Assembly: GCA_013821475.1 (NCBI GenBank)
Contig: JACDGU010000008.1
Span: forward strand, 1 to 33,253
Length of the DNA: 33,253 nucleotides
Direction: 5' to 3'
DNA from: Solirubrobacterales bacterium
GTDB lineage: Bacteria > Actinomycetota > Thermoleophilia > Solirubrobacterales > 70-9
The notes under the pieces were generated by a model that worked only from the letters and a program-made list of their open reading frames with translations, did no database searches and was not told the origin of the DNA. Below, one piece after another: positions 1 through 33,253 of the stretch. Each line of letters starts with the position of its first letter. Position 1 is the first letter of the stretch. A program made the position numbers and the translations under genes.

Positions 1-1258
1 AGCGGGGAGTGTCCGCCGAGCCCCTCCCCCCGGCGCTCTCCTCGCTCTCGCGGACGGCAATCCGGGCGAAGGACACGCGGGCAGCCCATGCCGCTGAGAT
101 GCCTGAGACCCCCGCCAGCAGCAGGGCTACGCGGGGGTCATAGGCCTCCGAGAGCCAGCCGACCAGCGGTCCGCCGATCGGCGTCGAGCCGAGGAAGACG
201 ACCGAGTAGAGGGCCATCACCCGGCCCCGCATCTCCGGCGAGACGGCGAGCTGCAGGGTCGAGTTGATCGTCGCCGCGAAGGTCACCGCGGCGGCGCCGA
301 GCAGGGCGAGAACCGGGATCTCCAGCGCCAGGGTCGGCATCGCCGCCGAGAGCAGGGCGGAGATCCCGAAGGCGAGGGCGCCGGCGGCAATCAGGCGCGG
401 CCCGGTGCGCCCGTGGGCGCCGTTGACGAGGGCGCCGGCGATCGAGCCGACCGCCATCGCCGAGACCAGCACTCCGTAGGTCATCGCGCCGCCGTGGAAG
501 CTGAAGCGGGCCAGCAGCGGCAGCACCACCTGGAAGTTGAAGCCGAGGGTGCCGACCAGCGCCATCAGGGCCAACGGCACCGCCAGCTCGGGGGTGGCCC
601 TGACGTAGCGCAGCCCGGCGCGGATCGCGCCCTTCTCGCGCGGGGCGATCGGGGCGGCGTGCAGGCCGCGCTCGTCCATACTCGAGAGGGCGAAGATCAT
701 CGCGACGAAGGTGAGGGCGTTGATCGCGAAGCAGGGGACGACGCCGAAACCGGCGATCAGCAGGCCGGCGAAGGCCGGGCCGACGATCCGCGCCGACTGG
801 ACGATGACGCTGTTGAGGCTGACCGCGTTGACGACGCGGTCGGGGCCGACCATCTCGATCACGAAGCTCTGCCGGGTCGGGTTGTCGACGGCGTTGACGA
901 GGCCCATCGTGAAGACGGCGAGGAAGACCATCCAGGGGGCGACGATCCCGGTGGCGGTGACGACGAGCAGGCCGATCGCCGGGATTGCCATCAGCGCCTG
1001 GGTCGCGATCAGCAGCCGCCGCTTCGACATCCGGTCGGCCAGCAGGCCGCCCCAGGCGCCGAAGAGGAGCATCGGCAGGAACTGCAGCGCGGTCGTGGCG
1101 CCGACGGCGACGCCGCTGTCGGTGAGGCTGAGGATCAGCCAGATCGCCGCCACCGTCTGCATCCAGGTGCCCGACAACGAGATCACCTGGCCGATGAAGT
1201 AGCGCCGGTAGTTGGGAACCTCGAGCGAGTTGAAGGAGCGTCGCAGGTGGTACCTCAC
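1..1258 (-). CDS. MFS exporter (MFS_3 / EntS-like), 3' end outside window
   Basis: Major facilitator exporter of the PF05977 (transmembrane secretion effector, EntS-like) type, an inner-membrane drug or metabolite/H+ antiporter. The reading frame starts at a GTG and opens with RYHLRRSFNSLEVPNYRRYF, then IGQVISLSGTWMQTVA, the family's usual N-terminus. The signature between TM2 and TM3 (GGLLADRMSKRRLL) follows, then further hydrophobic segments. About 419 codons are present with no stop, so the C-terminus lies beyond base 1. The visible tail is a hydrophilic stretch (RESEESAGGG). The GTG overlaps the TGA of the upstream MarR gene by 4 nt (GTGA), which implies translational coupling and probable MarR control. 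A longer frame starting at an ATG at 1268 has no membrane-protein character and is a shadow. Family call is confident; substrate unknown. Confidence 0.88.
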   Translation of the reverse strand, partial: MRYHLRRSFNSLEVPNYRRYFIGQVISLSGTWMQTVAAIWLILSLTDSGVAVGATTALQFLPMLLFGAWGGLLADRMSKRRLLIATQALMAIPAIGLLVVTATGIVAPWMVFLAVFTMGLVNAVDNPTRQSFVIEMVGPDRVVNAVSLNSVIVQSARIVGPAFAGLLIAGFGVVPCFAINALTFVAMIFALSSMDERGLHAAPIAPREKGAIRAGLRYVRATPELAVPLALMALVGTLGFNFQVVLPLLARFSFHGGAMTYGVLVSAMAVGSIAGALVNGAHGRTGPRLIAAGALAFGISALLSAAMPTLALEIPVLALLGAAAVTFAATINSTLQLAVSPEMRGRVMALYSVVFLGSTPIGGPLVGWLSEAYDPRVALLLAGVSGISAAWAARVSFARIAVRESEESAGGRGSADTPR

Positions 1259-1713
1259 CCGCGTTCATCCTCCCGCATCCGGTCGAGGATCTCGGCCGCC
1301 CGCTCGAGCGTGTCGACGTCGGCTGCGGGGAGATCGCGCATCCGTCGCGCCAGGTAGGCGTTCTTGCGGCCGCGCAGGCGGCGCAGGCGCTCGCGGCCGG
1401 CGGCGTTGACGGCGACCAGGGCGCTGCGGCCGTCGGCGGGGTCGGGGGTGCGCTCGATCAGCCCCTCCCGCTCCAGGCAGCCGAGGGTCCGGGTCACGGT
1501 CGGACGCTTGACGCGCTCGATCCGCGCCACCTCGCTCGGAGTCAGCGGGCCGTGGCGGTCGATCGTCGCCAGAGCGGCGACCGAGGTCGGGGTCAGGCCG
1601 GCGGTCTCGGAGGCCGCCTCCTGCCGCAACCGGCGCGAGGTCCGCACGATCGCCATCCGCAGCTTCGTCGCGGTGTCGGTGAGGGAGGTGGTGTCGGGAC
1701 TCTTCGCTTGCAT
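1255..1713 (-). CDS. MarR-family transcriptional regulator
   Basis: 152-residue winged-helix regulator of MarR type, a dimeric repressor usually released by small phenolic or drug-like ligands. The recognition region reads LTPSEVARIERVKRPTVTRT, followed by the wing (LEREGLIERTPDPADGRSAL). Helical dimerisation segments flank it. The ATG lies directly downstream of an AT-rich stretch, unusual in this GC-rich DNA. The stop overlaps the GTG of the MFS exporter by 4 nt, and a second MFS exporter is transcribed divergently 130 nt away. This is the classic layout of a regulator governing its own promoter and neighbouring efflux pumps. Control of both pumps is inference; the ligand is not predictable. 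Confidence 0.92.
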   Translation of the reverse strand: MQAKSPDTTSLTDTATKLRMAIVRTSRRLRQEAASETAGLTPTSVAALATIDRHGPLTPSEVARIERVKRPTVTRTLGCLEREGLIERTPDPADGRSALVAVNAAGRERLRRLRGRKNAYLARRMRDLPAADVDTLERAAEILDRMREDERG

Positions 1714-1739
1714 TGATTAGCTCTGGTAATTAGATTAGC
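1708..1739. promoter_or_regulatory. Candidate MarR operator / divergent promoter
   Basis: AT-rich patch between the MarR gene and the DHA2 exporter. It holds a direct repeat GATTAGC (1715-1721 and 1733-1739, 18 bp apart) and an inverted repeat TAAT-TAG-ATTA (1727-1737). On the plus strand, TTGCAT (1708-1713) and TAGATT (1731-1736) are 17 bp apart and could be -35/-10 elements for the exporter. The site touches the MarR start, which fits autoregulation. The exact promoter assignment is tentative. Confidence 0.45.
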
Positions 1740-1843
1740 AAACTACTTTCGGGGGTCTGAGACGTCGCTCACACTCGGCCACCGCGGCGCCGACGTAGGA
1801 TGCGGACAGTGATCTTCGTCCTACCTCCAGAACCGCACTGCCG

Positions 1844-3286
1844 ATGACCGACGCCCGCGACGCGCTCGACAAGCGCTGGATCGCCCTGGCGCTGCTCTGC
1901 GTCGCCCAGTTCGTCGTCGTCCTCGACGCCTCGATCGTCAACGTCGCCCTGCCGACGATCGGCGAAGCGCTCGATTTCTCAGAGAGCAACCTCCCCTGGG
2001 TCGTGAACGCCTACGTGCTGACCTTCGGCGGCTTCCTCCTGCTCGGCGGCCGCCTCGCCGACCTGCTCGGCCGCCGGCGCGTCTTCATGGCCGGCCTCAT
2101 CCTCTTCGCGCTGGCCTCCCTGGCCGGCGGCCTCGCCGCCAACTCCGGCCAGCTGATCGTCGCCCGCGCGATCCAGGGGCTCGGCGCGGCGATCCTCTCC
2201 CCCGCCGCGCTCTCGATCGTCGCCACCACCTTCCGCGACGGCGCCGAGCGCAACAAAGCGCTGGGGATCTGGGGTGCGGTCGCCGGCTCAGGCGGCGCCG
2301 CCGGCGTCCTCCTCGGCGGCGTCCTGACCGAAGCCCTCGGCTGGGAATGGGTGCTCTGGGTCAACGTCCCGATCGGGATCGCGGCGGCGGCGATCGCCCC
2401 GAGCCTGATCGCCGAAACCCGCTCCGAAGACGAGACCCGGCATTTCGACGTCGCCGGGGCGGTGGCGATCACCGTCGGCCTCTCGGCGCTGGTCTTCGCT
2501 CTGGTCGACGCCAACCAGGTCGGCTGGGGGTCAACCCAGACGATCCTGACGCTGGTCGCCTCGGCGCTGCTGTTGGTTGCCTTCGTCGTCATCGAGCAAC
2601 GCTCGCGCGCGCCGCTCGTTCCCTTCTCGATCTTCCGCATCCGCACCATCACCGGCGCCAACGTCGTCGGCCTGATGGTCGGCGCCTCGTTGTTCTCGAT
2701 GTTCTTCTTCATCTCCCTCTACATGCAGCAGGTGCTCGGCTACAGCCCGATCAAGGCCGGGATCTCCTACCTGCCGCTGGCAGTTTCGATCATCCTTTCC
2801 GCCGGAATCGCCTCGCAGCTGGTGACCAAAGTCGGCTTCAAGCCAATCCTCGCCACCGGCATGGCCCTGATCGCGGCCGGATTGCTCTGGTTCACGCAGA
2901 TCTCGGTCGACGGCACCTTCCTCGCCGACATCCTCGGCCCCTCGCTGCTGGCCGCGGTCGGGCTCGGCTTCGCCTTCGTACCGGTGACGATCGCCGCAGT
3001 CTCTGGAATCGAGGACCGCGAGCAGGGCCTGGCGAGCGGACTGATCAACACCGCCCAGCAGGTCGGCGGTGCCCTCGGCCTGGCGATCCTCGCCGCCGTC
3101 GCCAACGCGACGATCGGCTCCTCGCACGATCCGTCGGTCCTCGTCGAAGGCTTCCAGTCCGCCTTTTTCGTCGGCGCCGGCTTCGCCATCCTCGGCCTGA
3201 TCGCCACTCTGGTCCTGATCCGCAGCAGCGACAGCCGCGCGCATGTGGAAATTGGCAACGACGACGCCGCGGCCGACGCCGAGTAG
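1844..3286 (+). CDS. DHA2-family MFS drug exporter (14 TM, EmrB/QacA type)
   Basis: 480-residue multidrug/H+ antiporter of the DHA2 family in the cytoplasmic membrane. TM1 is followed by the family motif LDASIVNVALPTIGEAL. The motif GGRLADLLGRRRVF lies between TM2 and TM3, and GAVAGSGGAAGVLLGGVL matches antiporter motif C in TM5. FISLYMQQVLGYSPIKAG is typical of the second half. Length and hydrophobic spacing fit 14 helices. The tail is short and acidic. It starts at the ATG after GCACTGCCG; no strong Shine-Dalgarno sequence is visible. It is transcribed divergently from the MarR gene across the operator-like patch. Antiporter class is confident; substrate unknown. Confidence 0.93.
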   Translation: MTDARDALDKRWIALALLCVAQFVVVLDASIVNVALPTIGEALDFSESNLPWVVNAYVLTFGGFLLLGGRLADLLGRRRVFMAGLILFALASLAGGLAANSGQLIVARAIQGLGAAILSPAALSIVATTFRDGAERNKALGIWGAVAGSGGAAGVLLGGVLTEALGWEWVLWVNVPIGIAAAAIAPSLIAETRSEDETRHFDVAGAVAITVGLSALVFALVDANQVGWGSTQTILTLVASALLLVAFVVIEQRSRAPLVPFSIFRIRTITGANVVGLMVGASLFSMFFFISLYMQQVLGYSPIKAGISYLPLAVSIILSAGIASQLVTKVGFKPILATGMALIAAGLLWFTQISVDGTFLADILGPSLLAAVGLGFAFVPVTIAAVSGIEDREQGLASGLINTAQQVGGALGLAILAAVANATIGSSHDPSVLVEGFQSAFFVGAGFAILGLIATLVLIRSSDSRAHVEIGNDDAAADAE

Positions 3287-3306
3287 GGCCCGAGGCCCGG
3301 CGAGCC

Positions 3307-3500
3307 CTAGCGGCGGTGGACCTCGGTCGCCGTCGCCTGGTCGCGCGGCCTGACTACGATCTCGTCGACGTTGACGTGCGCCGGCAGCTCGACCGCCCAG
3401 CGGATGCACTCCGCGACGTCGGCGCCGCTGAGCGGCTGCATCCCCTCGTAGGTCAGGTGCTGGGTGTGTTTCTCGAAGGCGCCGAAGATCGCGCCGCCGC
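3307..3500 (-). pseudogene. C-terminal relic of an SDR oxidoreductase (YdfG-like)
   Basis: The minus-strand frame ending at 3307 reads YEGMQPLSGADVAECIRW, then ELPAHVNVDEIVVRPRDQA, then TATEVHRR before the stop. This is the characteristic C-terminus of YdfG-type short-chain dehydrogenases (NADP-dependent 3-hydroxy-acid dehydrogenases). The Rossmann GxxxGxG segment and the catalytic S-Y-K region are absent. Upstream, from about 3500, the DNA changes to an unrelated ion-channel relic on the other strand. Only about 60 of an expected 250 residues remain, so this is a truncated, non-functional fragment. The frame stays open upstream to about 3762, but that part has no SDR character. Confidence 0.7.
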
Positions 3501-3501
3501 C

Positions 3502-3622
3502 GACGACTACTGGGCGATCACGACGATACCACGCTTGGCTCGAACATCTACCCGACGACGATCGGCGGCCAGATCGTCTCCACCTTCCTCCTCCTGGCCG
3601 GCATCGGCTTGTTGGCCAGCGG
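3502..3622 (+). pseudogene. Relic of a potassium-channel pore domain
   Basis: Plus-strand DNA encodes DYWAITTI in one frame and, after a frame change near 3527, TTLGSNIYPTTIGGQIV followed by STFLLLAGIGLLAS. This resembles the pore loop and inner helix of two-TM ion-channel (PF07885) proteins. Those normally read W(A)ITTVTTVGYGDIYPTTxGGRI followed by a glycine-hinged helix. The selectivity filter TVGYGD is degraded to TLGSN and the frame is broken. Only about 40 residues are recognisable. Repeat copy 1 begins at the end of the relic. Assignment rests on motif memory alone, so confidence is moderate. Confidence 0.5.
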
Positions 3623-3903
3623 CACAAAACGTTTGGAGGAATACCCAATCCCTTCCCCGAGAACTCCACCCAACTTCCCAGGGTTGAGAGGGACGTAAAG
3701 CTTCCACTTGGGGCATCGCGGTAGAGCTTTTCTGCGCTCCGCGTGGAGAAGCTCAACCTCATTCCGGTGGGTTAGGGCCGGCGGGAGGGTCGGGTGCCCC
3801 TCCGAACGTTTTGTGCCGCTGGCCAAGATGCCTCCTCGGACGGCTCCCGGCGATCCGGCCAGTCAGGCAAGTGAGGAGGGGTACCCGACCCTCCCGCCGG
3901 CCC
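3614..3903. repeat. Three copies of a ~50-bp repeat in alternating orientation
   Basis: Copy 1 (forward, from 3614) begins GGCCAGCGGCACAAAACG. Copy 2 (3775-3824) is its reverse complement: the first 26 bases of copy 1 (3614-3639) match 3799-3824 with one mismatch. Copy 3 (forward, 3857-3903) shares the distal half: 3875-3903 pairs with 3775-3803 at 28 of 29 positions (core ACCCGACCCTCCCGCCGG). Copies 1 and 2 also form a weaker long palindrome, with an inner hairpin GAGCTTTTC (3724-3732) / GAGAAGCTC (3746-3754). No reading frame of note lies inside. It fills the gap between gene relics and the acs stop codon. Confidence 0.8.
3775..3903 (-). terminator. Possible hairpin terminator downstream of acs
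   Basis: The 29-nt arms of repeat copies 2 and 3 would form a very stable stem with a 71-nt loop just 7 nt after the acs stop codon. There is no T-tract, so it is not a standard intrinsic terminator. It could still stabilise the 3' end or block read-through. The role is inferred from position only. Confidence 0.3.
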
Positions 3904-3909
3904 CCATCC

Positions 3910-5895
3910 CTAATCCTCGTCCCCCTCCTCGGCAATCTTTGCCTCCAGCTCCTTCATCACCTCGGGATCCCGCAGCGTCGTCACGTCGCCCAGCGCCCTT
4001 CCTTCAGCGATGTCGCGCAGCAGCCGGCGCATGATCTTCCCCGAGCGCGTCTTCGGCAGTTCGTCGGCCCAGATGATCCGCTTCGGCCGGGCGAATTTGC
4101 CGATCCGCTCGGCGACGGTGCCGCGGATCCCCTCGATGAGCTCATCGCTGGGCTCGGTCCCTCCCCTAAGAGTGACGAAGGCGCAGATCGCCTGGCCGGT
4201 GTCCTCGTCGGCCTGGCCGATCACGGCCGCCTCGGCGACCTTCTCGTGGGCGACGATCGCCGACTCGACTTCTGCCGTCGAGAGCCGGTGGCCGGAGACG
4301 TTGACGACGTCGTCGATCCGGCCGATCACCCAGAGGTAGCCGTCGGAATCGACCCGAGCGGCGTCGCCGACCAGGTAGCGCTCCTTGCCGAAGCGCGAGA
4401 AGTAGGTCTCGATGAAGCGCTCGTCCTCTTTGTAGAGGCCGCGCAGCATCGAGGGCCACGGTTTCTCCAGGACCAGCAGCCCCTGCCCCTCGGAGATCGG
4501 CTCGCCGTCGGACTCGCCGACCACGCTCGCCGCAACCCCGGGGAACGGCGTCGTCGCCGACCCCGGCTTGGTCTCGGTGATCCCCGGCAGCGGCGTGATC
4601 ATGATCGCACCGGTCTCCGTCTGCCACCAGGTATCGACGATCGGACAGCGTTCGCCGCCGATCACCTTGTGGTACCAGAGCCAGGCCTTGGGGTTGATCG
4701 GCTCGCCGACCGAGCCCAGCAGGCGCAGGCTGGAGAGATCGAACTTCTCGGGGATGTCCGCCCCCCACTTGATGAAGGTGCGGATCGCGGTCGGGGCCGC
4801 GTAGAGGATCGTCGCCTTGTAGCGCTCGATCAGCTCCCACCAGATTCCCTGGTGGGGATGGTCGGGCGCACCCTCCCACATCACGCTGGTGGCGCCGTTT
4901 GAGAGCGGCCCGTAGACGATGTAGGAGTGACCGGTGACCCAGCCGACGTCGGCCGCGCACCAGTAGACGTCCGTCTCCGGCTTGAGGTCGAAGACGTAGC
5001 GGTGGGTGGCGGTAACGCCGGCCATGTAGCCGCCGGTCGTGTGCAGGATCCCCTTCGGCTTCGCGGTCGAGCCCGAGGTGTAGAGGATGAAGAGCGGGTG
5101 CTCGGCCTCCATCGGCTCGGCCGGGCACTCGGGCGGAGCGGCGGCGAGGACCTCGTCGTAGAAGACGTCGCGGCCCTCGCTCATCGGACACTCGATCCCG
5201 GTTTTGCGGATCACGACGATCGTCTTCAGCGCGTGATGAGAGCCCATATGCTCGTCGACCGTGGTCTTGATCGGCGCCGTCTTGCCCTTGCGACGGGCAC
5301 CGTCGACGGTGATCAGCGCCTTGGCTTCGGAGAAGTCCATCCGCTCGGCCACCGACTCGGCCGAAAAGCCGCCGAAGACGACGTTGTGGATCGCCCCGAT
5401 CCGGGCGCAGGCGAGCATCGAGACGGCAACCTCGGGGATCATCGGCAGGTAGATCCCGACCACGTCGCCCTTCTCGACGCCGAGGTCCTTGAGCGCGTTG
5501 GCAAAGCGCTGGACGTCACGGTGCAGGTCGGCGTAGGTGACGTCGAGCTCCTCGCCCTCCTCGCCGCGCCAGTGGTAGGCGACCCGGTCGCCCCGGCCGG
5601 CCTCGACATGGCGATCGAGGCAGTTGGCCGAGGCGTTCAGGCGCCCGTCCTCAAACCACTTGTAAAAGGGCGGGTTGGAGTCGTTGAGGCCCTGGGTCGG
5701 CTCCGTCTCCCAGTCGAGCAGCTCGGTCGCCTGGCGCAGCCACCAGGCCTCCGGGTCGGCAGCCGCCTGCTCGTAGATCTTCGGGTCGCTCCAGAGCGCG
5801 TTCTCGCGGAAGCCGGGCGGGGGATCGAACTTCTCGATCCCCAGCATTTGCTCCAGCTGGACCTCCAGGTCGCTCGATTTCTCCTCAGTCGCCAT
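3910..5895 (-). CDS. acs: Acetyl-CoA synthetase (AMP-forming)
   Basis: 661-residue cytoplasmic enzyme that activates acetate to acetyl-CoA through acetyl-AMP. The N-terminal domain includes ENALWSDPKIYEQAAADPEA and the conserved PFYKWFEDGRLNASANCLDR. The AMP-binding P-loop is YTSGSTAKPKGILHTTGGYM (about residue 270). WWQTETGAIMITPLPG forms the acetate and nucleotide pocket. The hinge and C-terminal domain carry YLVGDAARVDSDGYLWVIGR, and the catalytic lysine is K620 in KTRSGKIMRRLLR, the usual acetylation target. Length equals the family norm of about 650. The ATG follows AGGAGAGGGCGG, a good ribosome-binding site. It lies 13 nt after satP, so the two form an acetate-assimilation operon, probably transcribed from upstream of satP. 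Confidence 0.97.
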   Translation of the reverse strand: MATEEKSSDLEVQLEQMLGIEKFDPPPGFRENALWSDPKIYEQAAADPEAWWLRQATELLDWETEPTQGLNDSNPPFYKWFEDGRLNASANCLDRHVEAGRGDRVAYHWRGEEGEELDVTYADLHRDVQRFANALKDLGVEKGDVVGIYLPMIPEVAVSMLACARIGAIHNVVFGGFSAESVAERMDFSEAKALITVDGARRKGKTAPIKTTVDEHMGSHHALKTIVVIRKTGIECPMSEGRDVFYDEVLAAAPPECPAEPMEAEHPLFILYTSGSTAKPKGILHTTGGYMAGVTATHRYVFDLKPETDVYWCAADVGWVTGHSYIVYGPLSNGATSVMWEGAPDHPHQGIWWELIERYKATILYAAPTAIRTFIKWGADIPEKFDLSSLRLLGSVGEPINPKAWLWYHKVIGGERCPIVDTWWQTETGAIMITPLPGITETKPGSATTPFPGVAASVVGESDGEPISEGQGLLVLEKPWPSMLRGLYKEDERFIETYFSRFGKERYLVGDAARVDSDGYLWVIGRIDDVVNVSGHRLSTAEVESAIVAHEKVAEAAVIGQADEDTGQAICAFVTLRGGTEPSDELIEGIRGTVAERIGKFARPKRIIWADELPKTRSGKIMRRLLRDIAEGRALGDVTTLRDPEVMKELEAKIAEEGDED

Positions 5896-5908
5896 CCGCC
5901 CTCTCCTC

Positions 5909-6544
5909 TCAGTCGCCCAGTGGCTTGACCGGCAACACGATCCGCCCGAAGGTCGAGTTCGTCACCGCCGCAAAGGAGGCATACCAGGCAGCCGCCGCGG
6001 TCGCGAGGCCGAAGAAACCGCCGGCTTCGGTCAGGCCTTCGGTTTCGTTTGCGGCACCGATCCCGAGCAGGAAGAAGGTCACCGTCAACAGCGCGAAGAC
6101 CGCCACGATCGCGGCCGTGGTCCGCAGCGAGGCGACCAGCATGTAGAGGGTGAAGATCCCCCAGGCGATCAGGAACAGGCCGATCGAGGCGCCGACGTGC
6201 TCGGGCGGGATGTCTCCGGCGAAGAAGGTCACCAGCGCCCAGAACGAGATCCAGAAGGCCCCGAACGAGGTGAAGGCGACGGCGCCGAAGGTGTTGCCGG
6301 TGCGGAACTCCCACATTCCCGCCAAGAGCTGAGCGATGCCGCCATAGGCGAGCGCCACGCCCAGCACAACCGGCTCACCGGCTTTGCTGACCAGGCCGGA
6401 GTTGAACATGCTGAGGATGAACGTGGTCAGCGCGAACGCGGCGAGGCCGAGTGGCCCCGGATCCGCGGGTTTCCAGCCTGCTCCGACTTCGGCGGCCGGT
6501 TCCCGGCTCGGCGAGGGCGGATTCGGACGTGATGCTGCCTCCAT
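5909..6544 (-). CDS. satP: Acetate/succinate transporter, SatP (GPR1/FUN34/YaaH) family
   Basis: 211-residue membrane protein that takes up acetate (and often succinate) with protons. The family signature NPAPLGL appears here as DPGPLGLAAFALTTF at about residue 29, ahead of six hydrophobic helices. GGIAQLLAGMWEFRTGNTFG and TSFGAFWISFW are further family blocks. The first 28 residues are a Pro/Ala-rich cytoplasmic tail. The ATG has a strong ribosome-binding site (AAAGGGAG, 5 nt spacing). acs follows after 13 nt, so imported acetate is activated by the partner enzyme. A TTGCAA palindrome lies 53-71 nt upstream of the start. Family and role are clear; preferred substrate is inferred from the acs linkage. 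Confidence 0.94.
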   Translation of the reverse strand: MEAASRPNPPSPSREPAAEVGAGWKPADPGPLGLAAFALTTFILSMFNSGLVSKAGEPVVLGVALAYGGIAQLLAGMWEFRTGNTFGAVAFTSFGAFWISFWALVTFFAGDIPPEHVGASIGLFLIAWGIFTLYMLVASLRTTAAIVAVFALLTVTFFLLGIGAANETEGLTEAGGFFGLATAAAAWYASFAAVTNSTFGRIVLPVKPLGD

Positions 6545-6596
6545 GATGTCTCCCTTTCCCTAGGTGACGATTCCAGACCCAACCTCGGGACTACCC

Positions 6597-6615
6597 GGTT
6601 GCAACAATTGCAACC
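6597..6615. promoter_or_regulatory. TTGCAA palindrome upstream of satP-acs
   Basis: GGTTGCAACAATTGCAACC is a perfect 8-bp inverted repeat around CAA and contains two TTGCAA boxes. TTTGCAAA-type boxes are known operators of RamB in Corynebacterium and of the related PccR/ScfR short-chain-acyl regulators in Rhodobacter, which control acetate and propionate genes. The site sits 53 nt before the satP start. It also lies 30 nt after uppP, but no T-tract follows it, so a terminator is less likely. The regulator assignment is inference. Confidence 0.5.
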
Positions 6616-6644
6616 AGGCTCTTTCCGAGCGGGCGGGAGGCGCG

Positions 6645-7508
6645 CTAAACCGCGAAGATCAAGGTGCAGATCAGGCCCGCGGCGATGCAGTAGATGCCGA
6701 ACGGGGTGAGGCGGTTGGTCTCGAAGAAGCGGAGCAGGAACTTGACCGCGACGTAGGTCGTCAGCGCCGCGGCGATCGCCGCCACCAGCGCCTGGCCGCG
6801 GACGCCGTCGCCGGCATGACCGAGCAGCTCGGGCAGCTTGAGGAAGCCGGCGGCGGCGATGATCGGCGTCGCCAGCATGAACGAGTAGCGGGCCGCGTCC
6901 TCGTTCGAGAGGCCGGTGAGCAGGCCCCCTCCCATCGTCACCCCCGAGCGCGAGATGCCGGGGATCAGCGCCAGCGCCTGGGCGGCGCCGATCGCCAGCG
7001 CCTGCCTGAAGCTCATCTTCGCGATCCGCGCGTCGCCGTCACCCTCGTAGTCGCCCGGCCGCGGCGCCCGCCGGCGCAGGCGCTCGCAGAGCAGCAGCAG
7101 GACGCCGTTGACGGTGAGGAAGATCGCCGCCGACTCGGGCGAGGCGAAGAGTCCGCGCAGCTTGTGCTCGAGCGCGAGGCCGAGGATCCCGGCCGGGATC
7201 GTGCCGGCGACGATCACCCAGCCGAGGCGGGCGTCGGTGTCGGTCGGGGTCGAGCGGCCACGCAGCGAGCGCCAGAGCCCGGCGAAGATCCGCTTCCAGT
7301 CCTCGAGGAAGAAGAAGAAGAGGACGATCGCCGTCGCGCAGTGGGTCGCGACGAGGAAGGCGAGGAAGAATTCGTCCTTCTGGTGGATATCCCAGCCGAA
7401 GAGCGAGGGCGCGATCACCGCGTGACCGAGGCTGGAGATCGGGAACGGCTCGGCGATCCCCTGCAGGGCCCCGAGGACGATGGCCTGGAAATAGGAGATC
7501 GGTTCCAA
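6645..7508 (-). CDS. uppP: Undecaprenyl-diphosphatase UppP (BacA)
   Basis: 287-residue integral membrane phosphatase that converts undecaprenyl diphosphate to the monophosphate carrier needed for peptidoglycan synthesis; over-production gives bacitracin resistance. The first catalytic motif is AEPFPISSLGHAV (E20, S25, S26, H29). It differs from the textbook TEFLPxSSxGH but keeps the Glu, Ser and His. The second motif is PGISRSGVTMGGG (residues 183-195, R187 catalytic). About eight hydrophobic segments and the length match the family. The start is a TTG with no strong ribosome-binding site; no better start is visible. It is probably transcribed on its own or with the upstream hydrolase, 50 nt away. 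Confidence 0.93.
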   Translation of the reverse strand: MEPISYFQAIVLGALQGIAEPFPISSLGHAVIAPSLFGWDIHQKDEFFLAFLVATHCATAIVLFFFFLEDWKRIFAGLWRSLRGRSTPTDTDARLGWVIVAGTIPAGILGLALEHKLRGLFASPESAAIFLTVNGVLLLLCERLRRRAPRPGDYEGDGDARIAKMSFRQALAIGAAQALALIPGISRSGVTMGGGLLTGLSNEDAARYSFMLATPIIAAAGFLKLPELLGHAGDGVRGQALVAAIAAALTTYVAVKFLLRFFETNRLTPFGIYCIAAGLICTLIFAV

Positions 7509-7558
7509 GAAGAGCGGCGAAGCTAAGGGGCCTCTTTAAAGCCCAGATGAGAGCTTGA

Positions 7559-8821
7559 TTAGTAACCGGTGGGATGCCGGACGATGAAGCCTTCCGGCGA
7601 GTCGACCCAGGGGTCGTGCCAGCGCGGCCCCGGCCCGCCGACGGTATCGAAGGCGATGCCGGCGATCACCATCCAGGTGTGCTCGGCGTTGGCGTAGACG
7701 GTGATCCACTTGCCGGCTCCGGCTTCGCCCCAGGTCTCGAGGCCGGTCGAGTCGAGCGGGCTTTCGAGGAAGCCGCCGCCGTGCAGGGCGAAGCTGACCG
7801 CGCCCGAGCAGTCGTAGCCTTCGGATTCAAAGGAGCCGTGGCCGCCGCCCCAGATATAGGGAGTCTGGGCGATCGAGTTGGCGGCGGCGATCGCGTCCTT
7901 GACCGCCTGCGGCGCGGCGCTCGGCGCGCTGGCTTCGCTTTCGCTGATCACGCTGGCGCTTTCGCCCGGGTTCAGCGGCGCCGGGACCTCGGCGGTGGGC
8001 ACGCCGCTGATGCCGGCTTCGGAGGCGATCTGGTTGGAGATCGAGGCGAGGTTGCTGCCCAGCGCTTCTTCGCGGCTTTCCAGCGCGTCCATCGCTTCGC
8101 GGCGCTGCGCCTGCGCCGACTTCAGTTCGGCGAAGCGGGCTTCGGCTTCGGCGCTGGCGGCGGCGACTTCCCGCTCGATCGCGGCGATCGAGTCGCGCGC
8201 GCCTTCGACCTTGTCGCGGTTCGCCGACAGGTGTCGGACGGCGCCGGTGACCTCTTCGCGCAGCGCCTTCACCCGTTCCACCACTGAGTCGTCGGCGTCC
8301 TGAATCTGGTTCAGGTATTCGGTCTGCGCCGTCATCTGCGAGAGGTTCTCCGATTCGAGGATCGTGCTGACCACGCTCGGCGAGCCGGCCTCGTAGATCG
8401 CTACCAGGCGGCCACGGAGGATGCCGAGAGCGCGCTCAAGACGGGCGCGGACGACTTCGAGGTGTTTGCGTTCGCTTTCCAGCGCCTTCGTCGCGGCGTC
8501 GAGTTCGCTTTCCTTTTCTGCCAGTTCGCCCTGGACCGCAGCCTCTCTCTGGCGCAGCGCCGAGACTTCGCCGATCATCGAGTCGATTTCGGCGTTCTGG
8601 GCGGCGATCGTTTCCGCCAACGAACTCTGGTTGGCGCGTACGCCTTCGAGCTTGGTCTGGGTCGTTTCGAGCTTTTCCTGCGGCGTCTTGGCCGGCGCGG
8701 CCGGCGCGCTTCCCTCCCACGACGCCGCGAGGACGCCGAGGGCGCTCAGCAGCAGTGCCGCAAAGAGCAGCGCGCGGCGCCTGTTGGCGCCCGGGTGAGT
8801 GTCGAAGAGTTGAGCCCGCAT
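7559..8821 (-). CDS. Exported coiled-coil NlpC/P60-type peptidoglycan hydrolase
   Basis: 420-residue cell-wall hydrolase of the PcsB/RipA-like architecture. A basic N-terminus and a hydrophobic stretch (RRRALLFAALLLSALGVLAA) form the signal peptide. Residues about 45-260 are rich in Glu, Gln, Ala and Arg with heptad spacing, a long coiled coil that in relatives regulates the enzyme. An Ala/Ser/Pro linker leads to the C-terminal domain with YIWGGGHG, the nucleophile C338 in YDCSGAVSFAL and the base H381 in AEHTWMVIAG. Such enzymes cleave stem peptides during cell separation, often under FtsEX control, but no ftsEX lies here. It starts at an ATG with no clear ribosome-binding site, and the 533-nt region upstream holds two hairpin elements. 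Confidence 0.85.
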   Translation of the reverse strand: MRAQLFDTHPGANRRRALLFAALLLSALGVLAASWEGSAPAAPAKTPQEKLETTQTKLEGVRANQSSLAETIAAQNAEIDSMIGEVSALRQREAAVQGELAEKESELDAATKALESERKHLEVVRARLERALGILRGRLVAIYEAGSPSVVSTILESENLSQMTAQTEYLNQIQDADDSVVERVKALREEVTGAVRHLSANRDKVEGARDSIAAIEREVAAASAEAEARFAELKSAQAQRREAMDALESREEALGSNLASISNQIASEAGISGVPTAEVPAPLNPGESASVISESEASAPSAAPQAVKDAIAAANSIAQTPYIWGGGHGSFESEGYDCSGAVSFALHGGGFLESPLDSTGLETWGEAGAGKWITVYANAEHTWMVIAGIAFDTVGGPGPRWHDPWVDSPEGFIVRHPTGY

Positions 8822-8972
8822 CGGTTCCGCGCCGACCCGGGAAGGGGGATCGGCAGTGGGCCGCGCAGGCTAGCGAAGTCGCCTGAAGATTGTGAGGAGT
8901 TGCTAATAACCTGCAACTTCCCTTGCAAATGGGCTGGTTCTGGAGGAGAAAACGGGACGGTGTCGAGGGCTC

Positions 8973-9058
8973 GGAGGGAGGTCGATAGGTCTCTCTGGGA
9001 ATTCAGTGCATTTCCGCCGCTTCGCGACATTCCCAGAGAGACCTATCGACCCCCCTCC
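8973..9058. repeat. Long hairpin element, 30-bp arms
   Basis: Arms 8973-9002 and 9029-9058 pair at 29 of 30 positions (core GGTCGATAGGTCTCTCTGGG). The loop is 26 nt. Similarity continues weakly outward on both sides (GGAGGA... against ...TCCTCC), so the original inverted repeat was perhaps 55 bp per arm. It lies between the SHOCT gene and the NlpC/P60 gene, both on the minus strand, and contains no gene. No T-tract follows either arm. Confidence 0.75.
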
Positions 9059-9130
9059 CAGTCCCCTGAACGGATCCCGCTTCCTCCTCCCCGCATCTCG
9101 AAGATTCTGGACCTCCGTGCTTTGCGGTCC

Positions 9131-9310
9131 CGGTGGGTCGTGTGGGAGAGGAGGGTGGTTGCCCTTCAGGCGAATGTTGCCGCAGGCGCGATATGCAATC
9201 TGTCATCTGCCCGCCATAGGCGGGCTCCATCTGGGGGAGCCGCACGCTTTAGCGTGCGCGACTCAATTCGCCTGAAGGGCAACCACCCTCCTCCACCTCC
9301 GTGCCCCACC
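9131..9310. repeat. Nested inverted-repeat element with inner hairpins
   Basis: Perfect 26-bp arms lie at 9150-9175 and 9266-9291 (core GTTGCCCTTCAGGCGAAT). The stem continues with mismatches outward to about 9131 and 9310. The 90-nt interior holds two further perfect hairpins: GCCCGC-CATAG-GCGGGC (9209-9225) and CGCACGC-TTTA-GCGTGCG (9241-9258). No coding frame is apparent. The form is that of a REP/MITE-like palindromic element. It begins 46 nt after the SHOCT gene's stop on the minus strand. Confidence 0.72.
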
Positions 9311-9354
9311 GGAAGCGCCACGCTGGACGCTTCCGGCACCTCGCGGAGCCCTGC

Positions 9355-9744
9355 CTAGGCGAGCAGCTTCGCCTTGGCGGTGTCGAACTCCTCGGCGCTG
9401 AGGGCGCCCTTTTCTTTGAGGTCGTTCAGTTTGTGCAGTTCGTCGGCGGGGCTGGTGTGGGCCTGCTTCTGAACATATTCGTCGAAATGCTTTTTGGCGT
9501 CGGCCTGGGCTTTGATCGTCCTGTCGCGCATACCGTTGCCGCGGGCGATCAGGTAGATCAGCGAGGTCAGGAACGGGATGACTACGAGGAACAGGACCCA
9601 GGCGGCCTTCGCCCAGCCCGAGAGCTGATGATCGCGGAAGAGGTCGGTGAGGATCGTGATCAGGATCCAGATCCAGATCACGAAGAAAAAGATCTCCAGC
9701 GCGACGAGGAGCAGTTCCCCGAGGCTGATGTCTGCAAGCAGCAA
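9355..9744 (-). CDS. PLDc_N/SHOCT-domain membrane protein
   Basis: 129-residue small membrane protein. The first 75 residues hold two hydrophobic helices (LLLVALEIFFFVIWIWILIT and AAWVLFLVVIPFLTSLIYLI) in the pattern of the phospholipase-D-nuclease N-terminal (PLDc_N) domain. A charged linker follows. The last 30 residues (LHKLNDLKEKGALSAEEFDT then AKAKLL) are a SHOCT domain, a short oligomerisation helix pair. The function of such proteins is not established; they are often stress- or envelope-associated. The start is a TTG backed by a clear ribosome-binding site (AAAGGA, 6 nt spacing). Two palindromic elements lie downstream. Domain calls are confident; role unknown. Confidence 0.88.
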   Translation of the reverse strand: MLLADISLGELLLVALEIFFFVIWIWILITILTDLFRDHQLSGWAKAAWVLFLVVIPFLTSLIYLIARGNGMRDRTIKAQADAKKHFDEYVQKQAHTSPADELHKLNDLKEKGALSAEEFDTAKAKLLA

Positions 9745-9806
9745 GGTGCTTCCTTTCGGTTCAGTTGGGCAGCACCGGCGGTGGAGCCGATGTGATCAAG
9801 CGCACG

Positions 9807-10559
9807 CTATCCGGCGTGCCCGGCGGCGAGGCGCCAGCTGAACAACGTGATCGCGACCGAGGTCGCGAGGTTGAGGCTGGAGACCCCCTCGCGCATCGGG
9901 ATCGCGATCCGCGCGTCGGCCCGCTCGAGCAGGCTGCCGGTCAGCCCATGGCGCTCGGTGCCGAAGGCGAGGACGGCGCGTGCCGGCAGCCGCTCGGGCG
10001 CCAGCTCCTCACCCTCGGGATCGATCGCCAGCAGCGGGCGGTCGCTCTCCGGCAGGGTCTGGATCGAGGTCACGGGCAGGGCGAAGTGCAGGCCCGCGGC
10101 GCCGCGGACGGCGTCGGGGTACCAGGGGTCGTGCTCGCCGGTGGTCAGCAGCGCCGCCGCATCGGCCGCCGCAGCGACCCGCACGCAGGCGCCGATGTTG
10201 CCCATGTTGCGCGGGTCCTCGAGCAGGACGACCGGCGCCGGTCCGCGGGCGGCGAGGACGGCGGCGACGTCGGCACGGGGACGGCGGGCGATCGCGACGA
10301 CGCCGGTGCGCGGCACCAGCGGCACGATCGCCGCCAGGGTCTCGTCGTCGATCGGCTCGACCCGCACCGCGAGGGTGCCGGCGAGATCCGGGGCCAGCTC
10401 ACTCGCCAGCGCCTCCAGCAATTCGGGGTCGACGGCGACCGCCTCGATCAGCTCGGCGCCGAAGCGCAGCGCGTGCTTGAGCGCGTGAAAGCCCTCGATG
10501 ACGGCGAGCGCCGGGTCGCGCCGGGCCCTGCGAAAACGATGGATCAGCTCGTCCCCCAC
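9807..10559 (-). CDS. SpoU/TrmH-family RNA 2'-O-methyltransferase
   Basis: 250-residue SAM-dependent methyltransferase of the SPOUT (knotted) class acting on ribose 2'-OH of tRNA or rRNA. The N-terminal part resembles the SpoU substrate-binding domain (VIEGFHALKHALRFGAELIE). Motif 1 is LLEDPRNMGNIGACVRVAAA, motif 2 AFGTERHGL, and motif 3 IPMREGVSSLNLATSVAI, with the conserved N, E and S-x-N residues all present. The start is GTG (GTGGGGGACGAG). The last codons overlap a small hairpin (GCACGC/GCGTGC). It is separated from the cyclase gene upstream by hairpins and is probably transcribed alone. The target nucleotide cannot be inferred. Confidence 0.92.
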   Translation of the reverse strand: MGDELIHRFRRARRDPALAVIEGFHALKHALRFGAELIEAVAVDPELLEALASELAPDLAGTLAVRVEPIDDETLAAIVPLVPRTGVVAIARRPRADVAAVLAARGPAPVVLLEDPRNMGNIGACVRVAAAADAAALLTTGEHDPWYPDAVRGAAGLHFALPVTSIQTLPESDRPLLAIDPEGEELAPERLPARAVLAFGTERHGLTGSLLERADARIAIPMREGVSSLNLATSVAITLFSWRLAAGHAG

Positions 10560-10599
10560 GCCGCCATCATGGCCGATGCGCAGCGCTGGGAGGGACTAC

Positions 10600-10627
10600 G
10601 AAAAACCCCGGACCCCAGGGGGCGTTT
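10600..10627 (-). terminator. Possible intrinsic terminator
   Basis: Read on the minus strand, an A-run and CCCC pair with GGGG and a five-T run (AAAACGCCCC then GGGGTTTTT, separated by 8-9 nt). The near-symmetry would let it work in both directions. It lies 40 nt before the methyltransferase start and after the long hairpin that follows the cyclase gene. The stem is short and partly bulged. Confidence 0.4.
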
Positions 10628-10680
10628 TCATCCCGCGGCTCCTTTCAGACCCATCGCGTCCGTAAGGAATCACGGGATCC

Positions 10681-10784
10681 CTAGCGAGGGCGGGACGCGG
10701 TAGGGAGTCGGGTGGACCTCGCCAAGCCTCCCCGCAGTTCGCAGGCGAGGTCCACCCGACTCCCCCTGTGCCCGCCCCCGCTAG
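10681..10784 (-). terminator. Long hairpin directly after the cyclase stop codon
   Basis: A two-tier stem: inner perfect 21-bp arms (10703-10723 and 10744-10764; core GAGTCGGGTGGACCTCGC) and outer 14-bp arms (10681-10694 and 10771-10784, one mismatch, beginning CTAGCG). It starts at the base next to the diguanylate cyclase TAG (10785-10787). It would cap the 3' end of the cupredoxin-oxidase-cyclase transcript. No T-tract follows, so it may also be a repeat element like those near 9 kb. Confidence 0.55.
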
Positions 10785-12155
10785 CTAGGAGGAAGTGTGG
10801 ACGAGGCGGTCGCGGCCGCCCGCCTTCGCCTCGTACAGCGCCGCGTCGGCACGGCCGATCAGCTCGTCGATCGTCTCGGTGAAGTCCCAGCAGGCGAGGC
10901 CGGCGGAGCAGGTCTGCCCCTGCGGCGTCGCCTCCCGCAGCCGCTCGACGATCTCCGCCGCCTGCTCGATGCAGTCGGGGATGACGACGACGAACTCCTC
11001 GCCGCCGAAGCGGACGATCGTGTCTTCGCCGCGCAGCACCGAGTCCCAGGCGACCGCGCACTCGCGCAGGGCGACGTCGCCGGCGAGGTGGCCCTGGCTG
11101 TCGTTGTAGAGCTTGAAGTGGTCGATATCGACGATCGCCAGGCAGAGCGGCGACTGGGAACGGCGGGCCCGAGCCATCTCCCGCGGCATCTGTTCGTCGA
11201 GCGCACGGCGGTTGGGCAGGCCGGTGAGGGCGTCACTGCGGGCGAGGCTCTCGACCTCCTCGAGCAGCTCCTCACGCTCGGCCTCAATCCGCCGCAGCTC
11301 GGTGACGTCGGTCGAGCGGGTGTAGACGAGACCGTCCTCGGGGGCGAAGGCGGAGCTCGAGCGCAGCCAGTGCCAGCTGCCGTCCTTGGCCCGGACGCGG
11401 CTTTCCAGCCCGACCGACTCGGCCCCCTTGAACAGCTCGGCGGCGGCGGCGAGGGCCCGGCGGTGATCATCGGGATGGGTCAGCTCGAGCAGCATCCTGC
11501 CCTGCAGCTCATCGGATCCGTAGCCGAGCAGCTGCTTCCAGGCGCCGTTGACCTCGACGCAGCGCCCCTCACGGTCCATCGTGCTGAGCATGTCGTGGGA
11601 GAGGTCGAAGAAGCGACGGGCGCGCTGGTCGGCCTGGGCGCGGTGGGCGACGATCCGGTTGGTCAGCGCCATCACCACGGTCAGCGAGATCGCTGTGAAC
11701 AGCCAGCGCGTGAGCGGCGAGTAGCCGGCGGTGCTGGGGACGATGGCCAGCGCCAGCCCGTAGACGATCAGGATCCAGACCAGGTGGGCGGCCGCGACCC
11801 GGCGTGAGAAGTAGTAGGCCGAGATCAGCATCGACCAGACGAAGATCGTTCCGTAGACGCCGGCGGCGACGCCGCTCTGGAAGGTCACCAGACCGGTCGC
11901 CGCGGCCGTCGCGGCAAGGATCAGGTGTGTTGCCGGCAGCGGAATCCTGGCGTAGAAAGCCAAGCAGAGAACGCCGGCGAGCGCCATCGCCGTCGCCGTG
12001 ACGATCATTTCGGCGGCATTGGCGCCGCCCGGGTGCGGCAGCGCCAGCGAGAGCGCCACCAGCTCGGCGCCACCCACCAGCAGGGCCCCGGCGGCTCGGG
12101 CCTCGGATTGGCCGCTACCCCTCAGGGAAACCTGCGTTTTCGCCGTTGCCCACAT
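10785..12155 (-). CDS. Membrane PAS-GGDEF diguanylate cyclase (copy 1)
   Basis: About 456 residues. The N-terminal half has five or six hydrophobic helices forming a membrane sensor of unknown ligand. A PAS domain follows (RFFDLSHDMLSTMDREGRCV, then WLRSSSAFAPEDGLVYTRST with the PAC end). A short coiled coil (RIEAEREELLEEVESLARS) leads to the GGDEF domain. DALTGLPNRRAL, VDIDHFKLYNDSQGHLAGD and active-site GGEEF are intact, and RGED five residues before GGEEF is the RxxD inhibitory site. It should make cyclic di-GMP from two GTP with product feedback. ATG 12155 was chosen over a TTG at 12164; GGGAGG lies just upstream but very close. Paralogous to the next gene and last of a run of four co-oriented genes. 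Confidence 0.93.
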   Translation of the reverse strand: MWATAKTQVSLRGSGQSEARAAGALLVGGAELVALSLALPHPGGANAAEMIVTATAMALAGVLCLAFYARIPLPATHLILAATAAATGLVTFQSGVAAGVYGTIFVWSMLISAYYFSRRVAAAHLVWILIVYGLALAIVPSTAGYSPLTRWLFTAISLTVVMALTNRIVAHRAQADQRARRFFDLSHDMLSTMDREGRCVEVNGAWKQLLGYGSDELQGRMLLELTHPDDHRRALAAAAELFKGAESVGLESRVRAKDGSWHWLRSSSAFAPEDGLVYTRSTDVTELRRIEAEREELLEEVESLARSDALTGLPNRRALDEQMPREMARARRSQSPLCLAIVDIDHFKLYNDSQGHLAGDVALRECAVAWDSVLRGEDTIVRFGGEEFVVVIPDCIEQAAEIVERLREATPQGQTCSAGLACWDFTETIDELIGRADAALYEAKAGGRDRLVHTSS

Positions 12156-12217
12156 ACCTCCCAATATCGACTATTTTCCGGCCGGGCATTAGCCCTGCAC
12201 GCCTGAGAACGCCAGCG

Positions 12218-13615
12218 TTAGGCCTCGGCGGAGGCCGAGTGGACCAGCCGGTCGCGCCCCGCGGCCTTCGCCACGTACAGCGCGGCGTCGGCGCGGCGCA
12301 CCAGGGTCTCGGCGGTTTCCTCGCCGCTCCAGCGAGCGAGGCCGGCGGAGCAGGTCAGGCCCGGGGGAGTCACTTCACGCAGGCGCTCGACGATCTCGGT
12401 CGCCTCCTCGACGCCGCAGTCGGGCAGGACGGCGAGGAACTCCTCGCCGCCGAAGCGGGAGATCGAGTCGCCGGCGCGCAGCGCCGTGTCCCAGGCGGCG
12501 GCGCACTCGCGCAGAGCAGTGTCGCCGGCGAGATGGCCGTGCTCGTCGTTGTAGGCCTTGAAGTGATCGACGTCGACGATCGCCACGCAGAGGGACGATG
12601 CCGAGCGGCGGGCACGGGCGATTTCGCGGGGCAGCTGTTCGTCCAGGGAGCGGCGGTTCGGGAGGCCGGTCAGTGCGTCGCTGTGAGCCAGGCCCTCGAC
12701 CTTCTCCAGCAGCCGCTCACGTTCGACCTCGATCCGCTTCAGCTCGGTGACGTCCGTCGCCCTGGCGTAGACCAGGGACTCCTCGGGCGAGAGGGTCGAG
12801 CTCCAGCGCAGCCAGTGCCAGGTGCCGTCCTTTGCCCGGTAGCGGTTCTCGAAGCCGACGTGGCCCCCACCCCCGTACAGCGAGGCCGCCTCGACTTCGG
12901 TGCGCTCGCGGTCGTCCGGATGAACCAGATCGATGAACGGCATCACCAGGATCTCGTCGAGGTTGTAGCCGAGCGAGTCGGTCCAGGCACCGTTGAACTC
13001 GAGCAGGTTGCCCTCGAGGTCGCCGATCGAGAGCAGGTCGTGGGAGAGATCGAAAAAGCGGCGGGCGCGGCGGTCGGCGCGGGCGCGGTGGGCGACGATG
13101 AGGCTGGTGAAGAGGAGGACGACGGTCAGCGTAATCGCCGTGAACAGCCAGCGGGTGATCGGCGAGTAACCGGCGGTACTGGCGACGAAGGCCAGCGCCA
13201 GCGCGTAGACGCCGAGCAGCCAGACGAGATGGGCGATCGCGACCCGGCGCGAGAAGAAATAGGCCGAGATCAGCGTCGCCCAGACGAAGATCGAGCCATA
13301 CTGGCCGGCGGCGACGCCACTCTCGTAGATCAACAGGCCAGTCGTCGCCGTCGTTGCCGCCAGCAGCAGATGGCCGAGAGTCACCGGAATCCGTTCGAAC
13401 AGGATCAGACAGAGGACGCCGGCGATGGCCATCGCCACCGCCGCCACCGTCAGCGCGTAGGAGTTGCCGCCGCTGGGGTGGGGCAGCAGCAGCGAAAGCA
13501 AAACGAAGGTGGAGGCGCCGAGCAGCAGTGCACCGGTGGCGCGTGCGACAGAGCGCTCGGGAGCTCGCAGCGATGCCTGTTTCCTCGCGAACGGATTCCT
13601 CATGCCCTTCGGCAT
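12218..13615 (-). CDS. Membrane PAS-GGDEF diguanylate cyclase (copy 2)
   Basis: 465-residue paralogue with the same architecture: multi-helix membrane domain starting with RSVARATGALLLGASTFVLL, PAS (RFFDLSHDLLSIGDLEGNLL), PAC, a short coiled coil and GGDEF. DALTGLPNRRSL, VDVDHFKAYNDEHGHLAGD and GGEEF are intact, with RAGD as the RxxD inhibitory site. It should synthesise cyclic di-GMP. Similarity to copy 1 runs along the whole length, so the pair arose by tandem duplication and then diverged, most visibly in the N-terminus and PAS loop. The ATG lies 13 nt after the multicopper oxidase stop, suggesting co-transcription. Copy 1 follows about 62 nt downstream. Confidence 0.93.
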   Translation of the reverse strand: MPKGMRNPFARKQASLRAPERSVARATGALLLGASTFVLLSLLLPHPSGGNSYALTVAAVAMAIAGVLCLILFERIPVTLGHLLLAATTATTGLLIYESGVAAGQYGSIFVWATLISAYFFSRRVAIAHLVWLLGVYALALAFVASTAGYSPITRWLFTAITLTVVLLFTSLIVAHRARADRRARRFFDLSHDLLSIGDLEGNLLEFNGAWTDSLGYNLDEILVMPFIDLVHPDDRERTEVEAASLYGGGGHVGFENRYRAKDGTWHWLRWSSTLSPEESLVYARATDVTELKRIEVERERLLEKVEGLAHSDALTGLPNRRSLDEQLPREIARARRSASSLCVAIVDVDHFKAYNDEHGHLAGDTALRECAAAWDTALRAGDSISRFGGEEFLAVLPDCGVEEATEIVERLREVTPPGLTCSAGLARWSGEETAETLVRRADAALYVAKAAGRDRLVHSASAEA

Positions 13616-13628
13616 CGACCCCCTGGAC

Positions 13629-15221
13629 TCAAGCTTTAGCGGGCAGCACCTGGAACTGGCTCATCAAACCGTGATCCTCGTGGTCGAGCATGTGGCAATG
13701 GATCACGAACTTGCCGGCGTAGTCGGAGAAGTGGCCGGCGAGCAGGATCCTTTCGCCGGGATAGACGAAGAAGGTGTCCTTGAGACAGTCTTCCCACGGC
13801 GGCGGTCGCCTGCCGTCGCGCGATAGCAGGTACCAGTCGGTGTGGTGCAGGTGCATCACGTGGGCGACGTTGGTGCGGTTGTGGACTTCCCAGGTGACGG
13901 TCGAGCCGAGCCGCGGGAAGGCGTCCGAGTGGGCGGGGTTGAAGGTCCTGCCGTTGATCTGCCAGACGGTCTTGAACAGGCCCCCGATCGTGATCTCCCA
14001 CCTGTGGTCGGGCTTGCGCTTGGCCTTGCGGGTCCAGTCCGGCAGCGCTCGCAGCTTGCGCGGGACCCTGGTGCGGTCGGCGAGGCGCTCGCTGCCGACC
14101 CGGAACTGCATCAGCGCCCCGGCGTAGGTGCGCGAGCCGGTGACGTTGCGCCCGACGTGGAGCTTGGAGCTGCGCAGCTCGACCGTCTCGCCGCGGGCGC
14201 CGGCGAAGTCGACGATCACCTCCGCCCGCTCCGCCGGCCCGAGCAGGATCTCGTTGCGCCGCACCGGCATCGGCATCAGGCCGCTGTCGGTGGCGATCTG
14301 GACCATCGGCGCGCCGTTGGAGAGGTGGACGTTGTAGCTGCGGAATGGGGAGACGTTGAGCAGCCGCAGCCGGTAGCGGCGGGCGCCGACGTGGTGGTGG
14401 GGCATGAAGGCGCCGTTGACGAGCACGCTCTGGCCGACGATCCCGTCGGCGGGCGGTCGCAGGTGGTCTTCGAAAGGGTTGGTCAGCTGGTTGTGGCGGT
14501 CGAAGCTGCGCTCGGAGATCATCAGCGGGATGTCGCGCTCGCCCCGGGGGAGCGGCAGCGAGGCGTCGAACTCGTCGTCGACGATCCACATTCCCGCCAG
14601 CCCGTGCCAGCTGCGCGGCGAGGTCCGGTCGAGGCGGTGGTCGTGGTACCACTGGAAGGCGGAGCGTTCGGGGCGGCCGTCCTCCATCAGGTCGTAGACG
14701 TAGGTTTTCCGCGCCCCGGGCTCGAGCAGCAGGTCGTTGCCGGACTCGCGCGGGCTGAGGCCGCGGGGGATGTGGCAGTAGTAGGAGAGCGGCTGGGACT
14801 TGGTCAGGCCCCCGGGCTGGCCGTCGAACTGGGTGCGGTTATGTCCGCCGTGGAGGTGGACCGAGAGCTCGCCGACCCTGGCCGGCAGCTCGTGGTGGAA
14901 GGTGACCTCGGTCCGCTCGCCGGCGGGACGGCGCACGGTCGGCCCCGGGAAGCTGCCGCCGTAGGTCCAGAGCTTCGTCTTGCGCCCGGGCAGGATCTGC
15001 TGCTCGGCCTCGCGGATCGGGATCCGGATCTCGGAGTCGGTCAACTCCTCCGGAATCGGCAGGCGAGCCCGGAACGGCACCGCCGCGGACGCGCTCGGAG
15101 TCTCCCCGCCGAAGGGGAGGAGCGACTCGAGCCGGCGGCGCTGCGGCGCCAGCAGGGCCGCCGCGCCGCCGCCGAGGGCGCCGAGGAAAGCTCGGCGCCC
15201 CAGGCGGGGCGTGCCTGGCAA
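13629..15221 (-). CDS. Tat-exported multicopper oxidase (CotA/bilirubin-oxidase type)
   Basis: 530-residue three-domain oxidase that couples oxidation of phenols or metal ions to reduction of O2 to water, outside the membrane. A twin-arginine signal (GRRAFLGALGGG, residues 8-19) opens the protein. All four copper motifs are present: HLHGGH (H122, H124), WYHDH (H193, H195), HVMHLH, and HCHMLDHEDHGLM (residues 508-520) with C509 as the type-1 ligand. At the axial position, where CotA has Met (Cys+10), this protein has L519, with M520 next. The start is a TTG, the only in-frame option after the upstream stop; GAGAAG sits unusually close to it. It begins 15 nt after a cupredoxin gene, a likely electron-transfer or copper partner. 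The substrate is unknown. Confidence 0.93.
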   Translation of the reverse strand: MPGTPRLGRRAFLGALGGGAAALLAPQRRRLESLLPFGGETPSASAAVPFRARLPIPEELTDSEIRIPIREAEQQILPGRKTKLWTYGGSFPGPTVRRPAGERTEVTFHHELPARVGELSVHLHGGHNRTQFDGQPGGLTKSQPLSYYCHIPRGLSPRESGNDLLLEPGARKTYVYDLMEDGRPERSAFQWYHDHRLDRTSPRSWHGLAGMWIVDDEFDASLPLPRGERDIPLMISERSFDRHNQLTNPFEDHLRPPADGIVGQSVLVNGAFMPHHHVGARRYRLRLLNVSPFRSYNVHLSNGAPMVQIATDSGLMPMPVRRNEILLGPAERAEVIVDFAGARGETVELRSSKLHVGRNVTGSRTYAGALMQFRVGSERLADRTRVPRKLRALPDWTRKAKRKPDHRWEITIGGLFKTVWQINGRTFNPAHSDAFPRLGSTVTWEVHNRTNVAHVMHLHHTDWYLLSRDGRRPPPWEDCLKDTFFVYPGERILLAGHFSDYAGKFVIHCHMLDHEDHGLMSQFQVLPAKA

Positions 15222-15236
15222 CTTCTCAGCCGTGGG

Positions 15237-15827
15237 CTAGACGCCCGGGACGCCGACCGTCGGCGCCTTGACCTGGATCTTGCCCTGCATCCAGGGATGG
15301 ACGGCACACATGAAGTAGAGCGTGCCCGCATTCGCCGAGACCACCTGGGTCAGCGACGATCCTTTCTTCTGCGTGAACCAGGAATCGCCGGTCTTGGCGA
15401 TCGTGCCCATCGTGCTCCAGCCTTCGGGACCGGCTTCGGAGGGGTTGATGCTCGGCGGTTCTTCGCCGTGCGCACCCTGCCATTTGGCGATCGAGAGGCA
15501 GATGTGTGTCGGCGTGAAGCAGCTTTTCCGCGCCGGCGGAGTCTTCGGCAACGAGCCCTTGGTGACCAGCGAGAAGGTGTGCGGGCCGACCTGTTTCGGG
15601 TTCGTGTCATTGACGATTTCGAGTTCGTCGCCCTGGGTGACGCTGCTCGGCGCTTCGAACTTGAGCTTACCTTTGACGAGGACGATGTGGATCGTGTCGG
15701 TCACCCCCGTCGGCGTCACCGCCGCGTCGGCGATGGCCGGTGCGACGAGCAACGACAGCGCGGCGGCGACCGGGACGGCGAGCACGAGTGCCCGGAGCGA
15801 AGCCGAGCGGTTGAGCCTTTTTCGCAA
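15237..15827 (-). CDS. Exported cupredoxin-domain protein
   Basis: About 196 residues. A signal peptide (RSASLRALVLAVPVAAALSL then APAIADA) precedes a beta-sandwich-like domain. Type-1 copper ligands are visible: H in VGPHTFSLV, then C, H and M in MCAVHPWMQG (CxxHxxM spacing as in plastocyanin-like proteins). An extra pair of cysteines (KSCFTPTHICLS) could form a disulphide in an insert between the first His and the rest. The TTG at 15827 has a good ribosome-binding site (AGAAAGG, 6 nt spacing). A longer frame from a TTG at 15908 would put a charged, non-signal sequence first and is less likely. It leads the run with the multicopper oxidase and cyclases and probably donates electrons or copper. 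Confidence 0.83.
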   Translation of the reverse strand: MRKRLNRSASLRALVLAVPVAAALSLLVAPAIADAAVTPTGVTDTIHIVLVKGKLKFEAPSSVTQGDELEIVNDTNPKQVGPHTFSLVTKGSLPKTPPARKSCFTPTHICLSIAKWQGAHGEEPPSINPSEAGPEGWSTMGTIAKTGDSWFTQKKGSSLTQVVSANAGTLYFMCAVHPWMQGKIQVKAPTVGVPGV

Positions 15828-15955
15828 GAGATGCCTTTCTGAGCCAGATTTGGACGAACCAAGGCGGACGAGGCGTTGCAAACTAGTAAACGCTTGTGCC
15901 CAAATCAAGAGCCCGTCCGAAAGCTGTGCATCGCCTGTAGCCTGGTCTGGAGCCG

Positions 15956-16336
15956 ATGGCCCCCAGCTACCTCCACACCTGTTACCGGATCGGCGAGATC
16001 GACCGCTCGGTCTCCTTCTACGAGAAGCTCGGCTTCGCCGAGGTGGCGCGGATGCCGATCGGCGACGAGGCGATCAACGTCTTCATGGCTCTGCCGGGCG
16101 AGGACCCGCGCCTGGAGCTGACCTTCAACCACGGGGTCGACGCCTACGAGCACGGCACCGGCTACAACCACATCGCGATCCTGGTCGACGAGCTCGACGC
16201 TACCCTCGAGGCCCTCGCCGCCGAGGGGATCGAGCCGGAGAAGCCGCCCTACCGTCCCGGCGGCCGCACCGAGGGCCACCGGATCGCCTTCGTCAGGGAC
16301 CCCGACGGCTACCGGATCGAGCTCGTCGGCGAGTAG
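15956..16336 (+). CDS. gloA: Glyoxalase I-type VOC metalloenzyme
   Basis: 126-residue vicinal-oxygen-chelate protein most like lactoylglutathione lyase, which converts the methylglyoxal hemithioacetal to an S-lactoyl thiol. The paired beta-alpha-beta-beta-beta modules show potential metal ligands in order: H in SYLHTCYRIG, E in LELTFNHG, H in GYNHIAILVD and E in YRIELVGE. IDRSVSFYEKLGF and RIAFVRDPDGYRIEL are typical family blocks. The ATG follows TCTGGAGCCG. It is divergent from the cupredoxin and followed after 5 nt by a secreted-protein gene. Actinobacteria usually lack glutathione, so the true thiol cofactor may differ; the exact reaction is inferred from the family. Confidence 0.86.
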   Translation: MAPSYLHTCYRIGEIDRSVSFYEKLGFAEVARMPIGDEAINVFMALPGEDPRLELTFNHGVDAYEHGTGYNHIAILVDELDATLEALAAEGIEPEKPPYRPGGRTEGHRIAFVRDPDGYRIELVGE

Positions 16337-16341
16337 CGGCC

Positions 16342-16995
16342 GTGAAGCCACCACGACTCCGCCGAACGGCGCTCGTCGCGCTGATCTTCGCCGCGATGGC
16401 GGTGCCCGCAGCCGAGGCCCGCGCCGATGGTCCGCGGACGCCATCCGTCGTGGCCCGCGGACACAGCCTTTTCGGGGCTCCCTGGCGGATCAGGTTCGGC
16501 GAAGAACAGGGCTACGGTCGCAAACCCGACTACGCGACCTTCCTCTTCTCAGTGGGCGACAGCACCGAACGGGATGAATATGAAGGCGGCTTCTACGCGT
16601 CCATCCCGCTACCGCTGCCTCGTACCTTCACCTTCGACGCGATTTTCGGGAGCGAATTCGACCGCTACGCGGAGGCCGACCTGGCGGGGACCGCCGGACC
16701 CCGCGTGGCGCGGATCGCGGTGAAGATGGCGGACGGGTCCGCGCTCGAAGCCGACCTCCTCCGTGCCCCGAGCCGCTTGCTCGCGCGCCACCCGAGGCTG
16801 AGTCGTTTTCGCTTCTTCGACCTCTTCTTCCCGATCTCCGCCGAACCGGTTTCGGTCTCCGCGTACGATCGCGCAGGCAAGCTGCTCGAGAGCCGGCGAG
16901 GGCCTGGCGCCACACCACGGCGCCACCGCGACGTTCTGCCCTCGGCGGGAATGCCGGCTAGCGCAAGCAGCTCGGCGGGGTCGTCGATCAGGTGA
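16342..16995 (+). CDS. Secreted protein of unknown function, C-terminus probably disrupted
   Basis: 217 codons from a GTG 5 nt after the glyoxalase stop. A signal peptide is clear (RRTALVALIFAAMAVPAAEA). The mature part has no motif I recognise. VARIAVKMADGSALEADLLR and FFPISAEPVSVSAYDRAGKL look like the end of a beta-rich actinobacterial exported domain, in which sequences such as VxVxAYDxxGKLLxxRR are common. After LLESRRGP, the last 30 residues become Pro/Ser/Ala/Arg-rich and overlap a HAD-phosphatase relic encoded on the other strand from about 16935. The native C-terminus has therefore probably been replaced by out-of-frame foreign sequence. The gene may still be functional. Confidence 0.6.
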   Translation: MKPPRLRRTALVALIFAAMAVPAAEARADGPRTPSVVARGHSLFGAPWRIRFGEEQGYGRKPDYATFLFSVGDSTERDEYEGGFYASIPLPLPRTFTFDAIFGSEFDRYAEADLAGTAGPRVARIAVKMADGSALEADLLRAPSRLLARHPRLSRFRFFDLFFPISAEPVSVSAYDRAGKLLESRRGPGATPRRHRDVLPSAGMPASASSSAGSSIR

Positions 16996-17066
16996 TCGGC
17001 CGCCTCGGCGCGCAGCTCGTCGGGATGGAAGCCATAGCTGACGCCCGCAACTGGGGCATCGCCCGA
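16935..17066 (-). pseudogene. C-terminal relic of a HAD phosphatase (Gph-like)
   Basis: Between the PBP stop and the secreted-protein gene, one minus-strand frame reads SGDAPVAGVSYGFHPDELRA then EAADHLIDDPAELLALAG. This is the typical end of phosphoglycolate-phosphatase-like HAD hydrolases (family pattern VxGVSxGFHxxxEL...GAD.LIDxxxEL). The catalytic DxDGT, the lysine and the GDxxxD motif are missing, and the frame enters from PBP sequence with no start codon. It begins about 11 nt after the PBP stop. Only about 40 residues remain, so it is a dead fragment from a rearrangement. Confidence 0.6.
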
Positions 17067-17076
17067 GGGGCTGGGC

Positions 17077-19218
17077 TCAGCCTGGAGAGATGCCGCCGCC
17101 GACCGCGGGCGGCGTGCTGGGCGGCGGCGCCGGGGTGTTTTCCTGGGTCGGTTCGGGTTCGGGTTCGGCCGTTTCTCCTTCGCCTGCTTCGGCCTTTTCT
17201 TCCTTTTCCTGCTGCGTCGATTCGCCCGTTTCTTCTTCGGATTCTTCGAATTCTTCTTCTTCGCCGGTGCCGGATTCCGAGGAGGCCCGGGTATGGTCGG
17301 TGCTCAGCGCCGACAGTTCGGGCAGGCTGCTCGGGACTTCGAATTCGGGGCATTCGCCTTCGGCCGCGGCGGACATGTAGTTCTGCCAGATCGGACCGGC
17401 GGTCGGGCCGCCGAAGCCGGTGCTTTCGCGCGACTGCGGATGGCCGACCCAGACCGCGGTCGAGTACTTCGGCGTGAAGCCGACGAACCAGGCGTCGGAC
17501 TCTTCCTCGGAGGTGCCGGTCTTGCCGGCCTCGGAGGTGCAGCCGATCGAGGTGTAGCCGGCGCCGGTCCCCATCGTAATCACGCCCTCGAGCAGTCTGG
17601 TCACTTCCCAGGCCTGGCCCGGAGTGAGGACGCGATCGCCTTCGCCGTTGTCGATGTTGTCGACCTTGCCGTCGGGGAATTCGACCCGGCTGATCGCGGT
17701 CGGGTCGTGGTGGATGCCGCCGTTGGCGAGGGTCGCGTAGGCGTCGGCCATTTCCAGCGGCGTGACGCCTTCGGCGAGTCCGCCGATCGCCTCCGCCGGC
17801 AGCGACTGCAGGTTCGCTTCAATCCCCATTTGGTGCGCGGTTTCGGTAACCGCTTCGGGGGTGACGTCGAGGTCAAGCTGGGCGAAGACGACGTTGATCG
17901 AGTTCCAAGTGGCTTCAGAGAGCGCCATCACGCCGCCACCCGGCTCGTCGTTGTTGACGGTCCAGCTGCCGCCGCCGGGGATTTCAAGCGTCATCGGCGA
18001 GGTGCCGTTGTAGTAGGTCGTGTAGGGATCGATGCCCTGCTTGATCGCCGTCGTCAGCACGTAGGTCTTGAACGAGGACCCCGGCTGGCGATGCGCCTGC
18101 CAGGCGTAGTTGAACTGTTCTTCGCCGGGTTCGCCCTTGGTCGAGGCGAGGGCGACGATCGCGCCGGTCTTGGGGTCGACCGAGGCCAGGCCTGCGGCCG
18201 GACCGCCACCGGGGTAGCAGACGTAACACGATTCGGCGATCGCACTTTCGGCCTCTGCCTGCCGCGCCGGGTCGATCGTCGTGTAGGCCTTGAGGCCACC
18301 TTTGCGGACCGTGTTGATCCCGTACTTGTCGATCAGTTCCTGCTGGACCAGGTCGAAGAGGAAGGGGTCGTGGATCACCTTGTACTTGTCGCCGGGTTCG
18401 AGGCCGAGGCCGTGGGTGCGGGCGTCGAGGTATTCCTGCTGGTCGATGTAGCCCTGTTCGACCATCGTCCCCAGCACCTCGTTGCGGCGCTGCAGGGCGG
18501 CCTTGGGGTCGAGGATCGGGTTGTATTCGGAGGGCGCCTGCGGCAGGCCGGCGATCAGCGCCGCCTCGGTCAGGTTCAGTTCCTTGGCCGGCTTGCTGAA
18601 GTAGGTCTGGGCGGCGGCTTCGGCACCGACGGCGGTCTGCCCTTCGACCGTCCCGTAGGGGGCGGTGTTGAGGTAGGAGGTGAGGATCCAGTTACGACTG
18701 TGGGCTTCGAACAGGTCCTCGGCCAGGTGGGCTTCGGTCAGCTTTCGTTCGATGGTCTGTTCGGGATGCTGGATGTATAGGTTGCGGACCAGCTGCTGGG
18801 TGATCGTCGAGGCGCCCTGGACCGGCTTGCCCCCGGCCAGCGCGTCCTTGACGACTGCGCGGCCGATCCCCTCGTAGTCGAGCGCACCATGGGTCCAGAA
18901 GTTCTTGTCCTCGATCGCGACCGTCGCCTCCTTCAGCGTCGTCGGCAGCGAGCCGGAAGCGACCGGCTGGCGGATGGTGTCCGAGCGGATGAAGCCGATC
19001 AGGCTGCCGTCGGCGGCGTAGATCGCCGAGGAGCGGCCCTTCTGCACCGGCTTCAGGCTCGCGAGCGGCGGCGCCGAGTTGTAGACGTTGAGCGCCCAAG
19101 CGCCGGCGGCGACGGCGGCGGCGCCGATCGCGAGCACGAGGATGCTGACCGGGATCACGATCTTCTTCCAGCGCGAATGGTGCGGCTTGCGCCGCCTCCT
19201 GCGAATGCGAGTAGCCAC
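17077..19218 (-). CDS. Bifunctional penicillin-binding protein 1A (GT51 + transpeptidase)
   Basis: About 713 residues from the GTG at 19218. A very basic cytoplasmic start (RIRRRRRKPHHSRWKK) precedes one TM helix (IVIPVSILVLAIGAAAVAAG). The GT51 transglycosylase domain has the catalytic Glu in IEDKNFWTHGALDYEG and QGASTITQQLVRNLYI. The transpeptidase domain carries SxxK (RQPGSSFK), SxN (WNSINVVF) and KTG (EAGKTGTSEE). After residue about 640 the tail is highly acidic (EEEEFEESEEETGE) and then Pro/Thr-rich, ending PPAVGGGISPG. The enzyme polymerises and crosslinks peptidoglycan outside the membrane. A longer frame from a TTG at 19275 is possible, but its extra residues look non-native. Two Cys pairs (CYVC and CTSE...GEC) could form disulphides. 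Confidence 0.94.
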   Translation of the reverse strand: MATRIRRRRRKPHHSRWKKIVIPVSILVLAIGAAAVAAGAWALNVYNSAPPLASLKPVQKGRSSAIYAADGSLIGFIRSDTIRQPVASGSLPTTLKEATVAIEDKNFWTHGALDYEGIGRAVVKDALAGGKPVQGASTITQQLVRNLYIQHPEQTIERKLTEAHLAEDLFEAHSRNWILTSYLNTAPYGTVEGQTAVGAEAAAQTYFSKPAKELNLTEAALIAGLPQAPSEYNPILDPKAALQRRNEVLGTMVEQGYIDQQEYLDARTHGLGLEPGDKYKVIHDPFLFDLVQQELIDKYGINTVRKGGLKAYTTIDPARQAEAESAIAESCYVCYPGGGPAAGLASVDPKTGAIVALASTKGEPGEEQFNYAWQAHRQPGSSFKTYVLTTAIKQGIDPYTTYYNGTSPMTLEIPGGGSWTVNNDEPGGGVMALSEATWNSINVVFAQLDLDVTPEAVTETAHQMGIEANLQSLPAEAIGGLAEGVTPLEMADAYATLANGGIHHDPTAISRVEFPDGKVDNIDNGEGDRVLTPGQAWEVTRLLEGVITMGTGAGYTSIGCTSEAGKTGTSEEESDAWFVGFTPKYSTAVWVGHPQSRESTGFGGPTAGPIWQNYMSAAAEGECPEFEVPSSLPELSALSTDHTRASSESGTGEEEEFEESEEETGESTQQEKEEKAEAGEGETAEPEPEPTQENTPAPPPSTPPAVGGGISPG

Positions 19219-19266
19219 CGCTTGCGATTGTAGAGAGCGCCGGGTGCCGGCCGGCGCCGATCGTGG

Positions 19267-19295
19267 GAGCCGCAAGCCGGCTTGCCAAGCGGCTC
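19267..19295. terminator. Hairpin downstream of the ABC exporter genes
   Basis: GAGCCGC (19267-19273) pairs with GCGGCTC (19289-19295), and the interior holds the alternative palindrome GCAAGCCGGCTTGC. It lies between the ABC permease stop (19328) and the PBP start (19218). A further GC-rich inverted repeat (GCCGGCG/CGCCGGC) occurs at about 19297-19317. There is no T-tract. It may end the ABC transcript; position is the only support. Confidence 0.35.
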
Positions 19296-19327
19296 GGCCG
19301 GCGGCGGCGTCGCCGGCAGGTCCCTCG

Positions 19328-20095
19328 CTAGGCGCGCAGCTTATAGCCCTGGGTGAAGAGCCGCAGGTTGAAGGCGAACAGCGCCGCGGTGGCGGCGGTC
19401 AGCGCCAGCAGGGCGATCGGGATGCTGATTTCGGTGTAGCCGACGAAGCCGTAGCGGACCAGCGAGATCATGTAGTAGATCGGGTTGAAGTGGGTCAGCG
19501 TCTGGAACGGCTGCGGCAACAGCGAGGCCGAGTAGAAGACGCCGCCGAGGAAGATCAGCGGCTGCAGGATGAAGGTCTGGGCGAAGGCGACATCGTCGAA
19601 CTGCTCGGCGCGGACCCCGATCAGGACACCCAGCTGAGAGAAGAAGAAGCCGACCAGGAAGAGCGCCGGGATCAGGACCAGGATGTTGTCCACCGGCAGG
19701 TCGACGAGGACGAAGGCGACGGCGCAGGTGATCACCGCGACCATGCCGCCGCGGACGAAGCCGCCGAGCGAGAAGGCCAGCAGCAACTCCAGCGGCGAGG
19801 CCGGCGAGGAGAGCTGGTCGTGGATCGCCCCCTGGAACTTCTGCTGCAGGATCGAGGAGGAGTTATTGGTGAAGGCGTTGGTCGCCCACGACATCATGAT
19901 CAGGCCGGGAATTACGAAGAGGATGTACTTGATCCCGTGCAGCTCCTTGATCCGCGAGCCGAGGGCGGCGCCGAAGACGGTGATGTAGAGGAAGGTTTCC
20001 AGCAGCGGCCCACCCAGGGTCTGTTTCTTGATCTTCATGAAGCGGCTGACCTCGCGGCGCCAGAGCGTCGCGAAGCGAATCTGGGCGGCGCTCAC
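19328..20095 (-). CDS. ABC-2 type transporter permease
   Basis: 255-residue membrane subunit of a DrrB/NodJ-like exporter. It has six hydrophobic segments, including ETFLYITVFGAALGSRIKEL, FLVGFFFSQLGVLIGVRAEQ and the ABC-2 signature region QPLIFLGGVFYSASLLPQPF followed by NPIYYMISLVRYGFVG. It starts at a GTG that overlaps the TGA of the ATPase gene by 4 nt (GTGA), so the two are translationally coupled. Such pairs export lipids, polysaccharides or drugs. The substrate is unknown and no accessory gene lies beside it. Confidence 0.93.
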   Translation of the reverse strand: MSAAQIRFATLWRREVSRFMKIKKQTLGGPLLETFLYITVFGAALGSRIKELHGIKYILFVIPGLIMMSWATNAFTNNSSSILQQKFQGAIHDQLSSPASPLELLLAFSLGGFVRGGMVAVITCAVAFVLVDLPVDNILVLIPALFLVGFFFSQLGVLIGVRAEQFDDVAFAQTFILQPLIFLGGVFYSASLLPQPFQTLTHFNPIYYMISLVRYGFVGYTEISIPIALLALTAATAALFAFNLRLFTQGYKLRA

Positions 20096-20871
20096 AGGGC
20101 AATCTCCTCGATGCCCTCGACCCGCGAGCGCGAGAGCTCATTGCGGCCGACCAGCGCCAGGTAGGCGTCCTCGAGGTTGGCGACACCGAAGCGCGCGGCG
20201 AGGTCGTCGCTGCTTCCCTCCGCCGCGATCTGCCCGTCGGCGATGAAGGCGATTCTGCTGCAGAGCTGCTCGGCCTCCTCCAGATAGTGGGTGGTGAGCA
20301 GGATCGTCGTCCCCTCCTGGTTGATTTTCTGGACGTAGTGCCAGAGCTCGAGCCGCAACTCGATGTCGACGCCGGCGGTCGGCTCGTCGAGGATCAGCAG
20401 CCGCGGTCGGTGCATCAGCGCCCGGGCCAGGACCAGCCGCCGTTTCATCCCGCCCGAGAGGGTGCGGGTGCGATCGCCGGCTTTGGCGGTGAGGGAGAAG
20501 GTCTCGAGCAGCTCTTCGGTGCGCTCGCGCCGCGCCCGCTTGGGCATCCCGAAGTAGCCGCCGTGGAAGTCGAGCGTCTCCTCGGCGGTGAGGAAGTGGT
20601 CGAGGTTGATCTCCTGCGGCGCCAGCCCCACCGCCTGGCGGGCGGCGGTGTAGTCGTGGATCGCGTCGTGGCCGAATACCTCAATCGAGCCGCCGGTCGG
20701 CTGCGCGAGGCCGGTCGAGCAGTGGATCAGCGTCGACTTGCCGGCGCCGTTGGGACCGAGCAGCCCGTAGAACTCGCCGGGCTCGATGTCGATCGAGACC
20801 CCGCGCAGTGCCTCCACCCCGGTCGGGTAGCGCTTGGCGAGGTCGACGATGTGCAGGGCTTTGTCGCTCAC
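20092..20871 (-). CDS. ABC exporter ATP-binding protein (DrrA-like)
   Basis: 259-residue cytoplasmic ATPase. Walker A is GPNGAGKSTLIHC, the Q-loop APQEINLDHFLTAEETLDFH, the signature LSGGMKRRLVLARALMHRP, Walker B LLILDEPTAGVD and the switch histidine TTHYLEEAEQLC. The C-terminal tail is short. It resembles the daunorubicin-resistance/Nod-factor exporter family (CcmA/DrrA). The GTG start lies 38 nt beyond an amidohydrolase-like relic; no strong ribosome-binding site is visible. The permease gene follows with a 4-nt overlap. It powers the exporter formed with that permease. Confidence 0.95.
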   Translation of the reverse strand: MSDKALHIVDLAKRYPTGVEALRGVSIDIEPGEFYGLLGPNGAGKSTLIHCSTGLAQPTGGSIEVFGHDAIHDYTAARQAVGLAPQEINLDHFLTAEETLDFHGGYFGMPKRARRERTEELLETFSLTAKAGDRTRTLSGGMKRRLVLARALMHRPRLLILDEPTAGVDIELRLELWHYVQKINQEGTTILLTTHYLEEAEQLCSRIAFIADGQIAAEGSSDDLAARFGVANLEDAYLALVGRNELSRSRVEGIEEIAL

Positions 20872-20901
20872 CCGTCCAATCTATTGAGCGGCGGGTGCCG
20901 G

Positions 20902-21030
20902 CTAGCTCGGGCGGCGCTCGGCCGCGGCTACGAGGCGGTCGTTGGCGAGCCGCATAGCTTCTCGATCCCGGGGCTGGAGCGATCGATGCCGACGATCTTC
21001 ACCGTCTCGACCAGCGGCGCCGGCCCCCGC
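20902..21030 (-). pseudogene. Possible amidohydrolase relic
   Basis: One minus-strand frame reads VETVKIVGIDRSSPGIEKL and, after a frame change near 20955, the other reads EAMRLANDRLVAAAERRPS before a stop. Together they recall the early part of TIM-barrel amidohydrolases (amidohydrolase_2 type: ...GIDRxVxSxxPPGIE...A..LANDxLxxAxxRxPxRF). No start codon, metal-binding HxH or continuation is found. The similarity is from memory and short, so this is a weak call. Otherwise the 250-nt gap holds only the inverted repeat at 21064-21109. Confidence 0.3.
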
Positions 21031-21063
21031 CCTCGACGCGCATCGGCCCCTCGCTCCGGGGGG

Positions 21064-21109
21064 CGTGTCTGACTTTTCGGGTCATATATGGCGCCCAAAG
21101 TCAGACACG
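21064..21109. repeat. Inverted repeat with 13-bp GTGTCTGAC arms
   Basis: CGTGTCTGACTTT (21064-21076) and AAAGTCAGACACG (21097-21109) are perfect inverted copies around a 20-nt centre containing CATATATG. GGG/CCC (21079-21081, 21094-21096) extends pairing inside after a bulge. GTGTCTGAC-type palindromes are common in bacterial REP elements, but no tyrosine transposase (RAYT) gene is present in this window. It lies 53 nt upstream of the exonuclease start, between divergent genes, so it could also be an operator. Confidence 0.6.
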
Positions 21110-21161
21110 TGCCGGCCGTGGTCGGATGCGTGTCACGGATGTGTGCCTTATAAGTGGGGTC

Positions 21162-22025
21162 GTGCCCGCTCCCCTGCTCGTCGTCGACGCGCCCTCGATG
21201 CTGTTTCGCGCCTTCTACGCGCTGCCGAGCAAGATCGTCGGGCCGGACGGCAGGCCGGTCAACGCGCTGCTGGGGTCAGCAAATCTGATCCTGCGCGAGG
21301 TCGAGATCCACGCGCCGCGCGCCGTCGTCCTCTGCTTCGGCCCCGACGCCGCCTCCTACCGGACCGAGCTCTACCCCGCCTACCACGCCAAACGCGATGA
21401 GGAAATGCCCGACGAGCTGCCGCATCAGTTCGAGGACAGCCGGTCCTTCTTCGAGGCCTTCGGCTGGACGGTGGCGACCAGCGGCGAGCTCGAGGCAGAC
21501 GACCTGCTCGGCACCTACGCCCGCCGCGAGGCCGAGGCCGGCGGCCGGGCGATGCTGCTGACCGGCGACCGCGACATGTACCAGTGCGCCCGCGACGGGG
21601 TGACGGTCCTCTACGTGCGGACCGGCGGCAAAGGCACCGAAGAGGTCGGGCCCGACGAGGTCCGCGAGCGCTACGGGATCGGGCCCGAGCTGGTCCCCGA
21701 CTTCATCGCCCTGCGCGGCGACCCTTCCGACGGCCTCCCTGGCGCCAAGGGGGTCGGCCCGAAGACCGCGGCCGAGCTGCTGCGCAAGCACGGCTCGCTC
21801 GAGGCAGTGCTCGACTCCGCGATCCGCGAGCAGCGCCCGAAACTGCGTGCTGCGCTGATCGACGCCAACGAGGACCTGCTCGCCTTCAAGGACATCGCCA
21901 CCCTGCGCGACGCCGGTGTCGAGCCGCCGGAGGACCGGCCGACCGACTGGGCCGGCGCCGCGGCCGCGGCCCGCGAGCGCGGGATGAAACGGCTGGCCGA
22001 GCGCTTGGAAGCGTCGGCCGACTAG
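21162..22025 (+). CDS. Stand-alone 5'-3' exonuclease (Pol I N-terminal / FEN family)
   Basis: About 287 residues homologous to the 5'-nuclease domain of DNA polymerase I, without a polymerase domain. Metal-binding acidic residues occur in LLVVDAPSMLFRAFYALP, SYRTELYPAYHAKRDEEMP, ELEADDLLGTYA and LLTGDRDMYQ. The helix-hairpin-helix DNA-binding segment is SDGLPGAKGVGPKTAAELLRK. It should remove RNA primers or flaps in replication and repair. I chose the GTG at 21162, because homologous sequence (LLVVDAPS) begins right after it. An ATG at 21126 adds 12 residues with no family character. Its TAG overlaps the stop of the convergent small membrane protein. Confidence 0.92.
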   Translation: MPAPLLVVDAPSMLFRAFYALPSKIVGPDGRPVNALLGSANLILREVEIHAPRAVVLCFGPDAASYRTELYPAYHAKRDEEMPDELPHQFEDSRSFFEAFGWTVATSGELEADDLLGTYARREAEAGGRAMLLTGDRDMYQCARDGVTVLYVRTGGKGTEEVGPDEVRERYGIGPELVPDFIALRGDPSDGLPGAKGVGPKTAAELLRKHGSLEAVLDSAIREQRPKLRAALIDANEDLLAFKDIATLRDAGVEPPEDRPTDWAGAAAAARERGMKRLAERLEASAD

Positions 22026-22279
22026 CCGGGTGGCGGTCGGTGGCGGGATGGGAGGCGCAGGGCGGCGGCGAGGCTCCAGGCGGAGACGACTCCCCAGACG
22101 CCCTCGAGCAGGACGAAGCCCCACTGCGATTCGATCAGCGCCAGCGCCGCGAGGATCGCCGAGCCGACCAGGTTGAGGGCGAGGTAGAGGCGCGTGTCCG
22201 GGCGCATCCGTTCGAACTGGACCCCGGCGAAGGCGGTGAGAATCAGCAGCGCGCCGACCACTTGGATCACCTGGTTCAC
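22022..22279 (-). CDS. CBU_0592-like small membrane protein
   Basis: 85-residue protein with three hydrophobic helices: VIQVVGALLILTAFAGVQF, YLALNLVGSAILAALALIES and GFVLLEGVWGVVSAWSLAAA. The blocks LYLALNLVGS and QWGFxLLEGVW match the CBU_0592 family of small bacterial membrane proteins, whose function is not known. The start is GTG. The stop codon overlaps the exonuclease's TAG tail to tail (CTAG), so the two mRNAs are complementary at their 3' ends. It diverges from the DUF2804 gene with 34 nt between the starts. Confidence 0.85.
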   Translation of the reverse strand: MNQVIQVVGALLILTAFAGVQFERMRPDTRLYLALNLVGSAILAALALIESQWGFVLLEGVWGVVSAWSLAAALRLPSRHRPPPG

Positions 22280-22313
22280 CTCCCGAGCCTAGAGCCGCGA
22301 GTACCGTGGACGC

Positions 22314-23156
22314 ATGCCCTCGGCCCAGATCCCGTGGCGCGGCCCGGGCGCGGATCGGCCCGACCTTCCCCACCCCCCCGGCTCGATGCCGCTGCGCTCC
22401 GCCGGCCAGAACCGCAAGTGCTGGCGCTACGTCGGCCTCTTCGACGAGCAGCTGATGCTCTGCGCCGCCCGGGCCGAGGTCGGCCCGATGGCCCAGTCCT
22501 TCTGGGTGCTGTTCGACCGCGGCAGCGGCCGGCAGCTCGCCCACACGGCGCTGCGGCCCGGCAGCCGCGAGGTGACGATGGACGGGCCGGCCTTGGAGAT
22601 CGATGGCCGCGGCCTGCGCGCCAGCCTGCGTCTCGGCGAGTGCGAGCCGGTCGAATCGATCTGCCCCAGCGGCAGCGGCTGGAGCTGGACCCGCAAGCGC
22701 GCCGGGGTCCCGATCGAGGGCACGGTCGAGATCCCCGGACGGCGCTGGCAGGTCTCCGCCCGCGGCATCGACGACGAGTCGGCCGGCTACCACCAGCGCC
22801 ACACCAGCTGGCGCTGGTCGGCAGGGGTCGGGCGCTCCGCCACCGGCCAGGCGCTTGCCTGGAACCTGGTCGAAGGCGTCAACGACCCGGCCGAGAACAG
22901 CGAGCGCGGGATCTGGGTCGACGGCGACCCCAGCGAGCCGCCGCCGGTGCGCTTCGACGGCGACCGCGAGGGCATCGAGCTCGGCGACGGCGAGCGGCTC
23001 GAGTTCAGCGCCGAGTCCGCCCACGCCCGCGACGACAACTACCTGCTGTTCCGCTCCCGCTACCGCCACAGCTTCGGCAGCTTCACCGGCTCCCTCCGCG
23101 GCCACGAGCTGGCCCAGGGCCTCGGCGTGATGGAGCGCCACGACGCGGTCTGGTGA
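22314..23156 (+). CDS. DUF2804 family protein
   Basis: 280-residue cytoplasmic protein of the DUF2804 (PF10974) type, with no proven function. Family blocks I recognise are NRKCWRYVGLFDEQLMLCAA near the start, then DDESAGYHQRHTSWRWSAG, AWNLVEGVNDPAENSERG and IWVDGDP. The second half predicts a beta-rich fold with a region of conserved Arg, Trp and Asn that could bind a ligand. No signal peptide or TM helix is present. The ATG has no strong ribosome-binding site. A stem-loop follows the stop after 2 nt and ends the transcript before the convergent unknown gene. Confidence 0.82.
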   Translation: MPSAQIPWRGPGADRPDLPHPPGSMPLRSAGQNRKCWRYVGLFDEQLMLCAARAEVGPMAQSFWVLFDRGSGRQLAHTALRPGSREVTMDGPALEIDGRGLRASLRLGECEPVESICPSGSGWSWTRKRAGVPIEGTVEIPGRRWQVSARGIDDESAGYHQRHTSWRWSAGVGRSATGQALAWNLVEGVNDPAENSERGIWVDGDPSEPPPVRFDGDREGIELGDGERLEFSAESAHARDDNYLLFRSRYRHSFGSFTGSLRGHELAQGLGVMERHDAVW

Positions 23157-23158
23157 GC

Positions 23159-23201
23159 GCGGTTGAGGTTTTCCTCGCTATCCGAAGAAAACCTCAACCG
23201 C
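23159..23201. terminator. Bidirectional stem-loop between convergent genes
   Basis: Perfect 15-bp arms GCGGTTGAGGTTTTC (23159-23173) and GAAAACCTCAACCGC (23187-23201) with a 13-nt loop. The A/T run is inside the stem, so either strand shows a TTTT within the hairpin. It starts 2 nt after the DUF2804 stop and 33 nt before the end of the opposing gene, an ideal place for a shared terminator. Confidence 0.7.
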
Positions 23202-23234
23202 AGTCCTTGCTTGGGCTCGCAGTCGGCTATCGGC

Positions 23235-23948
23235 TCAGTCGCCTGCGGCCCAGGCCGCCAGCGCGTCGCGCCGCGCCTCGAAGAACGCCAGCGCCAGCGC
23301 CTCCGGGTCGGCGGCGGCGAGCAGGTCGGCGTAGGTCAGCTCGGCGCCTTTGAATCCGCCCGCGTTCCAGAGCTCGCCGGAGACCTCGGCGCTCCAGGGG
23401 CCGACGTAGGCGTAGGGCTCGGGATGGTCGTCGTCGCCGGGGGAGAAGCCGTAGTTGGCCCTGACTCCGGCGGCTTCGGAGCCCAGTTCGATCGCGATGT
23501 CGAAGTGCTCGGGCCAGAGGCGCGGCGGTGTCACCTCGTCTGCGGGTCCCGCTGCGGCCACCAGCTGGGAGAGGACCGCGTCTCCCAGCGCGTACCACTG
23601 GCCGAGCACCGCGGAGGCGGCGGCGGCGACCTCGAGCGGCTCGTCCCGCAGCTCGGCACCGGCTGGCAGGAGGTCGGCGATCAGGTCGCCGGCCTCGGCC
23701 AGGGCCTGGAGCGACGCCCGCCGCTCCTGGCAGTCGACCTCCCGCACCAGCTCGGCTGCCTCGACCCGGACACGCTGACGGGCGCCGGCGAACTCGAACT
23801 CCGGAGTCCCGAACCCACCCGGCGTCGCCGCCAGCGCGATCTCGTTGGCGGGCTTACGCTCCGGCGCGACCAGCACTGCGGCTACCCGATGCAGCGACGC
23901 AACCGTTGCGGCGAAGCGATCCGGCAGCGGTGAGAGGCGCGGGCTCAC
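23235..23948 (-). CDS. Conserved hypothetical protein
   Basis: About 237 residues, soluble, acidic, no TM helix. I do not recognise a named domain, but blocks such as ARKPxNEIAL-like APERKPANEIALAATPGGFG, LWPEHFDIAIELGSEAAGV and PGDDDHPEPYAYVGPWSAE look strongly conserved and folded. WPEHFDIA with H and D and the DDDHPEPY patch could bind metal or a charged ligand. The GTG at 23948 starts just before PRLSPLPDRFAATVASLHRV; a GTG at 24008 would add 20 residues with no such character. It is convergent with DUF2804 and lies about 100 nt downstream of the carboxyltransferase's end. Function unknown. Confidence 0.75.
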   Translation of the reverse strand: MSPRLSPLPDRFAATVASLHRVAAVLVAPERKPANEIALAATPGGFGTPEFEFAGARQRVRVEAAELVREVDCQERRASLQALAEAGDLIADLLPAGAELRDEPLEVAAAASAVLGQWYALGDAVLSQLVAAAGPADEVTPPRLWPEHFDIAIELGSEAAGVRANYGFSPGDDDHPEPYAYVGPWSAEVSGELWNAGGFKGAELTYADLLAAADPEALALAFFEARRDALAAWAAGD

Positions 23949-24048
23949 GGTTGCCCCAGTCTCCCACGCCGTCGCCCATGCGCGCCCGGGATGGAACGCC
24001 CACAGCACCCCTAGGAAGGCTGAATCTGCTCGCGCCCGCGGCGTTCCC

Positions 24049-25617
24049 CTACCAGGTGTCGACGAAGCGGTGACCCGAGCCGGGCTCCGGGTCCCGCCCC
24101 GCCGCAGCCAGCGTCGCGGCGATCACGCTGCGCGTCTGCGCCGGGTCGATCACGTCGTCGATCTCGAACAGCATCGCCGAGTTCAGCGCCTTCGCATTGT
24201 CTTCGGCGGCGGCGGTGAGGTCGCGGACGCGCTGCTCGCGCTCGGTCTCGTCGGCGATCGCCTCGAGCTCCTTGCGCAAGGCCAGCCGCACCGCGCCTTC
24301 GAGCCCCATCGGTCCGAGGTGCGCCGACGGCCAGGCGACGGTCAGCAGCGGCTCGTGCAGGCTGCCGCCGGTCATCGCCTGGGCGCCGAGCCCGTAGCCG
24401 CGGCGCAGGATCACCGCCACCAGCGGGACCCGCAGAGCACCGCCCGCGACCAGCAGCCGCGAGGCGTGGCGGACCAGGCCGGTCGCCTCGGCGTCGGGGC
24501 CGACCATGAAGCCGGGCGTGTCGACCAGCGAGACGACCGGCAACCCGAAGGCGTCGCAGAGTTGGATCAGCCGCGCGGCCTTGTCAGCGCCGTCGCTGGT
24601 GATCGCGCCGGCCGTGTGGCGGCTGTCGTTGGCGAGGATCCCCACCGGCCGCCCCTCGATCCGCCCCAGCGCGGTCACCATCTCCGGCGCGAAGCGCTCG
24701 CGCAGGAAGGTGACCGAGCCCTCGTCGGCGAGGGTCTCGACGATCGGCGCCACGGCGTAGGCGCGCCGCGCCCGCTCGGGCACGATCTCACGCAGCAGCT
24801 CCTGGTCGGCCGCCGGGGCAGGGGCGATCGCTCCCTGGAAGTAGCCGACGAGCCGCTTGGCGACCGCGGTCGCCTCGGCCTCGTCGGCGGCGACGACGTC
24901 GACGACGCCGTTGGCGGCCTGCATCGCGACCGGCCCGACCTCGTCCGGGTGGACCTCGCCGAGCCCGCCGCCGGCGATCATTGCCGGTCCTCCCATCCCC
25001 AGAGAGGAGCCCTCGGTGGCGACAATCAGGTCCGAGCAGCCGGCGATTACGGCGTTGCCGGCGAAGCAGCGGCCGGCGACGACGGTGACCCGCGGCACCA
25101 CCCCGGAGAGCCCCGCCCAGAGCGCGAAGGCGCGCGTCTCCAGCCAGGAGACGACCGGGTAGTCGGTGTCGCCGGGCCGGCCGCCGCCGCCCTCGGCGAA
25201 GAAGACGGTCGGCAGCCGCATCCGCTCGATCAGCTCGAATAGGCGGTCCTTCTTCTTGTGGCCGAGAGCGCCCTGGGTCCCGGCCAGGACCGTGTAATCG
25301 TAGGAGAGGACCGCACAGGCGGCGCGCTCGCCGAACAGGTCGCTATTGATCCGGGCGGTGCCGGCGACGAGGCCGTCGGCGGGGGTACGCTCGATCAGGT
25401 CCTGGACCTCGCGCCGGCCGCGCTGGGCGGCGATCGCGAAGCGCCCGTACTCGACAAAGGAGCCGGGGTCGACCAGGTCGGCGATGTTCTCGCGCGCCGT
25501 CCTCGCCCCCGCCGCGTGGCGGCGCTCAACCGCATCGGGCCGGGCCGCGTCCTCGGCCAGGGCCCGCCGGGCCAGCAGCTCGGCCAGGTCCTTCCGCTCG
25601 CCGCCGCCGTCGGTCAT
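24049..25617 (-). CDS. Acyl-CoA carboxylase carboxyltransferase (beta) subunit
   Basis: 522-residue crotonase-fold carboxyltransferase that moves CO2 from biotin to an acyl-CoA such as propionyl-, acetyl- or methylcrotonyl-CoA. The N-terminal half includes GTARINSDLFGERAACAVLS, FFAEGGGGRPGDTDYPVVSW and the oxyanion region GRCFAGNAVIAGCSDLIVAT. The C-terminal half has GILANDSRHTAGAITSDGAD and VSLVDTPGFMVGPDAEATGL. Length matches PccB-like proteins. The ATG is followed by a Glu/Arg-rich helix. No biotin carboxylase or biotin-carrier gene is adjacent, so a partner must be encoded elsewhere. Substrate cannot be fixed from sequence. It lies 29 nt downstream of an unknown gene on the same strand. 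Confidence 0.92.
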   Translation of the reverse strand: MTDGGGERKDLAELLARRALAEDAARPDAVERRHAAGARTARENIADLVDPGSFVEYGRFAIAAQRGRREVQDLIERTPADGLVAGTARINSDLFGERAACAVLSYDYTVLAGTQGALGHKKKDRLFELIERMRLPTVFFAEGGGGRPGDTDYPVVSWLETRAFALWAGLSGVVPRVTVVAGRCFAGNAVIAGCSDLIVATEGSSLGMGGPAMIAGGGLGEVHPDEVGPVAMQAANGVVDVVAADEAEATAVAKRLVGYFQGAIAPAPAADQELLREIVPERARRAYAVAPIVETLADEGSVTFLRERFAPEMVTALGRIEGRPVGILANDSRHTAGAITSDGADKAARLIQLCDAFGLPVVSLVDTPGFMVGPDAEATGLVRHASRLLVAGGALRVPLVAVILRRGYGLGAQAMTGGSLHEPLLTVAWPSAHLGPMGLEGAVRLALRKELEAIADETEREQRVRDLTAAAEDNAKALNSAMLFEIDDVIDPAQTRSVIAATLAAAGRDPEPGSGHRFVDTW

Positions 25618-25646
25618 CTACTCAGCCGACGTCAGGGAGCTCGTCG

Positions 25647-26291
25647 CTAATGCCCGAAGCCGCCGAAGATCGCGTAGGGGTTGAAGGGTCGCTCGGCGTA
25701 GGCGACCGCGGCGCTGCCCTCGACGGTGACGACGCTCTCGGCGGGGGCCTCGCCCTCGATCCGGGTCGCCAGCGCCCTGGCATCGTCCTCGTCGGGGGCG
25801 CCGAGCACCAGGTACTTCCAGCGCCGCACCGGCGAGAGGCCCTCGGCCCGCAGCAGCTCCTCGAAGCGCGCCGCCTCGTGGCGGCTGGGCAGGTCGACGC
25901 GGACCTCGAACTGGGCGGGCGCACCTTCTTCGACTTCCTTGCGCTCGGTCGCGATCAGCTCGGCGTGCTCGGCGGCCCGGGCGGCGACGTTTTCGGGCAG
26001 CGCCGCGTCGGGCTCCTCCCACTCCTCGGCTTCGGGGTGCCAGTGCTTGAAATCGATCGCGAGGTTCCAGCCCTGCCCGCTCGCGAGCTTGGCGATCGCG
26101 TCGCGGGCGGCCTCGGCCTGGGCGCGGGTGCCGGCGTAGACGAAGACGGTGTCGCCGTCGCGGGAGACGATCAGGCGGTCGTGGAAGGCAGCCTCGCTGA
26201 GTTCGTGCTCGAGCTCTGGGGATTGCAGCTGCTCGACCAGCGCCTCGCCGTCGTCCTTTGCCTCAATCTGAAGTCGCCAGTCGTCGTTCAT
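25647..26291 (-). CDS. Conserved hypothetical protein, two-repeat soluble fold
   Basis: 214 residues, acidic, no membrane segment. The protein appears to hold two similar ferredoxin-like alpha/beta halves. The first (WRLQIEAKDDGEALVEQLQS ... VFVYAGTRAQAEAARDAIAK) and the second (QFEVRVDLPSRHEAARFEEL ... LVLGAPDEDDARALATRIEG) share the order strand, helix, strand, then a helix after a GAxxxxxA motif. This resembles small RNA-binding or SPOR-like folds, but no residue identifies a function. It ends AYAERPFNPYAIFGGFGH, typical of a disordered tail. The ATG is clear. It precedes the carboxyltransferase by 29 nt. Confidence 0.72.
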   Translation of the reverse strand: MNDDWRLQIEAKDDGEALVEQLQSPELEHELSEAAFHDRLIVSRDGDTVFVYAGTRAQAEAARDAIAKLASGQGWNLAIDFKHWHPEAEEWEEPDAALPENVAARAAEHAELIATERKEVEEGAPAQFEVRVDLPSRHEAARFEELLRAEGLSPVRRWKYLVLGAPDEDDARALATRIEGEAPAESVVTVEGSAAVAYAERPFNPYAIFGGFGH

Positions 26292-26339
26292 GCGCCCAAC
26301 ATAGAGTCTCGCGGCGACGCGCGCAGCGCCAGCGCCGGC

Positions 26340-26789
26340 CTAGTGCTGGGCCTCGAGCTGCTTGCGCAGGCGGCGCATCCCTTTGCCGAGGGCGCGGGCG
26401 AGAAAGCGCCGGGACAGCGGCGGGAAGATCCGTTCCGAGCGCGGCACCTCGACCCAGGCCAGCTCGAGCGTGACCTGGGTGCCGCCGTGCGGCAGCGGGT
26501 CGAGCCGGTAGGTGCCGCGGGTGCGGCGCTTGCCGTTGGAGCTGATCGTCTCCTCGACGATGCGCTGCGGCCGCTCGGACTCGAGCACCACGAACTCGGC
26601 GAATTCGCGCGAGCCGGGGGCGCTGACCCGCGCCCGTGCCTTGGCGCCGACGCCGTGGGCGGGGCCGGTGAAGGTCCAGTGGAGGTACATGTGGCCGAGG
26701 TACTGCTCGTGGTTGGCGAGCAGGTCGAGGTACTCGAAGACCTCCTCGCGCGGCTTGGCGACGGTGGTGGAAACGGTGATCGGCTTCAT
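26340..26789 (-). CDS. SRPBCC (START-like) family protein
   Basis: 149-residue helix-grip protein of the polyketide_cyc2 type. The opening TVAKPREEVFEYLDLLANHE is the standard first strand and helix, followed by WTFTGPAHGVGAKARARV, VVLESERPQRIVEETISSNG and the beta strands TYRLDPLPHGGTQVTLELAW. The C-terminal helix (FLARALGKGMRRLRKQLEAQ) lines the hydrophobic cavity. Relatives bind lipids, hydrophobic metabolites or act as hydrolases, so the ligand here is not predictable. The ATG is clear. It lies 35 nt downstream of a small basic protein. Confidence 0.87.
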   Translation of the reverse strand: MKPITVSTTVAKPREEVFEYLDLLANHEQYLGHMYLHWTFTGPAHGVGAKARARVSAPGSREFAEFVVLESERPQRIVEETISSNGKRRTRGTYRLDPLPHGGTQVTLELAWVEVPRSERIFPPLSRRFLARALGKGMRRLRKQLEAQH

Positions 26790-26824
26790 CGCCCGATCCT
26801 AGAGCGCCTCCCTCGAACCTTCGC

Positions 26825-27073
26825 TCAGGTCCCCCGGATCGCCCTGCCGACGATGTTCTTCATCCGCGTCCGGTCGCGCTGCGGCAGGGCCCCCGGGCGC
26901 CCCTTCGACTTCTTCGCCAGGGTCCAGAATTCTTTCTGTTCGGACTCGGTCAGGTTGTTCTTCACCCGGTCGCGGCCCTTGTCGGCGAGCCAGATCGAGA
27001 CCGTCCAGACCATTTTCCAGGGAATCCGCTTCCAGACTGCAGGGGCGGCCTTGCGAGCGATCCAGAGGGGCAT
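26825..27073 (-). CDS. Small basic protein of unknown function
   Basis: 82 residues, strongly basic (Lys/Arg-rich), with no full TM helix; VWKRIPWKMVWTVSIWLADK is amphipathic and could lie on a membrane. The C-terminal half (LTESEQKEFWTLAKKSKGRP then RTRMKNIVGRAIRG) looks helical. The stop is preceded by GT. It starts 4 nt after the cupredoxin lipoprotein's stop, which indicates co-transcription. I do not recognise the family. The coding nature is supported by the tight spacing and a clear ATG. Confidence 0.68.
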   Translation of the reverse strand: MPLWIARKAAPAVWKRIPWKMVWTVSIWLADKGRDRVKNNLTESEQKEFWTLAKKSKGRPGALPQRDRTRMKNIVGRAIRGT

Positions 27074-27077
27074 CGGC

Positions 27078-27497
27078 TCAGTCCTTGGCGACGACTTCGA
27101 CGGTGCCGTGCATTGTCGGGTGGACTTCGCAGAAGTAGGTGTAGGTGCCGGCCTGCTTGAAGGTCGCGGACTTGAGCTTGCCGTTGGCGAGGATGCCGGT
27201 GTTGAAGCTGCCGTCGTCGGCGGTCGCCGTGTGGGGGGCGGCGTCCTGGTTGAGCCAGGTCACCTTGCCGCCGACCTGGACGATGACCGGGTCGGGGCCG
27301 TAGGTGAATTCGACGATTTCGACCTTTTCCGAGCGCCCCGCGGCGCCGCTGGGCGCCGTTTCACTGCCGCTGGAGTCGGAGGTGGACGGACCGGCGGAGC
27401 CGGATTCGGTCGAGGAATTGCCCGATCCGCCGCCGCAGGCAGCAAAGGCAATGGAGAGCGCAATCAGCGCCGGCGCGAGGAGTGCTTTCGTCTTCAT
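27078..27497 (-). CDS. Cupredoxin lipoprotein (plastocyanin-like)
   Basis: About 139 residues. A lipoprotein signal is evident (LLAPALIALSIAFAAC, lipobox FAAC), so the mature protein is tethered by a lipidated Cys to the outer face of the membrane. A Ser/Gly/Glu linker follows. The copper domain (EIVEFTYGPDPVIVQVGGKV) has ligands H in AAPHTATAD and C, H, M in YFCEVHPTMHGTV. It resembles amicyanin/plastocyanin-type electron carriers. The ATG is at 27497; a GTG at 27500 is one codon further up. An 82-residue basic protein follows after 4 nt. It is divergent from the MMPL transporter, 95 nt away. Redox partner unknown. Confidence 0.9.
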   Translation of the reverse strand: MKTKALLAPALIALSIAFAACGGGSGNSSTESGSAGPSTSDSSGSETAPSGAAGRSEKVEIVEFTYGPDPVIVQVGGKVTWLNQDAAPHTATADDGSFNTGILANGKLKSATFKQAGTYTYFCEVHPTMHGTVEVVAKD

Positions 27498-27592
27498 CAC
27501 CCCAGGCTACCCCGGCAGCGGAAACGCGAAGCGTCGCCCGCTGCGATGCGGTCGTGACCTGGGGCTAGGCTGCAACCGGTGCGCCCCAGCCA

Positions 27593-29755
27593 ATGCCCCG
27601 TGCCGTGACCAGGCGCTTCGCCGACGCCGTCACCGGGCCGCGCGGTCGCTGGGTGACGATCGTGGCGTGGCTCGCGATCGCCGTCGCCGGCTTCGTCGGC
27701 CGCTCCCACATCGACGACGTCACCGCCGCCGGCCAGAGCAGCTTCCTGCCCAGCAACGCGGAATCCACCCGGGCGCTCGACGTCCTCCAGCACAGCCAGA
27801 GCAGCGGCGAAGAGGTGCCGGTGGTGCTGGTCTTCAACCGTGAAGGAGGACTGACCGAGACCGACCTCGCGGCGATCGGACGGATCGGCAAAGGCCTCGA
27901 CGCGCTGAGGATCACCGGCGCGACGCCGATCATCGACCCCTTCTCGGCCGGCTCGACCGAGTCGCTGGGCGGGATCGCGAAGATCGCCGACGGGATCGGG
28001 CCGATCTCGCGCGATGGCGAAGCGGCCCTGGTGGTGCTGGCGATCAACGCCGCCGACCGGGGCGCGATCGTCTCCGGCGTCCAGATCATCCGCAGCTACC
28101 TGGCCGAACACGAACGTCCGGGGCTGAACGCTTACGTGACCGGCCCCGGCGGCATTGCCGCCGACCTAGAGCAGGTGGCGAACGAAGCCGGCAAGACGCT
28201 GCTGATCGCGACCCTCAGCCTGGTCCTGATCCTGCTCCTGCTCGTCTACCGGGCACCGCTGCTGGCGGTGCTGCCGCTGCTCGCGGTCGGCGCCGCCTAC
28301 ATGGTCGCGATCGGCATCGCCTACCTGCTGATCGAGGCCGGCGCGATCACGGTCAACACCGAGGGGACCTTCCTCTTGCTCGTGCTCGTCTTCGGCGCCG
28401 GAACCGACTACTCGCTGCTGCTCGTCCACCGCTACCGCGAGGAGATGCAGCGCGGCAGGCCGGTGGCCGAAGCGCTGCCGGTCGCTCTGGCCGAGAGCAT
28501 GCCGGCGATCGCCGCCTCCGGCGGCACGGTGATCGCGGCGATGCTGGTCCTGCTGGTCGCCGACCTGCAATCGACCCACTGGCTCGGGCCGATCCTGGCG
28601 ATCGGCATCGCGGTGATGCTGGTCGCCGCCTTCACCCTGCTGCCGGCGCTGCTCTCGGCCTTGGGCGAGCGTGCCTTCTGGCCCGCGGCGGGCTCGGCGA
28701 AACGCGTCGGCCACAGCCGCTGGACCCGGGTCGCGGCGCTGGTGCGGCGGCGCTCGCGGGCGATCGTCTTCCTCGTCTTCGGCGGCCTGATCGTGCTCGC
28801 GCTCGGCAACCTGACGCACCACGGGACGATCGGCTTCGGGCAGGGAGAGACGCAGCCGACCAACTCCAGCCGCGGCACCGCGGTGCTCGGCGATCACTTC
28901 CCGCCCGGCATCGGCTCGCCGCTGACCGCTGTTGTCAGGGTCGAAGACCTCGGCCCGGTGGTCGAAGCGATGGAAAAGCTGCCGACCGTGAAGGTGGCGC
29001 TGCCGGTGCCACCGACCGGGGGCGACGGCAGCGGCGACGACGGCAGCATGGTGGTCGTCGTCCTCAAGGGCGACCCCTACTCGGGCGAGGCCGCGCACGC
29101 GGTCGCCGGCATCCGCGAACGCCTGCACGAGGTCTCCCCCAGCGGGCTGCTCGGCGGCATCCCGGCCGAGAACTACGACATCGAGCGGACCAATGCCCAC
29201 GACACGAAGCTGATCGTCCCGCTCGTCCTGCTCGTCGTCGGCCTGATCCTGGCGGCGGTGCTGCGGGCCCTGGTCGCCCCGGCGTACCTGATCCTCACCG
29301 TCGTCGCCTCCTTCGCGGCGACGCTCGGCCTCTGCACCTTTGCCTTCTCGATCTTTGACAGCGAAGGGATCGCCTTCGACCTGGTCCTGCTCTCGTTCTT
29401 ATTCCTGGTCGCCCTCGGGGTCGACTACAACATCTTCCTGATGGCGCGGGCCCGCGAGGAGTCGGCGCTGCGCGGCACCCGCGAAGGGACGATGGTCGCC
29501 CTCGTCAACACCGGCGGCGTCGTCACCGGCGCCGGGTTGATCCTCGCCGGGACCTTCGCCACCCTGACCCTGCTGCCGCTCGAGGAGCTGGTCCAGATCG
29601 GCGCCACGGTCGCGATCGGGGTCCTGCTCGACACCTTCGTCGTCCGCGCCCTGCTGATCCCGGCGATCACCTACCGGCTCGGCGAGCGCACCTGGTGGCC
29701 GTCGCGGGTCGTCGCCTCCGACGCCGGGGCCAGCTCCGACGCCGAGCCTCAGTAG
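27593..29755 (+). CDS. MMPL-family RND transporter
   Basis: 720-residue inner-membrane transporter of the MMPL (RND superfamily) type, which in actinobacteria exports lipids or other hydrophobic substrates with proton influx. The two halves each have one TM helix, a periplasmic loop and five TM helices. The proton-relay region GxxxDY appears as FGAGTDYSLLLVHRYREEMQ in the first half and ALGVDYNIFLMARAREE in the second. The first loop starts with the usual FLPSNAESTRALDVL. A glycine-rich patch (PTGGDGSGDDGS) sits in the second loop. The last 16 residues are a short cytoplasmic tail. The ATG is 95 nt from the divergent cupredoxin gene. It is convergent with the decarboxylase; the stop regions overlap by 7 nt. 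Confidence 0.95.
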   Translation: MPRAVTRRFADAVTGPRGRWVTIVAWLAIAVAGFVGRSHIDDVTAAGQSSFLPSNAESTRALDVLQHSQSSGEEVPVVLVFNREGGLTETDLAAIGRIGKGLDALRITGATPIIDPFSAGSTESLGGIAKIADGIGPISRDGEAALVVLAINAADRGAIVSGVQIIRSYLAEHERPGLNAYVTGPGGIAADLEQVANEAGKTLLIATLSLVLILLLLVYRAPLLAVLPLLAVGAAYMVAIGIAYLLIEAGAITVNTEGTFLLLVLVFGAGTDYSLLLVHRYREEMQRGRPVAEALPVALAESMPAIAASGGTVIAAMLVLLVADLQSTHWLGPILAIGIAVMLVAAFTLLPALLSALGERAFWPAAGSAKRVGHSRWTRVAALVRRRSRAIVFLVFGGLIVLALGNLTHHGTIGFGQGETQPTNSSRGTAVLGDHFPPGIGSPLTAVVRVEDLGPVVEAMEKLPTVKVALPVPPTGGDGSGDDGSMVVVVLKGDPYSGEAAHAVAGIRERLHEVSPSGLLGGIPAENYDIERTNAHDTKLIVPLVLLVVGLILAAVLRALVAPAYLILTVVASFAATLGLCTFAFSIFDSEGIAFDLVLLSFLFLVALGVDYNIFLMARAREESALRGTREGTMVALVNTGGVVTGAGLILAGTFATLTLLPLEELVQIGATVAIGVLLDTFVVRALLIPAITYRLGERTWWPSRVVASDAGASSDAEPQ

Positions 29756-31125
29756 CCGGGCGACCGTTTGATTTTCTTGCGCTCGGAGGCGTGGGCGCCG
29801 CCCTTCTTCTCCAGCGTCGCGCAGGCCTCCGCGATGTCGACCGCCAGGTGGTCGATCTGCTCGCGGCTGAGCGTCTGCTTGACCAGCGCTCGCAGGACTT
29901 TGACGTCTTCGGCATTGGGCGGCAGCGTGTAGGCGGGCAGCATCCAGCCACGCTCGGCCGAGAGCTGCCAGGAGACGTCGAACTCGTCGTATTCCTTGCC
30001 CTCGGCGAGCTTGAAGGCGACCAGTGGCAGCTGCTCCTCACCGTCGCCGATCAGCTCGAAGTAGCCCATCGCCTTCAGCTTCTCGGCCAGGTAGCGGGCG
30101 TTCTTCTGCATCGCCTCCATGATGTAGCCGTAGCCCTCACGCCCGAAGCGGACGAAGTTGTAGTACTGGGCGAGGACCATCGAGGCGCCGGTCGAGAAGT
30201 TGAGCGTAAAGGTCGCGTCTTTCTTGCCGAGGTAGTTCTCGTAGAAGACGAGGTCCTCGGCGAGGTCCGACTGCTCGCGGAAGACGAGCCAGCCGATGCC
30301 CGGGTAGACGAGGCCGAACTTGTGGCCGGAGACGTTGATCGAGCGCACCTGCTCGAGCCGGAAGTCCCAGGCGGAATCGGGATAGAGGAAGGGCCAGACG
30401 AAGCCGCCGCTGGCGCCGTCGACGTGTATCGGGACGTCGAGTTCGCGCTCCACCTTGATCCCCAGCAGCAGCTTGTTGATGGCGCCGATGTCGTCGGCGT
30501 GGCCGGTGAAGGTGGTGCCGAGGACGGCGGCGACGCTGATCGTGTTCTCGTCGACCAGTGGCTCGACGTCCTCGGGGCCGATCACGTACTTCCCTTCCTG
30601 CAGCGGCACGATCCGCGGTTCGACGTCGAAGTAGCGGCAGAACTTGTCCCAGACCACGTGCACGTCGCCGCCGTAGATCAGGTTCGGCTTGTCGACCGGC
30701 AGCGAGGCGGCTTCGCGGCGCTCCTTCCATTTCCACTTCAGCGAGAGAGCGCCGAGCATGATCGCCTCCGAGGAGCCCTGGGTGCGGGCGCCCGTCGTCT
30801 CGCCGGGGGCGTGGTAGAGATCGGCGAGCATGCGGATGCAGCGCTGCTCGACCTCGGCCGAGATCGGATACTCGGCGTGGTCGATGAAGTTGCGGTAAAG
30901 GTTCTCGGCAATGATCCGCTGCGCCTCGGGCTCCATCCAGGTGGTGACGAAGGTGGCGAGGTTGCGGTTGGGATCGCCCTCGAGCGCCAGTTCCTCGTCG
31001 ACCAGTCGCATCGCGTCGAGCGAGGTCATGCCCGTCTCGGGGAACGGCCCGTCCGGCGCATCTTCGGTGAGGAAGCGGTTTCCGTAGAGCATGGCTGCCT
31101 CATGGGTGCTGGGATGTCTGTTCAT
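29749..31125 (-). CDS. gad: Glutamate decarboxylase
   Basis: 458-residue PLP enzyme that converts L-glutamate to GABA and CO2, consuming a proton. Conserved blocks: NRNLATFVTTWMEPEAQRII, TQGSSEAIMLGALSLKWKWK, VLGTTFTGHADDIGAINKLL, IHVDGASGGFVWPFLYPDSA and the PLP lysine K269 in SINVSGHKFGLVYPGIGW. Length and layout match bacterial GadB and plant GAD. The extreme C-terminus (EKKGGAHASERKKIKRSPGY) is basic and lacks the E. coli-type autoinhibitory His. The ATG at 31125 starts NRHPSTHEAAMLYGNRF; a longer frame to 31203 adds non-conserved sequence. No GABA antiporter (gadC) is adjacent. Acid-stress or GABA-shunt function is inferred. Confidence 0.95.
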   Translation of the reverse strand: MNRHPSTHEAAMLYGNRFLTEDAPDGPFPETGMTSLDAMRLVDEELALEGDPNRNLATFVTTWMEPEAQRIIAENLYRNFIDHAEYPISAEVEQRCIRMLADLYHAPGETTGARTQGSSEAIMLGALSLKWKWKERREAASLPVDKPNLIYGGDVHVVWDKFCRYFDVEPRIVPLQEGKYVIGPEDVEPLVDENTISVAAVLGTTFTGHADDIGAINKLLLGIKVERELDVPIHVDGASGGFVWPFLYPDSAWDFRLEQVRSINVSGHKFGLVYPGIGWLVFREQSDLAEDLVFYENYLGKKDATFTLNFSTGASMVLAQYYNFVRFGREGYGYIMEAMQKNARYLAEKLKAMGYFELIGDGEEQLPLVAFKLAEGKEYDEFDVSWQLSAERGWMLPAYTLPPNAEDVKVLRALVKQTLSREQIDHLAVDIAEACATLEKKGGAHASERKKIKRSPGY

Positions 31126-31263
31126 GGCGCGAGCGTAGCCGACGCCTGAGCGGCGAGAATGACCCGGTTCAGATGATGCTGCGAGGAGATCGCCCCGGAC
31201 CACAGCGGTCCCAGGAAGCGCCGCCGGCGCCGGCGGACGATCCCAATCAGCGAGACTGGTGGC

Positions 31264-31952
31264 GTGACCGACATCGCCACCATCGCCGAGATCGGACCGC
31301 GGTCGGGACCCTGTTCCTTGGCGCCGCCACCTTCGGCTCGACGCGCTCCGCCAACCGCGCCGCCCGGGTCGCCGAGCGTTCGCTCCTGCTCGGGCTGCGG
31401 CCGGTGCTGACCCCTTCCCGGCGCGAGGACCCCGACGAGAAGATCATCTACGGCGACGGACGCGAATTCCTGGTCTCCGCCGGCGGGGGCCTGATCGAGC
31501 AGGTGGACGACGTCGTCTACCTGGCGATCCCACTGCGCAACGTCGGTGCTGGCCTGGCGGTCCTGCAGCGCTATGACGTGATCACCGACAACCCCGTGCA
31601 CGAGGCCGATCCGGCCGCTGGAGCGCGGCGCCCACGACCGGCGCGATCGCCGTTACGGGCCGATTGAGCACTTCCGCACCCAGCAACGAGACCTCTACAT
31701 CGCCAGCGGCGACACGGGCTACTGGCAGGCAGCGCTGCGCGACCCCGAGGATTCCTGCACCAACGGGTCAAGGAAACGCTCTCCGGTGGGCCGACGCCGA
31801 TCTCGATCGACCTTCTCTACGGCGACCACGAGGGCGTCCGGCACGCGATCAGTCGCTTCAACCTGGTCCCCGACGAGTCGGGCAACTGGTTTTGCACCGT
31901 CGTCTTCCATTGGACCCTCGAGGGCGTTGACCCCCGCGACGACGGCGACTGA
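31264..31952 (+). pseudogene. Frameshifted membrane-associated protein gene
   Basis: Three frame changes interrupt one recognisable gene. Frame A from the GTG at 31264 reads TDIATIAEIG; frame B from about 31303 reads TAVGTLFLGAATFGSTRSAN, then VAERSLLLGLRPVLTPSRRE, and DDVVYLAIPLRNVGAGLAVL to about 31605. Frame C carries GPIEHFRTQQRDLYIASGDT and GYWQAALRDP. From about 31745 frame B returns with KETLSGGPTPISIDLLYGDH and SRFNLVPDESGNWFCTVVFH to the TGA. The order matches actinobacterial proteins with an N-terminal TM helix and a soluble domain of unknown function. Decay or assembly errors are the options. Read 5' to 3' it ends tail to tail with the reductase gene. Confidence 0.75.
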
Positions 31953-31953
31953 G

Positions 31954-32595
31954 TCAGTCGCCCAGCCGGTAGTCCAAGTGCGTCACCCCGGGCGCATCGA
32001 CCACGCGGGTCAGCTCCAACTCGGTGCCGCGGGGCAGGTTCTCGAAGAGGCGGACGCCGTCGTGGAGGAGGACCGGCACGAGGTGGAGCTGCAGCTCGTC
32101 GAGCAGGCCGGTGGCGATGCACTGCTGGACGGTCTCGCCGCCGCCACCGATCGAGACGTCCGTGCCGGCGGCAGCCTCGAGGGCGAGCTCGACCGCGCGC
32201 TCGACCCCGTCGGTGACGAAGTGGAAGACGTTGCCGCCCTCGAGCTCGAGCGGCTCGCGCTGGTGGTGGGTGAGGACGAAGACCGGCGTGTGGAAGGGCG
32301 GCTCGTCTCCCCACCAGCCGTTCCAGGGTTCGGCGCTCCAGGGGCCGGGGCCGCCGCCGAACATGTTGCGGCCCATCACCGAGGCGCCGACGTTGTCGAG
32401 CGCCTCTTCGACGACCGGGGTGCTGGCGTTGACCTCTCCCCCCTTCTCGCCGTGCGGGTCGCGCCAGGCGGCGAGCTCGAAGGCCCACTCGTGCAGCTGC
32501 ATCCCGCCTTCGCCGAGCGGGTTGTCGATGCTCTGCCCCGGGCCGGCGACGAAGCCGTCGAGGGAGATCGAGATCTGGCAGCGGACCTTTGCCAT
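31954..32595 (-). CDS. Dihydrofolate reductase-like (RibD C-terminal) protein
   Basis: 213-residue NADPH-binding protein of the RibD_C/DHFR superfamily. It opens RCQISISLDGFVAGPGQSID, the family start where SLDG(F/Y) lies near the active site. VGASVMGRNMFGGGPGPW and FVLTHHQREPLE follow, then the nucleotide-binding turn VSIGGGGETVQQCIATGLLD and ELQLHLVPVLLHDGVRLFE. Most such stand-alone proteins are uncharacterised reductases, not true folate or riboflavin enzymes. It starts at the ATG in GGCAAAGGTCC context; no strong ribosome-binding site. It ends 1 nt from the stop of the frameshifted gene, on the opposite strand. Confidence 0.92.
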   Translation of the reverse strand: MAKVRCQISISLDGFVAGPGQSIDNPLGEGGMQLHEWAFELAAWRDPHGEKGGEVNASTPVVEEALDNVGASVMGRNMFGGGPGPWSAEPWNGWWGDEPPFHTPVFVLTHHQREPLELEGGNVFHFVTDGVERAVELALEAAAGTDVSIGGGGETVQQCIATGLLDELQLHLVPVLLHDGVRLFENLPRGTELELTRVVDAPGVTHLDYRLGD

Positions 32596-32616
32596 CAGCG
32601 CCGTCCCGTCCGTTCC

Positions 32617-32958
32617 TCAGCCGGCGCTACCGCCGGGCTCGGCCTCCTCGACCGTCAGCTCGGCGGTCGGGTTGACCTCGAGACGCCCGTCGGGGATTGG
32701 ATCGCCGCTGCGGATCGAGAGCCCGTAGGTGCCGGCGGCGATGCGCTCTTCGGCCCGCTCGACCGCGGCCAGGCGGTCTTTCAGGTTCTCGGCGCGGCCG
32801 GCGTCGAACTCGTCCTGGTAGAGGGCCTCGGAGTCCTGGTCGCCCGGTTCCTTGCGCTCGTCGCCCTCCTCGGGGCCGTCGCGTTCGGTCGCCGCGATCT
32901 CCTTCTCGACGAGGTCCCGCTCGCGGGCGATCAGCTCTTTGGCGCGCTCTTGATCCAT
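32617..32958 (-). CDS. DksA/TraR-like protein without zinc-finger cysteines
   Basis: 113-residue protein with a charged coiled coil (RAKELIARERDLVEKEIAAT ... ENLKDRLAAVERAEERIAAG) followed by GTYGLSIRSGDPIPDGRLEV then NPTAELTVEEAE. This aligns with the TraR/DksA zinc-finger module GTYGxCxxCGxPIPxxRLEAxPxAxxCxxC. All four cysteines are replaced (S, S, T, E), while GTYG, PIP and RLE are kept. DksA/TraR proteins enter the RNA polymerase secondary channel and modulate transcription with ppGpp. Here zinc cannot bind in the usual way. The start is ATG; the gene is divergent from lon with 88 nt between. Function is inferred by family only. Confidence 0.85.
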   Translation of the reverse strand: MDQERAKELIARERDLVEKEIAATERDGPEEGDERKEPGDQDSEALYQDEFDAGRAENLKDRLAAVERAEERIAAGTYGLSIRSGDPIPDGRLEVNPTAELTVEEAEPGGSAG

Positions 32959-33046
32959 GCCGACAAGGTATCGGGCCGACCCCTGGAAGGGAGCGAGCGG
33001 CTGCGCTATCCTGATTGAGGACTAACTACAGAAAGTGGACTTGGTT

Positions 33047-33253
33047 ATGACTTATCGCCTGATCCCTCTCGATGACGCAATCGTCTTCCCGACCGTCACC
33101 GCGACCCTGTCGATCGACGTCGGCGACGAGGATCGCGTCTTCCTGATTCCGCGCCGCGACGGCGAGTACGGGCGCGTCGGCGTCGTCGCCGAGGTGGTCG
33201 AGCACGGCCTCTCCCGCCGCGGCCACCCGGTCGCGACCGTGGTCGGCCTGCAC
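33047..33253 (+). CDS. lon: Lon protease, N-terminal part (runs off window)
   Basis: The first 69 codons of an ATP-dependent Lon protease. They begin TYRLIPLDDAIVFPTVTATL and continue DVGDEDRVFLIPRRDGEYGR and VGVVAEVVEHGLSRRGHPVA, matching the start of the Lon substrate-binding (LON/PUA-like) domain, where LPLxDxVxFP is the hallmark. The AAA+ and Ser-Lys protease domains must lie beyond base 33253. The ATG follows GAAAGTGGACTTGGTT, with AGTGGA as a weak ribosome-binding site. The gene is divergent from the DksA-like gene. Lon degrades misfolded and regulatory proteins. No HspR (HAIR) site is obvious in the 88-nt gap. Confidence 0.85.
   Translation, partial: MTYRLIPLDDAIVFPTVTATLSIDVGDEDRVFLIPRRDGEYGRVGVVAEVVEHGLSRRGHPVATVVGLH

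What the first reader, a model, noticed from the sequence alone, without database searches (positions are those of the whole stretch)
10681..15827. Cupredoxin - multicopper oxidase - twin diguanylate cyclase operon
Four co-oriented genes with gaps of 15, 13 and about 60 nt, closed by a long hairpin. Seen: exported type-1 copper protein, Tat multicopper oxidase and two full-length paralogous membrane PAS-GGDEF cyclases with intact GGEEF and RxxD sites. Known: such cyclases make c-di-GMP; multicopper oxidases act outside the membrane. Inference: the operon could couple extracellular copper or redox chemistry to c-di-GMP signalling, with cupredoxin and oxidase as output or sensor input. I know of no described system with this exact gene set.
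Basis: partly seen in the sequence, partly recalled or inferred. Interest (0 to 1): 0.65.

Follow-up and report, generated by a model that had tools for sequence, protein, structure and literature searches.

The report
Copper oxidase pair with passenger cyclases
Four genes in a soil actinobacterium really do sit in one likely operon, but comparison with relatives shows that the two copper proteins form an old, mobile pair while the two signalling enzymes beside them come and go independently, so a copper-to-signal circuit is unlikely.

Summary
On the minus strand lie an exported type-1 copper protein (CUP), a Tat multicopper oxidase (MCO) and two 6-TM/PAS/GGDEF cyclases (DGC1, DGC2; 66% identical), with gaps of 15, 13 and 62 nt and a perfect 21-nt inverted repeat downstream. 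The hairpin has no U-tract and belongs to a dispersed repeat of this genome. In four relatives the last gene runs on into a SpoU methyltransferase after 10-29 nt, so the hairpin does not close the ancestral operon.

Twelve genomes of the genus and 399 of the class separate the parts. CUP-MCO is an order-level unit: CUP lies directly upstream of MCO wherever the contig allows (13/13 in the class sample). The cyclase joins it only in this genus and is gained or lost independently of MCO; the twin occurs only here. In one clade MCO has left the locus and CUP has lost three of four copper ligands (His, Cys, Met), yet stays under purifying selection, whether or not a cyclase adjoins. Copper chemistry tracks MCO, not the cyclase. 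The cyclase sensor is a generic 6-TM domain (27 of 128 class genera).

Best reading: oxidase-electron-carrier pair with co-transcribed passenger cyclases; copper/c-di-GMP coupling disfavoured, not excluded.

The parts
15237..15827 (-). CUP: exported single-domain cupredoxin with an amicyanin-type CxxHPxM loop and intact His/Cys/His/Met type-1 ligands
   Evidence: ligand table; AlphaFold2 pLDDT 87; Foldseek: plastocyanin, auracyanin, amicyanin; no Pfam family matched
13629..15221 (-). MCO: Tat-exported three-domain multicopper oxidase of the CotA/bilirubin-oxidase kind, with axial Leu (L519) at the type-1 copper
   Evidence: L519 aligned to the axial-Met column of CotA and 8z59
12218..13615 (-). 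DGC1: 6-TM + PAS + GGDEF cyclase, GGEEF, RAGD I-site
10785..12155 (-). DGC2: paralogous 6-TM + PAS + GGDEF cyclase, GGEEF, RGED I-site; start ATG 12155 (TTG 12164 possible)
10703..10764 (.). Perfect 21-nt inverted repeat with 20-nt loop; member of a dispersed palindromic repeat specific to this genome, without U-tract
9807..10559 (-). SpoU-family RNA methyltransferase; next gene of the ancestral operon (10-29 nt behind the cyclase in G001, G003, G007, G009; 225 nt here)
15828..15955 (-). Intergenic region shared with the divergent VOC gene (15956 +); presumed site of the operon promoter (inference; no sigma-70 consensus found)

Best explanation
The functional core is an exported cupredoxin-multicopper oxidase pair. 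The Tat-exported MCO, with an axial-Leu and so probably high-potential type-1 copper, oxidises an unidentified reduced substrate outside the membrane and reduces O2 to water; the secreted cupredoxin shuttles electrons to or from it. The cyclase is a generic membrane c-di-GMP synthase gained downstream of this pair near the base of the genus, co-transcribed by position and not needed by the pair. In this species it exists as two diverged tandem copies, and a genome-specific palindromic repeat lies in the gap before SpoU. Shown: gene content, motifs, order, conservation, independent loss, copper-ligand loss tracking MCO loss. Inferred: co-transcription, the electron-transfer role, the high potential, and the lack of coupling.
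For: CUP lies directly upstream of, and co-oriented with, the MCO ortholog in 13 of 13 class-sample genomes where contigs allow (G014, G017, G025, G026, G044, G060, G210 and genus members), at several different genomic places. GGDEF lies within 10 kb of the MCO in 5 of 79 named loci: 3 of this genus and 2 Thermocrispum loci with a distant MCO. At the conserved locus MCO and DGC presence are not associated (both 4, MCO only 1, DGC only 3, neither 3; Fisher P 0.55). Three of four CUP copper ligands are lost in 6/6 MCO-less syntenic loci and in 0/6 MCO-bearing ones, regardless of DGC. The DGC TM domain occurs in 52 of 399 class genomes and 27 genera, by coordinates never beside CUP-MCO outside the genus.
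Against: The cyclase has been kept beside CUP or MCO in 7 of the 11 genus genomes where its presence can be judged, with short gaps and intact catalytic motifs, so shared expression may be selected. The copper-ligand loss is one event on the tree (clade support 100), so it is a single natural experiment. Holo CUP without an adjacent MCO exists (G003 C20, G005 C67, G030), so CUP does not strictly need a neighbouring MCO. The MCO substrate and the CUP-MCO interaction are untested.
Confidence: 0.62

Rival explanations
1. Copper or redox coupled c-di-GMP module: CUP/MCO activity or copper state outside the membrane is sensed by the two 6-TM cyclases, or c-di-GMP controls CUP/MCO output.
For: Tight co-oriented gene order kept in G000, G003, G009 and G001; intact GGEEF and I-sites; precedent for a c-di-GMP enzyme in a metal operon: Urf2 phosphodiesterase of the Tn501 mer operon (PMC6629876).
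Against: DGC persists with copper-ligand-less CUP and no MCO at the locus in G002, G005 and G007; MCO persists without DGC in G004 and in all other genera examined; the sensor domain is generic; loops between TM helices are about 10 residues or fewer in the model.
Confidence: 0.12
2. Copper homeostasis locus: CUP stores or delivers copper and MCO is a CueO-like cuprous oxidase; the cyclases signal envelope stress.
For: NCBIfam's best match for MCO is the CueO model, though far below cut-off (194 of 525 bits).
Against: No copper exporter, CsoR/CueR regulator or copper chaperone among the window genes scanned with Pfam; no Met-rich insert seen in the MCO sequence; closest solved structures are bilirubin oxidase and CotA, ahead of CueO; CUP has a type-1 electron-transfer ligand set.
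Confidence: 0.15
3. Envelope or matrix co-expression: c-di-GMP and MCO act on the same process (for example cross-linking of matrix or pigment) without direct signalling between them, which is why they share an operon in this genus.
For: Position next to a class-A PBP, with BacA and a PcsB-like coiled-coil protein nearby; both products act at the envelope.
Against: Cyclase and MCO are lost independently; no matrix genes in the block.
Confidence: 0.11

Closest known systems
CotA / bilirubin-oxidase type multicopper oxidases (PDB 1gsk, 8z59, 7z5p)
   Same: Three-domain architecture, all four copper-ligand motifs, best profile matches in the PDB
   Different: Leu in place of the axial Met (in 15 of 16 homologs aligned), Tat signal, cupredoxin gene always upstream; no close solved relative
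Amicyanin/plastocyanin/auracyanin cupredoxins
   Same: Predicted cupredoxin fold (Foldseek E 6e-6 to plastocyanin 1baw, TM by target 0.66), CxxHPxM loop as in amicyanin
   Different: Longer, with a conserved extra Cys pair between the first His and the Cys ligand; below every Pfam threshold
Membrane PAS-GGDEF diguanylate cyclases with MASE-type N-termini
   Same: Six predicted TM helices, PAS, GGDEF with GGEEF and RxxD
   Different: The TM domain matches no Pfam MASE family; it is a class-wide unnamed domain
Urf2/Mrp phosphodiesterase in the Tn501 mercury operon (PMC6629876)
   Same: A c-di-GMP enzyme carried in an operon with metal-related genes
   Different: Phosphodiesterase, not cyclase; mercury resistance; proteobacterial transposon

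Membership tests
Three-domain multicopper oxidase | Four His-rich copper-ligand motifs (HxHG, HxH, HxxHxH, HCHxxxH) | tested here: met
   HLHG, HDH, HVMHLH, HCHMLDH, conserved in the orthologs
Three-domain multicopper oxidase | Pfam Cu-oxidase_2 and Cu-oxidase_3 above gathering score | tested here: met
   76 and 53 bits against cut-offs 20.4 and 21
CueO (NF008205) | Score above the family cut-off | tested here: not met
   193.9 bits against 525
Type-1 copper protein (cupredoxin) | His, Cys, His, Met ligand set and cupredoxin fold | tested here: met
   Ligands; fold by AlphaFold2 and Foldseek
Pfam Copper-bind / amicyanin (TIGR02657) | Score above the family cut-off | tested here: not met
   No Pfam match for the window protein; amicyanin 16.8 bits against 110.2
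Diguanylate cyclase | GG(D/E)EF signature and RxxD I-site | tested here: met
   GGEEF and RxxD in both copies
Diguanylate cyclase | Makes c-di-GMP | not testable with these tools
   Needs an enzyme assay
MASE-type membrane sensor | Match to a named MASE family in Pfam | tested here: not met
   only a chance-level DUF3093 match
Copper-coupled c-di-GMP system | Cyclase and copper proteins inherited together | tested here: not met
   Independent presence and absence in the genus; no cyclase beside CUP-MCO in other genera
Intrinsic terminator | GC-rich hairpin followed by a U-run | tested here: not met
   Hairpin yes, U-run no; dispersed repeat

The most novel reading that the evidence does not exclude
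The cupredoxin-fold protein is an envelope partner of the 6-TM cyclase, with a copper-dependent form (this species, MCO present) and a copper-free form (G002/G005/G007, where three ligands are lost but the gene stays under purifying selection beside the cyclase), so the locus would show a cupredoxin turned into a metal-free signal protein.
Probability: 0.06. Interest if true: 0.65.

Novelty: new member of a known kind. Interest (0 to 1): 0.3.

Why it matters
The case shows how an attractive operon-based function can be taken apart by comparison: co-orientation and 13-nt gaps are real, yet the parts have separate histories. The useful by-product is a natural experiment: a cupredoxin that loses three of four copper ligands in the clade where its oxidase neighbour is gone, yet remains conserved. 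That ties this unnamed cupredoxin family to its oxidase and makes its electron-partner role directly testable.

Tried and rejected
Hairpin as terminator: rejected (no U-run, dispersed repeat). Hairpin as REP/REPIN mobilised by a RAYT (Y1_Tnp) transposase: no such gene found in this 90%-complete genome. Rfam: no family matched in the window. Assembly artefact for the twin cyclases: rejected, the copies are only 66% identical, 58% in PAS. Recent tandem duplication: not clearly supported. DGC2 groups with the single G003 cyclase (92) and DGC1 falls outside, while the TM domain groups both copies with G003 (89); this suggests an older duplication with loss elsewhere plus some homogenisation, but several nodes are weak. 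Conserved His of the TM domain as a dedicated copper site: rejected, LPH recurs in other members of the TM family. Degenerate CUP as pseudogene: rejected, dN/dS 0.14-0.34 against 0.19-0.45 in holo CUP.

Full report
What is there. The four genes are on the minus strand, at the stated coordinates, with gaps of 15, 13 and 62 nt. CUP has a signal peptide and the type-1 set His...Cys-x2-His-x2-Met; MCO carries an RRAFLG Tat motif and all four copper-ligand motifs; both cyclases have PAS, GGEEF and RxxD. AlphaFold2 gives CUP a confident cupredoxin fold (pLDDT 87; Foldseek best plastocyanin, E 6e-6) and DGC1 six N-terminal TM helices with short loops, then PAS and GGDEF (the DGC model is weaker, pTM 0.41). 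The genome is a 2.7-Mb, 90%-complete draft with 17 GGDEF matches; its nearest named relatives are Solirubrobacterales MAGs.

The hairpin. The inverted repeat is perfect and very stable, but its arm recurs 19 times in the genome with up to 3 mismatches (control 1), in places as an inverted pair and often at contig ends, and is nearly absent from the other 11 genomes of the genus (0-1 hits each with up to 1 mismatch). No U-run follows it. In G003, G009, G001 and G007 the cyclase is followed by the SpoU methyltransferase after 29, 10, 10 and 13 nt, while here the gap is 225 nt and holds the repeat. The simplest reading is that a genome-specific palindromic repeat lies within an older, longer operon; it may still affect mRNA 3' ends.

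The comparison that decides. Twelve genomes of the genus are held. Where contigs allow, they share the frame PBP1A / VOC / CUP / ... / SpoU. Between CUP and SpoU lie: MCO-DGC1-DGC2 (G000); MCO-DGC (G003, G009, and G001 across a contig break); MCO alone (G004); DGC alone (G002, G005, G007); nothing (G006, G008, G011). G010 is cut off inside MCO. The outgroup G026 has CUP-MCO without DGC. So CUP-MCO is older than the cyclase, which entered at or before the base of the genus and was lost more than once (tree from 11 flanking proteins; deep nodes 65-76% support). MCO and DGC presence are not associated (Fisher P 0.55; counts not phylogenetically independent).

Copper ligands. In all CUPs beside an MCO whose ligand region is complete, the four ligands are intact. 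In the six syntenic loci without MCO, His is Val or Phe, Cys is Asp and Met is Leu or Val, whether a cyclase is present (G002, G005, G007) or not (G006, G008, G011). These six form one clade (support 100), so this is one event. The degenerate proteins are not pseudogenes: dN/dS 0.14-0.34. G007 and G008 carry a second, holo CUP directly upstream of an MCO elsewhere in the genome, without a cyclase. The copper pair therefore occurs as a unit at different places, and CUP's copper follows MCO rather than the cyclase.

Wider survey. In 399 genomes of the class every close MCO ortholog (14 genomes) has CUP directly upstream, except G001 where the contig ends. Of 79 named MCO loci with up to 10 kb flanks, 5 have a GGDEF gene: three are this genus; two are Thermocrispum, about 3 kb away and with an MCO of 37-38% identity. 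The TM sensor of the cyclases is found in 52 of the 399 genomes and 27 genera, and by coordinates never beside CUP-MCO outside the genus. A genome with 17 GGDEF genes has one within 10 kb of a random point about 12% of the time.

Mechanism. The best-supported role is an extracellular oxidase with its own cupredoxin electron partner. The position of the axial Met in CotA and in 8z59 is Leu here and in 15 of 16 aligned homologs; hydrophobic axial residues raise the type-1 potential in laccases (PMC6487685). The substrate is unknown. The cyclases look like ordinary membrane c-di-GMP synthases; in Thermoleophilia one possible receiver is the single-motif RsiG anti-sigma (PMC8325347), which was not searched for here.

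Limits. Genomes are drafts; presence and absence was judged only where the contig spans CUP to SpoU. Gene starts in this GC-rich genome are uncertain. No expression data exist. Literature was searched only in the open-access library.

Noticed in passing
window 10703-10764; also G000 contigs C2, C5, C19, C42, C56, C68, C108, C135, C192: Dispersed palindromic repeat (arm GGGAGTCGGGTGGACCTCGCC) specific to this genome within the genus, often at contig ends; no RAYT transposase found.
   Followed up: partly
L091, L092, L093, L121, L122, L123 (CUP genes): Cupredoxin homologs that have lost three of four type-1 copper ligands (His to Val/Phe, Cys to Asp, Met to Leu/Val) but remain under purifying selection.
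   Followed up: yes
window 13066-13615 and 11612-12155 (minus): Unnamed 6-TM sensor domain of GGDEF proteins, with a recurring LPH motif in the first loop, in 27 of 128 Thermoleophilia genera sampled and matching no Pfam family.
   Followed up: partly
window 27081-27497 (minus): A second, separate plastocyanin-type cupredoxin (Pfam Copper-bind) about 11 kb from the operon.
   Followed up: no
L083 and L084 (G007, G008): Second CUP-MCO pair at another genomic place in members of the clade whose syntenic CUP lost its copper ligands.
   Followed up: partly
window 12218-13615 and 10785-12155: PAS domains of DGC1 and DGC2 belong to different sub-lineages (DGC1 nearer G009/G001) while their TM domains group together, suggesting gene conversion or domain exchange between the tandem copies.
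   Followed up: partly
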